Positions 1 through 64,000 of a stretch of 64,000 nucleotides of DNA are shown here, in pieces; positions within the stretch are counted from its first letter, which is position 1, and the number at the start of each line of letters is the position of its first letter. Location: contig NZ_JAMXBE010000003.1 of NCBI RefSeq assembly GCF_024704835.1, positions 372,001-436,000 of the forward strand, given 5' to 3'. The DNA is from Parapedobacter tibetensis (GTDB lineage: Bacteria > Bacteroidota > Bacteroidia > Sphingobacteriales > Sphingobacteriaceae). Below the pieces are notes generated by a model that was not told the DNA's origin, did not search any database, and saw only the letters and a list, made by a program, of their open reading frames with translations. The position numbers were made by a program, and so were the translations under genes.

Positions 1-496
1 AGGCCGTGGCCAACACAATGAGGGATGAGTGGAACACATCGCTCTTTCCCCCATTGCCATCATCACCCATGAGAATGGCTGCCCCGATGAACCCGATGAC
101 TGCCCCGATGATCTGCACCACCCTGCTTCTGATGCCAAAAAATAAATAGCCAAACAACAGGATGAATAGAGGCACTAAAGAATCTAAAATGCCGGCCATG
201 GAGCTGCTCACTTTTTCTTGCGCGAGCGGAAACAAAAACATTGGAATGAAATTTCCCATCGCACCTCCAATAATAACCCAAGGCATCAGTTTTTTAGGAA
301 TATGCTTGAAATTTTGGACGCCGAAAATAACCAATACCAACCCCGCAGCACATAATCGTAATGCACCAACCTGCATGGGTGTGTATACAGCGATGCTCTG
401 CTTAATCAAGATAAAGGAACTGCCCCATGTGAGGGTAAGCACCCCCAACAATAGCCATTTTTGATATGCTGGATACAAGGATAGAATTTTGCTCAA
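1..496 (-). CDS. EamA/DMT-family transporter, N-terminal part (cut by window edge)
   Basis: Inner-membrane drug/metabolite transporter of the EamA family; its substrate cannot be told from sequence. I translated the minus strand by hand and read about 165 residues with five hydrophobic segments. The first carries the family hallmark LTWGSSFILIK at about residues 21-31, and the fifth ends near GAAILMGDD. The C-terminal half lies beyond base 1. No ATG is available near the N-terminus, so I take TTG at 494-496; an in-frame stop lies just upstream at 509-511. If the true start is the later ATG at PMQVG, the first helix would be lost, which is unlikely. Family assignment is confident, the start is not. 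Confidence 0.85.
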   Translation of the reverse strand, partial: MSKILSLYPAYQKWLLLGVLTLTWGSSFILIKQSIAVYTPMQVGALRLCAAGLVLVIFGVQNFKHIPKKLMPWVIIGGAMGNFIPMFLFPLAQEKVSSSMAGILDSLVPLFILLFGYLFFGIRSRVVQIIGAVIGFIGAAILMGDDGNGGKSDVFHSSLIVLATA

Positions 497-579
497 ATGT
501 CTGGTTTTTTAACCGTAGTTGGAAATTAAATAGGCTTCAGTTCGACGAATTATAAACATTGCCTTTGGCTATATCTCGC

Positions 580-717
580 TCAATAAGCCGTCTTACGCAT
601 AATCAATGGCACACCAACCGGATGAACACGCAACTTATTCACACCGGTGTCATAATCAACCACCCACATTGTCGCATCTGCCCCGCACTGACGGCTAAAT
701 TTCTCAGTAATTTTGGT
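580..717 (-). other. Short open stretch, possible gene remnant
   Basis: A minus-strand reading frame of about 45 codons with no ATG near its beginning. It encodes text such as DATMWVVDYDTGVN and VPLIMRKTAY before TGA at 580-582. The composition looks protein-like, as if it were the C-terminal end of a lost gene, but I do not recognise a family. Apart from this stretch and the promoter element of the next gene, I see nothing in the 497-734 gap. Confidence 0.2.
708..715 (+). promoter_or_regulatory. Candidate -7 element for the YdeI-like gene
   Basis: TAATTTTG fits the Bacteroidetes TAnnTTTG -7 consensus and lies 19 bases before the ATG at 735. No TTG is present at the usual -33 distance, so support is partial. 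Confidence 0.4.
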
Positions 718-734
718 TCAACAAATTAATCCGA

Positions 735-1196
735 ATGATTATGGCTAATGAAGTAGTATTTAACACCACGATTTTGCAAGAAGGCAACAACACAGGCATC
801 CAAGTTCCTGAAGATGCCGTAGAAAAATTGGCTGCGGGGAAACGCCCTCCGGTGAAGGTGACCTTGAACGGCTTTACCTACCGCAGTACCATCGCTGTCA
901 TGGGCGGCAGGTTTCTCATCCCGCTCAGTGCCGAACGTAGGACAAAAGCGAATGTAAAAGGTGGGGACCAACTGGATATTACCTTGGCACTCGACACCGA
1001 ACCGCGGGAGGTGGAACTTCCTAACGACTTTAAAGCGGCGTTGAATAAGAATAAAAAAGCCCTTACTTTCTTCGAAGGGCTGTCTTATAGCGCCAAATTA
1101 AGGTACGTGCTTCCCATCACACAGGCGAAGACGGAAGAAACGCGGCAACTCAGGATTGAAAAGGCGATAACTGACTTAGTGGCAGGCAAGAAATAG
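735..1196 (+). CDS. YdeI/OmdA-like protein with DUF1905 domain
   Basis: A 153-residue cytosolic protein of unknown biochemical role. The N-terminal 90 or so residues form a DUF1905-type beta domain (VTLNGFTYRSTIAVMGGRF followed by a GGDQLDITLALD strand). The C-terminal 50 residues are a YdeI/OmpD-associated helical module: LPNDFKAALNKN, then FFEGLSYSAKLRYV, then ARG/LYS-rich helices. Members are linked to bacteriocin protection, but that role is not established for this architecture. Start could be ATG 735 or ATG 741 (MIMANE); both follow the candidate -7 element. It stands alone, with a minus-strand operon downstream. Confidence 0.8.
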   Translation: MIMANEVVFNTTILQEGNNTGIQVPEDAVEKLAAGKRPPVKVTLNGFTYRSTIAVMGGRFLIPLSAERRTKANVKGGDQLDITLALDTEPREVELPNDFKAALNKNKKALTFFEGLSYSAKLRYVLPITQAKTEETRQLRIEKAITDLVAGKK

Positions 1197-1212
1197 CAAA
1201 GCCGATAATGAG

Positions 1213-1819
1213 CTAGGGCAAGGCTTTCCTAAGGTAGATATTGCCATAGGATGCGCTAATGACATAGCTGGGGCCCTTGCCTGGTGTCGCCGTAATGGAT
1301 GTATAGAAATCACGATCTTCCTTCTCGGTAAGCGTTAATGGTAAATCAGTATAGATTTTCCCAAAGCGGTTGGTCAATTTGATTTCCCCTATTCTGCGTT
1401 CATCCAGACTAGCATCTATGCCTCCATATTTTGCTTCCACGCTGATGGGGGCATCAAAATTGACGAGCTCCACCATGCCATATACCGAGGTCAAACCGTT
1501 TCTTTTCTCCATTTTCTTCTACATAATACACTTCAGGAATAGCTCCCATATTAATGTCATTGCGGATGCGGAGCACACCCGCTACATGCTCTTCCTCAAG
1601 GCTAAAGACGTCATTGAGTTGTCCACTGTTTATGTCAACGCTAGCATCTACCGCTACTGTATCTTTATCCCAAGTGCTTACGCGGATCAATTTGGGATAA
1701 TCAAAATGCAGTTCTAATTTCTCTCCGCTCTTGATGGGATAGGTCTTGCTGATCTTAGTCTGCGCTAGGGCTGGGCACGCCAGTATTGGCATAAACAACC
1801 AAATCACCAAATGTTTCAT
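1213..1819 (-). pseudogene. DUF4097-like secreted protein interrupted by a frameshift
   Basis: Two overlapping minus-strand frames form one protein of about 200 residues. The first (start 1819) has a signal peptide ending PALAQ, then beta-rich sequence to EVYYVEENGE. The second continues as EKRNGLTSVYGMVELVNFDA and ends at 1213. Removing one A from the AAAA tract near 1510-1515 joins them as EVYYVEEMEKRNG. The strand-turn pattern (VEAKYGGIDASL, ISASYGNIYL) resembles the DUF4097 protein just upstream. It is the last gene of the sigma factor operon. The shift may be real or a sequencing error in a homopolymer; the rest of the protein shows no decay, which favours error or a recent mutation. Confidence 0.7.
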
Positions 1820-1863
1820 GATCTAATTAATTATAACTGTTTTACAATATGACCCTGGCCATG

Positions 1864-2793
1864 TTATCTGGTGCGCAGATAGACATTTTTGTAGTTTGAT
1901 TTAAAAATCAGATCAACCCCTCCACCATTGATGGTACCTTTGATATTTTCCCGTTCACTACCCCGGTACACGAATCCCAGCGTGCGATCCTCTACTACGG
2001 GTGCCACGGGCGCTATGGGGGGCGTAGGAGCCCCATTTATTGTACCTCTGGGTGTGTCTGCAGTTCTCGTGGCTGTGCCTGATATGGCTGTTGCTCCGTG
2101 ACCCCTAGCGCCCTCTTCTTTTTCAACATTTCTTTCGGTAACCGTGATGTTAAAATCATCGGCAGCATAGAGCTTGCCATAGGAGGTACCCAGCTCAATG
2201 TTAGCTTTGGTGGAGGCCGGCAATGCGACATCTACGTAATCATATACGGAAATGATGGAAACCGGGCCCTTGATGTCGTTTTCAAAAGCTACATCTACGC
2301 TGCCATAAATGGCCTTTATGTTCATGGGGCCGCTGTTGTTTTCCAATTTTACCTTATTATATGAAGTGGATAGCTCAATCTCGCCTTTTATATTATTTAT
2401 CACGATGAGCTCAGCTTGCAGCGTTTTATGGTAAGTGAAGGTGATGGAAAACTGCTTGGGTACATGTATCTTCAACAGGTCTTTGTCAATACGATTGCCC
2501 ACCATATTCACATGGATATCCTGCCCGTTTTCGGTTACATTAATGCCCATGCCTGTATTGTCTTTATAACCCGTGCCGCTGATTGCTTGTAGTCCTTTTG
2601 CCCGTTCATCTTCCTCTTCTTGGGTCTTTTGGCTGGAAAAGATGATTTCGTTGCCATCATAACCCTCTATCACTGCCCCGTTGAGATTGAGATGGAGCTT
2701 GCCCGTACTTTTGGCAACTTTGTATTCTTTCTGCGCCCATGCTGAAAAACACAGGGAAAGAAGTAGTGTCAATGTGATTATTTGCTTTTTCAT
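1864..2793 (-). CDS. Secreted DUF4097-type beta-helix protein
   Basis: A 309-residue protein with a clear signal peptide (SLCFSAWAQ, cleavage near residue 20), so it is exported to the periplasm or outer membrane. The body is repetitive beta strands with the small-residue pattern of DUF4097, for example STSYNKVKLEN, KAIYGSVDVAF, ISVYDYVDVAL and GTSYGKLYA. A proline/threonine-rich linker at about 235-262 precedes the last segment. The biochemical role is unknown; such proteins are common at the end of ECF sigma operons in Bacteroidetes. It sits between the HEAT-repeat gene and a shorter, frameshifted relative, suggesting duplication. Confidence 0.8.
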   Translation of the reverse strand: MKKQIITLTLLLSLCFSAWAQKEYKVAKSTGKLHLNLNGAVIEGYDGNEIIFSSQKTQEEEDERAKGLQAISGTGYKDNTGMGINVTENGQDIHVNMVGNRIDKDLLKIHVPKQFSITFTYHKTLQAELIVINNIKGEIELSTSYNKVKLENNSGPMNIKAIYGSVDVAFENDIKGPVSIISVYDYVDVALPASTKANIELGTSYGKLYAADDFNITVTERNVEKEEGARGHGATAISGTATRTADTPRGTINGAPTPPIAPVAPVVEDRTLGFVYRGSERENIKGTINGGGVDLIFKSNYKNVYLRTR

Positions 2794-2825
2794 TTCGTTT
2801 GTTGTTAATGGAGTAATTTGTTGTT

Positions 2826-3608
2826 TTATAGCTTATTTTGGTTCAATAATACAGTATAGGCTTCATCTTTTACGGCCAAAAAGGTGCGCGGATCATTGGT
2901 AAGGGCGAATAGCGTTTCATCAACTTCCTTGTTGTCTACCCCGCCCAAAAGATTGATCAGACTCAACTGCATCAACGGGTCATCTTGGGTACCCAATGAT
3001 TTAATGAGCAGATCTGCAATGTGAGGTTCATGGGCATATTTGCCCAAAACATCCAATGCTGCTACACGGACATTGCTATTGCCGTCCTGATCAATGGTTT
3101 TGGAAAGCGCCGTTAGGATTTCATCATTCATGTGCCCCGACCGCTCGATTTCCAATATGGCTGCCAGCCTAATGCTTGCGGAACTACTGTCTACCAATTG
3201 GGCATGTAATGCTTGCGGCAAAGGTTCGGGAGCTTTGTAAACTGGAACTGCGCGACGCTTCTTCCTCTTAGGTGCTTCATCCTGCGTGGCCAATGGAGGT
3301 TCCGTTGTTTTTGCTAGGGATGGTTCAGGGTCGGCAGCTTTTGGGGCCGCTTTTTGCACCAAATGGAGGGGTTCATCGGCATCCGTTGGCTTGCCTTCAT
3401 CGTATAGCGTATAGGTGAAAACCAATCCCAATAGGATGGACGCAGCGACCAGCCACTTAGCTTTTTCGTGCCTTTTGAAAAAGCCTTTCTTGACAACAGT
3501 CTTGTGCTCAAGTTGGTCTTTTATGCGCTGCAAGACCGCTGCCGAGGGTTCGAGATGATCAAAAGCCTCCCGGTTTTCTTGCACAAATCTCTTTATGGGG
3601 TCACTCAT
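2826..3608 (-). CDS. HEAT-repeat membrane protein, probable anti-sigma factor
   Basis: A 260-residue protein with a cytosolic N-terminus of about 50 residues, one membrane helix (WLVAASILLGLVFTYTL, about 52-68), a charged linker, and C-terminal HEAT repeats at about 130-255. Repeat text includes IRLAAILEIERSG, VRVAALDVLGKYA and LMQLSLINLLGG. Its start overlaps the end of the sigma factor gene by 8 bases, which implies translational coupling. The topology and position fit an anti-sigma factor: short N-terminal sigma-binding segment inside, sensor outside. That function is inference; no zinc-binding anti-sigma motif is visible. Confidence 0.7.
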   Translation of the reverse strand: MSDPIKRFVQENREAFDHLEPSAAVLQRIKDQLEHKTVVKKGFFKRHEKAKWLVAASILLGLVFTYTLYDEGKPTDADEPLHLVQKAAPKAADPEPSLAKTTEPPLATQDEAPKRKKRRAVPVYKAPEPLPQALHAQLVDSSSASIRLAAILEIERSGHMNDEILTALSKTIDQDGNSNVRVAALDVLGKYAHEPHIADLLIKSLGTQDDPLMQLSLINLLGGVDNKEVDETLFALTNDPRTFLAVKDEAYTVLLNQNKL

Positions 3609-4230
3609 AATATGTCTTGTCTTTTAATGATTGTATAATCTTCTTTTTAGCACGGTGGTACTGTGTACGTACCGTATTATAGGAGATATCCAGCATTTTG
3701 CTGATTTCTTCCTGAGAAATATTTTCAAACAAGTATAAGCTCAATATAGTCTTATAGCCATGCGGCAATTCATCGATGGCTTTTCTTACATCCTCTACCT
3801 TGCAATCAAACAGCTTGTTTGCATCCTCGTCATAGTCATTTTCATCGGCAACATCGATTTCTCCTGCTTCTGAAAAAAGGATTTTCCTTTTCCTCAGGCA
3901 CGAAATGGAGCGGTTTAGAGCAATTCTCTTTACCCACGCCCCAAAACTTGCCGTATTTTGCAAACGATCAATATCCGCAAAGGCTAAGCAAAACGCCTCC
4001 TGTAGGATATCTTCAGCCTCGGCTGTATGCGAAATGATGCGGCGGATGGAATTGTATACATATTTGGCGTATTTGTTATACAATTCCGTATAACCCATAT
4101 CATTGCCTGCCCGACATAGGGTAATCAAGTGCTGTTCGTCTATCTGTTCTTTAGGCTGCAAGCGTTTTCTGTTCTGTGATTCATCTTTTAGTCGCCAAAT
4201 GCGTGATAATGTTGCATAGATGACTTGCAA
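3601..4230 (-). CDS. ECF-type RNA polymerase sigma-70 factor
   Basis: A transcription factor that directs RNA polymerase to a small regulon, probably including its own operon. Region 2 is visible at about 46-115 (ELYNKYAKYVYN, then AEDILQEAFCLAF, then SFGAWVKRIALNRS). Region 4 is at about 145-205 and ends in the helix-turn-helix SQEEISKMLDISYNTVRTQY. No ATG precedes region 2, so the start is a non-ATG codon: TTG at 4228-4230 gives 209 residues, and a slightly later start is possible. The gene leads a four-gene operon with the HEAT-repeat protein and two DUF4097-like proteins. Confidence 0.88.
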   Translation of the reverse strand: MQVIYATLSRIWRLKDESQNRKRLQPKEQIDEQHLITLCRAGNDMGYTELYNKYAKYVYNSIRRIISHTAEAEDILQEAFCLAFADIDRLQNTASFGAWVKRIALNRSISCLRKRKILFSEAGEIDVADENDYDEDANKLFDCKVEDVRKAIDELPHGYKTILSLYLFENISQEEISKMLDISYNTVRTQYHRAKKKIIQSLKDKTYYE

Positions 4231-4418
4231 TAGTTTAGAAATTTTTACGCTTCGACCTATATGGCCGGGATGCGCCTTATGTTAGAACCACGATGGGGGA
4301 TTTAGAATATGGGCAGAGATAGGCAATACAGGCGATTACCAGCAAAATTTCCTACCTTAGCATATTATTACAGAGATAGCTCAACCCAATACACCGATAA
4401 CAGAAGATAACCCAAGAG

Positions 4419-5267
4419 ATGGATGATTTAAAAATAGCTGTGCTGATTGATGCAGACAATGTATCAAGCTCAAAAATAGCGAGTATTTTGAATGAAGTGA
4501 AACGATATGGCATCCCGTCAATCAAACGGATCTATGCAGATTGGACCAAATCTCATGTTGCGGGCTGGAAAGAACCCTTGCTGACACATGCCATCACCCC
4601 GATACAGCAATATGGCTATACGACTGGCAAAAATTCGTCCGATTCTGCACTCATCATCGATGCGATGGATATTCTCCACACCCAACAAGTGGATGGGTTT
4701 ACGATTGTATCAAGCGACAGTGATTTTACCCGGTTAGCCGTGAGGCTCCGGGAGTCTGGAAAAATGGTGATTGGCGTGGGCGAAAAGAAAACACCCACAC
4801 CTTTTATCGCGGCTTGCGACAAGTTTATATACATCGAGATTTTGGATAAAGAAACCACCTCCAAACCCCTACCTAAAGAAAAGACATTTGCTGAAATTCC
4901 CAGTGCGGCCGGTAAGATATCCAAACCGACGGACGCGAGTATACAGGAACACGAACCCATAGGCCAAGAAATAATAGCTTTACTCAAAGCCTCGGTAAAC
5001 GATGTAGCGGATGAAGGCGGATGGGCCCCCTTGGCGGCCATCGGTGGATTGCTGAATAAAAGAAAGCCTGATTTTGACCCCCGCAACTATGGCTTCTCAA
5101 AACTAACCCCCTTGTTTAAATCATTGGACCAGTATTTTGAGGTGGAAGAGAAGAGCACGGAGAAAACCAAAATCAAACATGTATACATCAAAATCAAGGA
5201 AAAGCCAAAGACGGTGGGAAGGAAAGCTAAAAGCACCAGAAAACCGCCCTCATATCCGCTCGTGTAA
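4419..5267 (+). CDS. NYN-domain putative ribonuclease with OST-HTH/LOTUS domain
   Basis: A 282-residue cytosolic protein. The N-terminal 140 residues are a NYN (PIN-like) nuclease fold. Likely metal-binding acidic residues are D11 and D13 in LIDADN, D75 and D81 in NSSDSALIIDAMD, and D100/D102 in SSDSDF. The C-terminal part at about 166-240 resembles an OST-HTH/LOTUS winged helix (EGGWAPLAAIGGLL, then FDPRNYGFSKLTPLF), an RNA-binding module. A basic tail follows. The combination suggests RNA cleavage or decay; the target is unknown. Its 3' end overlaps the convergent SDR gene by 18 bases. Confidence 0.88.
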   Translation: MDDLKIAVLIDADNVSSSKIASILNEVKRYGIPSIKRIYADWTKSHVAGWKEPLLTHAITPIQQYGYTTGKNSSDSALIIDAMDILHTQQVDGFTIVSSDSDFTRLAVRLRESGKMVIGVGEKKTPTPFIAACDKFIYIEILDKETTSKPLPKEKTFAEIPSAAGKISKPTDASIQEHEPIGQEIIALLKASVNDVADEGGWAPLAAIGGLLNKRKPDFDPRNYGFSKLTPLFKSLDQYFEVEEKSTEKTKIKHVYIKIKEKPKTVGRKAKSTRKPPSYPLV

Positions 5268-5972
5268 GCGGCCCGGAAGCCATTTGTAGATCCAAGCGAT
5301 GAGTTGCCATCGTTTAGTAATGTGTACCACTTTTTTTCGCTTGCGAAGGGCCTGATAGATCTGTCTGGCCGCCTTATCGATTGGCGCGACCCAGAATTTT
5401 ACCGGAGATTTGGCCATGGGGGTGTCTACAAATCCCGGCCGGATATCGGTAATCGTGATGGCTGCTTGTTCTTTATGGGCCTTCTGCCGAAGACCTTGCA
5501 GGTAATTGGTTTGGTAAGCCTTGGTGGCGCTGTATGCCGGTGCTTGGCGACTACCCCGAATACCGGCAATGGAACTGATTGCGGCCAGGTGCCCATGACC
5601 TTTAGCCTTGAAATGATTAAAGGCCCAGTCGGCTACACAGGTAAATCCGCTAACATTTAGCGCGATTATCTTTTGCTCAACGGCAAAATCCAGCGCTTCA
5701 TTGACATCACCACCTCCGGCACTGATGACGAGAATATCCACGCCGCCCATAGTCGAAACCAACGCATCCAAGTGATCGGCGCATCCATCAGTATCCGTGA
5801 CATCAAAGGCACGCACATAATAGCGGTCCGGCTGGGCGGCCTCCAAATCCTGCAGGAGCTCGGTACGCCGGCCGGTAATTCCGACAATATTCCCCTCCGA
5901 AACCAATATTTCGGCCAGTGCGCGGCCTATTCCGGAGCTCGCACCTATAATGATGATTTTTTTATTGCGCAT
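5250..5972 (-). CDS. Short-chain dehydrogenase/reductase
   Basis: A 240-residue classical SDR using NAD(P)H. The cofactor loop is GASSGIG at 10-16, the structural NAG-like motif appears as ISAGGG at about 83-88, and the catalytic triad is Ser133 or Ser134, Tyr147 and Lys151 (YSATK). Arg35/Arg36 after strand 2 (GRR) suggests NADP preference. The C-terminus is basic and amphipathic (KRWQLIAWIYKWL), resembling membrane-associated SDRs, so a lipid or long-chain substrate is possible. The substrate is not identifiable. A TACCTTTA element lies about a dozen bases upstream of the ATG at 5972. Confidence 0.85.
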   Translation of the reverse strand: MRNKKIIIIGASSGIGRALAEILVSEGNIVGITGRRTELLQDLEAAQPDRYYVRAFDVTDTDGCADHLDALVSTMGGVDILVISAGGGDVNEALDFAVEQKIIALNVSGFTCVADWAFNHFKAKGHGHLAAISSIAGIRGSRQAPAYSATKAYQTNYLQGLRQKAHKEQAAITITDIRPGFVDTPMAKSPVKFWVAPIDKAARQIYQALRKRKKVVHITKRWQLIAWIYKWLPGRLHERI

Positions 5973-6046
5973 AGCGTATGGCGTAAAGGTAACACTTCCT
6001 AGCTCTTTTTACATGACTGCGGAAGAGGTGTAATTACATCAACCGG

Positions 6047-6427
6047 TTAATCTTCGTAAAAATCCTGAAGCGAGGCCACATAGGTATCATGCCACCCCTC
6101 CACGATTTCTTCATATACCTCATCGGGGATATTGGTGTGCCGTATCTCCATGGAGGTGCCTTTTTTATGATCATGGAGTTTGATGGTAACAATAGATTCT
6201 TCTGCCTCATCAGCAAAATACCATTGCTGTTCGATTTTCCTGTCCTTTTCAAATGATAGGTTCTTGCCAACGATGGATCCGCTCCACATGGAGAATTCCG
6301 TGCCCGGAACTGCCGACATGGTGGCTTCTTCGCCCGTCCACAAGTTGATAGTGATTTCCGTGGTGAGGGCCATGTATACCTGCTCTGGGGGTGCAGGGAT
6401 GATAAAATATGACTTAAAATCTTTCAT
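6047..6427 (-). CDS. SRPBCC / AHSA1-type ligand-binding protein
   Basis: A 126-residue START-like fold protein, intact for the family. It begins with IPAPPEQVYMALT, the usual first strand and helix, followed by LWTGEEATMSAVPGTEFSMW, an acidic-aromatic middle, and the final helix GWHDTYVASLQDF. These proteins bind hydrophobic ligands or act as Aha1-like cochaperones; no ligand can be proposed. A remnant of a VOC-family gene lies on the opposite strand 160 bases away, and SRPBCC and VOC genes are frequent neighbours. Confidence 0.82.
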   Translation of the reverse strand: MKDFKSYFIIPAPPEQVYMALTTEITINLWTGEEATMSAVPGTEFSMWSGSIVGKNLSFEKDRKIEQQWYFADEAEESIVTIKLHDHKKGTSMEIRHTNIPDEVYEEIVEGWHDTYVASLQDFYED

Positions 6428-6585
6428 GATGATTATTCCCGCTGGATACGTAGCTTATTTCCCGCTTATAGCGGATAAATATAGGAAGGATTTCTGTCCC
6501 TTACCGTTAATTGCCATTAATTATTTCAATCGTGCTGACCCTTTAACCCTGCTTTTGCCTCATCCCCCCATCTTTGTCGCGTTCG

Positions 6586-6693
6586 TCCATTCCTCAAGAC
6601 CTTCAGGACATGTTTTGGGGTTCCTATTATGGAAGCTGTAAAGACAAATTTGGCGTACAATGGATGTTTAATCATACCGAAAAACCAGCATAA
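6586..6693 (+). pseudogene. C-terminal remnant of a PhnB-like VOC-family gene
   Basis: In the 6428-6806 gap a 36-codon plus-strand stretch reads SIPQDLQDMFWGSYYG, then CKDKFGVQWMFNHTEKPA and TAA at 6691-6693. The FWG-x-YYG and DKFGVQWM text is the conserved end of PhnB-like vicinal-oxygen-chelate proteins. The upstream 100 residues are missing: the bases before it hold no matching frame. The rest of the gap shows no gene. Confidence 0.65.
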
Positions 6694-6806
6694 GCTTTGA
6701 AACCAAGGGGTGCATGCCTCCCCTCCCTCTTGGTTTAATTTCTCCCTAAAGATACTTTGCCAGCTCCCAAAAGTTTGGTTACCTTCGCTTTGTAAAAAAC
6801 AAAGGG

Positions 6807-7424
6807 ATGGGGCTATTGATAAGCCCTTATCGCTCATCCAATGGTAAAAGCTTGAAGACAACGGCTGCAAAATTAATCTCTACACTTGGTCATCCTTTTT
6901 TGACCGTTCCGGTATTTGTTCTTTTTTTACTTTTTAGTCATGAGCCCATAATGAAAGCGACTATGCTTTCCTTATTGATTGTGGGCGGGGTGTTTGTTCC
7001 CATTGGTTTAAAGACCATTCATGGCGTTCGAAACGGAATCTATACCAATCTTGATGTATCGGACCAGACTCAACGGCAAAAATGGTTTATCGCTACCACG
7101 GTTTTGCTATTGGGCGTTACCATAATCATATGGGTAACGGATCAGGATAGAACATTGCGATTGGCCGTTACATGTGCCTTGATACTCTTGCTGGTTGCCC
7201 AAGTAGTGAATATTGCCGTAAAGGCTTCTATGCACCTGGCTTTCCATACTTTTCTTGGCTTATTGATTTTTCATTTTAGCTGGGCTTCTGGAATACTTTT
7301 CCTCTTTTTTTCTCCTTTTTTGGCTTGGTCGAGATTATACCTCAAGCGTCATGTCTTGAAAGAAATTATAGTCGGGATAATTTTGGGCGCCATTTTTGGT
7401 GGTGTGTTTTTGGTATTAGTATGA
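6807..7424 (+). CDS. PAP2-like membrane protein
   Basis: A 205-residue polytopic membrane protein with about six hydrophobic segments. The last third carries degenerate PAP2 phosphatase motifs: MHLAFHTFLG in place of PSGH, then SRLYLKRHVLKEIIVG matching the SR-x5-H motif with a Glu where Asp is usual. The first motif (K-x6-RP) is not clear. It may be a lipid phosphatase or phosphotransferase, or a family member that lost activity. Start is uncertain: ATG 6807 gives a hydrophilic leader of about 20 residues and a later start is possible. It overlaps the convergent Nudix gene by 9 bases. Confidence 0.65.
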   Translation: MGLLISPYRSSNGKSLKTTAAKLISTLGHPFLTVPVFVLFLLFSHEPIMKATMLSLLIVGGVFVPIGLKTIHGVRNGIYTNLDVSDQTQRQKWFIATTVLLLGVTIIIWVTDQDRTLRLAVTCALILLLVAQVVNIAVKASMHLAFHTFLGLLIFHFSWASGILFLFFSPFLAWSRLYLKRHVLKEIIVGIILGAIFGGVFLVLV

Positions 7425-7829
7425 TGGGGCTATGTCTGCCAATTTAGCCACGACGGGTAGGTCTGCCGGAGCCCAATCAAGCTGAGGCAGGTCAGTAGCA
7501 TTCAGCCATTGGTAGTAGATATGTTCGGTAAGTTGCAAGGCATCAATATGGCCTAATGTACAAAGGTAGGCTTCTAAGGTAATGCTAAAATGGGGATATT
7601 CGTAGGCTACCGTATGGTATTTGTCGCCCACCTTGATTTCCAAGCGGATCTCTTCTTCTATCTCACGGCGTAGCGCCGCTTGGAATGATTCCCCAGGCTC
7701 TACCTTGCCCCCAGGAAACTCATATTTATAACTTAGGTAGTCATGCTTGCTGGCCCCCTTTTGCATGCACAGGATTTTGCCTTTATGCTGGATGATGGCG
7801 GCAACAACGTTGTAGTGAGGTAGGGTCAT
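7416..7829 (-). CDS. MutT-like Nudix hydrolase
   Basis: A 137-residue Nudix pyrophosphohydrolase. The Nudix box is complete at about 40-62: GGKVEPGESFQAALRREIEE matches G-x5-E-x7-REU-x-EE, so metal binding and catalysis should be intact. Size and the N-terminal VVAAIIQHKGKILCMQ strand match MutT-type enzymes that hydrolyse oxidised or non-canonical nucleoside triphosphates. The exact substrate is inferred. The gene is followed (convergently) by the PAP2-like gene. TACTTTAG, a near-consensus -7 element, lies three bases before the ATG. Confidence 0.88.
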   Translation of the reverse strand: MTLPHYNVVAAIIQHKGKILCMQKGASKHDYLSYKYEFPGGKVEPGESFQAALRREIEEEIRLEIKVGDKYHTVAYEYPHFSITLEAYLCTLGHIDALQLTEHIYYQWLNATDLPQLDWAPADLPVVAKLADIAPSY

Positions 7830-7874
7830 GGCCTAAAGTAACAACTTTTTCCGATTTGTTGTCTTTTTTGACGA

Positions 7875-9050
7875 CTAAACCAGGCGCTCTACCTCCGTAT
7901 GGGGTGTGATGGCCAATCCTTTTGTGTTCTTTAGGAGGTTGAGGCCTGGGGTTTTGCCCCCTTCCAAAGAACCATAGTCCCCAGCAATGCCAAGGAATTG
8001 GGCGCCATTGATCGTGGCCCATTTGATGGTATCGGTAAGGGGCAAGTTTGGAAAGTGGTGATGGATGGTTTTAAGCTCTGACAGGATGCATAACCGGTCA
8101 TTGGAGGCAAGGCTATCTGTGCCCAATGCAATCCTGTGATTATAATGGATAAAATTCTCTACTTTCGGCAAGATTCCTTCGATGTATAGGTTGGCATTCG
8201 GGCAAAAACACCAGGTAACATTCCTTCCTTGACGTTCTATGAAAAACACGTCTTTGGAGGATGTGTAGGTATTGTGTACCAACAAGACGGGATTATCGGT
8301 GGATAAATAGGACATGACAGTTTGTAAAGAGTTCCTCGCTTGCGCTTTAAACCCGGTGATATCCTTACCCAGTGCATCATAGAACGCCAAAAACTGACCA
8401 CTCTTGTATCGGAACAATTTGTTTTCCTCTTCGCTTTCTTGGTTATGCATACTTAGTGGCATTTTTTGTTTAATAGCTTCTTTATTGAGCAACTTAAACA
8501 ATTCTTTTGACACGGAATAAGGGGCGTGGGCGGTTAAGGATGTGGTATTGTTATCAAACCGACTGGCTATGGCCATAATTTCCGCAAATTTTTGGGCGGC
8601 CAGTTCGGGTTCAAATCCGATGGCTTCCACAAAAGTATGGTAATGGATTTTACTGCTTGTTTTTACTCCAACTGAAACATCGGTGTTGGCATGATCTCCT
8701 ACAGCCACGATACCGTTGTCGTACATTTGTTTGTCTGCCTCCTGCATCGCACGCTCAATCCGACTGTCTTTTATTGTCCTCGATGATATGACCTGCTGTA
8801 AGAACGGCACGAGCCCGGTATGTTTGGGCACAATGCCTGCCATATGTGATAATTCAAGATGGCAATGTGCATTGACAAACCCCGGTGTAATAATTCCAGA
8901 ATATGTTGTGATTTCTTTCCCAATAAGCGCGGGATCACCTGGCGCATATACGTCGACAATTACACCGCCGTCTGTTAATTCAACAACACCGTTCTTGACG
9001 GCTCCGCCAGTGACAGGTAAAACATAATCCCCTGAAAAAAACGTGTTCAT
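7875..9050 (-). CDS. Amidohydrolase (deaminase-like) family protein
   Basis: A 391-residue cytosolic metal-dependent hydrolase with the amidohydrolase TIM barrel between two beta-sandwich parts. Metal ligands visible are H62 and H64 (NAHCHLE), H202 (SMHNQES), a later His in VLLVHNTY, and the catalytic Asp in ALGTDSLASN. This layout fits the TrzN/SsnA/MtaD/aminodeoxyfutalosine deaminase group, which removes ammonia or chlorine from purine-like rings. A role as aminodeoxyfutalosine deaminase in menaquinone synthesis is possible but no other futalosine gene is present in this window. Stands alone on its strand. Confidence 0.82.
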   Translation of the reverse strand: MNTFFSGDYVLPVTGGAVKNGVVELTDGGVIVDVYAPGDPALIGKEITTYSGIITPGFVNAHCHLELSHMAGIVPKHTGLVPFLQQVISSRTIKDSRIERAMQEADKQMYDNGIVAVGDHANTDVSVGVKTSSKIHYHTFVEAIGFEPELAAQKFAEIMAIASRFDNNTTSLTAHAPYSVSKELFKLLNKEAIKQKMPLSMHNQESEEENKLFRYKSGQFLAFYDALGKDITGFKAQARNSLQTVMSYLSTDNPVLLVHNTYTSSKDVFFIERQGRNVTWCFCPNANLYIEGILPKVENFIHYNHRIALGTDSLASNDRLCILSELKTIHHHFPNLPLTDTIKWATINGAQFLGIAGDYGSLEGGKTPGLNLLKNTKGLAITPHTEVERLV

Positions 9051-9292
9051 AGCATCAATAGTTTTATATTAGGTTGGTTATCAACCATAAAAGGATTCTT
9101 TTGGTTTTGCCTTTCTTCAGAACACAAACCTCTGTCCCTTTCGAACCTTCCTGCCCATGGACAATAGGTCTATATAGCCAAATAAATTTAGAATCATTCA
9201 GGTTAGGCTTAACTTGAAGAATACTGCTACAAAGATGTGTTTTTTTTTGTGTTTAACCAAATACTGAGGGGAAAATACGTATAAAAAAGCCG

Positions 9293-9300
9293 TACCTTTG
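9293..9300 (+). promoter_or_regulatory. -7 element immediately before rlmN
   Basis: TACCTTTG fits TAnnTTTG exactly and ends four bases before the GTG start at 9305. Transcription would begin at or near the start codon, so the mRNA may be leaderless. No clear -33 TTG is seen. Confidence 0.5.
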
Positions 9301-9304
9301 CCTC

Positions 9305-10369
9305 GTGATTGATTCAAAGTCGAAAATCGATATCCGAAAACTGACGCTTGACCAGCTCCGCGGGCAACTGGTGTCCATGGAGGAGCAAGCGTTTCGGGCC
9401 AAACAAATTTATGAGTGGCTTTGGCAGAAATCGTGTACGGATTTTGATGAGATGAGCAACCTGAGTAAGCCACTGCGCGACACGCTCAAGCAGGCCTTTA
9501 CCATCAATGCGGTAAATGTACGGCAAGCCCAACAAAGCGCCGATAGCACCATAAAAAGCAGCTTTGTTCTCCACGATGGAAACATCATCGAGGGTGTGTT
9601 GATCCCAACTCCCGACCGCATGACGGCCTGTGTGAGTTCACAAGTAGGATGTAGTCTTACTTGCAAGTTTTGCGCCACGGGCTATATGGACCGTAAGCGC
9701 AATCTTCATGCAGACGAAATATATGACCAAGTGGTGCTCATTGGCAAACAGGCGATGGAAAATTATGGTCAACCCTTGACCAATATTGTTTATATGGGCA
9801 TGGGAGAACCCTTGCTCAACTACGCCAATGTACTGGCATCTGTGCAACGCATCTCGGCGCCCGATGGGCTAAATATGGCGGCAAAACGCATCACGATATC
9901 CACCGCCGGCATCGCCAAAATGATTAAGAAACTGGGCGACGATCAAGTGCGTTTTAATTTGGCCCTGTCACTCCATGCCGCTAATGACAAAAAACGCAAT
10001 GAGATTATGCCCATTAACGAGCAGAACTCTCTGCAAGCACTGGCTGAAGCACTGAAATATTACTATGCAAAAACCAAAAACCCGGTAACCTACGAATACA
10101 TCGTTTTCAATGGGTTCAATGATGACTTATCTGATGCACAAGAACTGGCTTCTTTCTGCAAGCATTTGCCCTGCAAAGTGAACATCATCGAATATAACCC
10201 CATTGCCTTTGCTGAGTTTGAAAATGCATCAGAAGATAAAATAGATCGCTTTGCTGATTTTCTCCGGAATAAAGGGGTTATCACCAACATCCGTAGAAGT
10301 AGGGGGAAAGATATCGATGCAGCCTGTGGGCAATTGGCCATCAAGGAAACGGCCAACCCCGGAATTTGA
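9305..10369 (+). CDS. rlmN: 23S rRNA (adenine-2503 C2)-methyltransferase RlmN
   Basis: A radical-SAM enzyme of 354 residues that methylates C2 of A2503 in 23S rRNA, and A37 of some tRNAs. The iron-sulfur cluster cysteines are C116, C120 and C123 (GCSLTCKFC), and the methyl-carrying cysteine near the end is C341 (DAACGQLA). GMGEPLLNY is the SAM-binding GGE-like motif. Length is normal. The start is GTG at 9305, four bases after a consensus -7 element. The stop is six bases before the ATG of comF, so the two are likely cotranscribed. Confidence 0.97.
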   Translation: MIDSKSKIDIRKLTLDQLRGQLVSMEEQAFRAKQIYEWLWQKSCTDFDEMSNLSKPLRDTLKQAFTINAVNVRQAQQSADSTIKSSFVLHDGNIIEGVLIPTPDRMTACVSSQVGCSLTCKFCATGYMDRKRNLHADEIYDQVVLIGKQAMENYGQPLTNIVYMGMGEPLLNYANVLASVQRISAPDGLNMAAKRITISTAGIAKMIKKLGDDQVRFNLALSLHAANDKKRNEIMPINEQNSLQALAEALKYYYAKTKNPVTYEYIVFNGFNDDLSDAQELASFCKHLPCKVNIIEYNPIAFAEFENASEDKIDRFADFLRNKGVITNIRRSRGKDIDAACGQLAIKETANPGI

Positions 10370-10375
10370 TTGTCC

Positions 10376-11071
10376 ATGCTTATCAAGCGCTATCTCAAAG
10401 ACCTGACCTCCCTCTTTTTTCCACAGACTTGCGTGGGTTGTGACAAGCCTCTCGCTTATCGGGAGCAGATCATCTGCACAGATTGCTGGTACCACCTACC
10501 TTATACCCATGCACATAAAGACCCCCATAATGAGGGCGCAAGACAGCTTTGGGGCCGTGTTCAACTGGAAGCCGTAGCTTCTTACCTGTATTTCCTTGAT
10601 TCCTCCCGCGTGCAAAATATCCTACACCACTTCAAATACCGTAATCGGCCTGAAATAGGCACCCTCTTGGGTTCTACTTATGGCGAAATCCTTCGGGCTG
10701 TTGAGCCTTTTGATCAGGTAGACGCCATCATACCCGTACCGTTGCACCCAGCCAAACTTCGCAAACGGGGCTACAACCAAAGCACTTTTTTTGCCAAGGG
10801 GATTTCTCTTTCTATGCAAAAGCGTGTTTTGGAGGACAGTGTAATACGGAACAAAGCTTCGGAAAGCCAAACGAAGAAAAATCGATATGAGCGTTATGAA
10901 AACCTACTAGGCACCTTTGCCGTGCCCAACCCTAGCCTTATTGCTGGTAAGCACCTCTTGTTGGTGGATGATGTGTTGACAACGGGAGCTACCTTGGAAG
11001 CCTGTGCCACTGCTTTATTGACCAGTGGCGCTCAAGCCGTGAGCGTGGCCACTATTGCCAAGGCTCTGTAA
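10376..11071 (+). CDS. ComF-family phosphoribosyltransferase-like protein
   Basis: A 231-residue protein of the ComF/GntX family, linked to DNA uptake or general nucleotide metabolism. The N-terminus has a four-cysteine zinc site (CVGC and CTDC). The C-terminal phosphoribosyltransferase domain carries IIPVPLHPAKLRKRGYNQS and the PRPP loop LLLVDDVLTTGAT. I start at ATG 10376, the first ATG after the rlmN stop. Whether the species is naturally competent cannot be inferred. Its end overlaps the convergent small lipoprotein gene by 20 bases. Confidence 0.92.
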   Translation: MLIKRYLKDLTSLFFPQTCVGCDKPLAYREQIICTDCWYHLPYTHAHKDPHNEGARQLWGRVQLEAVASYLYFLDSSRVQNILHHFKYRNRPEIGTLLGSTYGEILRAVEPFDQVDAIIPVPLHPAKLRKRGYNQSTFFAKGISLSMQKRVLEDSVIRNKASESQTKKNRYERYENLLGTFAVPNPSLIAGKHLLLVDDVLTTGATLEACATALLTSGAQAVSVATIAKAL

Positions 11072-11222
11072 TCCTAGGCTTATTAGGAGAATCCATCGAT
11101 TGGTGACGATGTACAGGTGGGCACTTACATCCTTTGCGGAAAAGGCCGCATGCTGATAGGGAAAGTATTACGGTTAGCCCCAAAAACAGGTAGATAAGCC
11201 GTGTGTGTATAATACCTTTCAT
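11052..11222 (-). CDS. Small lipoprotein coupled to vanZ
   Basis: A 56-residue reading frame found by hand on the minus strand. It starts MKGIIHTRLIYLFLGLTV and has a lipobox LSLSACG with the acylated Cys at 25, then GLFRKGCKCPPV and a hydrophilic tail. Stop is TAG at 11052-11054. Its ATG overlaps the TGA of the vanZ gene in an ATGA arrangement, a usual sign of translational coupling. The mature part is only about 30 residues with a CKC motif. I do not know a function; outer- or inner-membrane anchoring is predicted from the lipobox. Confidence 0.7.
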   Translation of the reverse strand: MKGIIHTRLIYLFLGLTVILSLSACGLFRKGCKCPPVHRHQSMDSPNKPRITEPWQ

Positions 11223-11629
11223 GTTTTTATGTTCATCTCACCATTTCCTATGGATGTCTTAACGCCATAGGTATTATGCAACAATAGATAGGCAAACACG
11301 CCCATTCCCGTACCTACGGCATCGGCGAATAAATCCCAAGCCTCGGCGGAACGATACGTGAATATCTTCCATTGGAGATATTCCGTAAATAACGCAAATA
11401 AAAAGGAAAAAACAATCACCCGGAGGGTTATTGCTATCGATGGTCTTGTGGTGCTCAGCCTCCTGATTGCGCCATAATAAAGCAGCACCGTGAATACAAA
11501 GAAGAATCCGGTATGCGCGACTTTGTCTATCCCCGGAAATTTGGGGACGCTTTGCGTGCTTTCCGAGGGCATACAGCATAGCACCAAGACAATTCCCGCC
11601 CAAAGTATAGCCCAAGTATAATGCTTCAT
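11219..11629 (-). CDS. VanZ-family membrane protein
   Basis: A 136-residue inner-membrane protein with four hydrophobic segments. The VanZ pattern is visible: an initial helix ending LCCMPSES, then PGIDKVAHTGFFFVF, TEYLQW in the third loop, and DLFADAVGTGMGV before the last helix. Family members are found in all kinds of bacteria and only a few affect glycopeptide resistance; a role here is unknown. It is cotranscribed with a downstream small lipoprotein through an ATGA overlap and probably with gcvH upstream. Confidence 0.88.
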   Translation of the reverse strand: MKHYTWAILWAGIVLVLCCMPSESTQSVPKFPGIDKVAHTGFFFVFTVLLYYGAIRRLSTTRPSIAITLRVIVFSFLFALFTEYLQWKIFTYRSAEAWDLFADAVGTGMGVFAYLLLHNTYGVKTSIGNGEMNIKT

Positions 11630-11732
11630 CTTGCTCTTTTTGCTCGCTATGGAGCCATTATAATGCCAAAGAGGAACGGCATCTACCTGCTGGTGGAGGC
11701 ATGCCGCATTCCTCTCTATGCCCTAACAACCG

Positions 11733-12113
11733 TTATACAGATACCTGAGCTTTATAAGCTGCCGCAGAAAGCAAACCTTCCACATCCGCGGAATCATTCA
11801 GCTTTATCCGCACCAACCAACCTTCGCCATAGGGGTCTTGGTTGACCAATTCCGGCGAAGCATCTATTTTGTCATTGACAGTTAATACCGTTCCCGCAAC
11901 GGGCATAAACAAATCGGACACGGTCTTCACGGCTTCCACCGTGCCAAAGACATCGTCCTGTGCCACTTCCTCACCGAGCGTGTTAATATCAAGAAATACA
12001 ATATCGCCCAATTCGCGCTGTGCAAAATCCGTGATACCGATAACGGCCTCTTCGCCTTCCACACGAATCCATTCATGGTCTTTCGTGTACTTCAAATCTG
12101 TAGGAAAATTCAT
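11733..12113 (-). CDS. gcvH: Glycine cleavage system H protein
   Basis: The lipoyl carrier of the glycine cleavage complex; it shuttles the aminomethyl group between the P, T and L proteins. The 126-residue protein begins [15 protein letters not shown], as usual, so I place the start at 12113 rather than at an upstream ATG. The lipoylated lysine is K63 in [11 protein letters not shown]. The C-terminal [10 protein letters not shown] strand is intact. No other gcv gene is nearby, which is common in Bacteroidetes. It lies about 100 bases before vanZ on the same strand. Confidence 0.96.
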
Positions 12114-12268
12114 TAGAATATGTTTTCTATTTAGTACTTGATGCTCCATGCTTGCCTGTTGACAACAAAACATGGTGTCTGCGCGCTCCTTGGATTAAAA
12201 TTTCCTCAAAAATAGCTATTATAAGGTGAAACGCAAAAATTAATGCCGACATCAAGAGACTGACGACA

Positions 12269-12299
12269 TTGCAACTTCATCCGAATACCATTACCTTTA
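12269..12299 (+). promoter_or_regulatory. Promoter of anmK
   Basis: TTG at 12269-12271, a 20-base spacer, and TACCTTTA at 12292-12299 match the Bacteroidetes -33/-7 pattern with one mismatch. The ATG of anmK is seven bases further on. Confidence 0.6.
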
Positions 12300-12306
12300 T
12301 CCCACC

Positions 12307-13506
12307 ATGAATAAGCACGTTGAAAAACTTCATTCCGTCGCAAAGAAAAAGGAGCGCCTTATCATCGGCTTGATGTCAGGCACATCCCTAGATGGCTTGG
12401 ATATAGCCCTTTGTCGGATCACAGGCAGCGGTAGAAAAACCTCGTTGGACATCGTTCGTTTCGAAACGGGGAGCTACACAAGCGCTTTTCGAAACCGCGT
12501 CAGGGAAATTTTTGCAGAGCGAACAATCGACCAGCAAACACTCTGTGGGCTCCATGCTTTAATTGGGCAAACCCACGGTGCCATGATAAACGATGCGCTG
12601 AACAAGTGGGGAATCAGCAACCGTGAAATAGACCTCATTGCTAGCCATGGGCAAACGGTATTTCATGCCCCGCAATCACTTACAGGAAATCAGGATTACC
12701 CGAATAGCACACTGCAAATCGGCGACGGTGACCATGTAGCTATAACGACAGGCATTATTACCCTTTCCGATTTTAGGCAAAAGCACGTCGCTGCTGGAGG
12801 AGAGGGTGCCCCATTGGCCGCTTATGGCGACTACCTATTGTTTTCTGATGAACAGAAAGCCCGTATTTTACTCAATATCGGCGGTATCGCCAATTTTACT
12901 TTCCTTCCCCCTAGAGAAGATAGTGGAGATCCTTGCTTCGCCACGGATGTAGGGCCGGGAAACACCTTGATGAACCAATATATGCAGGCAACCATGGGCA
13001 TGGAGATGGATAAAGATGCTCGGATGGCCTCCGCTGGCACCATCAATGAGGAATTGCTTCTTGCTTTGCTGGACCATGGCTTTTTTGCCCTGTCCTTTCC
13101 CAAAACTACCGGACCAGAATTGTTTAACCTCGGGTATTTAGCCGATGCTCAAAAAGCAACGAAAACAGAAACGATATCCAAAAGCGCGGTGATGGCTACG
13201 CTCTGTGCTTTTTCCGCATCGGCCATCGTTGAAGCAATTCAACGGGTTGCATCACAACATGGAAACCCTCATGTGTATGTCAGTGGTGGGGGGTTGCATA
13301 ATCCGTTGCTGGTGCGTCTTATTACGGATGGCCTTTCAGATGTAAGGGTGTCTTCCTTTGACGAACTAGGATTATCGCCTGACGCCAAGGAAGCGGCCCT
13401 TTTTGCGTTGCTGGCCAATGAAACGGTGGCTGGCGATGCCGAAAATATGATGGCAATCATGGATTCCCCCGCTGTATGCATGGGTAAGATTAGTTTTCCG
13501 GAATAA
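12307..13506 (+). CDS. anmK: Anhydro-N-acetylmuramic acid kinase
   Basis: Recycles peptidoglycan: it opens the 1,6-anhydro ring of anhydro-MurNAc and phosphorylates it to MurNAc-6-phosphate. The 399-residue length is slightly above the usual 370 because of an N-terminal extension of about 18 residues. The ATP-binding start GLMSGTSLDGLDIA is at 21-34, the substrate region includes ASHGQTVFHAP, and TDVGPGNTLMNQYM is the second ATPase-fold phosphate motif. No murQ is nearby. A good promoter precedes it, and the gene converges with DUF2461. Confidence 0.95.
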   Translation: MNKHVEKLHSVAKKKERLIIGLMSGTSLDGLDIALCRITGSGRKTSLDIVRFETGSYTSAFRNRVREIFAERTIDQQTLCGLHALIGQTHGAMINDALNKWGISNREIDLIASHGQTVFHAPQSLTGNQDYPNSTLQIGDGDHVAITTGIITLSDFRQKHVAAGGEGAPLAAYGDYLLFSDEQKARILLNIGGIANFTFLPPREDSGDPCFATDVGPGNTLMNQYMQATMGMEMDKDARMASAGTINEELLLALLDHGFFALSFPKTTGPELFNLGYLADAQKATKTETISKSAVMATLCAFSASAIVEAIQRVASQHGNPHVYVSGGGLHNPLLVRLITDGLSDVRVSSFDELGLSPDAKEAALFALLANETVAGDAENMMAIMDSPAVCMGKISFPE

Positions 13507-13538
13507 AGTCGCGCTGGTTTTGTTAGCAACCCGCTGGA

Positions 13539-14213
13539 CTATTCCTCCCCGAGCGCTTCATGCAAGAACAGCTTAAAACCATACATCCGGCGGAATCCCT
13601 CAAGTACCGCTTCTAATCCATCGGCACTCGACAGTTTTTCATCTGCCAATTGTTCAAAAGCCGTGAAGCTCTTGAGTTTAAGAAATTCAATATAGGGATT
13701 GCTCTCATCAAAGCCGGTAGGGGGCCTCTTCAACTTATCTTGTGTATCCAGTTGACAATGTTTTTTGAACGGGGGCTCATCCAATAATTCCAATAATCGC
13801 GTACCATTATAATCAATCTCTTGCCTAATGGCGGTCAAATGATCTTTTTCCGGTCGCCAATAGCCACCTGCCACAAAGCTATTCCCCGGCTGTATATGTA
13901 GGTAATATTCCGGCCCGTTTAGTTTGCGCCCAGCAGTGGATATCCCTGCGCCAAGCCATGTTTTATAGGGAGTCTTGTCCTTGCTGAAACGGGTATCACG
14001 GTAAATCCGAAACAGGCACTTGGACACCGGGATGTCTTCGGAAATATAGCGGTCTGTTTGAGCAAGGCCCTTGATAACTGACTCGGTGAAGCTTTTCATA
14101 TTTTGCCAGGCTTGTTCATAAACCGGCCGGTTTTCTTGAAACCATTCTCTCGTGTTGTTCTCCTTGATAGCAGCCAGAAACCCAAACGTGTCGGGATGTA
14201 TGGATGTTTCCAT
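13539..14213 (-). CDS. DUF2461 / TIGR02453-family protein
   Basis: A 224-residue cytosolic protein of unknown function. Family text is clear: FLAAIKENNTREWFQENR near the start, LFRIYRDTRFSKDKTPYKTW in the middle, and HLQPGNSFVAGGYWRP-like sequence in the centre (here HIQPGNSFVAGGYWRPE). Length is typical. It is conserved in bacteria, fungi and plants but no activity is established. It converges with anmK and lies 60 bases downstream of the cdsA operon on the other side. Confidence 0.92.
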   Translation of the reverse strand: METSIHPDTFGFLAAIKENNTREWFQENRPVYEQAWQNMKSFTESVIKGLAQTDRYISEDIPVSKCLFRIYRDTRFSKDKTPYKTWLGAGISTAGRKLNGPEYYLHIQPGNSFVAGGYWRPEKDHLTAIRQEIDYNGTRLLELLDEPPFKKHCQLDTQDKLKRPPTGFDESNPYIEFLKLKSFTAFEQLADEKLSSADGLEAVLEGFRRMYGFKLFLHEALGEE

Positions 14214-14272
14214 CTTTTCGTAAATTTAATCTATAAAATAACCTTCTGTGGTTGATGCGAGCACTATTTCAT

Positions 14273-15073
14273 TCATACCGCAATTTTCAGGAAGACGACC
14301 ACAGCAGGAGCAGCGAGTAATAGTCCATCAAAGCGATCGAGCAAGCCACCGTGTCCCGGTAAAATGGCTCCGGAATCTTTGATCTGTTGGCTGCGTTTGA
14401 GCATAGACTCTACCAGGTCGCCAAATGTGCCGAAAACGGAAACGATAAGTGCCACACCCACCCATTGTCCTATGGCCAAAATGGGGAAGTAATATGCCAA
14501 CACCAACGATGTGACAAAGGCCAACAACACGCCGCCCACAAGGCCCTCCCATGTTTTTTTGGGTGAAATACGCTCAAAAAGAAGGTGCTTGCCAAAAAAT
14601 CTCCCTGTAAGATATGCACCTGTATCATTGCCCCAAAGAATAAGCATAAAACCCAAAGGAAGATGATAACTATATCCCTCATTCATAAAGCCCAAAGCAA
14701 AAAAGGACACAAAGGGCAAAACCACATAAACCATGCCCAAAAGGGTGTATGCGATGCCCAAAAACGGTTTATCTTGCCTTTGATACAGCGCCGCAATGAA
14801 TACTACAGCCACCAGCGGGATGCTGAGCAGCAAAAATTTGGCAGGAAAAATACCCAAACAGTATCCTGCATATAACCCAAAAGAAAACAGGCCAAGTAAC
14901 AGGCCCGCAAATCGGTTTGGCAGGGCCGTTTCATCTGCTATCATCCGGTAAAATTCATTAAGGCAATAGGCACTAAGCACGATGAAAAATAATGTGAACG
15001 TGTACCTTCCCAATAGCAGAGAAGCAAGCACGACGATGACAAAAAAGAGGGCAGTAATGGCTCTGACTTTCAT
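14273..15073 (-). CDS. cdsA: Phosphatidate cytidylyltransferase
   Basis: An integral membrane enzyme that makes CDP-diacylglycerol from phosphatidic acid and CTP, the entry point to phosphatidylethanolamine and other phospholipids. The 266 residues form about eight helices. The signature is near the end: SMLKRSQQIKDSGAILPG followed by HGGLLDRFD, with the catalytic Asp pair. It is the last gene of a minus-strand operon with CPBP protease and DUF2007 genes; only six bases separate it from DUF2007. Confidence 0.96.
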   Translation of the reverse strand: MKVRAITALFFVIVVLASLLLGRYTFTLFFIVLSAYCLNEFYRMIADETALPNRFAGLLLGLFSFGLYAGYCLGIFPAKFLLLSIPLVAVVFIAALYQRQDKPFLGIAYTLLGMVYVVLPFVSFFALGFMNEGYSYHLPLGFMLILWGNDTGAYLTGRFFGKHLLFERISPKKTWEGLVGGVLLAFVTSLVLAYYFPILAIGQWVGVALIVSVFGTFGDLVESMLKRSQQIKDSGAILPGHGGLLDRFDGLLLAAPAVVVFLKIAV

Positions 15074-15079
15074 GGTCTC

Positions 15080-15298
15080 TTACGATTCTTCGTCGCTTTG
15101 TTTGTTCTCGGCGATCAACGCCCGCGCTGTCCCTTCCTCAGATTCATGTACATACAATTCTAACTGCCCAAAACGGTAGGATGAATCTTGTTTATTGATA
15201 ACTACCGAAGATATTCCATGTTCCTCAAGCATTTGTTTGGTGATTTCTGCTTGTATAGGACTGGTTGTAATAAATAATTTAATCCAATTTTTTTCCAT
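15080..15298 (-). CDS. DUF2007-domain protein
   Basis: A 72-residue cytosolic protein. It reads FITTSPIQAEITKQMLEEHG then ISSVVINKQDSSYRFGQLEL, which is the signal-transducing-like DUF2007 ferredoxin fold. I start at ATG 15298 (MEKNWIKLF); a longer frame upstream is only the overlapping end of the CPBP gene read in another frame. It overlaps that gene by 20 bases and is followed by cdsA. Its role is unknown, but the CPBP-DUF2007-cdsA order is frequently kept in Bacteroidetes. Confidence 0.88.
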   Translation of the reverse strand: MEKNWIKLFITTSPIQAEITKQMLEEHGISSVVINKQDSSYRFGQLELYVHESEEGTARALIAENKQSDEES

Positions 15299-16238
15299 GA
15301 TATTGAACATTTCCTGCTGTGGAAGTCTTGTGGTACTGGTATAGCAAAATAGCGGTAAGCACAAAACTAATAAAATAAAAATAAGTGGGGATTTGCTCTC
15401 CAAAGTTCATTTCATCAAGCGATTTACCCTGCCGTTGCAAGTAAAAGGCCGATACGGTGGCGGCGGCATTATTGAGGAAGTGAGCCAATACGGGCAACCA
15501 AATGTTTTTGCCCCACAACAAGAGATATCCAAAGAGGACTCCAAGTAACATCCGGGGCAAGAACCCGTAAAACTGAAGGTGTATGGCGCTGAAAATGATA
15601 GCCGCGAGCCAAATGCCAACATGTGAGTTTTTAAACCAACGAATCAGGATTTTCTGTACACAGCCCCGGAAGAGAAATTCCTCGCCGATGGCTGGTATGA
15701 CTGCCACCACGATGAGATTGACAAACAAGCCCCAATACGTAGTGTCTGAAAGTAATGTTTGCGTAAGTTTTTCAAGTTCGGCTTCTTTCGCCTTCATCCA
15801 GTTTTCAAGACCCGAAAAAGCCTTAGGGAGCTGCATACTTTCGTTCAGCTTGATACTTTGTTCCAAAATCGGGGCCGAGAAAAACATAATGCCAACAATC
15901 ATAAATCCTAACATGGGATTTACTGCTGTTTTGAAATCCAAGTAGCTATGCTTCCGTTTTTCAATAACCCCCAGAAGTATGGCCGGCAAAATAAACATGC
16001 CAATGCTGGATCCGGCTTGGACGATTTTTAGGAAATCGGTGTTTGATGCGTTGCCCGACAAGAGGCCTTCGGGGCCTCCAACATCCATTCCCGTGATAGC
16101 CAAAGCGACAAATACGGAAAGCGTTCCGAACACGAGGGCTCCTACAAAAACCAAGGATAGCAGTATAATTAAAGACGTTATCGGATGGTTTTCCGCCCGA
16201 TACTGGCCACCTCCGGGAAAAGCGTTGTGTTCGGTCAT
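15279..16238 (-). CDS. CPBP-family intramembrane metalloprotease
   Basis: A 319-residue membrane protein of the CAAX protease / bacteriocin-processing (Abi) family. Eight or so helices are visible. The catalytic motifs are GEEFLFRG (the EExxxR motif) and FSAIHLQFYGFLPR (the FxxxH motif), followed by the final HFLNNAAAT motif. These residues are all present, so it should be an active glutamic-type intramembrane protease. The substrate is unknown. It starts the operon with DUF2007 and cdsA and is divergent from the aspartic protease gene. Confidence 0.93.
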   Translation of the reverse strand: MTEHNAFPGGGQYRAENHPITSLIILLSLVFVGALVFGTLSVFVALAITGMDVGGPEGLLSGNASNTDFLKIVQAGSSIGMFILPAILLGVIEKRKHSYLDFKTAVNPMLGFMIVGIMFFSAPILEQSIKLNESMQLPKAFSGLENWMKAKEAELEKLTQTLLSDTTYWGLFVNLIVVAVIPAIGEEFLFRGCVQKILIRWFKNSHVGIWLAAIIFSAIHLQFYGFLPRMLLGVLFGYLLLWGKNIWLPVLAHFLNNAAATVSAFYLQRQGKSLDEMNFGEQIPTYFYFISFVLTAILLYQYHKTSTAGNVQYHGKKLD

Positions 16239-16417
16239 TGGGCTATCATTATTTCGGCGGTGAAGATACGGATTGCCGCCGACACTCGGAAATGCACGAA
16301 GCAGAGATTCCGGGGCTGGTCTTCATTTTTTATAGCAAGCCGATGATGAATCCATGGAATAACCGTATGTTTTCGCTATTGGATCTGTTCTCGAGTGCAA
16401 AGAAGAAATCAATAGGC

Positions 16418-16448
16418 TTGCAAATGAACGCAAGTTTGTCTAAGTTTG
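16418..16448 (+). promoter_or_regulatory. Promoter of the aspartic protease gene
   Basis: TTG at 16418-16420, 20 bases, then TAAGTTTG at 16441-16448, an exact TAnnTTTG. It lies 26 bases before ATG 16475 and inside the longer reading frame that begins at 16238, which argues for the later start. Confidence 0.65.
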
Positions 16449-16474
16449 ATATAGCTAACTTAAAAGGCACCACC

Positions 16475-17674
16475 ATGAAAGCCTTACCGATTGTATTCCT
16501 GTTTTCAATAGCTTGCTTATTTCTAGTGAAGACGGCTTGGGCTCAGGAAGAGTATATTTCACCCCCATCAAAAACACTTACGGTGGTACCCTTTTCACTA
16601 GCCGCCGAGAGTATTGTTCTTGTTCGGGGTATCCTTATCGGTCATGCAGACACGCTCACCTTTATTCTCGATACAGGGAGTAGTGGCATCTCGCTGGATT
16701 CGACGACAGCTAGCTCGTTAAACTTGGTTCCGGAGGAATCTGACATTAACATCCGTGGTATTGCGGGGGTAAAGAAAGCCCTATTTTTATACAATCAAAG
16801 CCTTAAACTGAATGAGCTCGTTATAGACAGCCTCAACTTTCACATCAACGATTATGAATTTCTTTCCTATGTATACGGAACCCAGATAGATGGTGTGATT
16901 GGTTATTCGCTATTTAGCCGGTACATTTTAAAAATCGATTATGATGTGCGTGAAATTGAAATTTGTTCCCAAGGCCCCATCAAATATCCGCGTGGCGGGC
17001 ATTTATTAAGGCCATTCATTCGCACGCTTCCGGTGCAATCTGCCCGGATAAGAGATCACCGTCGGGTAACCTCGCGGTTTCTTTTTGATATCGGAGCTGG
17101 CTTATCTCTGGTATTGTCTCAAGAATTTGAACAAGACAGTTCCCTCATCCGTAAGAAACGCAAACGTTTCCCCGTGCAAGCCCATGGGGTGGGTGGAAAG
17201 CTGACGATGGACATGACATTGGTAAAGGATTTTCGACTAGGGCCATATCGCTTCCGGAAAGTGCCAACGATGATATTTGAAGATGAATACAATATAACTT
17301 CCTACCCGTATTTAGGTGGACTTATTGGCAACCAGATTCTTAAGCGCTTCAATGTTATTCTCAACTATGATAGGCGAGAGATATACTTAAAGCCAAACAC
17401 GCTGTATCGAGAGCCATTTGAATATTCGTATTCTGGAATGGAGTTGTATTACATCGACAAAGTCATTGTTATCGGGTCCATTGTCAAAGATTCTCCTGCA
17501 GATGTCGCCGGCTTCAAGGAAGGTGATGTTGTTGTTGCCATAGACAACAATGCCGGGCAGGATTTTGTACAATATAAAAAGGCTTTGATGACTGCAAAAA
17601 AGCAGATAAAGCTGATCATCCGGCGTGACGCGGAATTGATGGAAATCCGGCTGAAATTGCTGCGTTTGCGTTGA
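16475..17674 (+). CDS. Secreted retropepsin-like aspartic protease with PDZ domain
   Basis: A 399-residue exported protein. A signal peptide ends at TAWAQ (about residue 24). Two aspartic protease halves follow: FILDTGSSG with Asp66, and FLFDIGAGLS with Asp205, where the second motif is DIG rather than DTG. A C-terminal PDZ domain at about 310-395 carries SPADVAGFKEGDVVVAI. This is the aspartyl protease-PDZ architecture common in Bacteroidetes; its substrates are unknown. I reject the 80-residue N-terminal extension because the signal peptide and promoter both point to 16475. It converges with the tricorn-like gene. Confidence 0.88.
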   Translation: MKALPIVFLFSIACLFLVKTAWAQEEYISPPSKTLTVVPFSLAAESIVLVRGILIGHADTLTFILDTGSSGISLDSTTASSLNLVPEESDINIRGIAGVKKALFLYNQSLKLNELVIDSLNFHINDYEFLSYVYGTQIDGVIGYSLFSRYILKIDYDVREIEICSQGPIKYPRGGHLLRPFIRTLPVQSARIRDHRRVTSRFLFDIGAGLSLVLSQEFEQDSSLIRKKRKRFPVQAHGVGGKLTMDMTLVKDFRLGPYRFRKVPTMIFEDEYNITSYPYLGGLIGNQILKRFNVILNYDRREIYLKPNTLYREPFEYSYSGMELYYIDKVIVIGSIVKDSPADVAGFKEGDVVVAIDNNAGQDFVQYKKALMTAKKQIKLIIRRDAELMEIRLKLLRLR

Positions 17675-17679
17675 ATATA

Positions 17680-17734
17680 AGAATCCCTAGGTTTATGCTT
17701 CAAGCCGATGCTATTGCAAAACCTAGGGGATTCT
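17680..17734. terminator. Inverted repeat between two convergent protease genes
   Basis: AGAATCCC-TAGGTTT at 17680-17694 pairs with AAACCTAGGGGATTCT at 17719-17734 with one bulged base and a loop of about 24. It sits in the 69-base gap between two convergent genes and may stop both. There is no long T tract, so it is only a candidate. Confidence 0.45.
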
Positions 17735-17743
17735 ATTGTGCTT

Positions 17744-20700
17744 TTACTTCACCCGTATGGGGTCTGCCGGTTTTTTCACTTCTTTGTATGGATAGGTTTT
17801 CATCTCTTCCAATAAGAGTTGGACCGTTCGTTCCAGCTGCGGATCACGGCCTTCGAGAAGATCCTTAGGCATTTGTTCTACGAATATATCTGGAGCAACC
17901 CCTTCATTTTCGATAATCCATTTTCCATTCATGTCATAAATGCCAAAATTAGGTGAAGTGATCCTACCACCGTCCAACAGGGGCGGGTATCCGCTGATAC
18001 CCACGAGAATGCCCATAGTCGTGCGCCCCACAAGTTTTCCCAAACCTTTCAACTTAAACATATAGGGCATCATATCTCCGCCAGAACCTGCATTCTCATT
18101 GATGACCATGGCTTTCGGGCCATAGATGCCGTTCCCCGGGGTGGTGAAGCTTTTGCCGTCTCGTATGCCCCAATAACTAACTTGTTCCCTGGCCAACAAA
18201 TCGATTACATAATCGGCCACCCAGCCTCCGCCGTTGTTGCGTTCATCGATGAGCAAAGCCTTTTTGTCCATTTGGGAGAAATAATACCGATTGAAATAGG
18301 TATAACCATCCGGCCCGGTATTGGGCATATATACATAAGCGATTTGCCCATTGCTGAGCTCATCCGTTTTTTTGCGGTTCTTTTCTACCCAGTCCATGCG
18401 ACGCAGCTGCATTTCATCTCCGAAACTGATGGGTACTACGGTTACTTCCCTTGCACCATCAGCTATCGGTTTGTCATTGATTTTGACGATTACCTGCTTG
18501 CCCACCGTGTGGTCAAAAAGGCTGTATATGCTTGTTTCAGCAGTAAGCGGAATACCATTGACTGCAAGGATGTATTCCCCCGCTTTTATGTTCAACCCCG
18601 GCTCGGCCAACGGTGCTTTGAAAGCGGGATTCCAATCCAACCGGGTGAAAACTTTGCTAATCTTATAGTGCCCTTTTTCGATTTCATAATCGGCACCGAG
18701 TACTCCCACACCTACCGAGGGTGCAGATGGTTCATCGCCGGGATAAATATAGTTGTGGCCCACCACCATTTCACCCATCATCTCATTGAGGAGGTAACCT
18801 AGATCCGAGCGGTGGTTCACATGTGGAAGGAATTTTTCATACTTCGTTTTCATGGCCGGCCAATCTACACCATGCATGTTTTCCACATAGAAATATTCCT
18901 TTTGGAGTGACCATACCTCATTGAATACTTGTTTCCATTCTGCAGCAGGGTCCACAAGTTGTTTGATGTTTTCCAGTTTAATTTTTCCCGTCTCTGGAGT
19001 TGCTGGTTTCTTGCCTGCATCTACAATGAAGTAGGATCCCCGCGCCGAATAAATCATTTTCTTACCATCGGCACTTACATCAAAGCCGCGGATATTTTCA
19101 ATCAATGTGTTGTTTTCCCGTTTTTTGAAATCATAGACTCCCAGTGTGGAACCTCGCTGGTACAAGAGCATGTTTTCCACGTTGGCGTTCAGCTGATAGT
19201 ATCCGGCTGGCAACGGTAAGGAGATAATGCGGTTGCTTAGATTTTCGAAATCTGCTTTAATGTCTGTACTGTCTGTACTTTTGTCCTTGCTTTTATCGGG
19301 TTCTTTTTTCTCCACGTCCTCCTTCTTGTCGGCCTTCATTTCCTTTTCTGCTTTCTCTTCTTTTATGGTTTCCTCATCGCTCTCCGGCTCGAAGATGGAG
19401 GGGGTATCTTTTGACAGGATAAAGGCATACACATTATAGTTGCTAGGGCGTTCGTATGCCGACATATGCAAGCCGCTATTGGTGAGGCCCGTGTTTGTGC
19501 TGGCTGTGAAAAACAAATATTTGCCGTCCCGGCTGAATACTGGCCCACGCACGGCACTCATGCCGTCGCTGATCTGGTGTTTTTCGCCCGTACTTAGGTT
19601 ATACATGAATACCGCAGGGACCGTATTGGGCAGCGTTTTCACATAGCCAATCCATTTCGAATCCGGCGACCACGTCGGCTGGAAGTGGTTGTAGACCCTG
19701 CCAGTATGCGAACCTAGTCGATCATCGTCTACCAATACCGTTTTGCGGGTGTCAATATCCACATAATAAAGGTTGAGATGGCTATCGTTGTAAAAGAGCT
19801 TTTTACTATCCGGCGACCAAGTCGGTTGGAAATAAAACGTGGTTTTTCCCAACGGAATATAAATGGGGTTGTCTTTTGCCGCCTGATCCCGCAATACCAA
19901 TTGATAGTTGCCCTTTGCATCCGAAATATACGAAATCCATTTTCCATCGGGCGACCAAGCCGGGAAGCGCTCATGCGTGCCGGGCGAGTTGGATATGTTG
20001 CGGGCATCTCCCTTTTCCTTGGGTACCGTGAAAATTTCCCCCCTACTTTCGAAGACCGCACGCTGGCCAGTGGGGGAAATGCTAAAATCGTTTATACTTT
20101 GACTCATATCCACATAATGCGGCCGCTTATATAGCGCATCCGCATGGATACTGATGGTCAAAGGTGTTGCCTTCTTATTGTCGGTTTGGAGAAGGTGTAC
20201 TTTACCTGCCTGTTCGAAAACCAGTGTATTGCCCTTGCCGGCGAGCGACCGCACATCATAGTCGTTGAAATTGGTGAGTTTTTCAACCCGTTTCGAAGCA
20301 ATATCATAACTATAGATGTTTACAATCTTTTCCCTATCAGACAGGAAATAGACTTTATCATCAAGCCACACCGGTTTTACATTGTTACTATTGGCTCCGG
20401 GTATGGTTTCGACGTCTTGCGTGTTGGTGTCGAAAATCCAAATGGTGGGCATACCTCCGCCCCGATATCTTTTAAAGGCCACACGATCGCGTTCGGTAGG
20501 ATCCGTATTTTTAATGTAAGCCCAGTACCGTCCATCTGGAGAGGGGGAGCCTTGGTAAGCTTCGGGCATCATGAGCGGGGTAGCCATACCTCCTTTGATA
20601 CTGATGGTATGTAGGCGAGGGCTGAGCGCATATTGGACATCGCGTGTAGAAGTAAAATATACAGCTGCATTATCTATCCAGCCACGAACCACATCCGCCC

Positions 20701-21025
20701 CTGGGTGGTGGGTAAGTCGCCTTGGCTCGCCACCATGGATAGAAACGACATATACATCCGTATTGCCATCGTAGTTGCCCGTAAAAGCGATTTGCTGCCC
20801 GTCGGGAGAAAACACCGGGTTTTGCTCCACAGCAGGGTTTATTGTGAGTCTACGGGCATTGCTGCCATTCCTATCCGCCACCCAAATGTCGCCACCATAG
20901 ACGAAGGCCACATGCCCTTCGCTGACGCTGGGTGTCCGCAACAACAGTGTTTCCTGCGCTTGGGTGTAAAAGACTCCACAAAACAGCACTGCAAATCCTA
21001 TAATACTGGTTTTTAAACTATTCAT
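17744..21025 (-). CDS. Tricorn-like S41 protease with WD40-like propeller
   Basis: A 1093-residue exported protein (signal peptide ending YTQAQ near 24). The first half is a beta propeller of PD40/WD40-like blades with repeated NPVFSPDGQQIAF-type text (SPDGKWISYIS, SPDSKKLFYN, SPDSKWIGYV). A Lys/Glu/Asp-rich linker lies at about 545-595. Then come a second propeller part, a PDZ region (GEYILAVNGIPL) and the S41 catalytic domain with Ser981 in NAGSGGDM. This is the layout of archaeal tricorn and its bacterial homologues, periplasmic here. It probably trims peptides after bulk proteolysis. Monocistronic. Confidence 0.93.
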   Translation of the reverse strand: MNSLKTSIIGFAVLFCGVFYTQAQETLLLRTPSVSEGHVAFVYGGDIWVADRNGSNARRLTINPAVEQNPVFSPDGQQIAFTGNYDGNTDVYVVSIHGGEPRRLTHHPGADVVRGWIDNAAVYFTSTRDVQYALSPRLHTISIKGGMATPLMMPEAYQGSPSPDGRYWAYIKNTDPTERDRVAFKRYRGGGMPTIWIFDTNTQDVETIPGANSNNVKPVWLDDKVYFLSDREKIVNIYSYDIASKRVEKLTNFNDYDVRSLAGKGNTLVFEQAGKVHLLQTDNKKATPLTISIHADALYKRPHYVDMSQSINDFSISPTGQRAVFESRGEIFTVPKEKGDARNISNSPGTHERFPAWSPDGKWISYISDAKGNYQLVLRDQAAKDNPIYIPLGKTTFYFQPTWSPDSKKLFYNDSHLNLYYVDIDTRKTVLVDDDRLGSHTGRVYNHFQPTWSPDSKWIGYVKTLPNTVPAVFMYNLSTGEKHQISDGMSAVRGPVFSRDGKYLFFTASTNTGLTNSGLHMSAYERPSNYNVYAFILSKDTPSIFEPESDEETIKEEKAEKEMKADKKEDVEKKEPDKSKDKSTDSTDIKADFENLSNRIISLPLPAGYYQLNANVENMLLYQRGSTLGVYDFKKRENNTLIENIRGFDVSADGKKMIYSARGSYFIVDAGKKPATPETGKIKLENIKQLVDPAAEWKQVFNEVWSLQKEYFYVENMHGVDWPAMKTKYEKFLPHVNHRSDLGYLLNEMMGEMVVGHNYIYPGDEPSAPSVGVGVLGADYEIEKGHYKISKVFTRLDWNPAFKAPLAEPGLNIKAGEYILAVNGIPLTAETSIYSLFDHTVGKQVIVKINDKPIADGAREVTVVPISFGDEMQLRRMDWVEKNRKKTDELSNGQIAYVYMPNTGPDGYTYFNRYYFSQMDKKALLIDERNNGGGWVADYVIDLLAREQVSYWGIRDGKSFTTPGNGIYGPKAMVINENAGSGGDMMPYMFKLKGLGKLVGRTTMGILVGISGYPPLLDGGRITSPNFGIYDMNGKWIIENEGVAPDIFVEQMPKDLLEGRDPQLERTVQLLLEEMKTYPYKEVKKPADPIRVK

Positions 21026-21299
21026 ATTTCTTCGTTAAAACAGAAAACTGGGTTGTATGCAATATTAAACTATTTGATCTTTATTTGACGCTTTATCGTG
21101 GAAATAGTTGCATTGGGTTGGTTCTTCTGATTCTGAACTTGTTTAAACTTTTTTCTTCTTGTCAATCCTCCTTAGGAACAGTACGCTGTTAGCTTGTCGC
21201 GCCATTAAAATATTGAACGAAGTGATTAACGAAACAAAGGAAAATAAAAATCTCATCGTTTCTTCACACCATATTTGCGGGAAATACTACCCCAATTTA
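21026..21299. other. Gap upstream of the tricorn-like gene
   Basis: I see no gene, RNA or strong hairpin here. It presumably carries the tricorn-like gene's promoter, but no convincing TTG/TAnnTTTG pair stands out on the minus strand. Confidence 0.4.
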
Positions 21300-21659
21300 G
21301 GTGATATAACAGGGAGCGATGGGCCCGCTCCGCCACGCTTGTCAAGCGTATGGATCCCGTCTAGCTGCGCCGGGATAGGCCAAGGTGTTTGTGGTTGCGC
21401 CGTACAGGCTCCCCTAGACCGACTGACATGAACCATCCTTGCTCCATTTGTTGAAATAGTAGAAAACCTGCTACCAACCAGAACCTCCCCGGACGAAATG
21501 CCCGACCGGTGGATTCCGCCATTGGCAGCCCGTCTTCAAACGGTAAAATATGGCTTGGACAACCTCAACAAGACATATCCGCGGTTTAAATCTCCGTTTG
21601 CCCGTGCTCAGATGTGGTATAATCAATTGCATTATCGAATCTATATCGATGATTCCCAA
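21300..21659 (-). mobile_element. Decayed IS5-type transposase remnant
   Basis: A 62-codon minus-strand frame from 21659 encodes the N-terminus of an IS5-family transposase: STGKRRFKPRICLVEVVQAI then FYRLKTGCQWRNPPV. An in-frame TAG at 21471-21473 interrupts it; the same frame then continues as QVFYYFNKWSKDGS to a second TAG at 21414-21416. Further on, out of frame, comes QLDGIHTLDKRGG, matching the later part of such transposases. So the gene has stop codons, a shift and internal loss, and cannot be active. I could not identify terminal inverted repeats. Confidence 0.8.
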
Positions 21660-21787
21660 TTTGATTCCGTGTTTTATGTTTCAGCACCACAAAACTGGAG
21701 ATTTATTGGGAATCATTTTACCCCTTGAAAAATTTAAACAACTCCTCTTCCCTACATCAGGTCTGGTTTGCTCGGGTAATAAAAAGA

Positions 21788-21821
21788 ACAGCGCCCAACA
21801 TTTGCAAATGTTGGGCGCTGT
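21788..21821 (-). terminator. Strong terminator of the zinc-ribbon operon
   Basis: ACAGCGCCCAACATTTG is followed directly by its exact reverse complement, a perfect 17-base palindrome. On the minus strand it is followed by TCTTTTTATT. It lies 24 bases past the stop of the zinc-ribbon gene and fits an intrinsic terminator. Confidence 0.85.
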
Positions 21822-21844
21822 TTATTAATTTTGGGTTGCTTTAA

Positions 21845-22597
21845 TTAAGCAACCGATGCAGATTCTACTTCCTGTACCAATGCTTCATCTACGAGTACGC
21901 GTCCACAGTGTTCGCATATGATGATTTTCTTACGTTGGCGAATTTCAAGCTGCATTTGAGGTGGAATTTTGTTGTGGCAGCCGGAGCAACTATCGCGGTC
22001 AATGGAAACCACCGCTAAGCCATTCTTATAGGAGTTTCTAAGCCGATGGTATACCCTTGACAGGCGCTCTTCAATGTCTTTTTCAGCATTTTCAGCTTGT
22101 GCCAACAGCTCATCCTCTTCCTTCTGGGTTTCACCCGTGATGGTATCCAGTTCGCCCTTTTTTACTTCAAGATCCTTCCTGGCAGTTTCCAAGGATTCCA
22201 CTGTGGCATCGTAGGTTTCCGTTTTGCTACGGATTTCAAACTCAAGCTCCCTGATTTTCTTTTCGCTCACCTGAATGTCAAGTCCTTGGATTTCTATTTC
22301 CTTGGTGATGGCATCATATTCGCGGTTGTTTTTAACTTCGTTAAGTTGACCTTCATATTTCTTGATGGCTGCCTGCGCATCCTTAATCATATTGCGGCGA
22401 TTGACGATGGAGTCTTCCATTTCGTCCAGCTCGCTCCTGATTTTCTCAATACGGGTTTCCAGTCCGGCAATCTCATCTTCCAAATCTCCCACTTCCATCG
22501 GCAATTCACCCCGTACTTGGCGAATTCTATCGATTTTGGTGTGTATGGTTTGAAGTAACCAGAGGGCCTTCAGTTTTTGTTCTATGGTCTGTTCCAT
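21845..22597 (-). CDS. C4-type zinc-ribbon coiled-coil protein (DUF164/CdsZ-like)
   Basis: A 250-residue cytosolic protein. Residues of about 25-175 form a long charged coiled coil. The C-terminus holds a zinc ribbon with two cysteine pairs, CSGC at about 207 and CEHC at about 229, separated by HNKIPPQMQLEI. This is the DUF164 / CdsZ family, linked to regulation and possibly RNA or sigma-factor interaction in other bacteria; its role in Bacteroidetes is not established. It directly abuts the Nif3-like gene (start at the base after that stop) and ends with a strong terminator. Confidence 0.9.
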   Translation of the reverse strand: MEQTIEQKLKALWLLQTIHTKIDRIRQVRGELPMEVGDLEDEIAGLETRIEKIRSELDEMEDSIVNRRNMIKDAQAAIKKYEGQLNEVKNNREYDAITKEIEIQGLDIQVSEKKIRELEFEIRSKTETYDATVESLETARKDLEVKKGELDTITGETQKEEDELLAQAENAEKDIEERLSRVYHRLRNSYKNGLAVVSIDRDSCSGCHNKIPPQMQLEIRQRKKIIICEHCGRVLVDEALVQEVESASVA

Positions 22598-23695
22598 TTA
22601 ACTGTAGTATTTTATTGGGTTTGTGTCTATTCCCGTCAAACGGACTGCAAAGGTAGGAAATTTTTTTTGAATAATTTCTAACAATAATTGTTGTGTAAAT
22701 TGTTCGCTTTCAAAATGTCCCACGTCTGCGATGACGGTTTTTCCCTCCGCATCAAAAAACTCGTGATACTTATAATCTGATGTCACAAACACATCTGCGC
22801 CAGCGCGTATGGCATGGCCAAGAAGGAAACCTCCGGCACCACCACAAACGGCAACACGCGCAATGGGTTTGCCTCGCAGCGCGGTATGTCTGATTATTTT
22901 TGTGCATAGCCTTTCTTTCAACAGCTTGAGGAAATCCGCTTCCGACAACGGATTCTCCAGTTGGCCGATGAGACCACTGCCCACTTGTTGGTGGTTGTTT
23001 TGCAAGCGGTATACATCATATGCTACGTCCTCATAGGGATGTGCTTCAAAAAGGCCAAGCAACACCGCCCGCTCTCTATTTGAGGGAAACACGACTTCTA
23101 TGCGCACTTCCTCCTCACGATGTTGCTCGCCTTGGCTACCCACAAAGGGAGTGGTGCCTTCCCCTCCCCGAAACGTGCCATAGCCAGATACATTGAAACT
23201 GCACTCGTCATAATTACCGATATGGCCTGCCCCCGCCGCAAACAACGCCGCCCGTACTTGCTCCGCATGGCTTGTTGGTACAAATACAGCAAGCTTGTTA
23301 AACAAGTCGCCTTTGGGACTCAATATTGCAGTGTTTTGCAGATCCAGCTGTTCGGCGATTTTACCGTTTACCCCGCCGGTAATGTTGTCGAGGTTGGTAT
23401 GGATGGCATACAACGCGATGTCGTGCTTGATAGCCTTAATGACCACGCGCTCTACATAGGTGGTTCCATTAAAGCGCGTGAGCCCTTTAAACACGATCGG
23501 GTGATGGGAGATAATCAGGTCACAGCCTTGATGGATGGCCTCGTCTATTACTTCCTCGGTACAATCAAGTGATACCATGACTTGATTGATTTCCTTATCG
23601 GGGCTGCCTACCAGTAATCCTGAGTTGTCATAGGGTTCCTGGTAATCCAGCGGAGCCAGCGATTCAAGGTATGAAGTGAGTTCTCGGAGAAGCAT
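22598..23695 (-). CDS. Nif3-like dinuclear metal centre protein
   Basis: A 365-residue Nif3/YbgI-family protein that forms toroidal hexamers with a dimetal site. The family core is split by an insert: the N-terminal half has SHHPIVFKGLTRF with paired His residues, and the C-terminal half has VAVCGGAGGFLLGHA and DVGHFESEQF. The middle at about 125-230 is the YqfO-like insertion domain. Annotated by homology as GTP cyclohydrolase type 2-like but real activity is uncertain. I take ATG 23695 rather than the TTG two codons earlier. Lies between a membrane protein gene and the zinc-ribbon gene in one operon. Confidence 0.92.
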   Translation of the reverse strand: MLLRELTSYLESLAPLDYQEPYDNSGLLVGSPDKEINQVMVSLDCTEEVIDEAIHQGCDLIISHHPIVFKGLTRFNGTTYVERVVIKAIKHDIALYAIHTNLDNITGGVNGKIAEQLDLQNTAILSPKGDLFNKLAVFVPTSHAEQVRAALFAAGAGHIGNYDECSFNVSGYGTFRGGEGTTPFVGSQGEQHREEEVRIEVVFPSNRERAVLLGLFEAHPYEDVAYDVYRLQNNHQQVGSGLIGQLENPLSEADFLKLLKERLCTKIIRHTALRGKPIARVAVCGGAGGFLLGHAIRAGADVFVTSDYKYHEFFDAEGKTVIADVGHFESEQFTQQLLLEIIQKKFPTFAVRLTGIDTNPIKYYS

Positions 23696-23697
23696 AA

Positions 23698-24159
23698 TCA
23701 ATCTTGTTGTTTGTTCTTGAAGTTTTGGTGTTCGGCCAATAAGTTCCTGAAATTATTCACCTTTACCCAATAGACGATGAAATACACCATGCTCAGCAAG
23801 CCGATCGTAATGAGGATAAATGGGGGTAGCGGGATATTGGACAACAGAAATAGCCAAGCATATAACATGCCGGAGGCCCGGCCAGGATTTTCTTCCTCGG
23901 CAATCTTGCGGTCGTAAAATTCATTGGTAAGGGAATCGGCCAACCGCGAAGCGACCACGAAGTTCCAATAGATATTGAAAAATGGGATTACCACCAACCA
24001 GGCTAAGTTGGGTTCCATTAGCCGATTTTCGGGAGCGATCAATAGGAGTGTTTTACGAATGGTATTGGCATAAAAAACCCAAATAAGTAGTCTGATAAGC
24101 AGTGCTGCGCCTACCAACTGCATCATTTCGGGCGTGAGATTTTCGTAATTGATGTTCAT
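23698..24159 (-). CDS. Uncharacterised four-helix membrane protein
   Basis: A 153-residue integral membrane protein. Hydrophobic segments are visible at about 15-32, 50-70 (LAWLVVIPFFNIYWNFVVAS), 95-115 and 118-138. The PFFNIYWNFVV and SLTNEFYDR text resembles DUF4328-type proteins but I cannot assign it. I use ATG 24159 in place of the preceding GTG. It leads the operon with the Nif3-like and zinc-ribbon genes, with a two-base gap to the former, so a joint role is possible but not known. Confidence 0.75.
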   Translation of the reverse strand: MNINYENLTPEMMQLVGAALLIRLLIWVFYANTIRKTLLLIAPENRLMEPNLAWLVVIPFFNIYWNFVVASRLADSLTNEFYDRKIAEEENPGRASGMLYAWLFLLSNIPLPPFILITIGLLSMVYFIVYWVKVNNFRNLLAEHQNFKNKQQD

Positions 24160-24224
24160 CGGCACTAAAGTACGGTGATTCAGCCATAAAACCCAACGCT
24201 TATGGAATTGATTAAACAGCTGTA

Positions 24225-24329
24225 TTGAACGCCGATGACACGGATGACCACTGATTTAGCTAGTTAGTCGGCAATTGGTAAGAAAAAAATCCGCGAAGAT
24301 TAGCAAAATCTGCATTATCCGCGTTCCAT
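24225..24329. repeat. Dispersed imperfect inverted repeat, copy 1 (GAACGC-GATGAC family)
   Basis: One arm is GAACGCCGATGAC at 24227-24239; the other, on the minus strand, is GAACGCGGATAAT at 24314-24326, with 10 of 13 matching. Inside are further short words such as CCGCGAAGATTAGC and ATCTGC. The stop codon of the adjacent GNAT gene lies within the right arm. A second copy is at 52818-52908. Confidence 0.7.
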
Positions 24330-24788
24330 TAGTGAAAGCCGCATTTCGATATGCATGATTCCGGCATCCATATACGGTTCACTGGTTTGCTTGAAACCCA
24401 ATCCGTTATAAAAGGCTTTGAGGCGTTCTTGTGCGCTGATTTTTATCGAATGGTTACCAAATAGCTGATGTGCTGCTTTAATGCTCCTCAGCATCAATTC
24501 CTCACCTAATCCTTTTCCACGAAAATCCTTACTGATGATCACTCGCCCGATACTGATAGCATCCGGATAAGACACACCCCACGGGACGAGGCGCGTATAT
24601 GCGGCCAATGAATCTCCATGCCATCCCATCATATGGAAAGACTTTTGGTCCTTATTGTCCAAGTCGCTGTATACGCAGGCTTGCTCCAAAACAAAGACTG
24701 CTTCCCGCAATTGCAGGATTTTATAGAGCTCATCGAGCGAAAGCGTCTCAAAGGGTTTAGTGTTCCATACCAAGGTTTGCTTATCCAT
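24315..24788 (-). CDS. ElaA-like GNAT acetyltransferase
   Basis: A 157-residue N-acetyltransferase. Acetyl-CoA binding is marked by ISIGRVIISKDFRGKGLGEE (R/Q-x-x-G-x-G/A form), then ISAQERLKAFYNGLGF, which is typical of ElaA-type proteins. The N-terminal KILQLREAVFVLEQ segment is also an ElaA hallmark. The substrate is unknown. The last few codons (MERG and stop) lie inside a dispersed repeat, so the original C-terminus may have been altered by repeat insertion. Confidence 0.9.
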   Translation of the reverse strand: MDKQTLVWNTKPFETLSLDELYKILQLREAVFVLEQACVYSDLDNKDQKSFHMMGWHGDSLAAYTRLVPWGVSYPDAISIGRVIISKDFRGKGLGEELMLRSIKAAHQLFGNHSIKISAQERLKAFYNGLGFKQTSEPYMDAGIMHIEMRLSLMERG

Positions 24789-24798
24789 GTCGTCCTGC

Positions 24799-24987
24799 CT
24801 AGTTTTCCTCTCCTTCGATATCCAGTAGTTGTGCCAGCTCCTCGGGTTTGCTCATCTATGGGTTATGGCCAGCCTGCATGTTGATGATTTTCCAGCCGTT
24901 ATCTCTGGCCCGTTCGGCGAAAAAAGCGAAAGCCTTGTTTGCCAGCAGGGAACCGCCTATCAACAATACGCACACGAACTTATTCAT
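24799..24987 (-). pseudogene. C-terminal remnant of an alpha/beta hydrolase gene
   Basis: A 62-codon stretch on the minus strand reads ERARDNGWKIINMQAGHNP, then TAG at 24856-24858, then MSKPEELAQLLDIEGEEN and a final TAG. The GW-x-GHNP(M)-S-PEELA-LL order is the usual end of alpha/beta hydrolases, where the His is catalytic. The N-terminal 200 residues are absent and an in-frame stop falls right after GHNP. It sits between GNAT and monooxygenase genes. Confidence 0.65.
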
Positions 24988-25011
24988 AAGAAACCTATTA
25001 ATGATGCATAT

Positions 25012-26628
25012 TTAGGGCTTTTCCGGCAAATGACGAAAAAAATTCCACCCCATCACTTCTTCCATATAGGTATCAATAAGGCTCACATTAACCATGTCGT
25101 TGATATAACCAATATACATATCTGGGCGTATGAGCACAATTTTCGTGCCTTGAGGCTTCACCTCGAAGGCATCAAATACTTGGTGGTTTCTTGGCGAATA
25201 GGGTAGGTAATAGAGGTGCATTTCCCTTGGGTACTTCTGGCGTACCCATTGCGCAAAGATGCGTAGGTGATGGGGGCTTATCGTGCCCAATAGCAGAAGT
25301 ATAAACCCCGCTTTTTCACACCATCGGTGTAAGTCTGTCTCAATCTTTGCCTTTTCATCATAGACATGCATAAATGGAACACGATCCCCGGCCCGTATCT
25401 TTCGGTTGGTGGCATGGTGCACAGCAAGCGCCGTTTGGCGATAATTAATGCTTAATTGTGCCATTTTACTAAACATATTGCCAAGTCTTTGGGGTGTTTT
25501 GCCCATATAGTTAAGCCCCTTTGCCAACAGGAAATCCCGCACGGGGTATAGCCATGAGCCCATACCTATTGTGAGGCTAAAAACACGGTCCGAAAGACGA
25601 ATCGCTTGCTCTGCCACAGGTTTCCGCTCTTGTTGATAGGTCTGTAATACTTGCGGTTTCATCCGGCCGCTCACCACACCGGCCAATTTCCATGCGAGGT
25701 TTGCGGCATCCTGCAGTCCGGTATTCATCCCTTGACCGCCAACAGGCGAATGGACATGCGCGGCATCACCAATCAAAAAGCTGCGTTGACGCATAAACTG
25801 CTCGGCCAATCGTCTTTGTAGGATAAAGGTGCTTATCCAAGAGCACTGGCTTACCGGAAGCTCAAATCCAAAGGCCTTATCAATCGTGGCTTTGATGTCG
25901 GCATATTGGATATCCTGCTTCTCCGACCATTCATCGGGCAGCAATCCCACAAGCCTGTAACGCCCTTTTATGCTGAACGGCAGAACGCCCAAAAAACTCT
26001 TTTTCGGCAAAAAAAAGTGAATATTGTGATTCTGCGCTCCCTTAACCTGTACATCGGCAAAAAAAAACCGTCCCCTATATTTTTTCCCCTCAAACGGTAT
26101 TCCCAAAAGTTTTCGCACATCGCTGTCTGCACCGTCAGCTCCGATAACCCATTTACACATCCATTTTTGAATCGTGTCATTATGAATCAGTTCTACTATC
26201 GCCTTCTTGTCATCTTGTCTGAGCGATATTAACCGCGTTTCCCAAATCACCGGGCAGGTTTCTTTCGTCAATCGGTCAATCAATATTTTCTCCGTGTTGT
26301 CTTGGCCAACGAGATGGATAAAAGGGAACGCTGTGCCAGACGCTTTTATTTGCGAAAAATCCACTTTGCCCAACATGTACTTACGGCCCTTTACCCGCGC
26401 CACATAACAGTGCAACCCTCGGGCAAGCAATTTGTCTGCCAAACCGATCTGCCTAAACAACTCTAACGAGCGGGCATGCACAGCAATAGCTTTCGATTTT
26501 CTGTCGGGCCCTCGCTTAGCATCAATGATCATCGGTTGGATACCAAACCGAAGCATTTGGGCAGCCATCATCAAGCCTGATGGGCCGGCACCTACAATGA
26601 GGACATCAGTATGTTTTCGGATTTCCAA
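25012..26628 (-). CDS. FAD-dependent aromatic-ring-type monooxygenase
   Basis: A 538-residue flavoprotein of the PheA/TfdB group A family, which hydroxylates phenolic or polyketide substrates with NAD(P)H and oxygen. The FAD fold starts at VGAGPSGLM (12-20). The conserved DG motif is WVIGADGADSDVRK, and the FAD ribityl motif is FLIGDAAHVHSPVGGQGMN. A C-terminal thioredoxin-like region (last 120 residues, ending in RPDMYIGYI) is typical of the family. The substrate is unknown. It starts two bases after the RsmI-like methylase gene, so the two are probably cotranscribed. Confidence 0.92.
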   Translation of the reverse strand: MEIRKHTDVLIVGAGPSGLMMAAQMLRFGIQPMIIDAKRGPDRKSKAIAVHARSLELFRQIGLADKLLARGLHCYVARVKGRKYMLGKVDFSQIKASGTAFPFIHLVGQDNTEKILIDRLTKETCPVIWETRLISLRQDDKKAIVELIHNDTIQKWMCKWVIGADGADSDVRKLLGIPFEGKKYRGRFFFADVQVKGAQNHNIHFFLPKKSFLGVLPFSIKGRYRLVGLLPDEWSEKQDIQYADIKATIDKAFGFELPVSQCSWISTFILQRRLAEQFMRQRSFLIGDAAHVHSPVGGQGMNTGLQDAANLAWKLAGVVSGRMKPQVLQTYQQERKPVAEQAIRLSDRVFSLTIGMGSWLYPVRDFLLAKGLNYMGKTPQRLGNMFSKMAQLSINYRQTALAVHHATNRKIRAGDRVPFMHVYDEKAKIETDLHRWCEKAGFILLLLGTISPHHLRIFAQWVRQKYPREMHLYYLPYSPRNHQVFDAFEVKPQGTKIVLIRPDMYIGYINDMVNVSLIDTYMEEVMGWNFFRHLPEKP

Positions 26629-26630
26629 GA

Positions 26631-27338
26631 TCAGAAAATAAGGAAAATCGCTGGTTTTTTATGGAAGTCGTAATTTCCCTTTTTCCATATATGTAGGGGC
26701 TGGCTAATGATCTGTTCGTCTGCCGCCGTTAGGTTGCAAGCAACGCAGAGGTTGGTCTGTGGTTTGCCTATGCGCAGTATTTCGGTTAACAATTGGTTGT
26801 TGCGGAATGGGGTTTCAATGAAGAGCTGAGTCTGCTTCTCCCGATGAGCGACCTGTTCCAGATCTTTGATTTTTTTGGCCCGCGCGCCTTTCTCTATGGG
26901 CAGGTACCCATGGAAGACGAAACTTTGTCCATTGAATCCGGAAGCCATCAAAGCCAATAGAATGGAACTGGGCCCAACCAATGGTGCTACCCGGATTCCC
27001 CTATGGTGCGCTTCGGCCACGATATCAGACCCCGGATCGGCTACGCCCGGGCATCCCGCCTCACTCATGAGACCTACATCCTTACCTGCCAAAAGTCCGG
27101 CAAAAAACCCAGCGATGTCCGCTTTTCCTCGGGCATGCTTACCGTAATCATGTAGTATCAATTCGCTTTGGGGTCTTTGTAGACCGGCCTGCTTAAGAAA
27201 TTTGCGGGCTGTCTTTTCATTTTCCACAATATACTCATCAATGGTGTTGATAAGCTGCGCAAGATAAGGTGTGTATGACGCCAATGCGGCATCATCCGTT
27301 AAAGGTACGGGGATAAGGTACAGCGTTCCATAAGGCAT
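26631..27338 (-). CDS. RsmI-family SAM-dependent methyltransferase
   Basis: A 235-residue tetrapyrrole-methylase-fold protein like RsmI, which methylates the 2'-O of C1402 in 16S rRNA. It begins YLIPVPLTD, has MSEAGCPGVADPGSDIV for SAM binding, and VGPSSILLALMASGF. It is shorter than typical RsmI (about 280) and lacks the C-terminal extension; Bacteroidetes often have such a short paralogue, so the exact target is uncertain. I start at ATG 27338, preceded three bases upstream by a consensus -7 element, not at the frame's earlier ATG. Confidence 0.88.
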   Translation of the reverse strand: MPYGTLYLIPVPLTDDAALASYTPYLAQLINTIDEYIVENEKTARKFLKQAGLQRPQSELILHDYGKHARGKADIAGFFAGLLAGKDVGLMSEAGCPGVADPGSDIVAEAHHRGIRVAPLVGPSSILLALMASGFNGQSFVFHGYLPIEKGARAKKIKDLEQVAHREKQTQLFIETPFRNNQLLTEILRIGKPQTNLCVACNLTAADEQIISQPLHIWKKGNYDFHKKPAIFLIF

Positions 27339-27341
27339 GTA

Positions 27342-27349
27342 CAAACGTA
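27342..27349 (-). promoter_or_regulatory. -7 element immediately before the RsmI-like gene
   Basis: On the minus strand the word is TACGTTTG, an exact TAnnTTTG, ending three bases before the ATG at 27338. It decides the start against an ATG 117 bases upstream. No -33 TTG is obvious. Confidence 0.5.
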
Positions 27350-27579
27350 ATAAAACGTGTTGGTTTATTGTGTTTTGATTTATTAAAATTTGCGTTTCAT
27401 GCATCTCCTGTGAGTAAAAGGCCCTAAATTGATATCCTGTTTCATTAGAATTCATTATTTCGAGTAAATGAGTTTGCGCTATGGAAATATCATTTAGTGG
27501 GCCTATGGATACTTTTTTGGTTTGCTCGTTTTATTTATTGAAACGCATTTACTAAATTGCCCAAAAAACTGATACCAGT

Positions 27580-27966
27580 ATGGCCACGCAAATTACCGAT
27601 GGGGTAAGGGTTTCTGTAGAAACGGTGTATCAGCCCGAGTATTCCAATCCTGAAAACGAACACTTCATGTTTGCGTATAAAATCACGATTGAGAATTTGG
27701 GCGACTACAGCGTACAGCTCTTACGCCGGCATTGGTACATCTTCGATTCGAACGGTACGCGCCGGGAAGTAGAAGGCGAAGGGGTAGTGGGACAACAACC
27801 CATTATCGAGCCGGGCGAACAACACGAGTATGTGTCGGGCTGTAATCTCAAAAGCGATATGGGTTGCATGGAAGGCAAATACGAGATGCTGCGTGAACTG
27901 GATGGCCGGACTTTTGAAGTGAATATCCCGAAATTCGATTTAATTGCTCCGCATCGATTGAATTGA
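27580..27966 (+). CDS. apaG: ApaG domain protein
   Basis: A 128-residue single-domain ApaG protein with an FN3-like fold. Family text is complete: VETVYQPEYSNPENEHFMFA, then YKITIENLGDYSVQLLRRHW, then DSNGTRREVEGEGVVGQQPI and GCNLKSDMGCMEGKYEM. Often linked to Co/Mg efflux or diadenosine polyphosphate metabolism on the basis of operon position in enterobacteria; a biochemical activity is not proven. Monocistronic here, divergent from the RsmI-like gene with a 241-base gap in which I see no further gene. Confidence 0.95.
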   Translation: MATQITDGVRVSVETVYQPEYSNPENEHFMFAYKITIENLGDYSVQLLRRHWYIFDSNGTRREVEGEGVVGQQPIIEPGEQHEYVSGCNLKSDMGCMEGKYEMLRELDGRTFEVNIPKFDLIAPHRLN

Positions 27967-27985
27967 AATGAAAAAACCCATCGTT

Positions 27986-28045
27986 TTCTCACAAAGCACG
28001 CAGAGCCTCGTTATGCTGAGGGCGCTAAGTGGGCTTCTTTGTGTG
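27986..28045. repeat. Short dispersed repeat, copy 1 (CTTTGCGTGCTTTGCG family)
   Basis: The minus strand of 27986-28005 matches 61461-61480 at 18 of 20 bases. At 28034-28045 a related word (CTTCTTTGTGTG) appears in the opposite orientation, so the copy is a rough inverted repeat. Confidence 0.55.
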
Positions 28046-28123
28046 AATTCTGTAACGCCTCAAACGAATATTTGTCTTGTACCCCTTGTACTCTCCAACT
28101 CCTAGACTACCAATATATTTCCG

Positions 28124-28131
28124 TATTTTTG
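28124..28131 (+). promoter_or_regulatory. Candidate -7 element for the NAD(P)-binding gene
   Basis: TATTTTTG fits TAnnTTTG and lies 16 bases before ATG 28148. No -33 TTG at the right distance. Confidence 0.4.
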
Positions 28132-28147
28132 CATAAAATTTGTGAAT

Positions 28148-28804
28148 ATGCAAAAATCGGCTATCGTATTCGGGGCAACCGGACTTATCGGCGGGCACCT
28201 CTTACGGTATTTGCTAGATCGTTCTACGCATAGTAAGGTAACAGCCGTGGTACGGAGAAAGGTGACGTTTAACCATCCCAAATTACATCAGGTTGTGGCT
28301 GATTTACAGACACTTAATGAAGTTGGAGATTTATTGGTTGCTGATGACGTATTTTGCTGTTTGGGTACAACAAGAAAAAAAACCCCGGATCTAAACGCTT
28401 ACTATCAAATAGACCACGATTACCCTGTGGCTGCAGCGAAACTGACTAAAGATAATGGGGCTAAAGCCTTCTTTTTAGTTTCTTCCGTTGGTGCTAATAC
28501 AGAATCTTCCAATTTCTACCTCCGTATAAAAGGGGAGACCGAGCGGGATGTAAAAGCGATAGGCATGGAACAGAACCATATCTTCAGGCCTTCTTTACTT
28601 ACTGGTCAGCGTAGGGGAAAAAGATTCCTAGAAGAGGTATCCGAAGGCATATTAGCCATAGTCAATCCATTGTTGATTGGTGGATTAAGGCGCTATCGAA
28701 GCATCCCGGCGGCATCCGTGGCAAGAGCGATGAGCAAGGCCGCAAAAGAGGCGGCTAGCGGCAACCACATATATTATTGGGACGATATCAAAAAATTAGC
28801 GTGA
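28148..28804 (+). CDS. NAD(P)H-binding atypical SDR (HTATIP2-like)
   Basis: A 218-residue Rossmann-fold protein of the extended/atypical SDR class. The cofactor loop is FGATGLIGGHLLRYLL at about 8-23. CCLGTTRKK and FFLVSSVGANTES at the ends of later strands match the HTATIP2/YwnB-like group, and YLRIKGETERDV provides the YxxxK-type motif. The substrate is unknown. Its TGA overlaps the GTG start of the ABC-F gene (GTGA), so the two are translationally coupled. Confidence 0.85.
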   Translation: MQKSAIVFGATGLIGGHLLRYLLDRSTHSKVTAVVRRKVTFNHPKLHQVVADLQTLNEVGDLLVADDVFCCLGTTRKKTPDLNAYYQIDHDYPVAAAKLTKDNGAKAFFLVSSVGANTESSNFYLRIKGETERDVKAIGMEQNHIFRPSLLTGQRRGKRFLEEVSEGILAIVNPLLIGGLRRYRSIPAASVARAMSKAAKEAASGNHIYYWDDIKKLA

Positions 28805-30654
28805 GTATTTTATCAACAGAGCAATTGGGCCATTCATACCACGACAAGTGGTTGTTCAAAAGCCTCCATTTTGGGTTGCAAAAGGGTGACCGTGTAGCTT
28901 TAGTCGGAGCCAATGGCACGGGTAAATCCTCCTTGCTCCGCATCCTTTCGGGACAGCTCGATCCGACAGAAGGAAAGGTGGTAAAAGAAAAAGGAATCAC
29001 CATTGGCTACCTCGCTCAAGATCCGGATTTTAAGCATCTTAAGTCAATAAATGATTTTATTTATAGCGCCGATAACCAATCACAAAGACTCATACGAATG
29101 TATGAGGAATTGGTTTCAGATCCGAATGCTAATGCACATAAATTGGCCGAATTAAGTGACCAAATCAGTGCGATGGATGCCTGGGAATACGAGCACAATA
29201 TCAAAACTATCCTATCTCGCTTACAGATAACCGACTTCTCGCAAGAGATAAGCAAGCTTTCGGGCGGCCAACATAAACGTCTTGCTTTGGCTAAATTACT
29301 CATCGACGAACCAGATGTATATATCCTTGATGAGCCAACCAATCATTTAGATATTGAAACGATTGAATGGCTTGAGAAGCTACTCACCACGGGCCAAAAG
29401 ACGGTATTGTTGGTGACCCACGATCGTTATTTCCTCGATAATGTCTGCACGGAAATACGCGAATTAGACAACGGGAAACTAATTGGTTACTCGGGAAACT
29501 ATAGTTATTATTTGGAGAAGAAGGCTGAACGCGAAGCAGCGGACAGTGTGATGCTTGAACGCAATCGTAATCTACTGCGTCGCGAATTGGAATGGATGCG
29601 CAGACAACCTCAGGCGAGGGGCACCAAATCCAAGGCGCGTATAGACGCATTTTACGAGCTGGAGGAAAAAACCAAAGCAAAAAAACAAAATGGCTCTGTA
29701 CAACTCAGCATAAAGGTGAGCAGACAGGGCGGCAAGATTCTCGAGTTGGAAGATGTTTCCAAAGGTTACGGAAACAACTCGCTTATCCAAGGTTTTTCTT
29801 ATGTGTTCAAGAGAGGCGATCGAATTGGACTTGCAGGCAGGAATGGCACAGGTAAATCAACCTTCCTCAATCTGCTTACAGGTGCTGAAGATCCCGACAC
29901 CGGAAAAATTGATATTGGCGAAACTACCGTGTTTGGATACTATAAACAGGGTGGTTTGGAGATCACCGAAAATGAACGAGTAATCGATGTCGTCAAAAAT
30001 GTGGCGGAATACATTACGATGTCAAATGGCGAAATTCTTTCCGCCACACAGCTCCTTACCTTATTTCTTTTTCCGCCTAACAAACAATTTGGCTTGGTCA
30101 ACAAACTGAGTGGGGGTGAACGCAAACGCTTGCAGTTAATGCGGGTGTTGATGCAAAATCCAAATTTCTTGATTTTGGATGAACCTGCCAATGATCTGGA
30201 TATTGACACCCTTAATGTCTTGGAAGATTTTCTTCTAAATTACCCCGGCATTTTACTTCTCGTTTCGCACGATCGTTATTTACTGGATAGGCTCACCGAT
30301 CAGCTCTTTGTTTTCGATGGTAATGGTAAGGTAACCATTTACAGTGGCAACTATGCCGATTATAAAGTGGAGCAAGAAGATGGCAACCCGACTAAGCAAC
30401 GGGTCGAAGAACCGAAGCCCGTGTCTATGAGTGTCGACGCCAAAAAAAAGTTAAACTATAAAGAACAGCGGGAATATGACCGGTTAGACAAGGAAATTCC
30501 GTCCTTGGAACAACGGCTATCGGAGCGAACGAAGGCGCTGAATCAAACGACAGATCATTTGCTAATCGCAGAGATTGCAACGGAAATTGAAATAATGAAC
30601 CACGAATTAGATTTAAAAACCGAGCGCTGGTTAAATTTAGGAGAACACGTATAG
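28801..30654 (+). CDS. ABC-F family ATPase (Uup/EttA-type)
   Basis: A soluble 617-residue protein with two ABC domains and no membrane part. Domain 1 has GANGTGKSS (Walker A), LSGGQ and DEPTNHLD; domain 2 has GRNGTGKSTF, LSGGE and DEPANDLD. Between them is the charged P-site linker (QPQARGTKSKARI), and a C-terminal coiled coil follows at about 540-617. ABC-F proteins act on the ribosome, rescuing or regulating translation; the Uup-like C-terminal coil can also bind DNA. Start is GTG 28801, overlapping the upstream stop. A parS site begins three bases after its stop. Confidence 0.93.
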   Translation: MSILSTEQLGHSYHDKWLFKSLHFGLQKGDRVALVGANGTGKSSLLRILSGQLDPTEGKVVKEKGITIGYLAQDPDFKHLKSINDFIYSADNQSQRLIRMYEELVSDPNANAHKLAELSDQISAMDAWEYEHNIKTILSRLQITDFSQEISKLSGGQHKRLALAKLLIDEPDVYILDEPTNHLDIETIEWLEKLLTTGQKTVLLVTHDRYFLDNVCTEIRELDNGKLIGYSGNYSYYLEKKAEREAADSVMLERNRNLLRRELEWMRRQPQARGTKSKARIDAFYELEEKTKAKKQNGSVQLSIKVSRQGGKILELEDVSKGYGNNSLIQGFSYVFKRGDRIGLAGRNGTGKSTFLNLLTGAEDPDTGKIDIGETTVFGYYKQGGLEITENERVIDVVKNVAEYITMSNGEILSATQLLTLFLFPPNKQFGLVNKLSGGERKRLQLMRVLMQNPNFLILDEPANDLDIDTLNVLEDFLLNYPGILLLVSHDRYLLDRLTDQLFVFDGNGKVTIYSGNYADYKVEQEDGNPTKQRVEEPKPVSMSVDAKKKLNYKEQREYDRLDKEIPSLEQRLSERTKALNQTTDHLLIAEIATEIEIMNHELDLKTERWLNLGEHV

Positions 30655-30656
30655 TA

Positions 30657-30672
30657 TGTTCCACGTGGAACA
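30657..30672. promoter_or_regulatory. parS centromere-like site 1
   Basis: TGTTCCACGTGGAACA, a perfect 16-base palindrome that differs from the classical parS TGTTTCACGTGAAACA by one symmetric change. ParB spreads from such sites to organise the origin region. Confidence 0.85.
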
Positions 30673-30701
30673 TTTAACGGGCAGCAGGAATCCACTAAAA
30701 T

Positions 30702-30717
30702 TGTTCCACGTGGAACA
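30702..30717. promoter_or_regulatory. parS centromere-like site 2
   Basis: A second identical copy of TGTTCCACGTGGAACA, 45 bases centre to centre from the first and 15 bases before the mnmG start codon. Two identical 16-base palindromes this close cannot be chance. Confidence 0.85.
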
Positions 30718-30732
30718 CAGCGAAAAACAACT

Positions 30733-32592
30733 ATGTTTAATAAATATAACGTTATTGTAGTAGGAGGGGGGCACGCCGGTTGTGAAGCAGCGGCAGCGGC
30801 AGCCAACATGGGATCATCTGTATTGTTGATTACCATGAACATGGCTACCATCGCTCAAATGAGTTGCAACCCTGCCATGGGTGGAGTAGCAAAAGGGCAA
30901 ATCGTTCGGGAAATAGACGCGATGGGAGGATACTCCGGCATCATAGCCGACAAAACGACCATTCAATTTAGAATGCTCAATCGCTCTAAAGGACCCGCCA
31001 TGTGGAGCCCACGAACCCAAAATGACCGAATGCGTTTTGCTGAAGCATGGCGATTACAACTGGAGGCCCTGTCAAACATCGATATTTGGCAAGACACCGC
31101 AAAAGAGGTTGTCGTAAAGGGCGGAAAAGCTTGTGGTGTGATCACTTCGCTTGGTCTCATCATTGAAAGTGATGCTGTAATCCTAACCAATGGCACCTTC
31201 TTAAATGGGACTATACACATTGGTGAAAAGCGATTCGGTGGTGGGCGAACTGGCGAAAAATCAGCTACAGGACTCACGGAACAGCTTGTAGGCCTTGGAT
31301 TCGAATCGGGAAGGATGAAAACAGGCACCCCACCAAGGGTAGATGGCCGGAGCCTCGATTATATTAAAATGGAGGAACAATGGGGAGATGAGGAAAGAGG
31401 CCGATTTTCTTTCACTGATGTGCCATTGCCGACGGAACAACGTTGTTGCTGGGTCACCTATACCAATGAAGAGGTACATGAAACACTGAAAGAAGGTTTT
31501 GAGAAATCACCCATGTTTACAGGCAGAATCAAGGGCCTTGGTCCACGGTATTGTCCATCCATAGAAGATAAAATAAACCGTTTCGCCGAACGCGATAGGC
31601 ACCAAATTTTCGTAGAGCCTGAGGGATGGAACACAGTCGAAATCTATGTAAATGGTTTTTCTACTTCCCTGCCGGAAGATATTCAATTAAAGGCCCTGCG
31701 GCTAATTCCAGGCTTTGAGAAAGCCAAAATGTTTCGCCCCGGTTATGCAATAGAATACGATTATTTTCCTCCGATGCAGTTGAGCCTTACTTTGGAAACA
31801 CACCTCGTCAAACATCTTTTCTTTGCCGGGCAAATCAATGGAACTACCGGTTATGAAGAGGCTGCAAGCCAGGGTTTCATTGCCGGAATCAATGCACATC
31901 AACGCGTAAACAACCAACATGAACTCATCCTCAAGCGATCCGAATCCTATATCGGTGTCCTTATCGATGACCTTGTTACCAAGGGTACGGAAGAACCATA
32001 CCGGATGTTTACTTCAAGAGCCGAACATCGCCTCCTCCTTAGACAGGACAATGCCGATGCAAGGCTCACCCCAATAGCACATACGCTGGGCCTCATATCT
32101 GATGAACGTCTTGATAACGTGAAACGGAAGGTAGCAAATTCCGATGCACTAGTGGAATACATGAGAAAACACTCGCTAGATGCCCAAGTAATAAACCCCA
32201 TCTTGGCCCAACTAAATTCAAGTCCCCTCAACCAAAAAACCCGACTATTCAATATTTTGAGTCGGCCACAAGTAAGCATTCAAGACCTTGCAAGAGCAGA
32301 CAACTTGTTTGCCCAAAAGCTCGCGTCCTATGACCAAGATGTCATCGAACAGGCCGAAATCAAAATCAAATACGATAGCTATTTCGAGAAGGAAATTGAA
32401 ATCGTCAATAAGATGAGACGTATGGAGGATCAGGAAATCAATCCTGATTTTAACTATTCAAACCTTGTATCGTTGTCCAAAGAGGCTCGAGAAAAACTTA
32501 TTAAAGTAAAACCAAGGACACTAGGCCAAGCATCACGCATTTCTGGTGTTTCGCCCTCAGATATTTCCGTATTAATGATTCATATGGGTTAA
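30733..32592 (+). CDS. mnmG: tRNA uridine-5-carboxymethylaminomethyl modification enzyme MnmG
   Basis: A 619-residue FAD protein. With MnmE it installs the aminomethyl group at U34 of several tRNAs. The FAD loop is [12 protein letters not shown] at 9-20; [20 protein letters not shown] and [20 protein letters not shown]-like text (here [13 protein letters not shown]) are family signatures; the C-terminal MnmE-binding region ends [13 protein letters not shown]. Full length. It is often located near the replication origin, and the two parS sites lie in its upstream region, so ParB binding could affect its transcription. Its stop codon lies within a perfect 16-base inverted repeat. Confidence 0.97.
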
Positions 32593-32620
32593 ATTATTGT
32601 ATATCAATAATTTAACCCAT
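32584..32620 (+). terminator. Perfect 16-base hairpin over the mnmG stop codon
   Basis: ATGGGTTAAATTATTG at 32584-32599 pairs exactly with CAATAATTTAACCCAT at 32605-32620 around a five-base loop. It includes the last two codons and stop of mnmG. It is AT-rich and lacks a T tract, so it may stabilise the mRNA end or act as a weak terminator. Confidence 0.55.
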
Positions 32621-32672
32621 AAAATTAGCGGCCTCAATAAATTATATATAAGACGTTTTTTCAATTTTTCCG

Positions 32673-34337
32673 ATGGACAATTCATTAAAAATTAAAACTC
32701 GCTCAAATCGCCTAAAAAAGGCCTTAAATCCAAAACACCTCGTTTTGCTCTTTTTTACAACCCTTGTTTTACTCACTTGGCAATGCGCGAGCATCCAGCA
32801 ACCAACAGGGGGACCAAAGGATTCCATTCCACCAAAAATATTGAAAGAGACTCCTCCGAATTTGACGCGGAATTTTAATGCGGAAAAAATTGTCATCGAA
32901 TTTGACGAGTTCATCAAACTCACCAATCAATTTAAGGAAATCAGCGTATCACCTGATATTGAGCGGGCACTAAATCCAAGAATAAAAAAGAAGAATCTCG
33001 AAATCATTGTCCCCGATTCACTTGAAGAAAATACGACGTATACAATTAATTTTGGAAAAGCACTTACTGATTTCAACGAAGGTAATCCTTTGCCTAATTA
33101 TAGTTACGTGTTTTCCACTGGCGACGTCATTGATTCATTATCTGTTTCCGGTAGTGTAACAAACGCACTCACAAAAGAAAGGGAGAAGGAAATAACTGTA
33201 ATGCTCATTCCTACTCGTCAGGATTCCATATTCGGAAAAAGAAAGGCTAATATTTTTACTTCAACGGATACCGCTGGTAATTTCAGGCTAAGCAATCTCC
33301 GGGAAGATACTTATCGTATCTATGCACTCAAGGAAGAAAATAATGATCGTATATATAATGCTCCTGGGGAATTGATTGGGTTCCTGAACGATTCCATTCA
33401 CCTCGATAAGGATACCGCGGGCATCCGCCTAGAGATATTCAAAGGCATTCCGAAGGATTTCCGTTTACTAGACCGAAAAATAGAATCCAATGGAAAAGCA
33501 ATCTTTGCTTTTAACAAACCGTTGGAAAACCCGAATATCGTCATCCGACATCCCCAACAACTTAACGAAAGCAAAATCGTCGAATATAATAAAACAAGGG
33601 ACTCCGCTACCGTATGGCTAAGCGAATTGACATTTGACTCCCTGAAAGTGCAATTCCTTGACGGCAACAATCATCTTGATTCCATAACGATGCGTCGTGG
33701 CAGGAATGACAAATATGATCGCGACTTTATCATCACAGATAACCTTACTGGAAACCGGGTAAACCGAATCAAACATATAGAACTCACTGCAGGATCTCCA
33801 GTACAATCGATAGATAGAAACAAGATCATCCTTGTAGAAGATTCCGTACCAAGGACAAATTTCCAAATCGCAAAAGATACAACAACCGAACGTAAATATA
33901 TTATACGGTATAATTGGCGCCCAAAACGGAACTATGAGCTAACACTTGAAGAAGGGACATTTTCCGGACATTTTGGGGATAAGAACAAGGAGGTGACCAA
34001 ATCATTCACAATGGATGAGACAGAAAACTTTGGGGATATCCTTTTAAAAATGAATGTCCCCGATACAACCCAGCAATATTTAGTACAACTAATCAATGAA
34101 AAGAAAGATTTCATCTTTCGAAGCGTGCCAATAATGGAATCCAAAACGATTCCGTTACGTCAGTTTCCAGGAGGAAAATACACAATAAGGATTATCTATG
34201 ATGAAAATAAGAACGGAAAATGGGATACCGGTGATGCGATTGTACGCCGACATCCAGAAAGGATTTGGTACCTAGATAAAACGTTTATTATCCGTGCCAA
34301 TTGGGAGCAGGAAGAATCTATTGACATACCTAAATAA
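32673..34337 (+). CDS. Ig-like domain lipoprotein
   Basis: A 554-residue exported lipoprotein. A positively charged N-terminus and helix (LVLLFFTTLVLLTWQC) lead to acylation at Cys38. Directly after it, ASIQQPTGGPKDSIPPKILK is the hallmark of a Bacteroidetes family with an N-terminal SbsA/Big_5-type Ig-like domain (IVIEFDEFIKLTN, then TYTINFGKALTD). A CarboxypepD-like segment follows (AGNFRLSNLREDTYRIYAL), and the C-terminus has GGKYTIRIIYDENKNGKWDTG. Function is unknown; surface or periplasmic location is likely. Base use is more C-rich than in plus-strand genes beyond 36.9 kb. Confidence 0.88.
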   Translation: MDNSLKIKTRSNRLKKALNPKHLVLLFFTTLVLLTWQCASIQQPTGGPKDSIPPKILKETPPNLTRNFNAEKIVIEFDEFIKLTNQFKEISVSPDIERALNPRIKKKNLEIIVPDSLEENTTYTINFGKALTDFNEGNPLPNYSYVFSTGDVIDSLSVSGSVTNALTKEREKEITVMLIPTRQDSIFGKRKANIFTSTDTAGNFRLSNLREDTYRIYALKEENNDRIYNAPGELIGFLNDSIHLDKDTAGIRLEIFKGIPKDFRLLDRKIESNGKAIFAFNKPLENPNIVIRHPQQLNESKIVEYNKTRDSATVWLSELTFDSLKVQFLDGNNHLDSITMRRGRNDKYDRDFIITDNLTGNRVNRIKHIELTAGSPVQSIDRNKIILVEDSVPRTNFQIAKDTTTERKYIIRYNWRPKRNYELTLEEGTFSGHFGDKNKEVTKSFTMDETENFGDILLKMNVPDTTQQYLVQLINEKKDFIFRSVPIMESKTIPLRQFPGGKYTIRIIYDENKNGKWDTGDAIVRRHPERIWYLDKTFIIRANWEQEESIDIPK

Positions 34338-34361
34338 CACTACCCAGACGCTATAACTTTC

Positions 34362-34868
34362 CTAAAACCAGCTGGAATACATTACATAACGATGAGGCAA
34401 TTCGTCGAGCATTTTCCGTTGCGCTGCCGTAATCGGTTTTATTTTCTTGGCGGGAACACCGGCGTATAAATACCCACGCTCACAGACCGTCTGCTCAAGC
34501 ACCACAGCACCAGCGGCAATGATGACATATTCCTCCACAACCGCATGGTCCATCACAATCGCCCCCATCCCAATCAACACATTATTCGTTAAGGTACATC
34601 CATGCACCAACGCATTGTGCCCTATGCTTACATAATCTCCTATAACAGTGGGTGCAGTCTCATAGGTACAATGTATAACCACACCATCTTGAATATTGGT
34701 ATACCTTCCTATTTTTATGCTATTCACATCTCCACGCAATACCGCGTTAAACCAAACAGAGCAACCTTCACCCAATATTACTTCACCCACAATTGTGGCA
34801 TTATCAGCGATAAAGCAACCGTCAGCAATTTCCGGATAAATGCCCTTAACGGGAAGAATTAACGCCAT
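34362..34868 (-). CDS. Gamma carbonic anhydrase-like hexapeptide protein
   Basis: A 168-residue left-handed beta-helix protein of the gamma carbonic anhydrase/YrdA family, normally a homotrimer binding zinc between subunits. Hexapeptide turns are clear (DGCFIADNATIVGEVILGEG). The three zinc histidines are likely the ones in VIHCTYETAP, IGHNALVHGC. Start is ATG 34868 (MALILPVKG); the eight upstream codons are not conserved-looking. Many homologues have no demonstrated anhydrase activity. It sits 20 bases downstream of nadB. Confidence 0.92.
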   Translation of the reverse strand: MALILPVKGIYPEIADGCFIADNATIVGEVILGEGCSVWFNAVLRGDVNSIKIGRYTNIQDGVVIHCTYETAPTVIGDYVSIGHNALVHGCTLTNNVLIGMGAIVMDHAVVEEYVIIAAGAVVLEQTVCERGYLYAGVPAKKIKPITAAQRKMLDELPHRYVMYSSWF

Positions 34869-34888
34869 AACCAATAAATGTAAGTAAA

Positions 34889-36475
34889 TCAAAAAACCGT
34901 ATCCACCAACTCTTCTGCATAGTGAGGATAATCCGTGGTATAATGTAGCCCCCGACTTTCCCGGCGGGCCATGGCAGATTTAATAACTAAATAAGCAACT
35001 TGGATCACATTCCGCAATTCGCACAATTTCACGGAAAGCTTCGTATTCTTATAAAAACTTTCTGTTTCATCATATAGTAATCCAAGTCTACGCATAGCGC
35101 GTTCTAACCTGAAATCTGAACGTACAATACCCACATAATCACTCATTACTTTCTGCGTTTCCCGAAGGTTATGAGTGACCAAAATATCTTCATTGGAAAG
35201 TGTTGTATCCGAATCATCCCAATCCGGTATACCAACAGGAATACCGATATTTCTAATTTTTTCAACCACATCTTCATAAATACGATGTGCAAAGACTGTT
35301 GCTTCCAATAAAGAATTGGAAGCCAACCGATTAGCCCCATGAAGTCCGGTTGAAGCGCACTCTCCACATGCATAAAGATTACGAATGGAAGAGCGCCCAT
35401 TCTCATTGACCATAATCCCACCGCATAGATAATGTGCTGATGGAGTTACTGGAATATAATCTCTTGACATATCAATACCGATAGATAAACACTTGGCATA
35501 AATATTTGGAAAATGCTTCAAAATCTCTTCTTTATCCCGATGGGTAATATCCAGATAGACAAACTCATCTCCTGATTTTTTCATCTCCGAATCTATTGCC
35601 CTGGCTACAATATCTCGCGGTGCGAGAGATCCACGTTCATCATACTCTTCCATGAAACTTTCGCCATTCCTTCTCCTAAGCAAACCACCAAATCCCCGCA
35701 CTGCTTCTGAAATAAGAAACGCCGGATACTCACCAGGATTATATAACGCAGTAGGATGGAACTGAATGAACTCCATATTGCGTACCTTACCCTTTGCACG
35801 GTAGACCATAGCAATACCATCACCTGTAGCAATAACCGGATTTGTAGTGCTGGAATAAACATGCCCCGCACCACCTGACGCCATCACCGTTACCTTGCTT
35901 AGTACCTTCTCCACACGATTATCCACCGTATCAAATGCGTACACACCATAACAAGTAATATTTTCCGTGCTTTTATCCACAAAGTCCCCTAAATGATGTT
36001 GGGTAATCAGATCAACCGCAAAATAATGAGTAAGTATTTCTATATCAGGATTCTCATGCACTTTCTTTAGCAAAGTCCGCTCTATCTCAAAACCAGTGAT
36101 ATCCTTATAATGCAAAACACGATGTTGCGAATGTCCGCCCTCTTTTGCCAAATCGTAGACACCATTTGTGTCTTTATCGAAATGCGTACCGTAATCTATA
36201 ATCTCCTGAATGCGGAGTGGTCCCTCCTTCACAACGTTTTCCACAATATTCACATCGCATAAACCATCTCCAGCGACCAGTGTATCAGTTATATGCTCTT
36301 CAAATGAATCTGATTTATCAACAACTACAGCAACCCCACCTTGTGCATACTTTGTATTGGATTCATCTTCATTTGCCTTTGTGATAATCATCACTTTACC
36401 ATGCCTTGCAGCCTTCAACGCGAAACTCAAGCCTGCTATACCTGAACCAATCACCAAAAAATCAACTTGACGCAT
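34889..36475 (-). CDS. nadB: L-aspartate oxidase
   Basis: Flavoenzyme that oxidises L-aspartate to iminoaspartate, the first step of de novo NAD synthesis; NadA then uses the product. The 528 residues start VIGSGIAGLSFALKAA (FAD loop), followed by KYAQGGVAVV, GHSQHRVLHYKD and HPTALYNPGEYPAFLISEAV, all characteristic of NadB. The C-terminal helical part has RAMRRLGLLYDE. Divergent from nadA with a 472-base AT-rich gap that may be the replication origin. Confidence 0.97.
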   Translation of the reverse strand: MRQVDFLVIGSGIAGLSFALKAARHGKVMIITKANEDESNTKYAQGGVAVVVDKSDSFEEHITDTLVAGDGLCDVNIVENVVKEGPLRIQEIIDYGTHFDKDTNGVYDLAKEGGHSQHRVLHYKDITGFEIERTLLKKVHENPDIEILTHYFAVDLITQHHLGDFVDKSTENITCYGVYAFDTVDNRVEKVLSKVTVMASGGAGHVYSSTTNPVIATGDGIAMVYRAKGKVRNMEFIQFHPTALYNPGEYPAFLISEAVRGFGGLLRRRNGESFMEEYDERGSLAPRDIVARAIDSEMKKSGDEFVYLDITHRDKEEILKHFPNIYAKCLSIGIDMSRDYIPVTPSAHYLCGGIMVNENGRSSIRNLYACGECASTGLHGANRLASNSLLEATVFAHRIYEDVVEKIRNIGIPVGIPDWDDSDTTLSNEDILVTHNLRETQKVMSDYVGIVRSDFRLERAMRRLGLLYDETESFYKNTKLSVKLCELRNVIQVAYLVIKSAMARRESRGLHYTTDYPHYAEELVDTVF

Positions 36476-36947
36476 AAACTTAATGAACTAATGGAAAGGA
36501 AATGGGAACCAATACGTATATAACTTTGTTAATAACATGTCCACAAACCGTTGATAAAAATTAAAAATAACTAATCTTCAATCTTCAATCTATTTTTGAA
36601 CAATACTTCTATAAAAACACCCTACAAAACTTCACAATATTAACAATTATCAAGCAATAAAAAGTAGACATTAGTATATGGAAAACAATTTCCGAAAAAA
36701 ATAAAGCTATTGAAAATCAGCATAAACGGATTAAATTAATGTTAACAATATGTTAAAAAATATCCAATAGCGTCAAATCAAAATAAAAAAGCATCATGTT
36801 TCTCACAAAACTAACACCTTAACAAACAATAAGAAATTATATATAAATATATTATTATTACTTATTGTGTCTGTTGAAATGTGAAAATCAAATCAATTTG
36901 TTTAGCTACCTTTGTATTATCAATTTAGATGTAAGGAAGCGTGCCAC
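36476..36947. other. AT-rich gene-free gap between nadB and nadA, candidate oriC
   Basis: 472 bases with no reading frame of note and very low GC. DnaA-box-like words on the minus strand are TTATTAACA at 36527-36535 (8 of 9 to TTATnCACA) and TTATCAACG at 36549-36557 (7 of 9), same orientation, 22 bases apart. Long A/T runs follow (36560-36890), including ATATAAATATATTATTATTA near 36841, suitable as an unwinding element. Two parS sites lie 6 kb away, and G/C use changes across the gap. Designation as origin is inference. Confidence 0.5.
36907..36914 (+). promoter_or_regulatory. -7 element of nadA
   Basis: TACCTTTG, an exact TAnnTTTG. It overlaps the TTG that would begin the longest frame at 36912, so that frame's start is inside the promoter and ATG 36948 is the real start. 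Confidence 0.6.
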
Positions 36948-37943
36948 ATGGAGACTTATCTAACTGAACTCAGTGCAAAAGGTTTTATCGATGAACCAAT
37001 AGATCCTACATTGGATTTGGTTGAGGAGATAAACAGACTTAAAATAGAAAAAAACGCTGTTTTGCTGGCTCATTATTATCAAGAGCCTGAAATACAAGAT
37101 ATAGCGGATTATGTAGGCGATAGCTTAGGCTTATCACAACAGGCAGCCAAGACGGAGGCCGATGTAATCGTATTTGCTGGTGTGCATTTCATGGCAGAGA
37201 CAGCAAAAATATTGTCACCAAGCAAGAAAGTATTGCTTCCAGATCTTAAGGCGGGTTGCTCATTGTCGGATAGCTGTCCACCCCATCTTTTTGCCAAGTT
37301 CAAGGAGCAATATCCAAATCATATCGTTATTACGTATGTCAATTGCACCGCGGAGCTTAAGGCGTTGAGCGATATCGTATGCACTTCTAGCAATGCTCTT
37401 CAGATTGTGGATAGCTTGCCGGTAGATCAACAGATTATTTTTGGTCCGGATAAGAATTTAGGTGATTACGTACGGAAAAAAACAGGCCGAGACCTAGTAC
37501 TTTGGAATGGAGCTTGCATGGTTCATGAAATTTTTTCGCAAGAACGGATAGCCAGGTTGAGGGCTGAACACCCCGATGCCAAATTCATTGCCCATCCGGA
37601 ATGTGAAAAAGAGATTTTAGATGTAGCAGACTATATCGGATCTACTTCTGGATTACTTAATTATACAAAAGGAAATCCTGCTGATACATTTATTGTGGCT
37701 ACCGAAAGTGGTATTATCCACCAAATGCAGAAAGCCAATCCGCAGAAGACATTTATTCCAGCACCACCCAATAATGCCTGCGCCTGTAATGATTGCCCAT
37801 ACATGAAGCTCAATACCTTGGAGAAATTGTATAACTGCATGAAGTATGAACTTCCGGAAGTGGATTTACCCATGGATATGATTGCCCGTGCTCAACGGCC
37901 CATTGAGCGCATGTTGGAAATTTCGGCGCGGCTGGGCCTGTAA
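36948..37943 (+). CDS. nadA: Quinolinate synthase A
   Basis: Iron-sulfur enzyme that condenses iminoaspartate with dihydroxyacetone phosphate to quinolinate. The 331 residues contain [20 protein letters not shown] near the start, [17 protein letters not shown], and the three cluster cysteines: one in YVNCTAE, one in WNGACMVHE, and one of those in CACNDCPYM near the C-terminus. I begin at ATG 36948 because a -7 element covers the upstream TTG. It is divergent from nadB and followed by thiL 86 bases later. Confidence 0.97.
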
Positions 37944-38028
37944 TTAATAGCTAAGGATGGAAGGGATTAAGGAGCAAGGATAGTATGTGTCTTTAATCCT
38001 TATTCGTTTATTATTGATCTTAAAAAAG

Positions 38029-39066
38029 ATGTTTGACAGCAAGGAAAAAACAGGATTAGAAAGCTTGGGCGAATTCGGTTTGATAGACCGTATTACCAAG
38101 GTGGTGGAATTAACAGAAAAATCTACTGTAAAAGGTATAGGGGATGATGCCGCAGTATTAGATTTTTCAGGAAAAAAAGCATTAATATCGACAGATTTGC
38201 TTTTGGAAGGTATCCATTTCGATTTGCGCTATGTACCACTTAAACACTTAGGATATAAGGCTGTGCAGGTAAATCTGAGTGATATCTATGCCATGAATGC
38301 AATGGCCTCGCAGATAACGTTTTCCATTGGATTGTCAAGTAAATTTCCGCTGGAAGCTGTGGATGAATTATATGCTGGGGTATTATTGGCTTGCAAAAAA
38401 TTCAACGTTGATTTGATAGGGGGCGATACTTCCACATCGGCACAAGGGCTGGTTATCAGTGTTACGAGCATAGGCTATGCTAGCGAGGAAGATATCGTGT
38501 ACCGGAATGGTGCGCAGGAAGGAGATTTGATTTGCATTTCTGGCGACCTAGGTGGGGCTTATGTTGGTTTACAGCTGCTAGAGCGGGAAAAGAAGATATT
38601 TTTGGAGAATCCAAACATACAGCCTGACCTTGAAGGAAAGGATTACATCGTAGAACGACAGCTTAAGCCGGAAGCTCGCAAGGATATTATAGAGCTATTG
38701 GCATCCATAGGGGTCAAACCTACGGCGATGATTGACGTATCTGACGGATTGGCCTCAGAAATACTGCATATTTGTAGATCATCTGATAAAGGCTGTAAGC
38801 TTTATGAGGAAAAAATTCCAATTGATCCGATGACATATGGTACAGCCCAGGATTTCGGATTGGATCCAACCATTTGTGCGTTGAATGGTGGAGAAGACTA
38901 CGAACTGCTTTTTACCGTCAATCAGGATGATTATGATAAGATAAAGAACCATCTTGACATCAGCATCATTGGCCATATCACCGAAGTATCTGCCGGATGT
39001 GAGCTTATTTCAAAATCTGGAAAGGTACACCCCATCAAAGCTCAAGGATGGAATGCGTTTAACTAA
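38029..39066 (+). CDS. thiL: Thiamine-monophosphate kinase
   Basis: Phosphorylates thiamine monophosphate to the active cofactor thiamine diphosphate. The 345-residue protein has the PurM-like fold with VKGIGDDAAVLD near 34-45, STDLLLEGIHFDL, the SDIYAMNA motif, GGDTSTSAQGL and MIDVSDGLASEIL, plus the final GGEDYELLF. Start is ATG 38029 (MFDSKEKTG), after a GTG frame that has no family match. Plus-strand base use here is clearly G-rich (contrast mnmG). Confidence 0.96.
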   Translation: MFDSKEKTGLESLGEFGLIDRITKVVELTEKSTVKGIGDDAAVLDFSGKKALISTDLLLEGIHFDLRYVPLKHLGYKAVQVNLSDIYAMNAMASQITFSIGLSSKFPLEAVDELYAGVLLACKKFNVDLIGGDTSTSAQGLVISVTSIGYASEEDIVYRNGAQEGDLICISGDLGGAYVGLQLLEREKKIFLENPNIQPDLEGKDYIVERQLKPEARKDIIELLASIGVKPTAMIDVSDGLASEILHICRSSDKGCKLYEEKIPIDPMTYGTAQDFGLDPTICALNGGEDYELLFTVNQDDYDKIKNHLDISIIGHITEVSAGCELISKSGKVHPIKAQGWNAFN

Positions 39067-39086
39067 TTGCATTCCTTGTGAACGTG

Positions 39087-39115
39087 TTGATTACTAAATA
39101 AATTACATACCTTTA
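39087..39115 (+). promoter_or_regulatory. Promoter of the TPR gene
   Basis: TTG at 39087-39089, 18 bases, then TACCTTTA at 39108-39115, with one mismatch to the consensus. The ATG is 28 bases downstream. Confidence 0.55.
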
Positions 39116-39143
39116 TAATTATGTTTTAGCAATACCAATCGTC

Positions 39144-39962
39144 ATGAACAACGCATCGATAATGTTATGGTTGTTTGCATTTTTACCGATATTTGCTAGC
39201 GGTCAATCTTATAACCAACGGTTTGAGGAAGCGCTCAATCAACGAGATACCATCAACCAACGGAAGATTTTATCGGAATGGCAGGAGAATAAGCCAAAAG
39301 ATGCGGATTTGCACATTGGTTATTTCAATTTCTATAAGCAACGTTATGAAACCGAAGCAGATAGCCTGATCCGAAACGAATTGCTGTCTCAAGCTTTTTC
39401 CAACATTGACACCGGGACAACCAGATTTCCTAATAGATTGGATATGTGGCTTGCTAACATAGCTTTACTTGGTGAGATTGGTAATTATAGCCAATATACC
39501 GAGCAATTACTGGAATTGTTGGACACAAATGACGCAGTAAAAGAAGTGTGGCTATGGAAAAACAATGCTCCTTTGGTAGATGCATCGGATTTCCTATTAC
39601 AGTATGTAGATAATTTTATAGTCATGCTTTATAATAGGCAGGATGAATCATTGCATCCAAATATGGATACGATCGCTAATCGGGTATTGGCTTCATATCC
39701 CCAGCATGTTCCAAGTCTTTCCAATTTGGCCATTACGGCCTTATACCGTAAAGATTATGAATCAGGGATAACGCATCTAGCTAAGGCGGCCTCCTATGAG
39801 CCAACAAACACCAGTGTGCTCAGTAATTTGGCATATGCATATGAGCAAATTGGCGACAATGAAAACGCTATAATGTATTATGAAGAAACCATAAAATATG
39901 GCGATGCGCAAACGAAAGAATATGCCCGAAACCAACTAGAAAAGTTGCAAAATAAACAATAA
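39144..39962 (+). CDS. Exported TPR-repeat protein
   Basis: A 272-residue protein with a signal peptide (LPIFASGQS, cleavage near 20). The body is helical, and two clear TPR units lie at about 190-265: YPQHVPSLSNLAITALYRKD and PTNTSVLSNLAYAYEQIGDN. Such proteins hold periplasmic complexes together; no partner can be named. It stands alone between thiL and the convergent aconitase gene. Confidence 0.8.
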   Translation: MNNASIMLWLFAFLPIFASGQSYNQRFEEALNQRDTINQRKILSEWQENKPKDADLHIGYFNFYKQRYETEADSLIRNELLSQAFSNIDTGTTRFPNRLDMWLANIALLGEIGNYSQYTEQLLELLDTNDAVKEVWLWKNNAPLVDASDFLLQYVDNFIVMLYNRQDESLHPNMDTIANRVLASYPQHVPSLSNLAITALYRKDYESGITHLAKAASYEPTNTSVLSNLAYAYEQIGDNENAIMYYEETIKYGDAQTKEYARNQLEKLQNKQ

Positions 39963-39976
39963 AGCTTCTTTTACAA

Positions 39977-42700
39977 TTATTTTTTCAAGAAACCCCTAAG
40001 TACATACTGTAAAATTCCGCGATGGCGGTAATACTCAATTTCTATGTCCGAATCGAATCGAGCCTTGGATTCAAAAGCTACGGTTTCCCCGTTGGCCTTC
40101 GTCGCAATGACATGAAGCAACTTATGGGGTTTGAGGTTATCAGAAACACCAGATATATGAAAAGTTTCCGTACCATCCAAACCTAATGTCTCTGGATTTT
40201 CACCCTGCAGAAATTCCATCGGGATTATTCCCATGCCCACTAAATTACTCCGGTGGATACGCTCAAAACTTTCGGCAATGACGGCCTTGATACCAAGTAG
40301 ATTAGCACCTTTTGCAGCCCAATCCCGTGAAGAACCGCTGCCATATTCCTTTCCTGCCAAAATAATCAAAGGCGTATCGTTTTTAGCATATTCCATAGCG
40401 GCATCATATACCGATAATGTTTCGCCAGTAGGGAAATAAGTGGTATAGCCGCCTTCTTTATCGGTGACCTTATTGCGGATGCGGACATTGGCAAAGGTGC
40501 CACGCATCATCACCTCATGGTTGCCTCTTCGAGAACCGTATGAATTAAAGTCCTTGGCTTCTACGCCTTTCGAAATCAGGTATTGCCCGGCGGCGGAATC
40601 GGATTTAAAGGAGCCGGCAGGAGAGATATGATCCGTTGTGACGGAATCGCCTAAAAACAATAACACTTTAGCATCTTTAATATCTTCCGTTGGCAAAGGT
40701 TCGTCGCTTATGTCTTTAAAGAAGGGCACTTCCTGCACATAAGTGGAATGTTCGTTCCAGATGAAATTTTTCCCCTCTGGGGCGATTAGCTGCTTCCAAT
40801 CCGCCTCGCCGTCGAATATCACATCATATACGTCTTTGAAATCTTCAATACGCATACACTGATTGATGGTGTCAATAATTTCTTGCTGTGAGGGCCAAAT
40901 ATCCCTGAGGTAAACGGGGTTACCATTCGGGTCGTAATCAAGCGGATCATTGATTAAATCGACGTCTACCCGACCAACCAAAGCATAGACAACAACCAAC
41001 ATGGGTGACATCAGGAAATTCATTTTCACCTGAGGGTGTACACGGGCTTCAAAATTACGATTGCCGGACAATACGGAAGCCACTACCAAATCACCTTTAT
41101 CCACAGCCTCAGCGATATGCGGCGGTAGCGGACCACTATTGCCGATGCAGGAAGTACAACCATATCCTACGGTATGGAACCGCAAAGCTTCCAAATCCTC
41201 CAAGAGATTGGCACGCTGTAGGTATTCGGTTACCACCTTTGAACCGGGAGCTAAGCTCGTTTTCACCCATGATTTGGTACGTAGGCCCCTAGCAACCGCC
41301 TTGCGAGCTACTAATCCGGCACCCACCATTACCGTTGGATTTGACGTATTGGTACAGCTGGTGATAGCAGCAATGGCAATGCTCCCATCGCTAAGCACAT
41401 ACTCCTTATTTTTTATCTTGATCCTTACCGATCGAATATCATCGGTTTCCACAGCAATTTCCGTGTTTGTTTGTCTGTCTTCGTATGTGAATTGACTGCC
41501 AGAGCCGCCTTCTGATAGCCAGGCTTGTTCTTGGCGGTCTTTGATGGGCAGGTAATTCCGACGATATTCTTTTTCAAGGAGATGGGAAAATTGTGCAGAA
41601 AAATCCCTTACCAGTATTTTATCCTGCGGGCGTTTAGGACCCGATACCGTGGGTTCGAGGGTATCCAGGTTTAATTCAATTACATCGGAATATATGATTT
41701 CTTCTTCACCGGTTCGCCATAATAGGTTTTCCTTGCAATATTCCTCTACTAAGGCGATTTGTTCTTCCGAGCGATTGGTGCGCCGCATATATTCCAGGGT
41801 TCGTCCATCTATTGGGAAATAGGTAACCGTACAACCGAATTCTGGAGACATGTTGGATATGGTGGCCCGATCTGTTACGCTTAAATGATCTAAAGCATCG
41901 CCGAAGACCTCTACGAATTTGCCTACCACACCATAGTCGCGCAGCAATTTGGTGATAAACAGCACCATATCCGTAGCCGTACATCCGGCAGGGATTTTTC
42001 CAGTCAATTTCAACCCAATCACTTGTGGACAAGTAAAATAAATCGGTTGACCTAGCATGGCGGCTTCAGCTTCTATCCCACCTACGCCCCAAGCGATGAC
42101 ACCAATGCCATTTACCATGGGAGTATGGGAATCCGTGCCCACCAACGTGTCTGGAAAGGCCCATCCGTCTCGTTTGATTACACCCTTGGCTAAATATTCT
42201 AAATTTACCTGGTGGCAAATTCCCATGCCTGGAGGCACAACGGTGAAATTATCCAATGCTTGCTGACCCCATTTAAGCAATTCATAGCGCTCAGCATTGC
42301 GTTCATACTCCAAATCGACGTTGCTTTGATAGGAATAATTTGTGCCAAAAAAATCGACCTGTACCGAATGATCAATAACCAAATCCACGGGAATAGCCGG
42401 ATTAATTTTGCTTCCATCCCCACCTTTTCGAACGACTTCCGCTCGAATAGAAGCGATATCCACCACGGCTGGTACACCAGTAAAGTCTTGCATCAGTACT
42501 CGGGCCGGCTTGAAAGGTACTTCCTTATCGGTGCCGGCAGGATTCCAATTGATTAATGTATCAAGGTGTTCATCTGTGATGGCAAAACCGTCGTGGTTGC
42601 GCAACACATTTTCGAGCAATATGCGGATAGAGAAAGGAAGTTTGCTTATCCGTTTGTTTTCTCCCTCCAACTTTTCCAGGGAGGCTATTTGATGTTCCAT
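39977..42700 (-). CDS. acnA: Aconitate hydratase
   Basis: Citric-acid-cycle enzyme converting citrate to isocitrate through a 4Fe-4S cluster. The 907-residue monomer is of the AcnA/IRP1 type. Cluster cysteines are in AITSCTNTSNP and in VGYGCTSCIGNSGPL. DSHTPMVNGIGVIAWGVGGI is the substrate-binding segment, and the swivel domain has GKEYGSGSSRDWAAKG near 790. Full length; the gene begins at ATG 42700 and is monocistronic, converging with the TPR gene 14 bases away. Confidence 0.97.
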   Translation of the reverse strand: MEHQIASLEKLEGENKRISKLPFSIRILLENVLRNHDGFAITDEHLDTLINWNPAGTDKEVPFKPARVLMQDFTGVPAVVDIASIRAEVVRKGGDGSKINPAIPVDLVIDHSVQVDFFGTNYSYQSNVDLEYERNAERYELLKWGQQALDNFTVVPPGMGICHQVNLEYLAKGVIKRDGWAFPDTLVGTDSHTPMVNGIGVIAWGVGGIEAEAAMLGQPIYFTCPQVIGLKLTGKIPAGCTATDMVLFITKLLRDYGVVGKFVEVFGDALDHLSVTDRATISNMSPEFGCTVTYFPIDGRTLEYMRRTNRSEEQIALVEEYCKENLLWRTGEEEIIYSDVIELNLDTLEPTVSGPKRPQDKILVRDFSAQFSHLLEKEYRRNYLPIKDRQEQAWLSEGGSGSQFTYEDRQTNTEIAVETDDIRSVRIKIKNKEYVLSDGSIAIAAITSCTNTSNPTVMVGAGLVARKAVARGLRTKSWVKTSLAPGSKVVTEYLQRANLLEDLEALRFHTVGYGCTSCIGNSGPLPPHIAEAVDKGDLVVASVLSGNRNFEARVHPQVKMNFLMSPMLVVVYALVGRVDVDLINDPLDYDPNGNPVYLRDIWPSQQEIIDTINQCMRIEDFKDVYDVIFDGEADWKQLIAPEGKNFIWNEHSTYVQEVPFFKDISDEPLPTEDIKDAKVLLFLGDSVTTDHISPAGSFKSDSAAGQYLISKGVEAKDFNSYGSRRGNHEVMMRGTFANVRIRNKVTDKEGGYTTYFPTGETLSVYDAAMEYAKNDTPLIILAGKEYGSGSSRDWAAKGANLLGIKAVIAESFERIHRSNLVGMGIIPMEFLQGENPETLGLDGTETFHISGVSDNLKPHKLLHVIATKANGETVAFESKARFDSDIEIEYYRHRGILQYVLRGFLKK

Positions 42701-42776
42701 GGTGTTTAGCTAGTTTTTATATAGAATGATAATTATACGGAAAACCTGTCAAAAAAATAATTGATTGAAAGGAATC

Positions 42777-43044
42777 TTACATTAAACTGATGATCCACAT
42801 GAAACCTTTCCACAGCAGAAAAAGCAGTAGAAATGTCAAGATAAGAAAAAACACCGAGAATAATGGCGAGCAGATCATTTCCATTACCTTGATGTTTTCC
42901 CTGATAGTAATACGCTCGAAGTAACAGAATGTTTTTCTTGTTTGCCTTGAAGAAAAAGTCAAAAACGGTTCCTATGATTGGGATAGCGTCTATCCAAATG
43001 AAGTCTTTTTGTAAATGGTCAGGTATTTCGTGATAGGTAACCAT
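42777..43044 (-). pseudogene. Truncated, frameshifted DUF4112 gene
   Basis: The first frame reads IDAIPIIGTVFDFFFKANKKN, the second-half hallmark of DUF4112 membrane proteins, then YYYQGKHQGNGNDLLAI. A second frame one base off supplies the expected hydrophobic end LTFLLLFLLWKGFMWIISL. Deleting one T from the T6 run (A6 on the plus strand at about 42847-42852) joins them. The N-terminal domain half is also missing, so a deletion has occurred too. It lies between acnA and the cold-shock gene. Confidence 0.65.
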
Positions 43045-43180
43045 GTGAGCATGATGGGCTAATTTAACATTAAAACAAGATAATTTTAAAAGGAATTATA
43101 TTTTCTTGTTGATATTTTTGACAGGTTTATATAAATATTTGTAACTTCGTTTTTTCATTATTTTTTAATTTTCTATTACA

Positions 43181-43372
43181 ATGGCAGAAGGAGTAGTAAA
43201 ATTCTTCAATGAAACCAAAGGTTTTGGTTTTATCGTACCCAATTCTGGTGAAAGTGAAATTTTTGTACACTCATCAGGCCTTATTGACAGAATTCGTGAA
43301 AACGACAACGTTTCTTACGATGTTGAACAAGGCAAAAAAGGTTTAAATGCGGTAAATGTTAAGGTAATCTAA
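43181..43372 (+). CDS. Cold-shock-domain protein
   Basis: A 63-residue single cold-shock domain that binds single-stranded RNA or DNA and melts RNA structure. RNP1-like GFGFIVPN and RNP2-like EIFVHSSGL are both intact; EGVVKFFNETKGFGF is the usual start. The upstream 60 bases are T-rich with AATATTTG at 43134-43141 (7 of 8 to the -7 consensus) and TTG at 43109-43111, leaving an untranslated leader of about 35 bases. A clear terminator follows. Monocistronic. Confidence 0.95.
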   Translation: MAEGVVKFFNETKGFGFIVPNSGESEIFVHSSGLIDRIRENDNVSYDVEQGKKGLNAVNVKVI

Positions 43373-43407
43373 GGATTATCCTTGTTAAACATATTTATTG
43401 TATTCCC

Positions 43408-43446
43408 AGCCGATTATCAACAGCCAGTTGACAATCGGCTTTTTTT
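43408..43446 (+). terminator. Intrinsic terminator of the cold-shock gene
   Basis: AGCCGATTATCAAC pairs with GTTGACAATCGGCT (one mismatch pair) around a short loop and is followed by TTTTTTT. It lies 36 bases past the stop at 43372. Confidence 0.88.
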
Positions 43447-43492
43447 ATGTTACTGTGTATCGCTAGGCCATTTTCCTAAAGATACAGGAACA

Positions 43493-43723
43493 TTACTTCA
43501 ACTTGTCTATGGCTTGGGCAAGTTTCCTGTCTTTTTCGGTCACGATGTTGCCAGCGTCGTGTGTTGATAACCAGATTTCCACTTTGTTCCAGGTGTTGGT
43601 CCAAGTTGGGTGGTGGTTATGTTTCTCTGCCAATAACGCCACTTGGAGCATAAATGCAAATGCTTCAGAAAAATCAGCGAATGTGAATGATTGATGAAGG
43701 GTATTCTTTTCTTCTTGCCACAT
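43493..43723 (-). CDS. Pterin-4a-carbinolamine dehydratase
   Basis: A 76-residue enzyme that regenerates dihydropterin after aromatic amino acid hydroxylation. The catalytic motif EKHNHHPTW is present at about 34-42, preceded by FSEAFAFMLQVALLAE and followed by NKVEIWLSTHDAGNIVTEKD, all family features. Slightly shorter than the usual 95 residues, because the N-terminal strand is brief. No phenylalanine hydroxylase is nearby. It converges with the cold-shock gene. Confidence 0.93.
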   Translation of the reverse strand: MWQEEKNTLHQSFTFADFSEAFAFMLQVALLAEKHNHHPTWTNTWNKVEIWLSTHDAGNIVTEKDRKLAQAIDKLK

Positions 43724-43774
43724 GATATTAAGGGTTGGTTGTTACCTAATCAATGAAAAAGCCTAGTATGTAAA

Positions 43775-43919
43775 ACAAACAGAGAACGCTTTTGTTTGTG
43801 GCTTATTGGGCGGCAGCAGCACAAAATTCTTGCCTGGAACATCTTTTGTTAACGAGGTGTCTGTAGGTTGGCTATCAAACTATCGAATTTATCCACATCG
43901 AGTAGTCAAAAAAGAAAAA
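43775..43919 (+). other. Open plus-strand fragment before recO, possible remnant
   Basis: A frame without a good start reads GLLGGSSTKFLPGTSFVNEV then SVGWLSNYRIYPHR before running antisense into recO. It looks like the end of a beta-barrel or surface protein, but I cannot name it. The remaining bases of the 43724-43919 gap show nothing else. Confidence 0.2.
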
Positions 43920-44642
43920 TTATCCAAGCACCTCTTCAAGCACCTCATGCGACCTTATTTCTCCTATGTTATCGATATGAAGCCGGAAGAAATCGATAAT
44001 TTTGCTGAGTAAAAAGCGCCGATCAGCTAAGGATATCTGTAGAGAATCTAGGTTATTGAAGGAACAGGCTAAAATATTGGCCAAATGGGTGACATGTGGA
44101 TTCTGTAAAACTAATGTATGTGCTGGTAAAGCATGACAGAAAACACCGTCTTTCAAATCAAAAAACACCTGGCCGGGTTTAGGCAACCCTGGATTGAATC
44201 CAAGGAACCGAGAGAGCCTCATCAGGAAAAAAAGATGAAAATTTGGAGGCATTCGTTCTAGGGTATCCAACCATGAAATGGCATTGAATACATAGTTAAA
44301 TAATGGCTCGTCTGCTGATTGCTGCCGAAGGCATTTATACAGCATTTCATTGAGGAACATCACGACAGTACTTTTTACGATATCATAGGGGATTGTTTGA
44401 AAATGTGGCAATTGACGGGCTTCAGAGATGCGTTGCAGGGAGCTATTTCCACGGTGGTACACCACCATATCAAGCAGATGCAAAGGTTGCAAGATGGTCG
44501 TCCCTATTTTGGCCCTTGGTTTCCGTGCACCGTTGACCATATAAGATTGCAGACCAAATTTTTCCGTGAAAACCTGTACAACAACACTGCTTTCAGAATA
44601 ATTCGTCTGTTTCAAAACGATGCCCCGGGTCTTATGCAACAT
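43920..44642 (-). CDS. recO: DNA repair protein RecO
   Basis: A recombination mediator that loads RecA with RecF and RecR. The 240 residues start MLHKTRGIVLKQTNYSESS, the OB-fold beginning, then VFTEKFGLQSYMVNGARKP. The middle helical part has LNEMLYKCLRQQ, and the C-terminus SKIIDFFRLHID. The four zinc cysteines of some RecO proteins are not present, normal for this phylum. It lies 19 bases downstream of dgkA on the same strand. Confidence 0.95.
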   Translation of the reverse strand: MLHKTRGIVLKQTNYSESSVVVQVFTEKFGLQSYMVNGARKPRAKIGTTILQPLHLLDMVVYHRGNSSLQRISEARQLPHFQTIPYDIVKSTVVMFLNEMLYKCLRQQSADEPLFNYVFNAISWLDTLERMPPNFHLFFLMRLSRFLGFNPGLPKPGQVFFDLKDGVFCHALPAHTLVLQNPHVTHLANILACSFNNLDSLQISLADRRFLLSKIIDFFRLHIDNIGEIRSHEVLEEVLG

Positions 44643-44661
44643 GTTAAATGCGGTAAAATGA

Positions 44662-45027
44662 TTATCCTAAAAAAGACGCCCAGAATTTGGGAACAAAAAT
44701 AATTGCCCCCACGATGACGGCAAAGATAGCAGCAACTAAAACAGCCCCAGCAGCAATGTCCTTAGCTTTTTTTGCCAAAGGATGGTATGCTGGCGAAGCC
44801 AAGTCCACCAAAGTTTCAATGGCTGTATTCAGCAATTCCAAGATGAATACCAGGGCTATGCATAAGACTACCCAACGCCAGTCGGAAGCAGACAACTCAA
44901 GCCATAACCCCAGCACGACCACCACCAAGGCAGAAGCGAGGTGGATTTTGAAATTCGACTCGCTACGGCAGGCCTCCCATATACCGCGCAACGCATTTAT
45001 AAACGTGCTCGAACCGTACCTGTTCAT
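44662..45027 (-). CDS. dgkA: Diacylglycerol/undecaprenol kinase family protein
   Basis: A 121-residue membrane kinase of the DgkA type with three helices. The signature ELLNTAIETLVDL in the second helix matches E-x-x-N-[ST]-A-x-E-x-x-x-D. It phosphorylates diacylglycerol or undecaprenol; for Bacteroidetes the preferred lipid is not known. It overlaps the upstream small membrane protein gene by four bases, so they are coupled, and recO follows. Confidence 0.93.
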   Translation of the reverse strand: MNRYGSSTFINALRGIWEACRSESNFKIHLASALVVVVLGLWLELSASDWRWVVLCIALVFILELLNTAIETLVDLASPAYHPLAKKAKDIAAGAVLVAAIFAVIVGAIIFVPKFWASFLG

Positions 45028-45251
45028 TTTTTCATTTGTCGTTCTTTGCGTTCATGGACAATGCTTCGGCGTTCGATTTTGCGTATAAAGCCATAGATAA
45101 CCATCAAGAAGCCTATCCCAAAAACGATTACGCCAACAATCATGGCCCATTTATATAGGAGGTTTTCCTGTTCCATCAGGTAATAACCGAACGCACATAG
45201 CGCCAAACCGATCATGGTGTATACCAAACCTCTTAATAGATATTTATTCAT
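45024..45251 (-). CDS. Small two-helix membrane protein
   Basis: A 75-residue protein with two hydrophobic segments (about 8-24 and 36-53) and a very basic tail (RKIERRSIVHERKERQMKK). Not a known family to me. It precedes dgkA with a four-base overlap and has a TATCTTTG -7 element 30 bases upstream of its ATG, so it leads the dgkA operon. Confidence 0.75.
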   Translation of the reverse strand: MNKYLLRGLVYTMIGLALCAFGYYLMEQENLLYKWAMIVGVIVFGIGFLMVIYGFIRKIERRSIVHERKERQMKK

Positions 45252-45281
45252 AACCCATTTTTAATGAAGGGACCAACTACA

Positions 45282-45289
45282 CAAAGATA
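45282..45289 (-). promoter_or_regulatory. -7 element of the dgkA operon
   Basis: Minus-strand TATCTTTG, an exact TAnnTTTG, 30 bases before ATG 45251. No proper -33 TTG seen. Confidence 0.45.
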
Positions 45290-45366
45290 AGGTTAACCCC
45301 TGAAGCAGAAAACGAAAGAATTGCCGTTGCCAGAATATGACCGTTATAAGACGGAGTAGTGGGTTG

Positions 45367-45425
45367 TCCATACTTATGGATGTTTAACCAGATTAATATA
45401 ATTACGTAAGTAATGTGTACCTTTA
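45367..45425 (+). promoter_or_regulatory. Promoter and palindromes upstream of the LacI-type gene
   Basis: A -7 element TACCTTTA is at 45418-45425. Upstream are two palindromes: TCCATACTTATGGA at 45367-45380 and TTACGTAA at 45402-45409. Either could be an operator for self-regulation. Confidence 0.4.
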
Positions 45426-45446
45426 TCCATTTATTTAGTTTGTATC

Positions 45447-46496
45447 ATGCCCAATCTAACATTACGAGATATCGCGAAAGCGTTAGATTTATCGGTTTCC
45501 ACGGTATCCAAAGCGCTACGCGACAGTTACGAGATTGGTGACGAAACGAAAAAGCGGGTATTGGACTTCGCAAGGACCAACCATTATTTGCCTAATCGGA
45601 TGGCAAAAAGCCTAAAAGAAGGTAAAAGTGGTTCCATAGGGATAGTCATCTGCTCAATAGACAACAGTTTTGTGTCGCGGATGCTCGATGGCATCGACGG
45701 TGCCTGTACCAAGGCTGGATATGATATCATTATCATGCAGAGCAAGGAGTCTTTGGCGCAGGAAAAAGCATGTATTATGCAGCTAGAGGCCCGAGGGGTG
45801 GAGGGAATCCTTATTTCTCCTTCGGCAGAGACCATCGATTTCGAACACCTTACTTATCTCAAGGATGCGGGAATGCCTGTGGTATTGTTTGATCGCATCA
45901 ACGAACACGTTGAGTCGTATCAGGTCGGGATAGATAACCGTAACGGGGCATTTCAAGCAACACAGCACTTGATAGACAATGGGTATAGGCACATAGCGAT
46001 GCTCAATATCAGTTCAGGCACCCATTTCGCTTTGAAACGTAGTGAGGGCTATGCTGATGCGTTGGAAAGAAATAATATCGCTTATAGGGATGAGTTTGTA
46101 CACCTATGCAAACCATCCGACAGGGAAGCTTTAATGGGTAGCGCGGCGATCGCTATACAGGCGCTTTTTGGGCTGCCTAATCCGCCGCAAGCACTTTTTG
46201 CCGCAACGGACCAACTATCCACCCATAGCCTCAGCGTAATTCACCAATTGGGCTTCCGTATTCCCCAGGATATCGCATTGATTGGCTTCTGCAACACCGA
46301 ATTGGCAGACGTACTTACCCCTCCCCTTTCTACCGTGTACCAGCCGGCCTTTGAAATCGGCCGATTAGCCGCAGAGAAAATCATTGGCCTTATCAGCGGA
46401 AAGGATATGCAAGAAGAACATGAAACGGTATTGTTGCCCACACGGTTAGACATTCGTCAATCAAGCCTTATGGTGAGCGAAAAGGCTATAGAATAG
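45447..46496 (+). CDS. LacI-family transcriptional regulator
   Basis: A 349-residue repressor/activator. The N-terminal helix-turn-helix is LTLRDIAKALDLSVSTVSKA, followed by the hinge helix LPNRMAKSLKEGKSG. The periplasmic-binding-like effector domain spans about 60-340 and includes GIVICSIDNSFVSRML and VVLFDRI. The sugar effector cannot be told. A LacI-type operator-like palindrome overlaps the kduI promoter 13 kb away, which makes hexuronate metabolism a possible target, though the link is inference. It converges with coaBC at two bases. Confidence 0.93.
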   Translation: MPNLTLRDIAKALDLSVSTVSKALRDSYEIGDETKKRVLDFARTNHYLPNRMAKSLKEGKSGSIGIVICSIDNSFVSRMLDGIDGACTKAGYDIIIMQSKESLAQEKACIMQLEARGVEGILISPSAETIDFEHLTYLKDAGMPVVLFDRINEHVESYQVGIDNRNGAFQATQHLIDNGYRHIAMLNISSGTHFALKRSEGYADALERNNIAYRDEFVHLCKPSDREALMGSAAIAIQALFGLPNPPQALFAATDQLSTHSLSVIHQLGFRIPQDIALIGFCNTELADVLTPPLSTVYQPAFEIGRLAAEKIIGLISGKDMQEEHETVLLPTRLDIRQSSLMVSEKAIE

Positions 46497-46498
46497 AT

Positions 46499-47704
46499 TT
46501 AAGGGAGTTTCAGTAACCGCATGATACGGACGCAGATGTCTCGGGCGACTTCCATTTTGGGTTTCAAACCAAACACCTCAATGTCGCTGTTTTGGTCAAT
46601 AATGGTGATTTTATTGCTATCTCCAGCAAAACCAGCCCCATGATCACGCACGGAATTAAGTACGATGAAGTCGAGATTTTTTCGGTGTAATTTGGAGATA
46701 GCATTGGCCTGCTCGTCTTGAGTTTCAAGGGCAAAGCCCACGAGGATTTGTCCCGGTTGCTTTTGTTTTCCCAATTCGGCCAAAATATCAGGGGTTTTGA
46801 CTAATTCAATGCGAAGAGCCGCGTGCTCTTTCTTAATCTTTTGGTCGGCAACTGTTTTTGGGGTATAATCAGCCACAGCCGCGCTCATTATGGTAATGTC
46901 TGATTGAGCAAAGTGTGCCATGCAGGCGCTAAGCATTTCGGAAGCCGAGGTGACGGCAACATATTCAGCCCTTATGGGAACAGGCAAATCGGTTGGACCA
47001 CTCACCAGCGTTACTTCAGCTCCCAAAAAGAGCAATTGCGAAGCAAGAGCGTAGCCCATCTTGCCGCTGGAATGGTTGCCGATATAACGCACTGGATCGA
47101 TCGCTTCATAGGTAGGTCCTGCAGTGACCAAAGCTTTCTTACCAGCCAATGGAAGGGTCTTGGTAAAATAAGCCTCCAAAGCATCAAGGATTTCTTCAGG
47201 TTCGGCAAGGCGACCTTCCCCACTCAACCCACTAGCCAAATCGCCATTACCTGGCGGGATGACGTGGTTGCCAAAGGATTGTAGACGGGCGATATTGGAT
47301 TGGGTAGTACCATGCCCCCACATGTCCAAATCCATGGCTGGAGCGATGAAGACAGGGCTCTTAGCCGACAGGTATACTGCGCATAGCAGGTTATCACAGA
47401 GGCCATGTGCAAATTTTGCCAACGTATTGGCGCTTGCCGGCGCCATGACGATAGCATCCGCTTCTAACGCAAGATGGACATGATTATTCCATTCGCCAGT
47501 AGTGGCATTGAAATAATCTACCAATACCGGATTTCCAGAGAGCGTGGAGAGTGTAAGCGGAGTGACGAAATGCGTGGCATCTGGTGTCATCACTATTTGT
47601 ACCTTCGCGCCAGCCTTGACCAATAAACGAGTTAGGTAGGCTGCTTTGTATGCGGCGATGCTGCCGCAGATACCCAAAAGGATATGTTTTCCCCGAACAG
47701 CCAT
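46499..47704 (-). CDS. coaBC: Bifunctional phosphopantothenoylcysteine synthetase/decarboxylase
   Basis: Performs two steps of coenzyme A synthesis. The N-terminal CoaC flavoprotein (about 1-180) has LLGICGSIAAYKAAYL, the catalytic His in NHVHLALEADA, and PAMDLDMWGH. The C-terminal CoaB part (about 190-400) has KKALVTAGPTYEAIDPVRYI, then SSGKMGYALA, and the CTP-site SAAVADYTPK. Full length. It is the last gene of the bamD-rpoZ-coaBC operon. Confidence 0.97.
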   Translation of the reverse strand: MAVRGKHILLGICGSIAAYKAAYLTRLLVKAGAKVQIVMTPDATHFVTPLTLSTLSGNPVLVDYFNATTGEWNNHVHLALEADAIVMAPASANTLAKFAHGLCDNLLCAVYLSAKSPVFIAPAMDLDMWGHGTTQSNIARLQSFGNHVIPPGNGDLASGLSGEGRLAEPEEILDALEAYFTKTLPLAGKKALVTAGPTYEAIDPVRYIGNHSSGKMGYALASQLLFLGAEVTLVSGPTDLPVPIRAEYVAVTSASEMLSACMAHFAQSDITIMSAAVADYTPKTVADQKIKKEHAALRIELVKTPDILAELGKQKQPGQILVGFALETQDEQANAISKLHRKNLDFIVLNSVRDHGAGFAGDSNKITIIDQNSDIEVFGLKPKMEVARDICVRIMRLLKLP

Positions 47705-47724
47705 TTGCGATTGCTAAAAGAGGG

Positions 47725-48063
47725 TTATTCCTCTTCCTTTTCTTTTGACGGGTTTCTGAAATACACCTTGTCATTCAGAAAATCATCCATGGCTACCAAG
47801 GTAGGTTTGGGTAGACGCTCGTAGTGCTTGGAGATTTCGATTTGTTCACGATTTTCGAAAACTTCCTCTAAATTGTCATTCGTGGTTGCAAACTCAGCCA
47901 ATTTGCCATTCAGTTCTTCTTTCAGATCTACGGCAATTTGGTTGGCCCGCTTACTGATGACCACGAGGGACTCATAGATATTATCCGTTTTTTTGTCCAG
48001 ATCCCTCAAGTCTCGTGTTACTGTTGAACTGGGGATGATTGATTTGGTTACTTGGGTACTCAT
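47725..48063 (-). CDS. rpoZ: RNA polymerase omega subunit
   Basis: A 112-residue omega-type subunit of RNA polymerase in the Bacteroidetes form. KTDNIYESLVVISKRANQIA is the conserved omega helix region that contacts the beta-prime subunit; the C-terminal part with NDKVYFRNPSKEKEEE is phylum-specific. I start at ATG 48063 (MSTQVTKSI); the longer frame upstream is antisense-free filler overlapping bamD. It lies between bamD and coaBC. Confidence 0.92.
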   Translation of the reverse strand: MSTQVTKSIIPSSTVTRDLRDLDKKTDNIYESLVVISKRANQIAVDLKEELNGKLAEFATTNDNLEEVFENREQIEISKHYERLPKPTLVAMDDFLNDKVYFRNPSKEKEEE

Positions 48064-48076
48064 ATCTTTTGCAGTA

Positions 48077-48970
48077 TTAATTCTGTACAGTGGTTTCTGT
48101 TTCTTCTGTGTTTTGGGCCGTCGATGCAGCAGCATATTGGGCCATGCGTTTCTTGGCTTGCTCTGCCCCTTTTTCGGCACCTTGCTTAAGTTGTTCCGCA
48201 TCTTTTCGGAATTTGCTTTCGGGATGCGCAGACACAAAACCTTCATATAAATCCACAACCTCACCGAAACGCTCTTCCTGCCTTCTGGGGGAACTTTGTT
48301 CGGCATAAAGGTATTGTGCCTTTATACTCAGGAACTCCATTTCCTCAGCATACTTGGTGTCGGGAAAATCACGCAACACATTGTCAAAGGCAATCACAGC
48401 AGCTCTATAATCGTCTTGGAGGCCCATGTCCAAATAGAGTCGGGCATTAGCAAACGCTTTGGCCTCTAATTTGTCGCGTAGCTGTTGGATGAGCTCCGAC
48501 GCTTCTTCAGCCCGCTCGCTTGATGGGTAGAGGTTGATAAACAGTTGCAGGGCCTCTATTGCACGGTAGGTGTATTCTTGGTCAAGTTCGGACTTGGGTG
48601 ATTCAAGATAATAGCAATAAGCCCCCATAAACCGGCATTCCTCCGTGCGTGCGCTGTTTGGATAAGTATCCGTAAATTGCTTAAAATGATACCTTGCGGA
48701 GGTGAAATCGCGCAGGCGGTAGTTTGTGTAAGCGGTATAATAATATAAATCCTCTGCCTCGGCCTGTCCGCGGTATTTCACCATCAGCTCATCAAACAGG
48801 ATGACTGCTTTGCTGAATTTTTTATTGTTATAATATTTGATGGCTTCTTGGTATTTTTGTGCGATATTGTTGCTGGCACGCAATTTCTCGAATTTGCTTT
48901 TGCACCCCACTACCATCACCACCAAAAATATTCCGGCACCCCATGCCACTATTCGCCTATTTATAAACAT
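48077..48970 (-). CDS. bamD: Outer membrane assembly lipoprotein BamD
   Basis: A 297-residue TPR lipoprotein of the BAM complex that inserts beta-barrel proteins into the outer membrane. The signal ends in MVVGC with Cys23 acylated. TPR helices run from about 40 to 240: YQEAIKYYNNKKFSKAVILF, then FTSARYHFKQFTDTYPNSAR, then YRAAVIAFDNVLRDFPDTKY. The C-terminal 50 residues are low-complexity, Gln/Glu/Thr-rich. Start is ATG 48970: a perfect promoter stands four bases upstream, and the earlier ATG would put the promoter inside the gene. Confidence 0.95.
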   Translation of the reverse strand: MFINRRIVAWGAGIFLVVMVVGCKSKFEKLRASNNIAQKYQEAIKYYNNKKFSKAVILFDELMVKYRGQAEAEDLYYYTAYTNYRLRDFTSARYHFKQFTDTYPNSARTEECRFMGAYCYYLESPKSELDQEYTYRAIEALQLFINLYPSSERAEEASELIQQLRDKLEAKAFANARLYLDMGLQDDYRAAVIAFDNVLRDFPDTKYAEEMEFLSIKAQYLYAEQSSPRRQEERFGEVVDLYEGFVSAHPESKFRKDAEQLKQGAEKGAEQAKKRMAQYAAASTAQNTEETETTVQN

Positions 48971-48974
48971 TCTG

Positions 48975-49005
48975 CAAAGATAAGTTAATTTAAAACACCT
49001 GTCAA
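48975..49005 (-). promoter_or_regulatory. Promoter of bamD-rpoZ-coaBC
   Basis: On the minus strand, TTG (49005-49003), a 20-base spacer, then TATCTTTG (48982-48975). It is the clearest promoter in the window and ends only four bases before the ATG, so the transcript may be leaderless. Confidence 0.8.
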
Positions 49006-49176
49006 TTAAATTTTTATGAGCCAAGATAAGCTGATTGCGCCGATTAGCCAAGCGGTTTAACAGAGTTTAACAGATTATTAGGAAGTCTTATTGCATAATT
49101 TTTTAGTTACAGCACCCTTCTCATCGGTTTATTTGGTTCTTTCTGTTTCAGAAACAAGTATTGTTTTTTATACAAC

Positions 49177-49703
49177 ATGACACTAACACGACCTCGATTG
49201 GCTGGCCACGGGCTTTTTACTGCCTTGTTTTTTTTCATCTATTGGATCCCCGCCGTCGCACAAACCCAATCCCCACGGGAATTCCTTGGCTATGAATTGG
49301 GTTCACGATTTATTCCCCACCATAAGGTGGTGGCTTATTTCGAACATGTGGCGACCACGAGCGAACATTGGTCGGTGGCCCCGGAGCTTCCTCGCTCAAT
49401 TTTGGTGAGCTTTGGCATTTCTTCGAACGGGAACTGGGTTGCCCACTTTCCGTTTTGGACGCACAGCAACTTTCCTCGGCAGACTTCAATAAATATAACA
49501 CGATTATTTTGCCGTCTGGCAATTACAATGGATTGGGAGATGCCGCAACCCATAAACTGGACGCCTGGATAACTGCTGGGGGAAAATTGATTGCCATCGA
49601 AGCAGCCGTTGGCTTTTTGTCGGGAAAGGAGGGTTTTGGGGTCACCCAGTTTTTGACCGACGTGACAGCAAACATTGCCCTGCCCTATAAAGCGAGTTAC
49701 TAA
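49177..49703 (+). pseudogene. Internally deleted M14 zinc carboxypeptidase
   Basis: The first frame gives a signal peptide (PAVAQTQ) and SPREFLGYELGSRFIPHHKV, the start of a large Bacteroidetes M14 peptidase. After HVATTSEHW the reading continues only in another frame as SSLNFGELWHFFERELGCPL and ITAGGKLIAIEAAVGFL, the late part of the same family. The catalytic carboxypeptidase domain between them is missing, the halves are out of frame, and the C-terminus is cut at KASY. Expected length would be about 800 residues. Confidence 0.75.
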
Positions 49704-49721
49704 TAATTTAATAAAAATCCG

Positions 49722-49729
49722 TATCTTTA
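49722..49729 (+). promoter_or_regulatory. Candidate -7 element for nifU-like gene
   Basis: TATCTTTA, one mismatch to the consensus, 68 bases before ATG 49798. Confidence 0.35.
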
Positions 49730-49797
49730 CAACTTGGATAATCAGTGAAAGGGTATGAATATTCATAGTTGCCTTTCATAAGACAAATTATATTCAA

Positions 49798-50082
49798 ATG
49801 AATTTACAGGAAAGAGTAGAACAAGCTTTGGATTCCATTAGGCCATATCTTGAAACGGACGGGGGGAATGTGAGCATAGAAGAGATTACGGCAGATAATG
49901 TGGTGAAACTGAAGCTTTTGGGTTCCTGTGCTTCCTGTGCCATGAGTATCATGACATTTAAGGCTGGTTTGGAACAGGCCATCAAAAAGGCTGTACCGGA
50001 AATTACCGCCGTTGAGGCCACTAATATTACAGATATGAATGACTCCGAGGCCACCATGCCTTCCCCAAGGATAAACGGATAG
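49798..50082 (+). CDS. NifU C-terminal-domain iron-sulfur scaffold protein
   Basis: A 94-residue NFU-type protein that carries an Fe-S cluster for delivery to target enzymes. The cluster motif is GSCASCAMS with Cys-x2-Cys at about 43-46. DSIRPYLETDGGNVSIEEI is the family start. The last 20 residues are an extension without known role. It stands alone, with the broken M14 gene upstream. Confidence 0.94.
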   Translation: MNLQERVEQALDSIRPYLETDGGNVSIEEITADNVVKLKLLGSCASCAMSIMTFKAGLEQAIKKAVPEITAVEATNITDMNDSEATMPSPRING

Positions 50083-50224
50083 GTTTTTTGGGAATTTAAC
50101 ATTATTTAACGGGCAGTCGGCTTCCGAATATGTAGTTTTGTTGTATGAAATATCCAGGTACAATTAAACGCAGATGGACACCGTGGGTATTCCATATGGC
50201 CATTAAAAGGCAAGTTATTTGCAT

Positions 50225-50875
50225 ATGAATATCAGGATGATCCGTTATATATTGGTTGTTTTGTTTGCCATGGGGGTGGCGATGCCGTCTATGGCACAGC
50301 AGCAGAAGCTTGTGCAGTTTAGTGGTGTCATCCACAACGCCGATACCAACGTAGTCGTACCCTATGTGACGGTGAAAAACCGATCTTTCAATGACCAAAC
50401 ATTTACAGCAAACCACCAAGGATATTTTTCTTTTGTGGTGCATGAAGGAGACACAATCAGTTTCTCTTCGGTTGGTTACCTGCCTACCCGTATCATTATT
50501 CCAAAGGTTCAGGACGACAAATACACCGCCATGATTAAATTGACTGCCGAAATCAAGGAATTACCCATGGTTACACCTTATCCTTGGGCGAGTATCGATG
50601 AGTTCAATATGGCATTTATGTCACTCGAAATAGCAGACGACGACATTATTGTAGCCAAGAAAAACCTTTCACCGGAATCGTTGGCAGCTTTATCACGCGT
50701 GACTCCGCGAAGCGCGGAGGAAATTCAAAGCTTCAATGCGATGCAAAACCATATCGGGCTGACGAATAAAGCAGTGAACCAACGGATGGCTAACCCCCTA
50801 TTGAGCCCCTTCGCTTGGGGCAATCTCATTCGCCAAATCACCGAAGGAAACAAGAGCCGGAACAGAAACAACTAA
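50225..50875 (+). CDS. Exported carboxypeptidase-regulatory-like (CarbopepD_reg_2) protein
   Basis: A 216-residue protein with a signal peptide ending in PSMAQQQ. Next comes a beta-sandwich of the CarboxypepD_reg-like type at about 30-105: VQFSGVIHNADTNVVVPYVT then SFVVHEGDTISFSSVGYLP. The C-terminal 100 residues are helical and unassigned. Similar domains form the N-terminal plug-side part of SusC-like porins, but here it is alone. Periplasmic or outer-membrane location. I take ATG 50225 in place of the TTG two codons before. Confidence 0.85.
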   Translation: MNIRMIRYILVVLFAMGVAMPSMAQQQKLVQFSGVIHNADTNVVVPYVTVKNRSFNDQTFTANHQGYFSFVVHEGDTISFSSVGYLPTRIIIPKVQDDKYTAMIKLTAEIKELPMVTPYPWASIDEFNMAFMSLEIADDDIIVAKKNLSPESLAALSRVTPRSAEEIQSFNAMQNHIGLTNKAVNQRMANPLLSPFAWGNLIRQITEGNKSRNRNN

Positions 50876-50929
50876 TATTTAACTGTCGGCGAATCGTTTT
50901 AACTTATTCAATCCGCTTGATCTCATTCC

Positions 50930-52150
50930 CTATGATAGCCTTACTGTTTGCTTGATACTCAATCTGGACGATATGGAAGAAATAATAGCGGAAATAATAA
51001 AAACAGTCAAGAAAACGAGCAGAAAGTCACCTGCCCGGATGTCTACTGGATATACATCTGTGACCATGTTTTCTCCTTCGCCTAAATGGATCCAACCAAA
51101 ATACTGTTGGGATATACAGAAGAGCAGGCCCAATAAAAGGCCAACCAGGCATCCAATCAACGAAATGAGTAGGCCTTCATAAAAGAAAATACGGCGTATA
51201 AGGCCATTGCTTGCTCCCAACCCCATCAATACGGATATATCCTTCTTCTTATCGATGACCAACATGGTAAGCGACCCCACGATGTTGAAGATGGCGATGA
51301 TACCTGTAAAAGCGGTGATAAAGAACACCGCCCATTTTTCCGTGCGGATAATCTTATACAAGGTCGGGTTTTGTTGCTCTCGGTTTTTCACTACATAAGC
51401 TTCTCCCAAGAGCGACGACAATTCGTGCTGTATGGCCGTCACGTTGCTGCCCTCCAACAGATTAATTTCAATGGCGGATACCTGCTCAAATTCGCCGAGC
51501 ACCTCCCGGGCAAATTCCATTGGCACGATCAGTAAATCATCAAATTCCTGTTGATATGCCAGCACACCGGCAGGGCGTATGGTGCGCATAATGAATTCCT
51601 CGGCCGGGTTTATGCTGCTTTTGATTCCTTTTCGCGGAGAAAACACCTCGATTCGGCGCAACTCGTCCGCTAAAGAAATACCGAGTGTTCCCTGTACCCG
51701 CGCACCCAATACCGCATAGTCTTCGCCGTCCTGCCTCAGCACGAAATGGCCATCATGGAGCAATGAATCCGTAGACGGCCCTTGGGCGAAATCGGGCCTT
51801 ATACCCTTGAGTGTGGCAATGTATTGCCCCTCGCCATAGCGGAGTAATACCCGCTCCTGTAACACTTCATTATATCCTTGCACACGCGGATTTTGCTTGA
51901 CGGCTCCAAAAAGTGCTGAATCGACCATAAAACTCTTCCCCTGCTTGGGCTCGATGCGAAGTTCTGGAGCGAAAGCGTTATACATGGAGAGGATGAGGTG
52001 CTCAAGCCCATTGTAGAAAGACAAGATGACGATCAAGGACGCACTACTCACCAATACGCCCACCACACTGATGCCTGAAATGATATTAACGGCATTGATG
52101 GTTTTTTTGGAGAAAAGATAACGCTTTGCAAAGTACAGTGCGATGTTCAT
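50930..52150 (-). CDS. LolE/FtsX-family ABC permease (lipoprotein release type)
   Basis: A 406-residue inner-membrane permease with one N-terminal helix (ISGISVVGVLVSSASLIVIL), a large periplasmic domain (about 45-270), and three C-terminal helices, the LolC/E and MacB layout. It would pair with a LolD-type ATPase not present here. Likely helps release lipoproteins to the outer membrane, by homology. RYLFSKKTINAVNIIS near the start is characteristic. It begins three bases after the MBL gene stop, so they form one unit. Confidence 0.92.
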   Translation of the reverse strand: MNIALYFAKRYLFSKKTINAVNIISGISVVGVLVSSASLIVILSFYNGLEHLILSMYNAFAPELRIEPKQGKSFMVDSALFGAVKQNPRVQGYNEVLQERVLLRYGEGQYIATLKGIRPDFAQGPSTDSLLHDGHFVLRQDGEDYAVLGARVQGTLGISLADELRRIEVFSPRKGIKSSINPAEEFIMRTIRPAGVLAYQQEFDDLLIVPMEFAREVLGEFEQVSAIEINLLEGSNVTAIQHELSSLLGEAYVVKNREQQNPTLYKIIRTEKWAVFFITAFTGIIAIFNIVGSLTMLVIDKKKDISVLMGLGASNGLIRRIFFYEGLLISLIGCLVGLLLGLLFCISQQYFGWIHLGEGENMVTDVYPVDIRAGDFLLVFLTVFIISAIISSISSRLSIKQTVRLS

Positions 52151-52153
52151 ATA

Positions 52154-52795
52154 TTATCCCCTTATAAATGGATTCGTTCTTTTCTCGTACCCAATGGTGG
52201 TCTCCGGCCCATGGCCAGGATATACAACGGTATCGTCGGGTAACATGTAGAGCGACCGGGCAATGCTATCCAACAATTGTTGGTGGTTGCCGCCGGGCAA
52301 ATCCGTGCGACCGATACTATTCCTGAAAAGCACATCGCCCCCAATTAGAAAGCCGTTTTCTGGGCTATAGAAACACAGGTGGGCTGGGGAATGCCCCGGT
52401 GCAAAGATTAGAGTCAGCTTGTTTTGGCCAAAAGCCACCGAGCCTATAGCGGGCAGAAAAAACTCGGCAATGGGAGACACTTCATAACGGATTCCCATTT
52501 GTGGGGCGTAGTTTTGCACTTCTATAAGCAACGGGAGCTCGCCCTCGTGGAATTGTGGCATTAAGCCGTATTCCTCGAATATATAGCTGTTTCCGAGCAC
52601 ATGGTCTACATGGCAGTGTGTATTGAGCAGCAGCTCAGGGGAAAGCCCTTCAGCATCGATGAATCCTTTCACCTCTTTTTCTTCGCGCTCCCCATACATC
52701 CCTGGGTCGATGATTGCCGTAGCACCCGTATCATCATACAAGAGATAAGTGTTTTCTTGATAAGGGTTGCAAACAAAAGACTTGATATGGATCAT
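52154..52795 (-). CDS. MBL-fold hydrolase (glyoxalase II-like)
   Basis: A 213-residue metallo-beta-lactamase-fold hydrolase. Zinc ligands are in NTHCHVDHVLG (HxHxDH), in FAPGHSPAHLCFY, in LIGGDVLFRNSIGRTDLPGG, and in VYPGHGPETT. The closest general type is the glyoxalase II-like YcbL group, which hydrolyses thioesters; specificity is inferred. It precedes the LolE-like gene and has TACCTTTG four bases before its ATG. Confidence 0.92.
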   Translation of the reverse strand: MIHIKSFVCNPYQENTYLLYDDTGATAIIDPGMYGEREEKEVKGFIDAEGLSPELLLNTHCHVDHVLGNSYIFEEYGLMPQFHEGELPLLIEVQNYAPQMGIRYEVSPIAEFFLPAIGSVAFGQNKLTLIFAPGHSPAHLCFYSPENGFLIGGDVLFRNSIGRTDLPGGNHQQLLDSIARSLYMLPDDTVVYPGHGPETTIGYEKRTNPFIRG

Positions 52796-52799
52796 AGTG

Positions 52800-52807
52800 C
52801 AAAGGTA
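52800..52807 (-). promoter_or_regulatory. -7 element immediately before the MBL gene
   Basis: Minus-strand TACCTTTG, exact consensus, four bases before ATG 52795. The -33 region falls within a dispersed repeat and has no TTG. Confidence 0.5.
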
Positions 52808-52817
52808 GGTATTTTGA

Positions 52818-52908
52818 TGGAACGCAGATGACGTGGATACGGCGGATTTATGCAGGTAACAAATGGAGAATCAGTGGCCATCCGTCCAATCTGTGTCATC
52901 CACGTTCA
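52818..52908. repeat. Dispersed imperfect inverted repeat, copy 2 (GAACGC-GATGAC family)
   Basis: Left arm GAACGCAGATGAC at 52820-52832 and, on the minus strand, right arm GAACGTGGATGAC at 52895-52907; 11 of 13 positions agree. The interior has GGCGGATTTATGCAGG and AATCAGTGGCCATCCG. It lies between gldD and the MBL gene. Confidence 0.7.
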
Positions 52909-52929
52909 GTCTTTTGCGTGAAAAGCACC

Positions 52930-53514
52930 TCATTTCCATCGCAAGGAGTGGATGAGCGTATCGATATCGGCCTTTATGAAATCAAGTACCGGTTGAATGG
53001 AATCGAGCCGCGGCTTTTCGTGGAAATATAAGGCTCCCCGTAGGTAATGCTTGGTACTATCGGTTACAAAAAACTGGATGCTTGATGCTGCGTTCCCTTT
53101 GATTTCATATTTTAACCCATGTACACGGGCCTCGGAACGATTGATGCGCTGCTGGTCTATCGCGGTAGCCCTGACCGTATGGTTGAAGGCCAATGTACGC
53201 GCATCTTCCACCAATTCGTTGAAATTTTCCAGGTCACGAATGGTCATATAAGTCAAGTGAATCTGGGCATTGAACTGTGGGAATTTGATGTCCATCCAAC
53301 AAGGTTGTGCATCCGGCGAACGGTCAGACCCCATCTCTGCATAAACAGGGATGTCAAATTCATAAGGGCACGTGGACGAAAAAGTATGGTAAGCCTTTTC
53401 GGGAAAAGCTATGCGAAAATAACCCCTTGGTTTGGGAGAATAATCATATTGGCAGCTGCAAATTGTGAAAACAACCAGTCCCCAAAAAACTAAGTAGGTC
53501 ATGCGATTATCCAT
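52930..53514 (-). CDS. gldD: Gliding motility lipoprotein GldD
   Basis: A 194-residue lipoprotein tied to gliding motility and type 9 secretion in Bacteroidetes. The lipobox is TICSC with Cys21. YDYSPKPRGYFRIAFPEKAY follows directly, the GldD hallmark, then PCWMDIKFPQFNAQIHLTY and FVTDSTKHYLRGALYFHEKP. I start at ATG 53514, one codon after an in-frame TTG. Many non-gliding Bacteroidetes keep it, so motility cannot be concluded. It is the last gene of the TPR-comA-aroE-gldD set. Confidence 0.95.
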   Translation of the reverse strand: MDNRMTYLVFWGLVVFTICSCQYDYSPKPRGYFRIAFPEKAYHTFSSTCPYEFDIPVYAEMGSDRSPDAQPCWMDIKFPQFNAQIHLTYMTIRDLENFNELVEDARTLAFNHTVRATAIDQQRINRSEARVHGLKYEIKGNAASSIQFFVTDSTKHYLRGALYFHEKPRLDSIQPVLDFIKADIDTLIHSLRWK

Positions 53515-53545
53515 CAAACAACTCGCTTATTCATATTGCTTCCTA

Positions 53546-54292
53546 CTACTTAACGGTCCAAATCTCCCAATTCCTTTCGGCCTGTAATTCCAGCATTTCG
53601 AGCCCATTTTTTACGATAGCCCCCTTTGTCCTTCCCCTTTTAAGAAACTCGGTTTCCACAGGGTTGTAGACCAGGTCGTATAACAGGTGCTTATCTCCGA
53701 TGAGTTCATAAGGGATATCGGGACAATCTGCCACAGCCGGATATGTCCCCAAGGGTGTGGTATTGATAATAAGTGAGTGGTTGGCCATTACTGTGGCATC
53801 CAATTGGGCATAATGATACTGTCCTGGCCGTGGCGACCGCGATACCAGCGTAAAAACGATTCCCAAGTTGGCAAGTGCATAAGTTACGGCCTTAGCCGCT
53901 CCTCCGTTGCCCAATACGAGGGCCCGTTGATGCCGCGGCAGTAGCAAGGGTTTCAGTGATTTCGCAAAGCCGTAGACATCCGTATTGTACCCGGTTAATA
54001 CCGGGTCATGGCTATTCCTTTCAATGCGGATACAGTTGACTGCGGCAATGGCTTCAGCTTCTGGCGATAAATGATGCAAGTAGTTCATCACGGCAATTTT
54101 ATAGGGAATGGTTACATTGACACCCATTAGGGAGTGCTCCTCGGCAACCAAACGAGGGAACACCTCGATTTCCGGAATAGGATATAAATCATAACCCACA
54201 TCGGCAATTTGCTCTCGTTCAAATTTGGCATCGTAATATTTCTTTGAAAAAGAATGGGTAAGCGGGAAACCAATTAGGCCAAATTTCTTCAT
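53546..54292 (-). CDS. aroE: Shikimate dehydrogenase
   Basis: NADPH-dependent enzyme of aromatic amino acid synthesis, reducing 3-dehydroshikimate. The 248 residues start LIGFPLTHSFSKKYYDAKF (shikimate-binding Ser motif), have GVNVTIPYKIAVM with the catalytic Lys, the cofactor loop ALVLGNGGAAKAV, and NTTPLGTYP. Slightly short for the family but complete. Located 31 bases upstream of gldD. Confidence 0.95.
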   Translation of the reverse strand: MKKFGLIGFPLTHSFSKKYYDAKFEREQIADVGYDLYPIPEIEVFPRLVAEEHSLMGVNVTIPYKIAVMNYLHHLSPEAEAIAAVNCIRIERNSHDPVLTGYNTDVYGFAKSLKPLLLPRHQRALVLGNGGAAKAVTYALANLGIVFTLVSRSPRPGQYHYAQLDATVMANHSLIINTTPLGTYPAVADCPDIPYELIGDKHLLYDLVYNPVETEFLKRGRTKGAIVKNGLEMLELQAERNWEIWTVK

Positions 54293-54331
54293 TTCGTATC
54301 TTATTTTGAGGTGGTTGCACCTACAAAACTA

Positions 54332-55087
54332 TCAAATAAAATCATGGAAAGTGTCGCCACGTAAACCCAAGCGTGTAGTTTCCAATGCAATGATTTCATT
54401 GGTGTTGATGTTGCCCAAATTGACGTTGGAGCCAAGGAGGTGGATGAAATATACCTGCTGGGCCTTGAGTGGTGCTTCCCAAATTATTTTTTCGCTTGGG
54501 ATTTCATTAATTATCTCATCGACCAGCCCTTGTCTCACTTCACCAGACTCTCTATAGAGCCCCACGTTGCCACTTTCGCGTGACTCGGCAATAAGTTTCC
54601 ATGTGCCGGCTTCCAGCTCGGCTTTCATCAGGGAAATCCACTTATATGGAGCCATAATTTTGGAATTGTCCTTGGATCCGACCTCAGAAATCACCGTTGT
54701 GTGTTGCGCAAGTTGGGCGATATATTTGCATTTTTCCTCGTGGGGTATGGTGATGGAGCCATCGGAAATTTCGGCGTACTCTAAGCGGTATTTCTCGATA
54801 ACACGTAAGAAATCATCAAATTGGTTGCGCACGGCAAAGGCTTCAAACAGCGTGCCCCCCAAATACGGCTTGACACCAGCGTCGCGGTACACCGCCAGCT
54901 TCTCCTCCAGCTGGGGGACGATATAGGCGGTAGTCCACCCGAGTTTCACAAAATCAGTGTACGTGGCGCCCACAGACATGAGATCTTCGGCCTGCCGTAC
55001 ACTCAATCCCTTATCCATGACCATTGTCAACCCCTTATCCCGGGGTTTTTGTGTACGCAGGGGAATATTATTTAACTCAAAATTCAT
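54332..55087 (-). CDS. Phosphosulfolactate synthase-like protein (ComA family)
   Basis: A 251-residue TIM-barrel protein of the phosphosulfolactate synthase family, which adds sulfite to phosphoenolpyruvate. Family text: KPRDKGLTMVMDKGL at the start, then DFVKLGWTTAYIV, GGTLFEAFAVRNQFDDFL, AEISDGSITIP and a Glu/Lys centre with EVGSKDNSKI. In archaea this begins coenzyme M synthesis; Bacteroidetes lack that cofactor, so the product is probably a sulfonate such as cysteate for sulfonolipids. That is inference. It lies 39 bases upstream of aroE. Confidence 0.9.
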   Translation of the reverse strand: MNFELNNIPLRTQKPRDKGLTMVMDKGLSVRQAEDLMSVGATYTDFVKLGWTTAYIVPQLEEKLAVYRDAGVKPYLGGTLFEAFAVRNQFDDFLRVIEKYRLEYAEISDGSITIPHEEKCKYIAQLAQHTTVISEVGSKDNSKIMAPYKWISLMKAELEAGTWKLIAESRESGNVGLYRESGEVRQGLVDEIINEIPSEKIIWEAPLKAQQVYFIHLLGSNVNLGNINTNEIIALETTRLGLRGDTFHDFI

Positions 55088-55153
55088 GAAAGGCTAAAGC
55101 GTTTAATGATGTAAATAATCGTTGGTTGTTTGTGGAACATGCCCGAACCAACA

Positions 55154-56557
55154 CTACGGCATGTAATTTTTAATAACTTCGGCTATTGCTTTATTGCTAC
55201 GTAACTGTGGCAGATACTCAAACAACACCGCGTGTTTTCGCGGGTCTGAGGCAAGCCCCAGCTCTAAGTAATTCAATGCCTCATTATATTTGCCGTCTGC
55301 GATAAGATAAGCCACCATACGATAATACAGCTCGGCCGCGTCTGGGTTGTTTTTGATTGCTTCTGCAATCGTTTCAATAGCTCGCGTCAATTTGTTCCGT
55401 TCATATAATATGGAAGAAAAGTCAAGCCATGCTTCAATATCAATCGGATTAAGCTCAACGACCTTTTCATAGGCCAATTCGGCTTCATCAAGCTGTTTCA
55501 ACTTGTAACGGGCATCGGCTATGGCAAACCAAAAATCCGGATTCTCCCGGTCAAGTTCGAGCGCCTTTTTGTAGAAATGCAGCGACTCGAAGTACCGTTC
55601 TTCGTAATCTAAGGTCACACCGATACCAAACCATGCATCGGCCAGGTTGGTATCGATTTTAACAGCCTTTTTATAATAAGACCGTGCCTCATCCATTTGT
55701 TCCAGCTTCTCATAGCATTCTCCAATGGCGCAATAAGTCTCGGCACCCGGCGGTTCGTATTCGAACGTTTGCTTATAAACCTCGATCGCGTCACCGTATT
55801 TCTCCATATTGACCAACGCATTTCCCTTGTTGAAGTAAGCTGAAGCAAAATTATCCTTAATCAGGATGGCATAGTCATAAGCATCGATTGCCTCTTCATA
55901 TCGGGTCAATTTATGATAGGCATTTCCAAGGTTGTACCAACCGGCATAAGAATAAGGGTCGTTATCAATATATTGCTTGTAGAAACCGATGCTTTCCTCT
56001 TGGCGGTCCAGCACATCATAGCAAAAAGCAAGCTCGTATAAAGCGTCTTGGTTCTCCATGTTTTGCTCCAAACTGTATTTGAGGCATTGGATAGCTTTTT
56101 CATAATCGCCCTTATTTTGATGTAAGAGCGCTATTTGCAAATAAATTTCATCCGGGTTTTCTGCAAGATCCAATGCTTTGTTGAAGTAATGGAAAGCATC
56201 GTCATAGCGCTCCAAATTACCCAGTATACCTCCCTTTATGAGGTATATGTCCCCATCTGAGGGTTCCAGTGTCTCCGCTTTGTCTAAAGACTCGAGTGCA
56301 CGAGAAAACTGGTTGGTCACGGCAAATAGCTGCGCTTGTTTGACGTAAAAAACGGCAGCAAAAGGGTGTTGGCTTACCGCATAATCCACTACTTGCAAGG
56401 CCTTGATGGGATCATTCTTGTCCATATAATAATCAATTATCCCTTCAAAAGCCTGTGTATCAAAAAAATACTGATCTTTGTTGCGAATCATTTCTTCGTA
56501 ACGTGCTACCGAAAACTTGGGATCTTCGGCAGACCCATATTCGAAATCGTCTTCCAT
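55154..56557 (-). CDS. Cytosolic TPR-repeat protein
   Basis: A 467-residue protein with no signal peptide and 11 to 12 tandem TPR units from about 55 to 450. Representative units are PDEIYLQIALLHQNKGDYEK, YSYAGWYNLGNAYHKLTRYE and NLADAWFGIGVTLDYEERYF. It begins with an acidic segment MEDDFEYGSAEDPK. Scaffold for an unknown complex. It leads the comA-aroE-gldD gene set, 66 bases upstream of comA. Confidence 0.88.
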   Translation of the reverse strand: MEDDFEYGSAEDPKFSVARYEEMIRNKDQYFFDTQAFEGIIDYYMDKNDPIKALQVVDYAVSQHPFAAVFYVKQAQLFAVTNQFSRALESLDKAETLEPSDGDIYLIKGGILGNLERYDDAFHYFNKALDLAENPDEIYLQIALLHQNKGDYEKAIQCLKYSLEQNMENQDALYELAFCYDVLDRQEESIGFYKQYIDNDPYSYAGWYNLGNAYHKLTRYEEAIDAYDYAILIKDNFASAYFNKGNALVNMEKYGDAIEVYKQTFEYEPPGAETYCAIGECYEKLEQMDEARSYYKKAVKIDTNLADAWFGIGVTLDYEERYFESLHFYKKALELDRENPDFWFAIADARYKLKQLDEAELAYEKVVELNPIDIEAWLDFSSILYERNKLTRAIETIAEAIKNNPDAAELYYRMVAYLIADGKYNEALNYLELGLASDPRKHAVLFEYLPQLRSNKAIAEVIKNYMP

Positions 56558-56945
56558 CTATCCTAATTTTAAGAACTAACACCTAGGCTTCCACTCCCGA
56601 CATCACAGCCATTGTTTGATGATAACAAAATAGGGTTTGTTGGATGATATTGTTAACACAAGTTTTCAACAATTTAACAAGACCAGCTAAAAATCAATGA
56701 AAATCAATTTATTACAAACAAAGTAAATGTAGATAATCCGGTTAAGTGAAGCGAACCCAATCTATAGTCGGGTACAATTTTTTAATCATTTTCCCGCAGT
56801 GTCTATTTAAATACCCTGCAAAGGTACACAATAATAACCGAAAAATGTACCTTTGAACGACTCGGGTCATGTGGGGACACATGGCTCAACGTAAAGGGCT
56901 TTTTGCCCAGGGCATAAGAATATAGACAACAAATACCCTATATTG
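56558..56945. other. Divergent promoter region between TPR and aldehyde dehydrogenase genes
   Basis: 388 bases without a gene. Its main feature is a 10-base perfect inverted repeat, CAAAGGTACA at 56819-56828 and TGTACCTTTG at 56846-56855, 17 bases apart. Each arm holds an outward-reading TACCTTTG -7 element. A small GGGC/GCCC hairpin is at about 56898-56913. Confidence 0.5.
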
Positions 56946-58496
56946 ATGATGATGAACGATATAAATATAGCCGCTGTTCTCAAACGACTATCCATCAAAC
57001 CAAAGAACCTTGCATGGAGTACGGGAATCATCAACGGAGTGTCTAATGAAGAAGAAGGCATTGATAGCATCTCTCCAGTGGATGGCAAACTGATTGCGGC
57101 TGTCGGGCAGGTATCACCAGAAGATTATGCCAACGTTGTCGCGCAGGCCACAAAAGCATTTATGCAATGGCGAGATACCCCTTCTCCTCAGCGCGGGGAA
57201 ATTGTTAGGCAGTTTGGAGAGGAGCTGCGGAAACACAAGCAAGACCTGGGAACCTTGGTGTCATATGAGATGGGAAAAAGTTTGCAGGAAGGGTTGGGTG
57301 AAGTGCAGGAAATGATTGATATATGCGATTTTGCAACCGGGTTGAGCAGACAACTCTATGGACTTACCATGCAATCCGAACGTCAAGGCCACCGCATGTA
57401 CGAACAGTGGCACCCACTCGGTGTGGTGGGCATCATTTCGGCATTTAATTTCCCCGTAGCTGTGTGGAGCTGGAACGCCGCAATTGCTTGGGTATGTGGC
57501 AATGTTTGCGTATGGAAACCCTCAGAGAAAACTCCAATTACCGCCGTGGCATGCCAGGCAATTATTGTTGGAGTACTGGCCAAAAACGGCATGCCCGAAG
57601 GAATCTCTTGCTTAGTGCAAGGCGGAAGGTCGCTGGGCGAACGGTTGGCCGGAGACCACCAGGTAGCGCTTATATCTGCCACCGGCTCCACACGGATGGG
57701 TAAATCCGTTGCCGTTGCCGTGGCGTCCCGCTTGGGGAAGAGCATCCTGGAATTAGGGGGCAACAATGCCATTATCATTACACAGCATGCCGATCTCGAT
57801 GTCGCCCTGCTTGCTGCCGTGTTCGGTGCCGTGGGCACGGCTGGCCAGCGCTGTACCAGCACCCGCCGTCTCATCGTCCATGAAGCTATATATGAGCGTT
57901 TCAAGGAGCAACTAGTGAATGCCTATAGCCAATTGCGCATAGGCAACCCGCTGGATGAAAACAACCACGTTGGCCCCCTTATAGACCATGACGCCGTAGC
58001 AAATTATATGGAAGCCATCGCTCGATGCAAAAGCGAGGGAGGACATTTCATCGTAGAAGGTGAAGTGCTTGGTGGCGAAGGGTATGATTCCGGCTGTTAT
58101 GTACAGCCCTGTATCGCTGAGGTTATGCCAGAATTCCAGGTAGTAAAAACGGAGACCTTTGCGCCCATCCTTTACATCATGAAATATGAGACATTGGATA
58201 AGGCTATCCGTATACAAAATAATGTGCCCCAAGGGCTTTCTTCGGCCATCATGACACTGAATATCCGCGAGGCGGAGCACTTCCTCTCGGCCAGCGGATC
58301 AGACTGCGGCATTGCCAATGTGAATATCGGAACCTCTGGGGCTGAAATCGGCGGAGCCTTTGGTGGTGAAAAGGAAACCGGAGGAGGCCGCGAATCCGGC
58401 TCGGATGCCTGGAAAGCCTACATGCGCAGGCAAACCAACACCATCAATTATTCGGATAAATTACCCCTTGCGCAGGGGATAACGTTTGGTTTGTAG
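56946..58496 (+). CDS. Aldehyde dehydrogenase, ALDH7-type
   Basis: A 516-residue NAD-dependent dehydrogenase similar to antiquitin and piperideine-6-carboxylate (aminoadipic semialdehyde) dehydrogenase in lysine breakdown. Catalytic Cys303 is in TAGQRCTSTRR and the general base Glu269 in SILELGGNN; NAD contact AFNFPVAVWSWN. The end GGEKETGGGRESGSDAWKAY is the ALDH7 hallmark. Start may be any of three adjacent ATGs (56946, 56949, 56952). It precedes kduI by 125 bases but substrate type suggests an independent role. Confidence 0.93.
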   Translation: MMMNDINIAAVLKRLSIKPKNLAWSTGIINGVSNEEEGIDSISPVDGKLIAAVGQVSPEDYANVVAQATKAFMQWRDTPSPQRGEIVRQFGEELRKHKQDLGTLVSYEMGKSLQEGLGEVQEMIDICDFATGLSRQLYGLTMQSERQGHRMYEQWHPLGVVGIISAFNFPVAVWSWNAAIAWVCGNVCVWKPSEKTPITAVACQAIIVGVLAKNGMPEGISCLVQGGRSLGERLAGDHQVALISATGSTRMGKSVAVAVASRLGKSILELGGNNAIIITQHADLDVALLAAVFGAVGTAGQRCTSTRRLIVHEAIYERFKEQLVNAYSQLRIGNPLDENNHVGPLIDHDAVANYMEAIARCKSEGGHFIVEGEVLGGEGYDSGCYVQPCIAEVMPEFQVVKTETFAPILYIMKYETLDKAIRIQNNVPQGLSSAIMTLNIREAEHFLSASGSDCGIANVNIGTSGAEIGGAFGGEKETGGGRESGSDAWKAYMRRQTNTINYSDKLPLAQGITFGL

Positions 58497-58537
58497 TTTT
58501 TTGTGCACGTCAGGGAGTACGTAGCTCAGTACTTTTG

Positions 58538-58586
58538 TGCAAAACGCGTAAACGTTTGCATCATTGCGGGAATGTTTCTACCTTTA
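58538..58586 (+). promoter_or_regulatory. LacI-type operator overlapping the kduI promoter
   Basis: A 23-base imperfect palindrome at 58538-58560 has ends TGCAAA and TTTGCA and contains AAACGTTT at 58550-58557, with the central CG typical of LacI-family operators. TTG at 58556-58558 sits inside it; 20 bases later comes TACCTTTA at 58579-58586. Binding would block the -33 element. Confidence 0.6.
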
Positions 58587-58621
58587 GGGCGAAGTCCTAT
58601 TATTAACAAGCAGAATTAATT

Positions 58622-59464
58622 ATGAGTGTGCATTATGAATCCCGTTACGCATTAGGTCCAAGAGAAACAAAAAGTTTGGATACCGAAGAATTGCGTAGCA
58701 ATTTCTTGATTGAAACGGTTTTTTCCGATGATGAAATCCAGTTGGTATACACCCACTATGACCGGTATATCGCTGGCGGCGCGAAACCGGTAAGCAAGGC
58801 ATTGACATTGGAAACCATCGATGCCTTGAAGGCACCCTATTTCCTCGAAAGGCGGGAGCTGGGCATCATCAATGTAGGGGGCGTGGGCAAGGTGGACGTG
58901 GATGGCGTCAGCTATGAGTTGGGCTTCAAGGAAGCTTTATATGTGGGCAAGGGCAACAAGGAGGTTGTATTTTCAAGCATTGATGCTGCCAACCCTGCCA
59001 AATTTTACCTTAATTCTGCACCGGCTCACCATGCTTATCCGACCAAAAAGGTGACCAAGGCTGAGGCCGAAATCGTGGAATTGGGTAGTATGGAAACAGC
59101 CAATCATCGTATCATCAACAAACTATTGGTAGCTAGCGTGGTAGAAACCTGCCAATTGCAGATGGGCATGACGGAATTGAAAGCGGGCAGCGTATGGAAT
59201 ACCATGCCGGCGCACACACATGACCGGCGTATGGAAGTTTACTTCTATTTCGAGGTTCCCGAAAGGCAGTCCGTAAGCCATTTTATGGGCCAACCGCAGG
59301 AAACACGCCACATCTGGATGCAAAATGAACAAGCCGTGATCTCTCCACCGTGGTCTATCCACGCAGGGGCCGGCACGAGCAATTATACCTTCATATGGGG
59401 TATGGCTGGTGAAAACATGGACTACGGGGACATGGATGGCTGTGCGATTTCTGATATGAAGTAA
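58622..59464 (+). CDS. kduI: 5-dehydro-4-deoxy-D-glucuronate isomerase
   Basis: Isomerises DKI (4-deoxy-5-ketouronate from pectin or other uronates) to DKII, the KduD substrate. A 280-residue cupin of the KduI family: [20 protein letters not shown] begins it, and the zinc ligands are His/His in [14 protein letters not shown], the Glu in the same motif, and His in [10 protein letters not shown]. Complete. First gene of a kduI-DUF4861-kduD operon, with a LacI-type operator in its promoter. Confidence 0.97.
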
Positions 59465-59492
59465 TGATGCTGCCTAACCAAAACGATAAATT

Positions 59493-60626
59493 ATGAAAGC
59501 GTTAATCAGAACTTCTCTATTTCTTTCCGCAGTTGGCTGGATGGCAGCCTGCGGAACTGGAGAACAACCCAAAACAATCGTCATCAGCAATCCCGTGGAG
59601 CAAGCACGGCAGGAACTGGTGAGTATTCCTTACGCGGACTTTATAGATGCCTTTGGTGCCGATAGCCTGTTTAACATAACGGACAAAGAAAGCGGGACGG
59701 AGATCGCCTATCAATTGGAAACAAAGGGGCATGCCGAACCCCAAAACATCCTTCTTCATGTTCAGGTTCCGGCTTCAGGTTCCATATCGCTTATCGTGGA
59801 AAGCGGCGCCCCGACACCGGTTGAGGCAAAGACCTTTGCGCGCTATGTGCCCGAACGATTGGACGATTTTGCTTGGGAAAATGATTTGGTAGCCTTCCGA
59901 ATGTATGGAAAAGCATTAGAGGGAAGGCCCGATGATGCCCAGGGCTTGGATTTATGGTCGAAAAGAACGCCCAACCTTGTCATCGACAAGTGGTATGCGC
60001 ACGGCGATTACCATAAGGACCATGGTGAGGGGATGGACTATTATTCTGTCGGCCAGACGCTTGGCGCAGGCGACATCGCTCCGTACTCGGATGGCACGGT
60101 TCATTATCCAAAGCATTACCGCAATTATGAAATCCTAGACAATGGCCCGCTAAGAAGTACGTTCCGTTTGGACTATGAGCCATGGCAGGTGGAAGACAAA
60201 ACCGTATCTGTGAGCAAACTCATCGGTATCGATGCAGGATCACAGCTGAATACGGTGCAAGTCACATTTACTATCGATGGTGATGGCAAGCTTCCCGTAG
60301 CATTAGCTGTTGCACGCCGGGAACAACCGGGCGAATTGCTGAAAGAGGAAGACCAAGGGTTGTTGGGTTACTGGGAACCTGAACATGGCGAAGATGGTAT
60401 TACGGGTGTAGGAGTAGCCTTGGATGATGGTACCTTCGATGGTTTTGAAGACCTCCCATCCCAATACCTTGCCTTGTTTACGGCCGATAACGGGACACCC
60501 ATTACCTATTATAATGGAGGCGCTTGGAGCAAGGCCGGCAAAATCACCACGGCCGAAGAGTGGTTCAATTACCTAAAAGCATTTAAAGAAAGGCAGGCAT
60601 CACCGCTAGCCGTGGAAATAAAGTGA
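59493..60626 (+). CDS. DUF4861-family lipoprotein
   Basis: A 377-residue exported lipoprotein; the lipobox WMAACG places the acylated Cys at 20. The remainder matches DUF4861 proteins of Bacteroidetes, with WYAHGDYHKDHGEGMDYYSV and PYSDGTVHYPKHYRNYEIL, rich in His and Tyr, and beta-sandwich-like. Such genes commonly accompany pectin and other uronate-degradation genes, but no activity is established. Placed between kduI and kduD with gaps of 28 and 31 bases, so one operon. Probably periplasmic, acting on saccharides before uptake. Confidence 0.88.
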   Translation: MKALIRTSLFLSAVGWMAACGTGEQPKTIVISNPVEQARQELVSIPYADFIDAFGADSLFNITDKESGTEIAYQLETKGHAEPQNILLHVQVPASGSISLIVESGAPTPVEAKTFARYVPERLDDFAWENDLVAFRMYGKALEGRPDDAQGLDLWSKRTPNLVIDKWYAHGDYHKDHGEGMDYYSVGQTLGAGDIAPYSDGTVHYPKHYRNYEILDNGPLRSTFRLDYEPWQVEDKTVSVSKLIGIDAGSQLNTVQVTFTIDGDGKLPVALAVARREQPGELLKEEDQGLLGYWEPEHGEDGITGVGVALDDGTFDGFEDLPSQYLALFTADNGTPITYYNGGAWSKAGKITTAEEWFNYLKAFKERQASPLAVEIK

Positions 60627-60657
60627 CGATCGTATTTAAGAAAATAATAACATTAAG

Positions 60658-61428
60658 ATGGCGAACACAAATTTATTTGATTTGACAGGTAAGGTAGCCC
60701 TAGTTACGGGTTGCAAAAGAGGAATCGGCAAAGCCATTGCCATGGCGCTTGCCGAGGCTGGTGCTGACATCATTGGGGTGTCCGCTTCGCTTGAATTGCA
60801 GGGGAGTGATGTGTCCAAAGCTGTGGAGGCCGTGGGCCGTAGTTTCCACGCTTATCAAGCAGATTTTGGCAATCGCGAATCGTTATATGCATTCATCAAA
60901 AAGGCAAAGACCGAGCATCCCCGTATTGATATCTTATTCAACAATGCGGGAACGATATTGCGCAAACCCGTAGCCGAGCACTCGGATGAGTATTGGGATC
61001 AGGTAATCGAAATCAACCAGAATGCGCAATTCATCCTTACCCGTGAAATCGGCAAGGAGATGGTAGCAAGGGGGTCGGGCAAAATTGTCTTTACGGCATC
61101 GTTGCTTACCTTTCAGGGAGGGATCACCGTACCCGGATATGCGGCATCAAAAGGTGCGGTAGGCCAGTTGACTAAAGCTTTTGCCAATGAATGGGCTTCC
61201 AAGGGGGTAAACGTGAATGCCATAGCGCCGGGTTATATTTCCACGGACAATACGGAAGCGCTCCGAGCCGACGCAAATCGTAGCCGTTCAATTTTGGAGC
61301 GTATACCGGCCGGAAGATGGGGCGAACCCGAAGACTTCGAAGGCCCTGCCGTATTCTTGGCATCCCAGGCATCAAGCTATGTACATGGAACCATCCTTAC
61401 GGTAGATGGTGGATGGATGGGGAGATAG
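60658..61428 (+). CDS. kduD: 2-dehydro-3-deoxy-D-gluconate 5-dehydrogenase (KduD)
   Basis: Reduces DKII to 2-keto-3-deoxygluconate with NADH, following KduI. A 256-residue classical SDR: cofactor loop VTGCKRGIGKAIA at 16-28, NNAGTI at 95-100, and catalytic Ser148, Tyr161 and Lys165 (GYAASKGAVGQ). The end SYVHGTILTVDGGWMGR is standard. Last gene of the operon; further steps (KdgK, KdgA) are not in this window. Confidence 0.95.
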   Translation: MANTNLFDLTGKVALVTGCKRGIGKAIAMALAEAGADIIGVSASLELQGSDVSKAVEAVGRSFHAYQADFGNRESLYAFIKKAKTEHPRIDILFNNAGTILRKPVAEHSDEYWDQVIEINQNAQFILTREIGKEMVARGSGKIVFTASLLTFQGGITVPGYAASKGAVGQLTKAFANEWASKGVNVNAIAPGYISTDNTEALRADANRSRSILERIPAGRWGEPEDFEGPAVFLASQASSYVHGTILTVDGGWMGR

Positions 61429-61460
61429 TGTGGTGTAGTTATTAGTCAGGAAGCAAGCGC

Positions 61461-61480
61461 CTTTGCGTGCTTTGCGAGAA
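61461..61480 (+). repeat. Short dispersed repeat, copy 2 (CTTTGCGTGCTTTGCG family)
   Basis: 20 bases that match the minus strand of 27986-28005 at 18 positions. It lies in the gap between the convergent kduD and nadD genes. Confidence 0.55.
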
Positions 61481-61481
61481 A

Positions 61482-62060
61482 TTACTTATAAAGACCCTTG
61501 CTTTCGATAAATTCCAGCACATTATCCGGCACGAAATAACGGATATTTTTACCATTCTTCACCGCGTTGCGGATGAAGGTCGAGGAAAATTCCATAAGCG
61601 GGGTGTTGGTCAAGGTTACAGAAGGATGGCCTTCCAATTCAGGCGCCGCCGAGTAATTTGGCCGCGGATAGACATAAATGCGGTAATCGCGCAAAATGAT
61701 TTCATAATTTTTCCACTTTTTGAGCGAAGCAAGGTTATCAGACCCCATGATGAGCACAAAATCCTTTTCGGGATGTTTTTCCCTAAGGTGGATGAGGGTG
61801 TCAATGGTATATGACGGGTGGGGCATGGAAAACTCAATGGTGCTGCTGCGGATATTCTCGGCTTGTTCAAGGGCAAGATTTACCATTTCAAGCCGATCAT
61901 ACATATTGATGAGGGCATCTTTTTTTTTCAAGGGATTGTGCGGTGAAACCACTAACCATACCTCATCAAGGTCGGTATGATTTGCCAAGTAATTGGCTAT
62001 GATGAGGTGGCCGGTATGTATTGGGTTGAATGACCCAAAAAACAATCCAATGGTACGCAT
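61482..62060 (-). CDS. nadD: Nicotinate-nucleotide adenylyltransferase
   Basis: Adds AMP to nicotinate mononucleotide, the penultimate step of NAD synthesis; nadB and nadA of the same pathway are 25 kb away. The 192 residues begin IGLFFGSFNPIHTGHLIIAN with the HxGH nucleotidyltransferase motif. VLIMGSDNLASLKKW and the late SSTFIRNAV (the ISSTxIR motif) are present. Third gene of the yicC-gmk-nadD operon, four bases after gmk. Confidence 0.96.
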   Translation of the reverse strand: MRTIGLFFGSFNPIHTGHLIIANYLANHTDLDEVWLVVSPHNPLKKKDALINMYDRLEMVNLALEQAENIRSSTIEFSMPHPSYTIDTLIHLREKHPEKDFVLIMGSDNLASLKKWKNYEIILRDYRIYVYPRPNYSAAPELEGHPSVTLTNTPLMEFSSTFIRNAVKNGKNIRYFVPDNVLEFIESKGLYK

Positions 62061-62064
62061 ATCA

Positions 62065-62643
62065 TCAGTTCTTTTCTCCGGATAGGAAATCCAACATTAA
62101 TTTTTCAGCTTCCGCACAAGCCTTGCTCAAATCATCGTTGTTGAGGATTACGTCAAACCGATTTGCATAACCAAGTTCCTTTTCCGCCTTCGCAATCCGT
62201 TCGCGCAGCTTCTCTTCCGTATCGGTATCCCGGCCGCGTAGGCGCTGCTCCAATACACCCAGCGATGGGGGCTGTACAAATACGGCTAATGCCCGATCTG
62301 CAAACTTACGTTTGAGGTGCAGGCCGCCTTCCACATCGATATCAAAGATAACATGTTTTCCAGTAGCCCATATCCGATCTACTTCGGATCGAAGTGTGCC
62401 ATAGAATGTACCGGAATAGACCTCTTCGAATTCGATGAATTCTTTCTTCGCAATCCGGTGCAAGAATTCTCCTTTGGAGATAAAATAATAATCCTTTCCG
62501 TTCACCTCACCTCCGCGCGCCGTGCGTGTACTGGCCGAAATCGAGAAGGAAATCTTCTCCGCATGTTTCGACAGCAAGTGTCGTACGATAGTCGTTTTGC
62601 CGGCCCCGGAAGGTGCTGAGAATATAATGAGTTTTCCCTCCAT
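62065..62643 (-). CDS. gmk: Guanylate kinase
   Basis: Phosphorylates GMP to GDP. The P-loop is SAPSGAGKTTIV at 9-20; GMP contacts are in SASTRTARGGEVNGKDYYFI and EEVYSGTFYGTL; VIFDIDVEGGLHLK is the central strand. 192 residues, normal length. Middle gene of the operon, with a five-base gap to yicC. Confidence 0.97.
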   Translation of the reverse strand: MEGKLIIFSAPSGAGKTTIVRHLLSKHAEKISFSISASTRTARGGEVNGKDYYFISKGEFLHRIAKKEFIEFEEVYSGTFYGTLRSEVDRIWATGKHVIFDIDVEGGLHLKRKFADRALAVFVQPPSLGVLEQRLRGRDTDTEEKLRERIAKAEKELGYANRFDVILNNDDLSKACAEAEKLMLDFLSGEKN

Positions 62644-62648
62644 GGGTT

Positions 62649-63524
62649 TTACAGGACATTTAATAACTGCTCCTTGACCTTTTCCAATTCCTCCTTCATC
62701 TGCACCACCACTTGTTGGATTCCAGCGTGATTAGCCTTGGAGCCCAACGTGTTAATTTCGCGACCCATTTCCTGCGAGATAAAGCCGAGCTTCTTGCCAT
62801 TGGCATCAGCGCCTTCAAGCGCTTGAAGGAAATAGTTGCAGTGGCTACGCAAGCGGACTTTTTCTTCTGTGATGTCCAGCTTATCGATATAGAAAATGAG
62901 CTCCTGTTCAAACCGGTTTTTATCCACATTTTCCCTACCAACGGTATCATCCATGTATTGGCTTATCCGTTCGCGAATGAGCGGTATGCGGTCTGTCTCC
63001 ACTTTTTCCACTTCACCGAGCAGCCGTATGATGTCCTTGGTGCGTGAAGAAAGGTCATGCTTGAGTACTTCACCTTCGTCCCTTCTGAACAAATCGAGCT
63101 GAGCTACAGCATCCTGAAAAGCATCCAATAGCAATGCCGCTTCTTCATCATCGGCTACATCTTCGGTGTGGCTGACAACCTCTGGCATGTTGAGGGCCAT
63201 CTCAAAGATATTGCTATCCTTGCTGCCTACTGCTGCGGCAATGCTTTCCAGCTGCTCGTAATACTTCTTGAGCAATTCCGTATTGATGGAGGCGGCGGTA
63301 GCCGTTTGATCTACGTATTCCACGCTAACCATTACGCTTACCTTGCCCCGTTCAATGAGCCTTGTGCATTCGCTCCTTAGCGCCAATTCTTTGTCTGAAA
63401 AAGCCTTGGGCAGCCTTAGACTCAGTTCCAAAAACTTGGAGTTTAAGGATTTTATTTCGACGGTATACTTTACTTTTTGATTGTCTCTGGCACCAAAGCC
63501 ATACCCTGTCATCGATTTGATCAT
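62649..63524 (-). CDS. YicC-family endoribonuclease
   Basis: A 291-residue cytosolic protein of the YicC family, an endoribonuclease group with an unusual open-and-closed hexameric structure. It starts MIKSMTGYGFG, the family's signature, then VEIKSLNSKFLELSLRLPKA. The C-terminus has QEMGREINTLGSKANHAGIQ with conserved Glu/Arg/Asn residues. I use ATG 63524; the TTG upstream falls in the promoter -7 element. First gene of yicC-gmk-nadD. Confidence 0.95.
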   Translation of the reverse strand: MIKSMTGYGFGARDNQKVKYTVEIKSLNSKFLELSLRLPKAFSDKELALRSECTRLIERGKVSVMVSVEYVDQTATAASINTELLKKYYEQLESIAAAVGSKDSNIFEMALNMPEVVSHTEDVADDEEAALLLDAFQDAVAQLDLFRRDEGEVLKHDLSSRTKDIIRLLGEVEKVETDRIPLIRERISQYMDDTVGRENVDKNRFEQELIFYIDKLDITEEKVRLRSHCNYFLQALEGADANGKKLGFISQEMGREINTLGSKANHAGIQQVVVQMKEELEKVKEQLLNVL

Positions 63525-63527
63525 GCG

Positions 63528-63535
63528 CAAAGGTA
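63528..63535 (-). promoter_or_regulatory. -7 element immediately before yicC
   Basis: Minus-strand TACCTTTG, exact consensus, three bases before ATG 63524. No -33 TTG; the upstream region is a tandem repeat. Confidence 0.5.
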
Positions 63536-63540
63536 ATAAT

Positions 63541-63600
63541 TAGCTTTTAGCTTTTGGGTATCAGCGATCAGCTTTCGGCAATTGGCTTTCGGCTTTGGTC
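63541..63600. repeat. Degenerate AGCTTT-rich tandem repeat
   Basis: About 60 bases built of variants of AGCTTTTAG, AGCTTTCGGC and GGCTTTCGGC. Directly upstream of the yicC promoter element. Confidence 0.6.
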
Positions 63601-63720
63601 GCGGGCTACCCCACAATGCCATTACCCGCTAAGATTCGCGCTAGTTTTGGGGATGCGGCTGGTGAGCGTCATGTATGGGTCGCCTTTTCCATACCTTTAA
63701 AAAGGTGGACTATATGTGAA

Positions 63721-63753
63721 TAATACGTGGGTAATAGGTGGATAATACGTGGC
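63721..63753. repeat. Three tandem 11-base units
   Basis: TAATACGTGGG, TAATAGGTGGA and TAATACGTGGC follow one another exactly, 33 bases in all. They end three bases past the stop of the CAP-domain gene. Confidence 0.85.
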
Positions 63754-63756
63754 TAT

Positions 63757-64000
63757 TTACCAATCGTGCTTGGCGATAATGATGCAAAGGTACGATTGAT
63801 ACGTGCTGCCCGAAGGGACGCGGACATAGCCAATGCCGATATCCTGTAATGAGCCGTTCCATTCATCCATACCCAACAGGTGCTTGCGATGACCCAAGCC
63901 GGGGGAGTTTTTGCCGATAATCATGGCCTTCATCCCATCGATGGCCGAGGGATGGTTGGCACCTATGGATTCAAAATTGTTTGCATTTTTGCGCTTTAGC
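63757..64000 (-). CDS. CAP/SCP-domain protein, C-terminal part (cut by window edge)
   Basis: Read by hand on the minus strand from base 64000 to TAA at 63757-63759, 80 codons and no start inside the window. The text matches the end of a bacterial CAP (YkwD/SCP-like) domain: a helix (NNFESIGANHPSAIDGMKAM), GLGHRKHLLGMDEWNGSLQD, then IGIGYVRVPSGSTYQSYLC. The HR-x-x-LL and DIGIG motifs are typical. Such domains are extracellular and of unclear biochemical role in bacteria. Confidence 0.75.
   Translation of the reverse strand, partial: LKRKNANNFESIGANHPSAIDGMKAMIIGKNSPGLGHRKHLLGMDEWNGSLQDIGIGYVRVPSGSTYQSYLCIIIAKHDW

Follow-up and report, generated by a model that had tools for sequence, protein, structure and literature searches.

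The divergent nadB-nadA gap

The window (the whole 64,000-nucleotide stretch of Parapedobacter tibetensis DNA analysed here) carries nadB on the minus strand (start codon at 36475) and nadA on the plus strand (start at 36948), whose products match the Pfam families FAD_binding_2 and NadA, respectively. The gap between these divergent genes is 472 bp long, has 25.0% GC and contains no open reading frame (ORF) of at least 100 aa, in agreement with a sequence-only reading of the same DNA that had described it as AT-rich and gene-free and had proposed it as a replication origin. That reading had also pointed to two perfect parS sites about 6 kb away next to mnmG, and to a dnaA gene that is not adjacent. 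Both statements were confirmed: the parS sites lie 5.8 kb from the gap, just upstream of mnmG (Pfam GIDA match), and dnaA is located on a separate contig.

36476..36947, no strand: candidate oriC in the divergent nadB-nadA gap (25% GC, flanking genes, match to profile R1, below)
30657..30717, no strand: two perfect parS sites upstream of mnmG, 16-mers TGTTCCACGTGGAACA at 30657-30672 and 30702-30717

DnaA-box-like words in the gap and in related gaps

The sequence-only reading further rested on two DnaA-box-like words in the same orientation, 22 bases apart. Both are present, TGTTAATAA at 36527-36535 and CGTTGATAA at 36549-36557, each with two mismatches to TTATCCACA read in reverse. Taken by itself, the gap of the window did not stand out in such words at up to two mismatches. 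None had ≤1 mismatch (0.24 expected), and the count at ≤2 mismatches (4 vs 2.51 expected) was no better than chance, as 70/300 dinucleotide shuffles did as well. At ≤3 mismatches there were 26 words vs 16.2 expected, a count matched by 3/300 shuffles.

Comparison with relatives changed this picture. nadA was present in 49/60 related genomes (30 loci among the matches listed), and the best 80 nadA loci of the species collection, in which the closest named relative was Parapedobacter soli (86%), were added to give 110 nadA loci in total. Divergent nadB was found beside nadA in 49/110 loci, with gaps of 390–608 bp and 19–34% GC; several other nadA loci end at contig ends, where the absence of nadB is not always informative. 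Forty-seven of these gaps, all from Sphingobacteriaceae, were distinct, and their core was realigned (alignment A1). The length of the nadA-side core was 169–181 bp in all 47. Over these gaps the box cluster exceeded chance, with 1.40 boxes per gap vs 0.16 in shuffles at ≤1 mismatch and 5.62 vs 2.01 at ≤2 mismatches, the rows being related and not independent. Boxes were conserved at aligned positions over the 47 gaps, a check that the sequence-only reading had proposed for close relatives. Of its own two words, 36527 is a family-conserved box position, whereas 36549 falls outside the 14 best conserved offsets. Four prominent positions of the nadA-side core (36740, 36751, 36799 and 36808) had not been named.

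Box-like words also occur inside nadB, where the window carries five with ≤1 mismatch in one shared orientation close to the gap (35907-36323). For the window's own nadB, these five compare with 2.6 in synonymous shuffles, 19/500 of which reach 5. Across the first 900 bp of nadB in 49 related loci, boxes in one orientation at ≤1 mismatch numbered 109 vs 59 in synonymous-codon shuffles, and the highest of 60 shuffles gave 70 (the loci are related). The excess in nadA was smaller (16 and 7 vs 7.6 and 3.7, again for related loci). The excess in the coding sequence of nadB therefore suggests that the origin may extend into this gene.

Layout of the conserved core

The features recognised in the gap are as follows; mismatches are to the DnaA box unless stated otherwise, and rows are those of A1.

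36527..36535, minus: nadB-side box-like word, the first noted earlier; conserved offset, mean 3.13 mismatches, 15/47 rows ≤2
36549..36557, minus: box-like word, the second noted earlier; 2 mismatches, outside the 14 best conserved offsets
36637..36645, plus: middle box-like word ATATTAACA; mean 3.28 mismatches over 47 rows, 7/47 ≤2
36677..36685, minus: middle box-like word TATGGAAAA; 23/46 rows ≤2 mismatches
36715..36727, plus: possible IHF-type bending site, by the conserved TGAAAATCA word; 33/47 rows ≤2 mismatches to the IHF-type motif; weak
36740..36748, minus: box pair 1, first box TGTTAACAA; mean 3.45 mismatches, 19/47 rows ≤2
36751..36759, minus: box pair 1, second box TGTTAAAAA; best of all offsets, mean 2.43, 20/47 rows ≤2
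36799..36807, plus: box pair 2, first box TTTCTCACA; mean 2.55, 24/47 rows ≤2
36808..36816, plus: box pair 2, second box AAACTAACA; mean 3.43, 7/47 rows ≤2
36817..36833, plus: conserved tract, family consensus CnCTAATAAACAATAAn; near-invariant columns in A1, at the site where DnaA-trios are expected
36834..36867, no strand: AT-rich stretch, proposed unwinding region; AT-rich across A1 rows
36907..36914, plus: possible nadA promoter word TACCTTTG; TAnnTTTG match outside the conserved core

For reference, all offsets of A1 average 6.35 mismatches to the box. Because the boxes at 36740 and 36751 lie on the minus strand and those at 36799 and 36808 on the plus strand, they form two direct pairs that face each other. 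Pair 2 (36799-36816), a tandem pair aligned in all 47 rows, reads TTTCTCACA AAACTAACA in the window and TTATCCCCA TTTTCCACA, near the textbook box, in a Sphingobacterium locus (L034). It is followed by the conserved tract (consensus CTAATAAACAATAA) and then by the AT-rich stretch, in the window as in the other rows of A1, where the duplex would be predicted to open. On the nadB side, 36527 and 36504 were further conserved offsets; at 36504 the window's own sequence does not resemble a box.

An IHF site between the middle words and pair 1 was considered and not adopted. Scored against the IHF-type motif, the best offset barely exceeded other AT-rich offsets, and the window's own word has 4 mismatches (by eye).

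A profile of the core follows the element through changing neighbours

Profile R1 was built from the sequence of the nadA-side core only. In the window's genome it found one strong place, this gap (E = 3.6e-21), followed by the next independent match at E = 0.073; the window's own score is high by construction, because the window was included in the model, and it is the drop to the next match that is informative. R1 also matches 36812-36924 weakly on the minus strand (E = 0.005), as expected from box pairs that face each other.

Seven family genomes that had not contributed to the model were also searched; in five of them (G034, G011, G030, G014 and G017) the top R1 match adjoined nadA. In G015, where nadA lies at a contig edge, there was no convincing R1 match (E = 0.025). 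The remaining genome, G012, is small and gave no match to nadA, and still carries an R1 match of E = 2.4e-11 (G012:C2:273627-273783, L287). There the element lies between counterparts of the window genes located just beyond nadA and nadB, namely a thiL-like gene (71% identity) and a hexapeptide gene (67%), and neither nadA nor nadB was matched within the 3.2 kb locus. The element has therefore outlasted both nad genes at this place. Among 61 named nadA loci that lack nadB, 17 R1 matches at E ≤ 0.01 were found in 16 loci, 16/17 of them immediately upstream of nadA; no R1 match reached this threshold in the remaining 45.

Beyond the family, R1 matched at E ≤ 0.1 in 94/148 genomes of the class, many of them weakly. 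As the weak matches in other families include chance ones, they were counted only where gene context or parS supported them. Among the 25 other-family loci listed, nadA adjoined the R1 match in 12, nine of which had an RpiB-like ORF on the opposite side. An RpiB-like ORF adjoined the match in 10 of the other 13, with a MORN-like ORF opposite in 9 of those 10. The RpiB-like and MORN-like calls were made by eye and are Pfam-named in L239 only. The neighbours in L257 were not recognised, and parS-like sites lie 3.3 kb from its R1 match; L261 has a Sir2-like ORF (by eye) on one side and a contig end on the other. The match in L263 falls in a coding region and is probably due to chance. The overall pattern is most readily explained by a single inherited origin that has changed neighbours.

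The same data bear on whether the conserved gap instead regulates the divergent nadB and nadA genes jointly. Their promoters must lie inside the gap wherever the two genes flank it, as they do in the 49 loci described above, and the promoter-type word TAnnTTTG occurs in the window's gap four times (36521, 36591 and 36907 on the plus strand, 36806 on the minus strand), the copy at 36907 being a possible promoter word for nadA. However, the core of G012 and of the 9/25 listed loci between RpiB-like and MORN-like ORFs occurs where neither gene adjoins, and shared nadB/nadA regulation leaves the parS and skew results (below) unexplained. A nadA/nadB operator was set aside because of the former, and we consider it very unlikely as an account of the gap.

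Partition sites near the core

The two parS sites of the window are the sole sites with ≤1 mismatch in the 5.98 Mb draft genome. At the same threshold, 9/10 family genomes had one or two sites each, at hand-measured distances of 4.4–6.6 kb from the gap or element; in G023, no parS was found at ≤1 mismatch. We further searched 33 genomes from other families at ≤2 mismatches, of which 27 had a match, 20 of them among the matches listed. A parS-like site was found on the contig of the R1 match in 17 of these 20 (median distance 5.8 kb) and within 35 kb of it in 15/20, where ~1.5 would be expected. The misses were G150, G108 and G121 (other contig), G151 (211 kb) and G080 (78 kb). As a reversed control pattern also matches at 2 mismatches (in G132, 1 site vs 5 control sites), the counts at ≤1 mismatch are safer: among the 16 listed genomes with such a site, 14 have it on the same contig and 13 within 35 kb of the R1 match. 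One locus carries an array of seven parS-like sites, six of them perfect and the other with 1 mismatch, at ~99 bp spacing and 3.3 kb from an R1 match (G069:C24:13202-13810).

GC skew, 16S direction and the position of dnaA

The cumulative GC skew check suggested by the sequence-only reading was run in relatives assembled as single contigs, with the sampled switch bracketing the gap in two and a misfit in a third. In G035, mean skew was +0.058 to the right of the gap and −0.067 to the left, the best split was the gap, and over 200 contiguous kb the cumulative minimum fell at 317,604, the nadA edge of the gap. In G014 (right +0.029, left −0.034), the sampled switch bracketed the gap, whose split score was 0.063 compared with a best of 0.067 one sampling step later, and the cumulative minimum over 200 kb was 15 kb from the gap. 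All 16S genes were directed away from the gap in both genomes (5/5 in G035, 3/3 in G014). G023 showed no skew minimum at the gap (0.011 Mb), with the minimum at ~1.85 Mb and the maximum at ~3.3 Mb, and this misfit held at twofold denser sampling. Only 1/2 of its 16S genes were co-oriented, and its core still adjoins nadA; inversions, a misassembly or relocation of the origin could account for this. A genome from another family, G132, sampled at 20 stretches of 5 kb, gave no skew signal (0.006 to the right, −0.001 to the left). On the window's own contig, skew was weak (8/13 sampled stretches with the expected sign). The cumulative minimum of the window is at 36,827, inside the gap, partly because nadB and nadA diverge there.

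These results also allow an origin elsewhere nearby to be weighed, for example at parS/mnmG ~6 kb away, with the gap serving as a DnaA-binding accessory site. The proximity of parS and mnmG and the 15 kb offset in G014 would suit such an arrangement, and a flavobacterial origin has been placed at mnmG by Ori-Finder prediction, as outlined in PMC12843772. Against this, the G035 minimum is at the edge of the gap itself, and where parS and the core share a contig in other families, the distance between them ranges from 3 to 78 kb while the core retains its length. An origin displaced from the gap in this way is, in our judgement, highly improbable.

An origin beside dnaA, as in many bacteria, would follow an arrangement that is common in other phyla; we regard it as scarcely credible here. 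dnaA is 0.36–1.01 Mb from the gap in five relatives (G004, G014, G018, G024 and G035) and, in G014 and G035, does not coincide with the skew switch; at eight dnaA loci, no R1 match was stronger than E = 0.46. G023 cannot separate the two positions, because its dnaA is ~10 kb from the gap. Bacteroidetes oriC is, moreover, commonly far from dnaA according to the account in PMC4755523. Besides dnaA, further Bac_DnaA-domain matches were observed in G014:C1 (10) and G035:C1 (5), several with identical scores; these are possibly transposon helper ATPases.

The gap as a probable replication origin

We conclude that the gap 36476-36947 is very probably the chromosomal replication origin oriC (probability roughly 0.9), since relatives retain a matching DNA signal although neighbouring genes have changed or been lost. 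The observations behind this are the conservation and layout of the core, the single strong R1 match, the linkage to parS, the skew switch in two single-contig relatives and the persistence of the core without nadA and nadB. The proposal of the sequence-only reading is thus supported, mainly by comparison with relatives rather than by the reasons it gave.

At this origin, DnaA would bind several degenerate boxes in the gap. The pair at 36799-36816, abutting the conserved tract and the AT-rich stretch, could provide the platform for a DnaA filament that invades one strand and melts the duplex at ~36817-36867. Additional DnaA may come from the opposing pair at 36740-36759 and from boxes on the nadB side, perhaps brought close by a bend. 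Following initiation, two forks would depart from the gap in opposite directions, and ParB at parS, 5.8 kb away, would segregate the new origins.

A broader reading is that one ancestral oriC module of the Bacteroidia remains recognisable by its sequence while its neighbours turn over (rpiB-nadA, rpiB-MORN, SurA-like-nadA, Sir2-like-nadA, nadB-nadA and thiL-hexapeptide). Such a module would combine degenerate facing pairs with a DnaA-binding region extending into nadB coding sequence and a lineage-specific strand-entry tract, CTAATAAACAATAAG, that replaces canonical DnaA-trios. We regard this as tentative, at somewhat short of even odds, in part because the parS counts at 2 mismatches are partly matched by the control.

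Without an adjacent dnaA as a landmark, origins in Bacteroidota are difficult to locate. A profile able to recognise the origin in draft genomes regardless of gene context would help to set coordinates, to estimate growth from coverage and to build replicating plasmids for harmless Sphingobacteriaceae. The conserved tract at the expected trio site likewise lends itself to testing as a variant strand-opening signal.

Comparison with known systems

Escherichia coli oriC resembles the gap in having an array of boxes, possibly with an IHF-type site alongside; this likeness is one of description, and the window's own sequence is a poor match to an IHF site.

The remoteness of Bacteroidetes oriC from dnaA was already known (PMC4755523). 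What is added here is the gap as a candidate origin, the core profile and its persistence through neighbour changes. Among the abstracts searched, no nadA- or nadB-linked origin was found, and we do not claim that none has been published. The predicted oriC of Prevotella intermedia OMA14 is similar in size (476 bp vs 472 bp, both intergenic-sized) and, as described in PMC4755523, has several DnaA boxes at a skew transition that is not near dnaA. The likeness between the two is one of description. The boxes here are degenerate, and the family-wide core, the parS linkage and the changing neighbours go beyond what that description of OMA14 provides.

In layout, the gap resembles the basal unwinding system (BUS) of Bacillus subtilis, where a tandem box pair, a conserved tract and an AT-rich stretch also follow one another (as presented in PMC6669920 and PMC8287927). 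The trios of the BUS are described in these sources as 3'-NAN-5' triplets close to the box, 3'-GAT-5' being commonest. In contrast, the tract at 36817..36833 mostly does not consist of canonical DnaA-trios: one triplet occurs in the window, and runs of 5, 2 and 1 in 1, 32 and 14 of the 47 rows, respectively. Three CTA triplets in register were seen (by eye) in G014, which is outside the model. Since the trio run is mostly absent, canonical DnaA-trios were rejected for this tract and the element was not filed as a canonical BUS; by analogy of its layout, with a tandem pair beside the proposed opening site, it probably works like a basal unwinding system.
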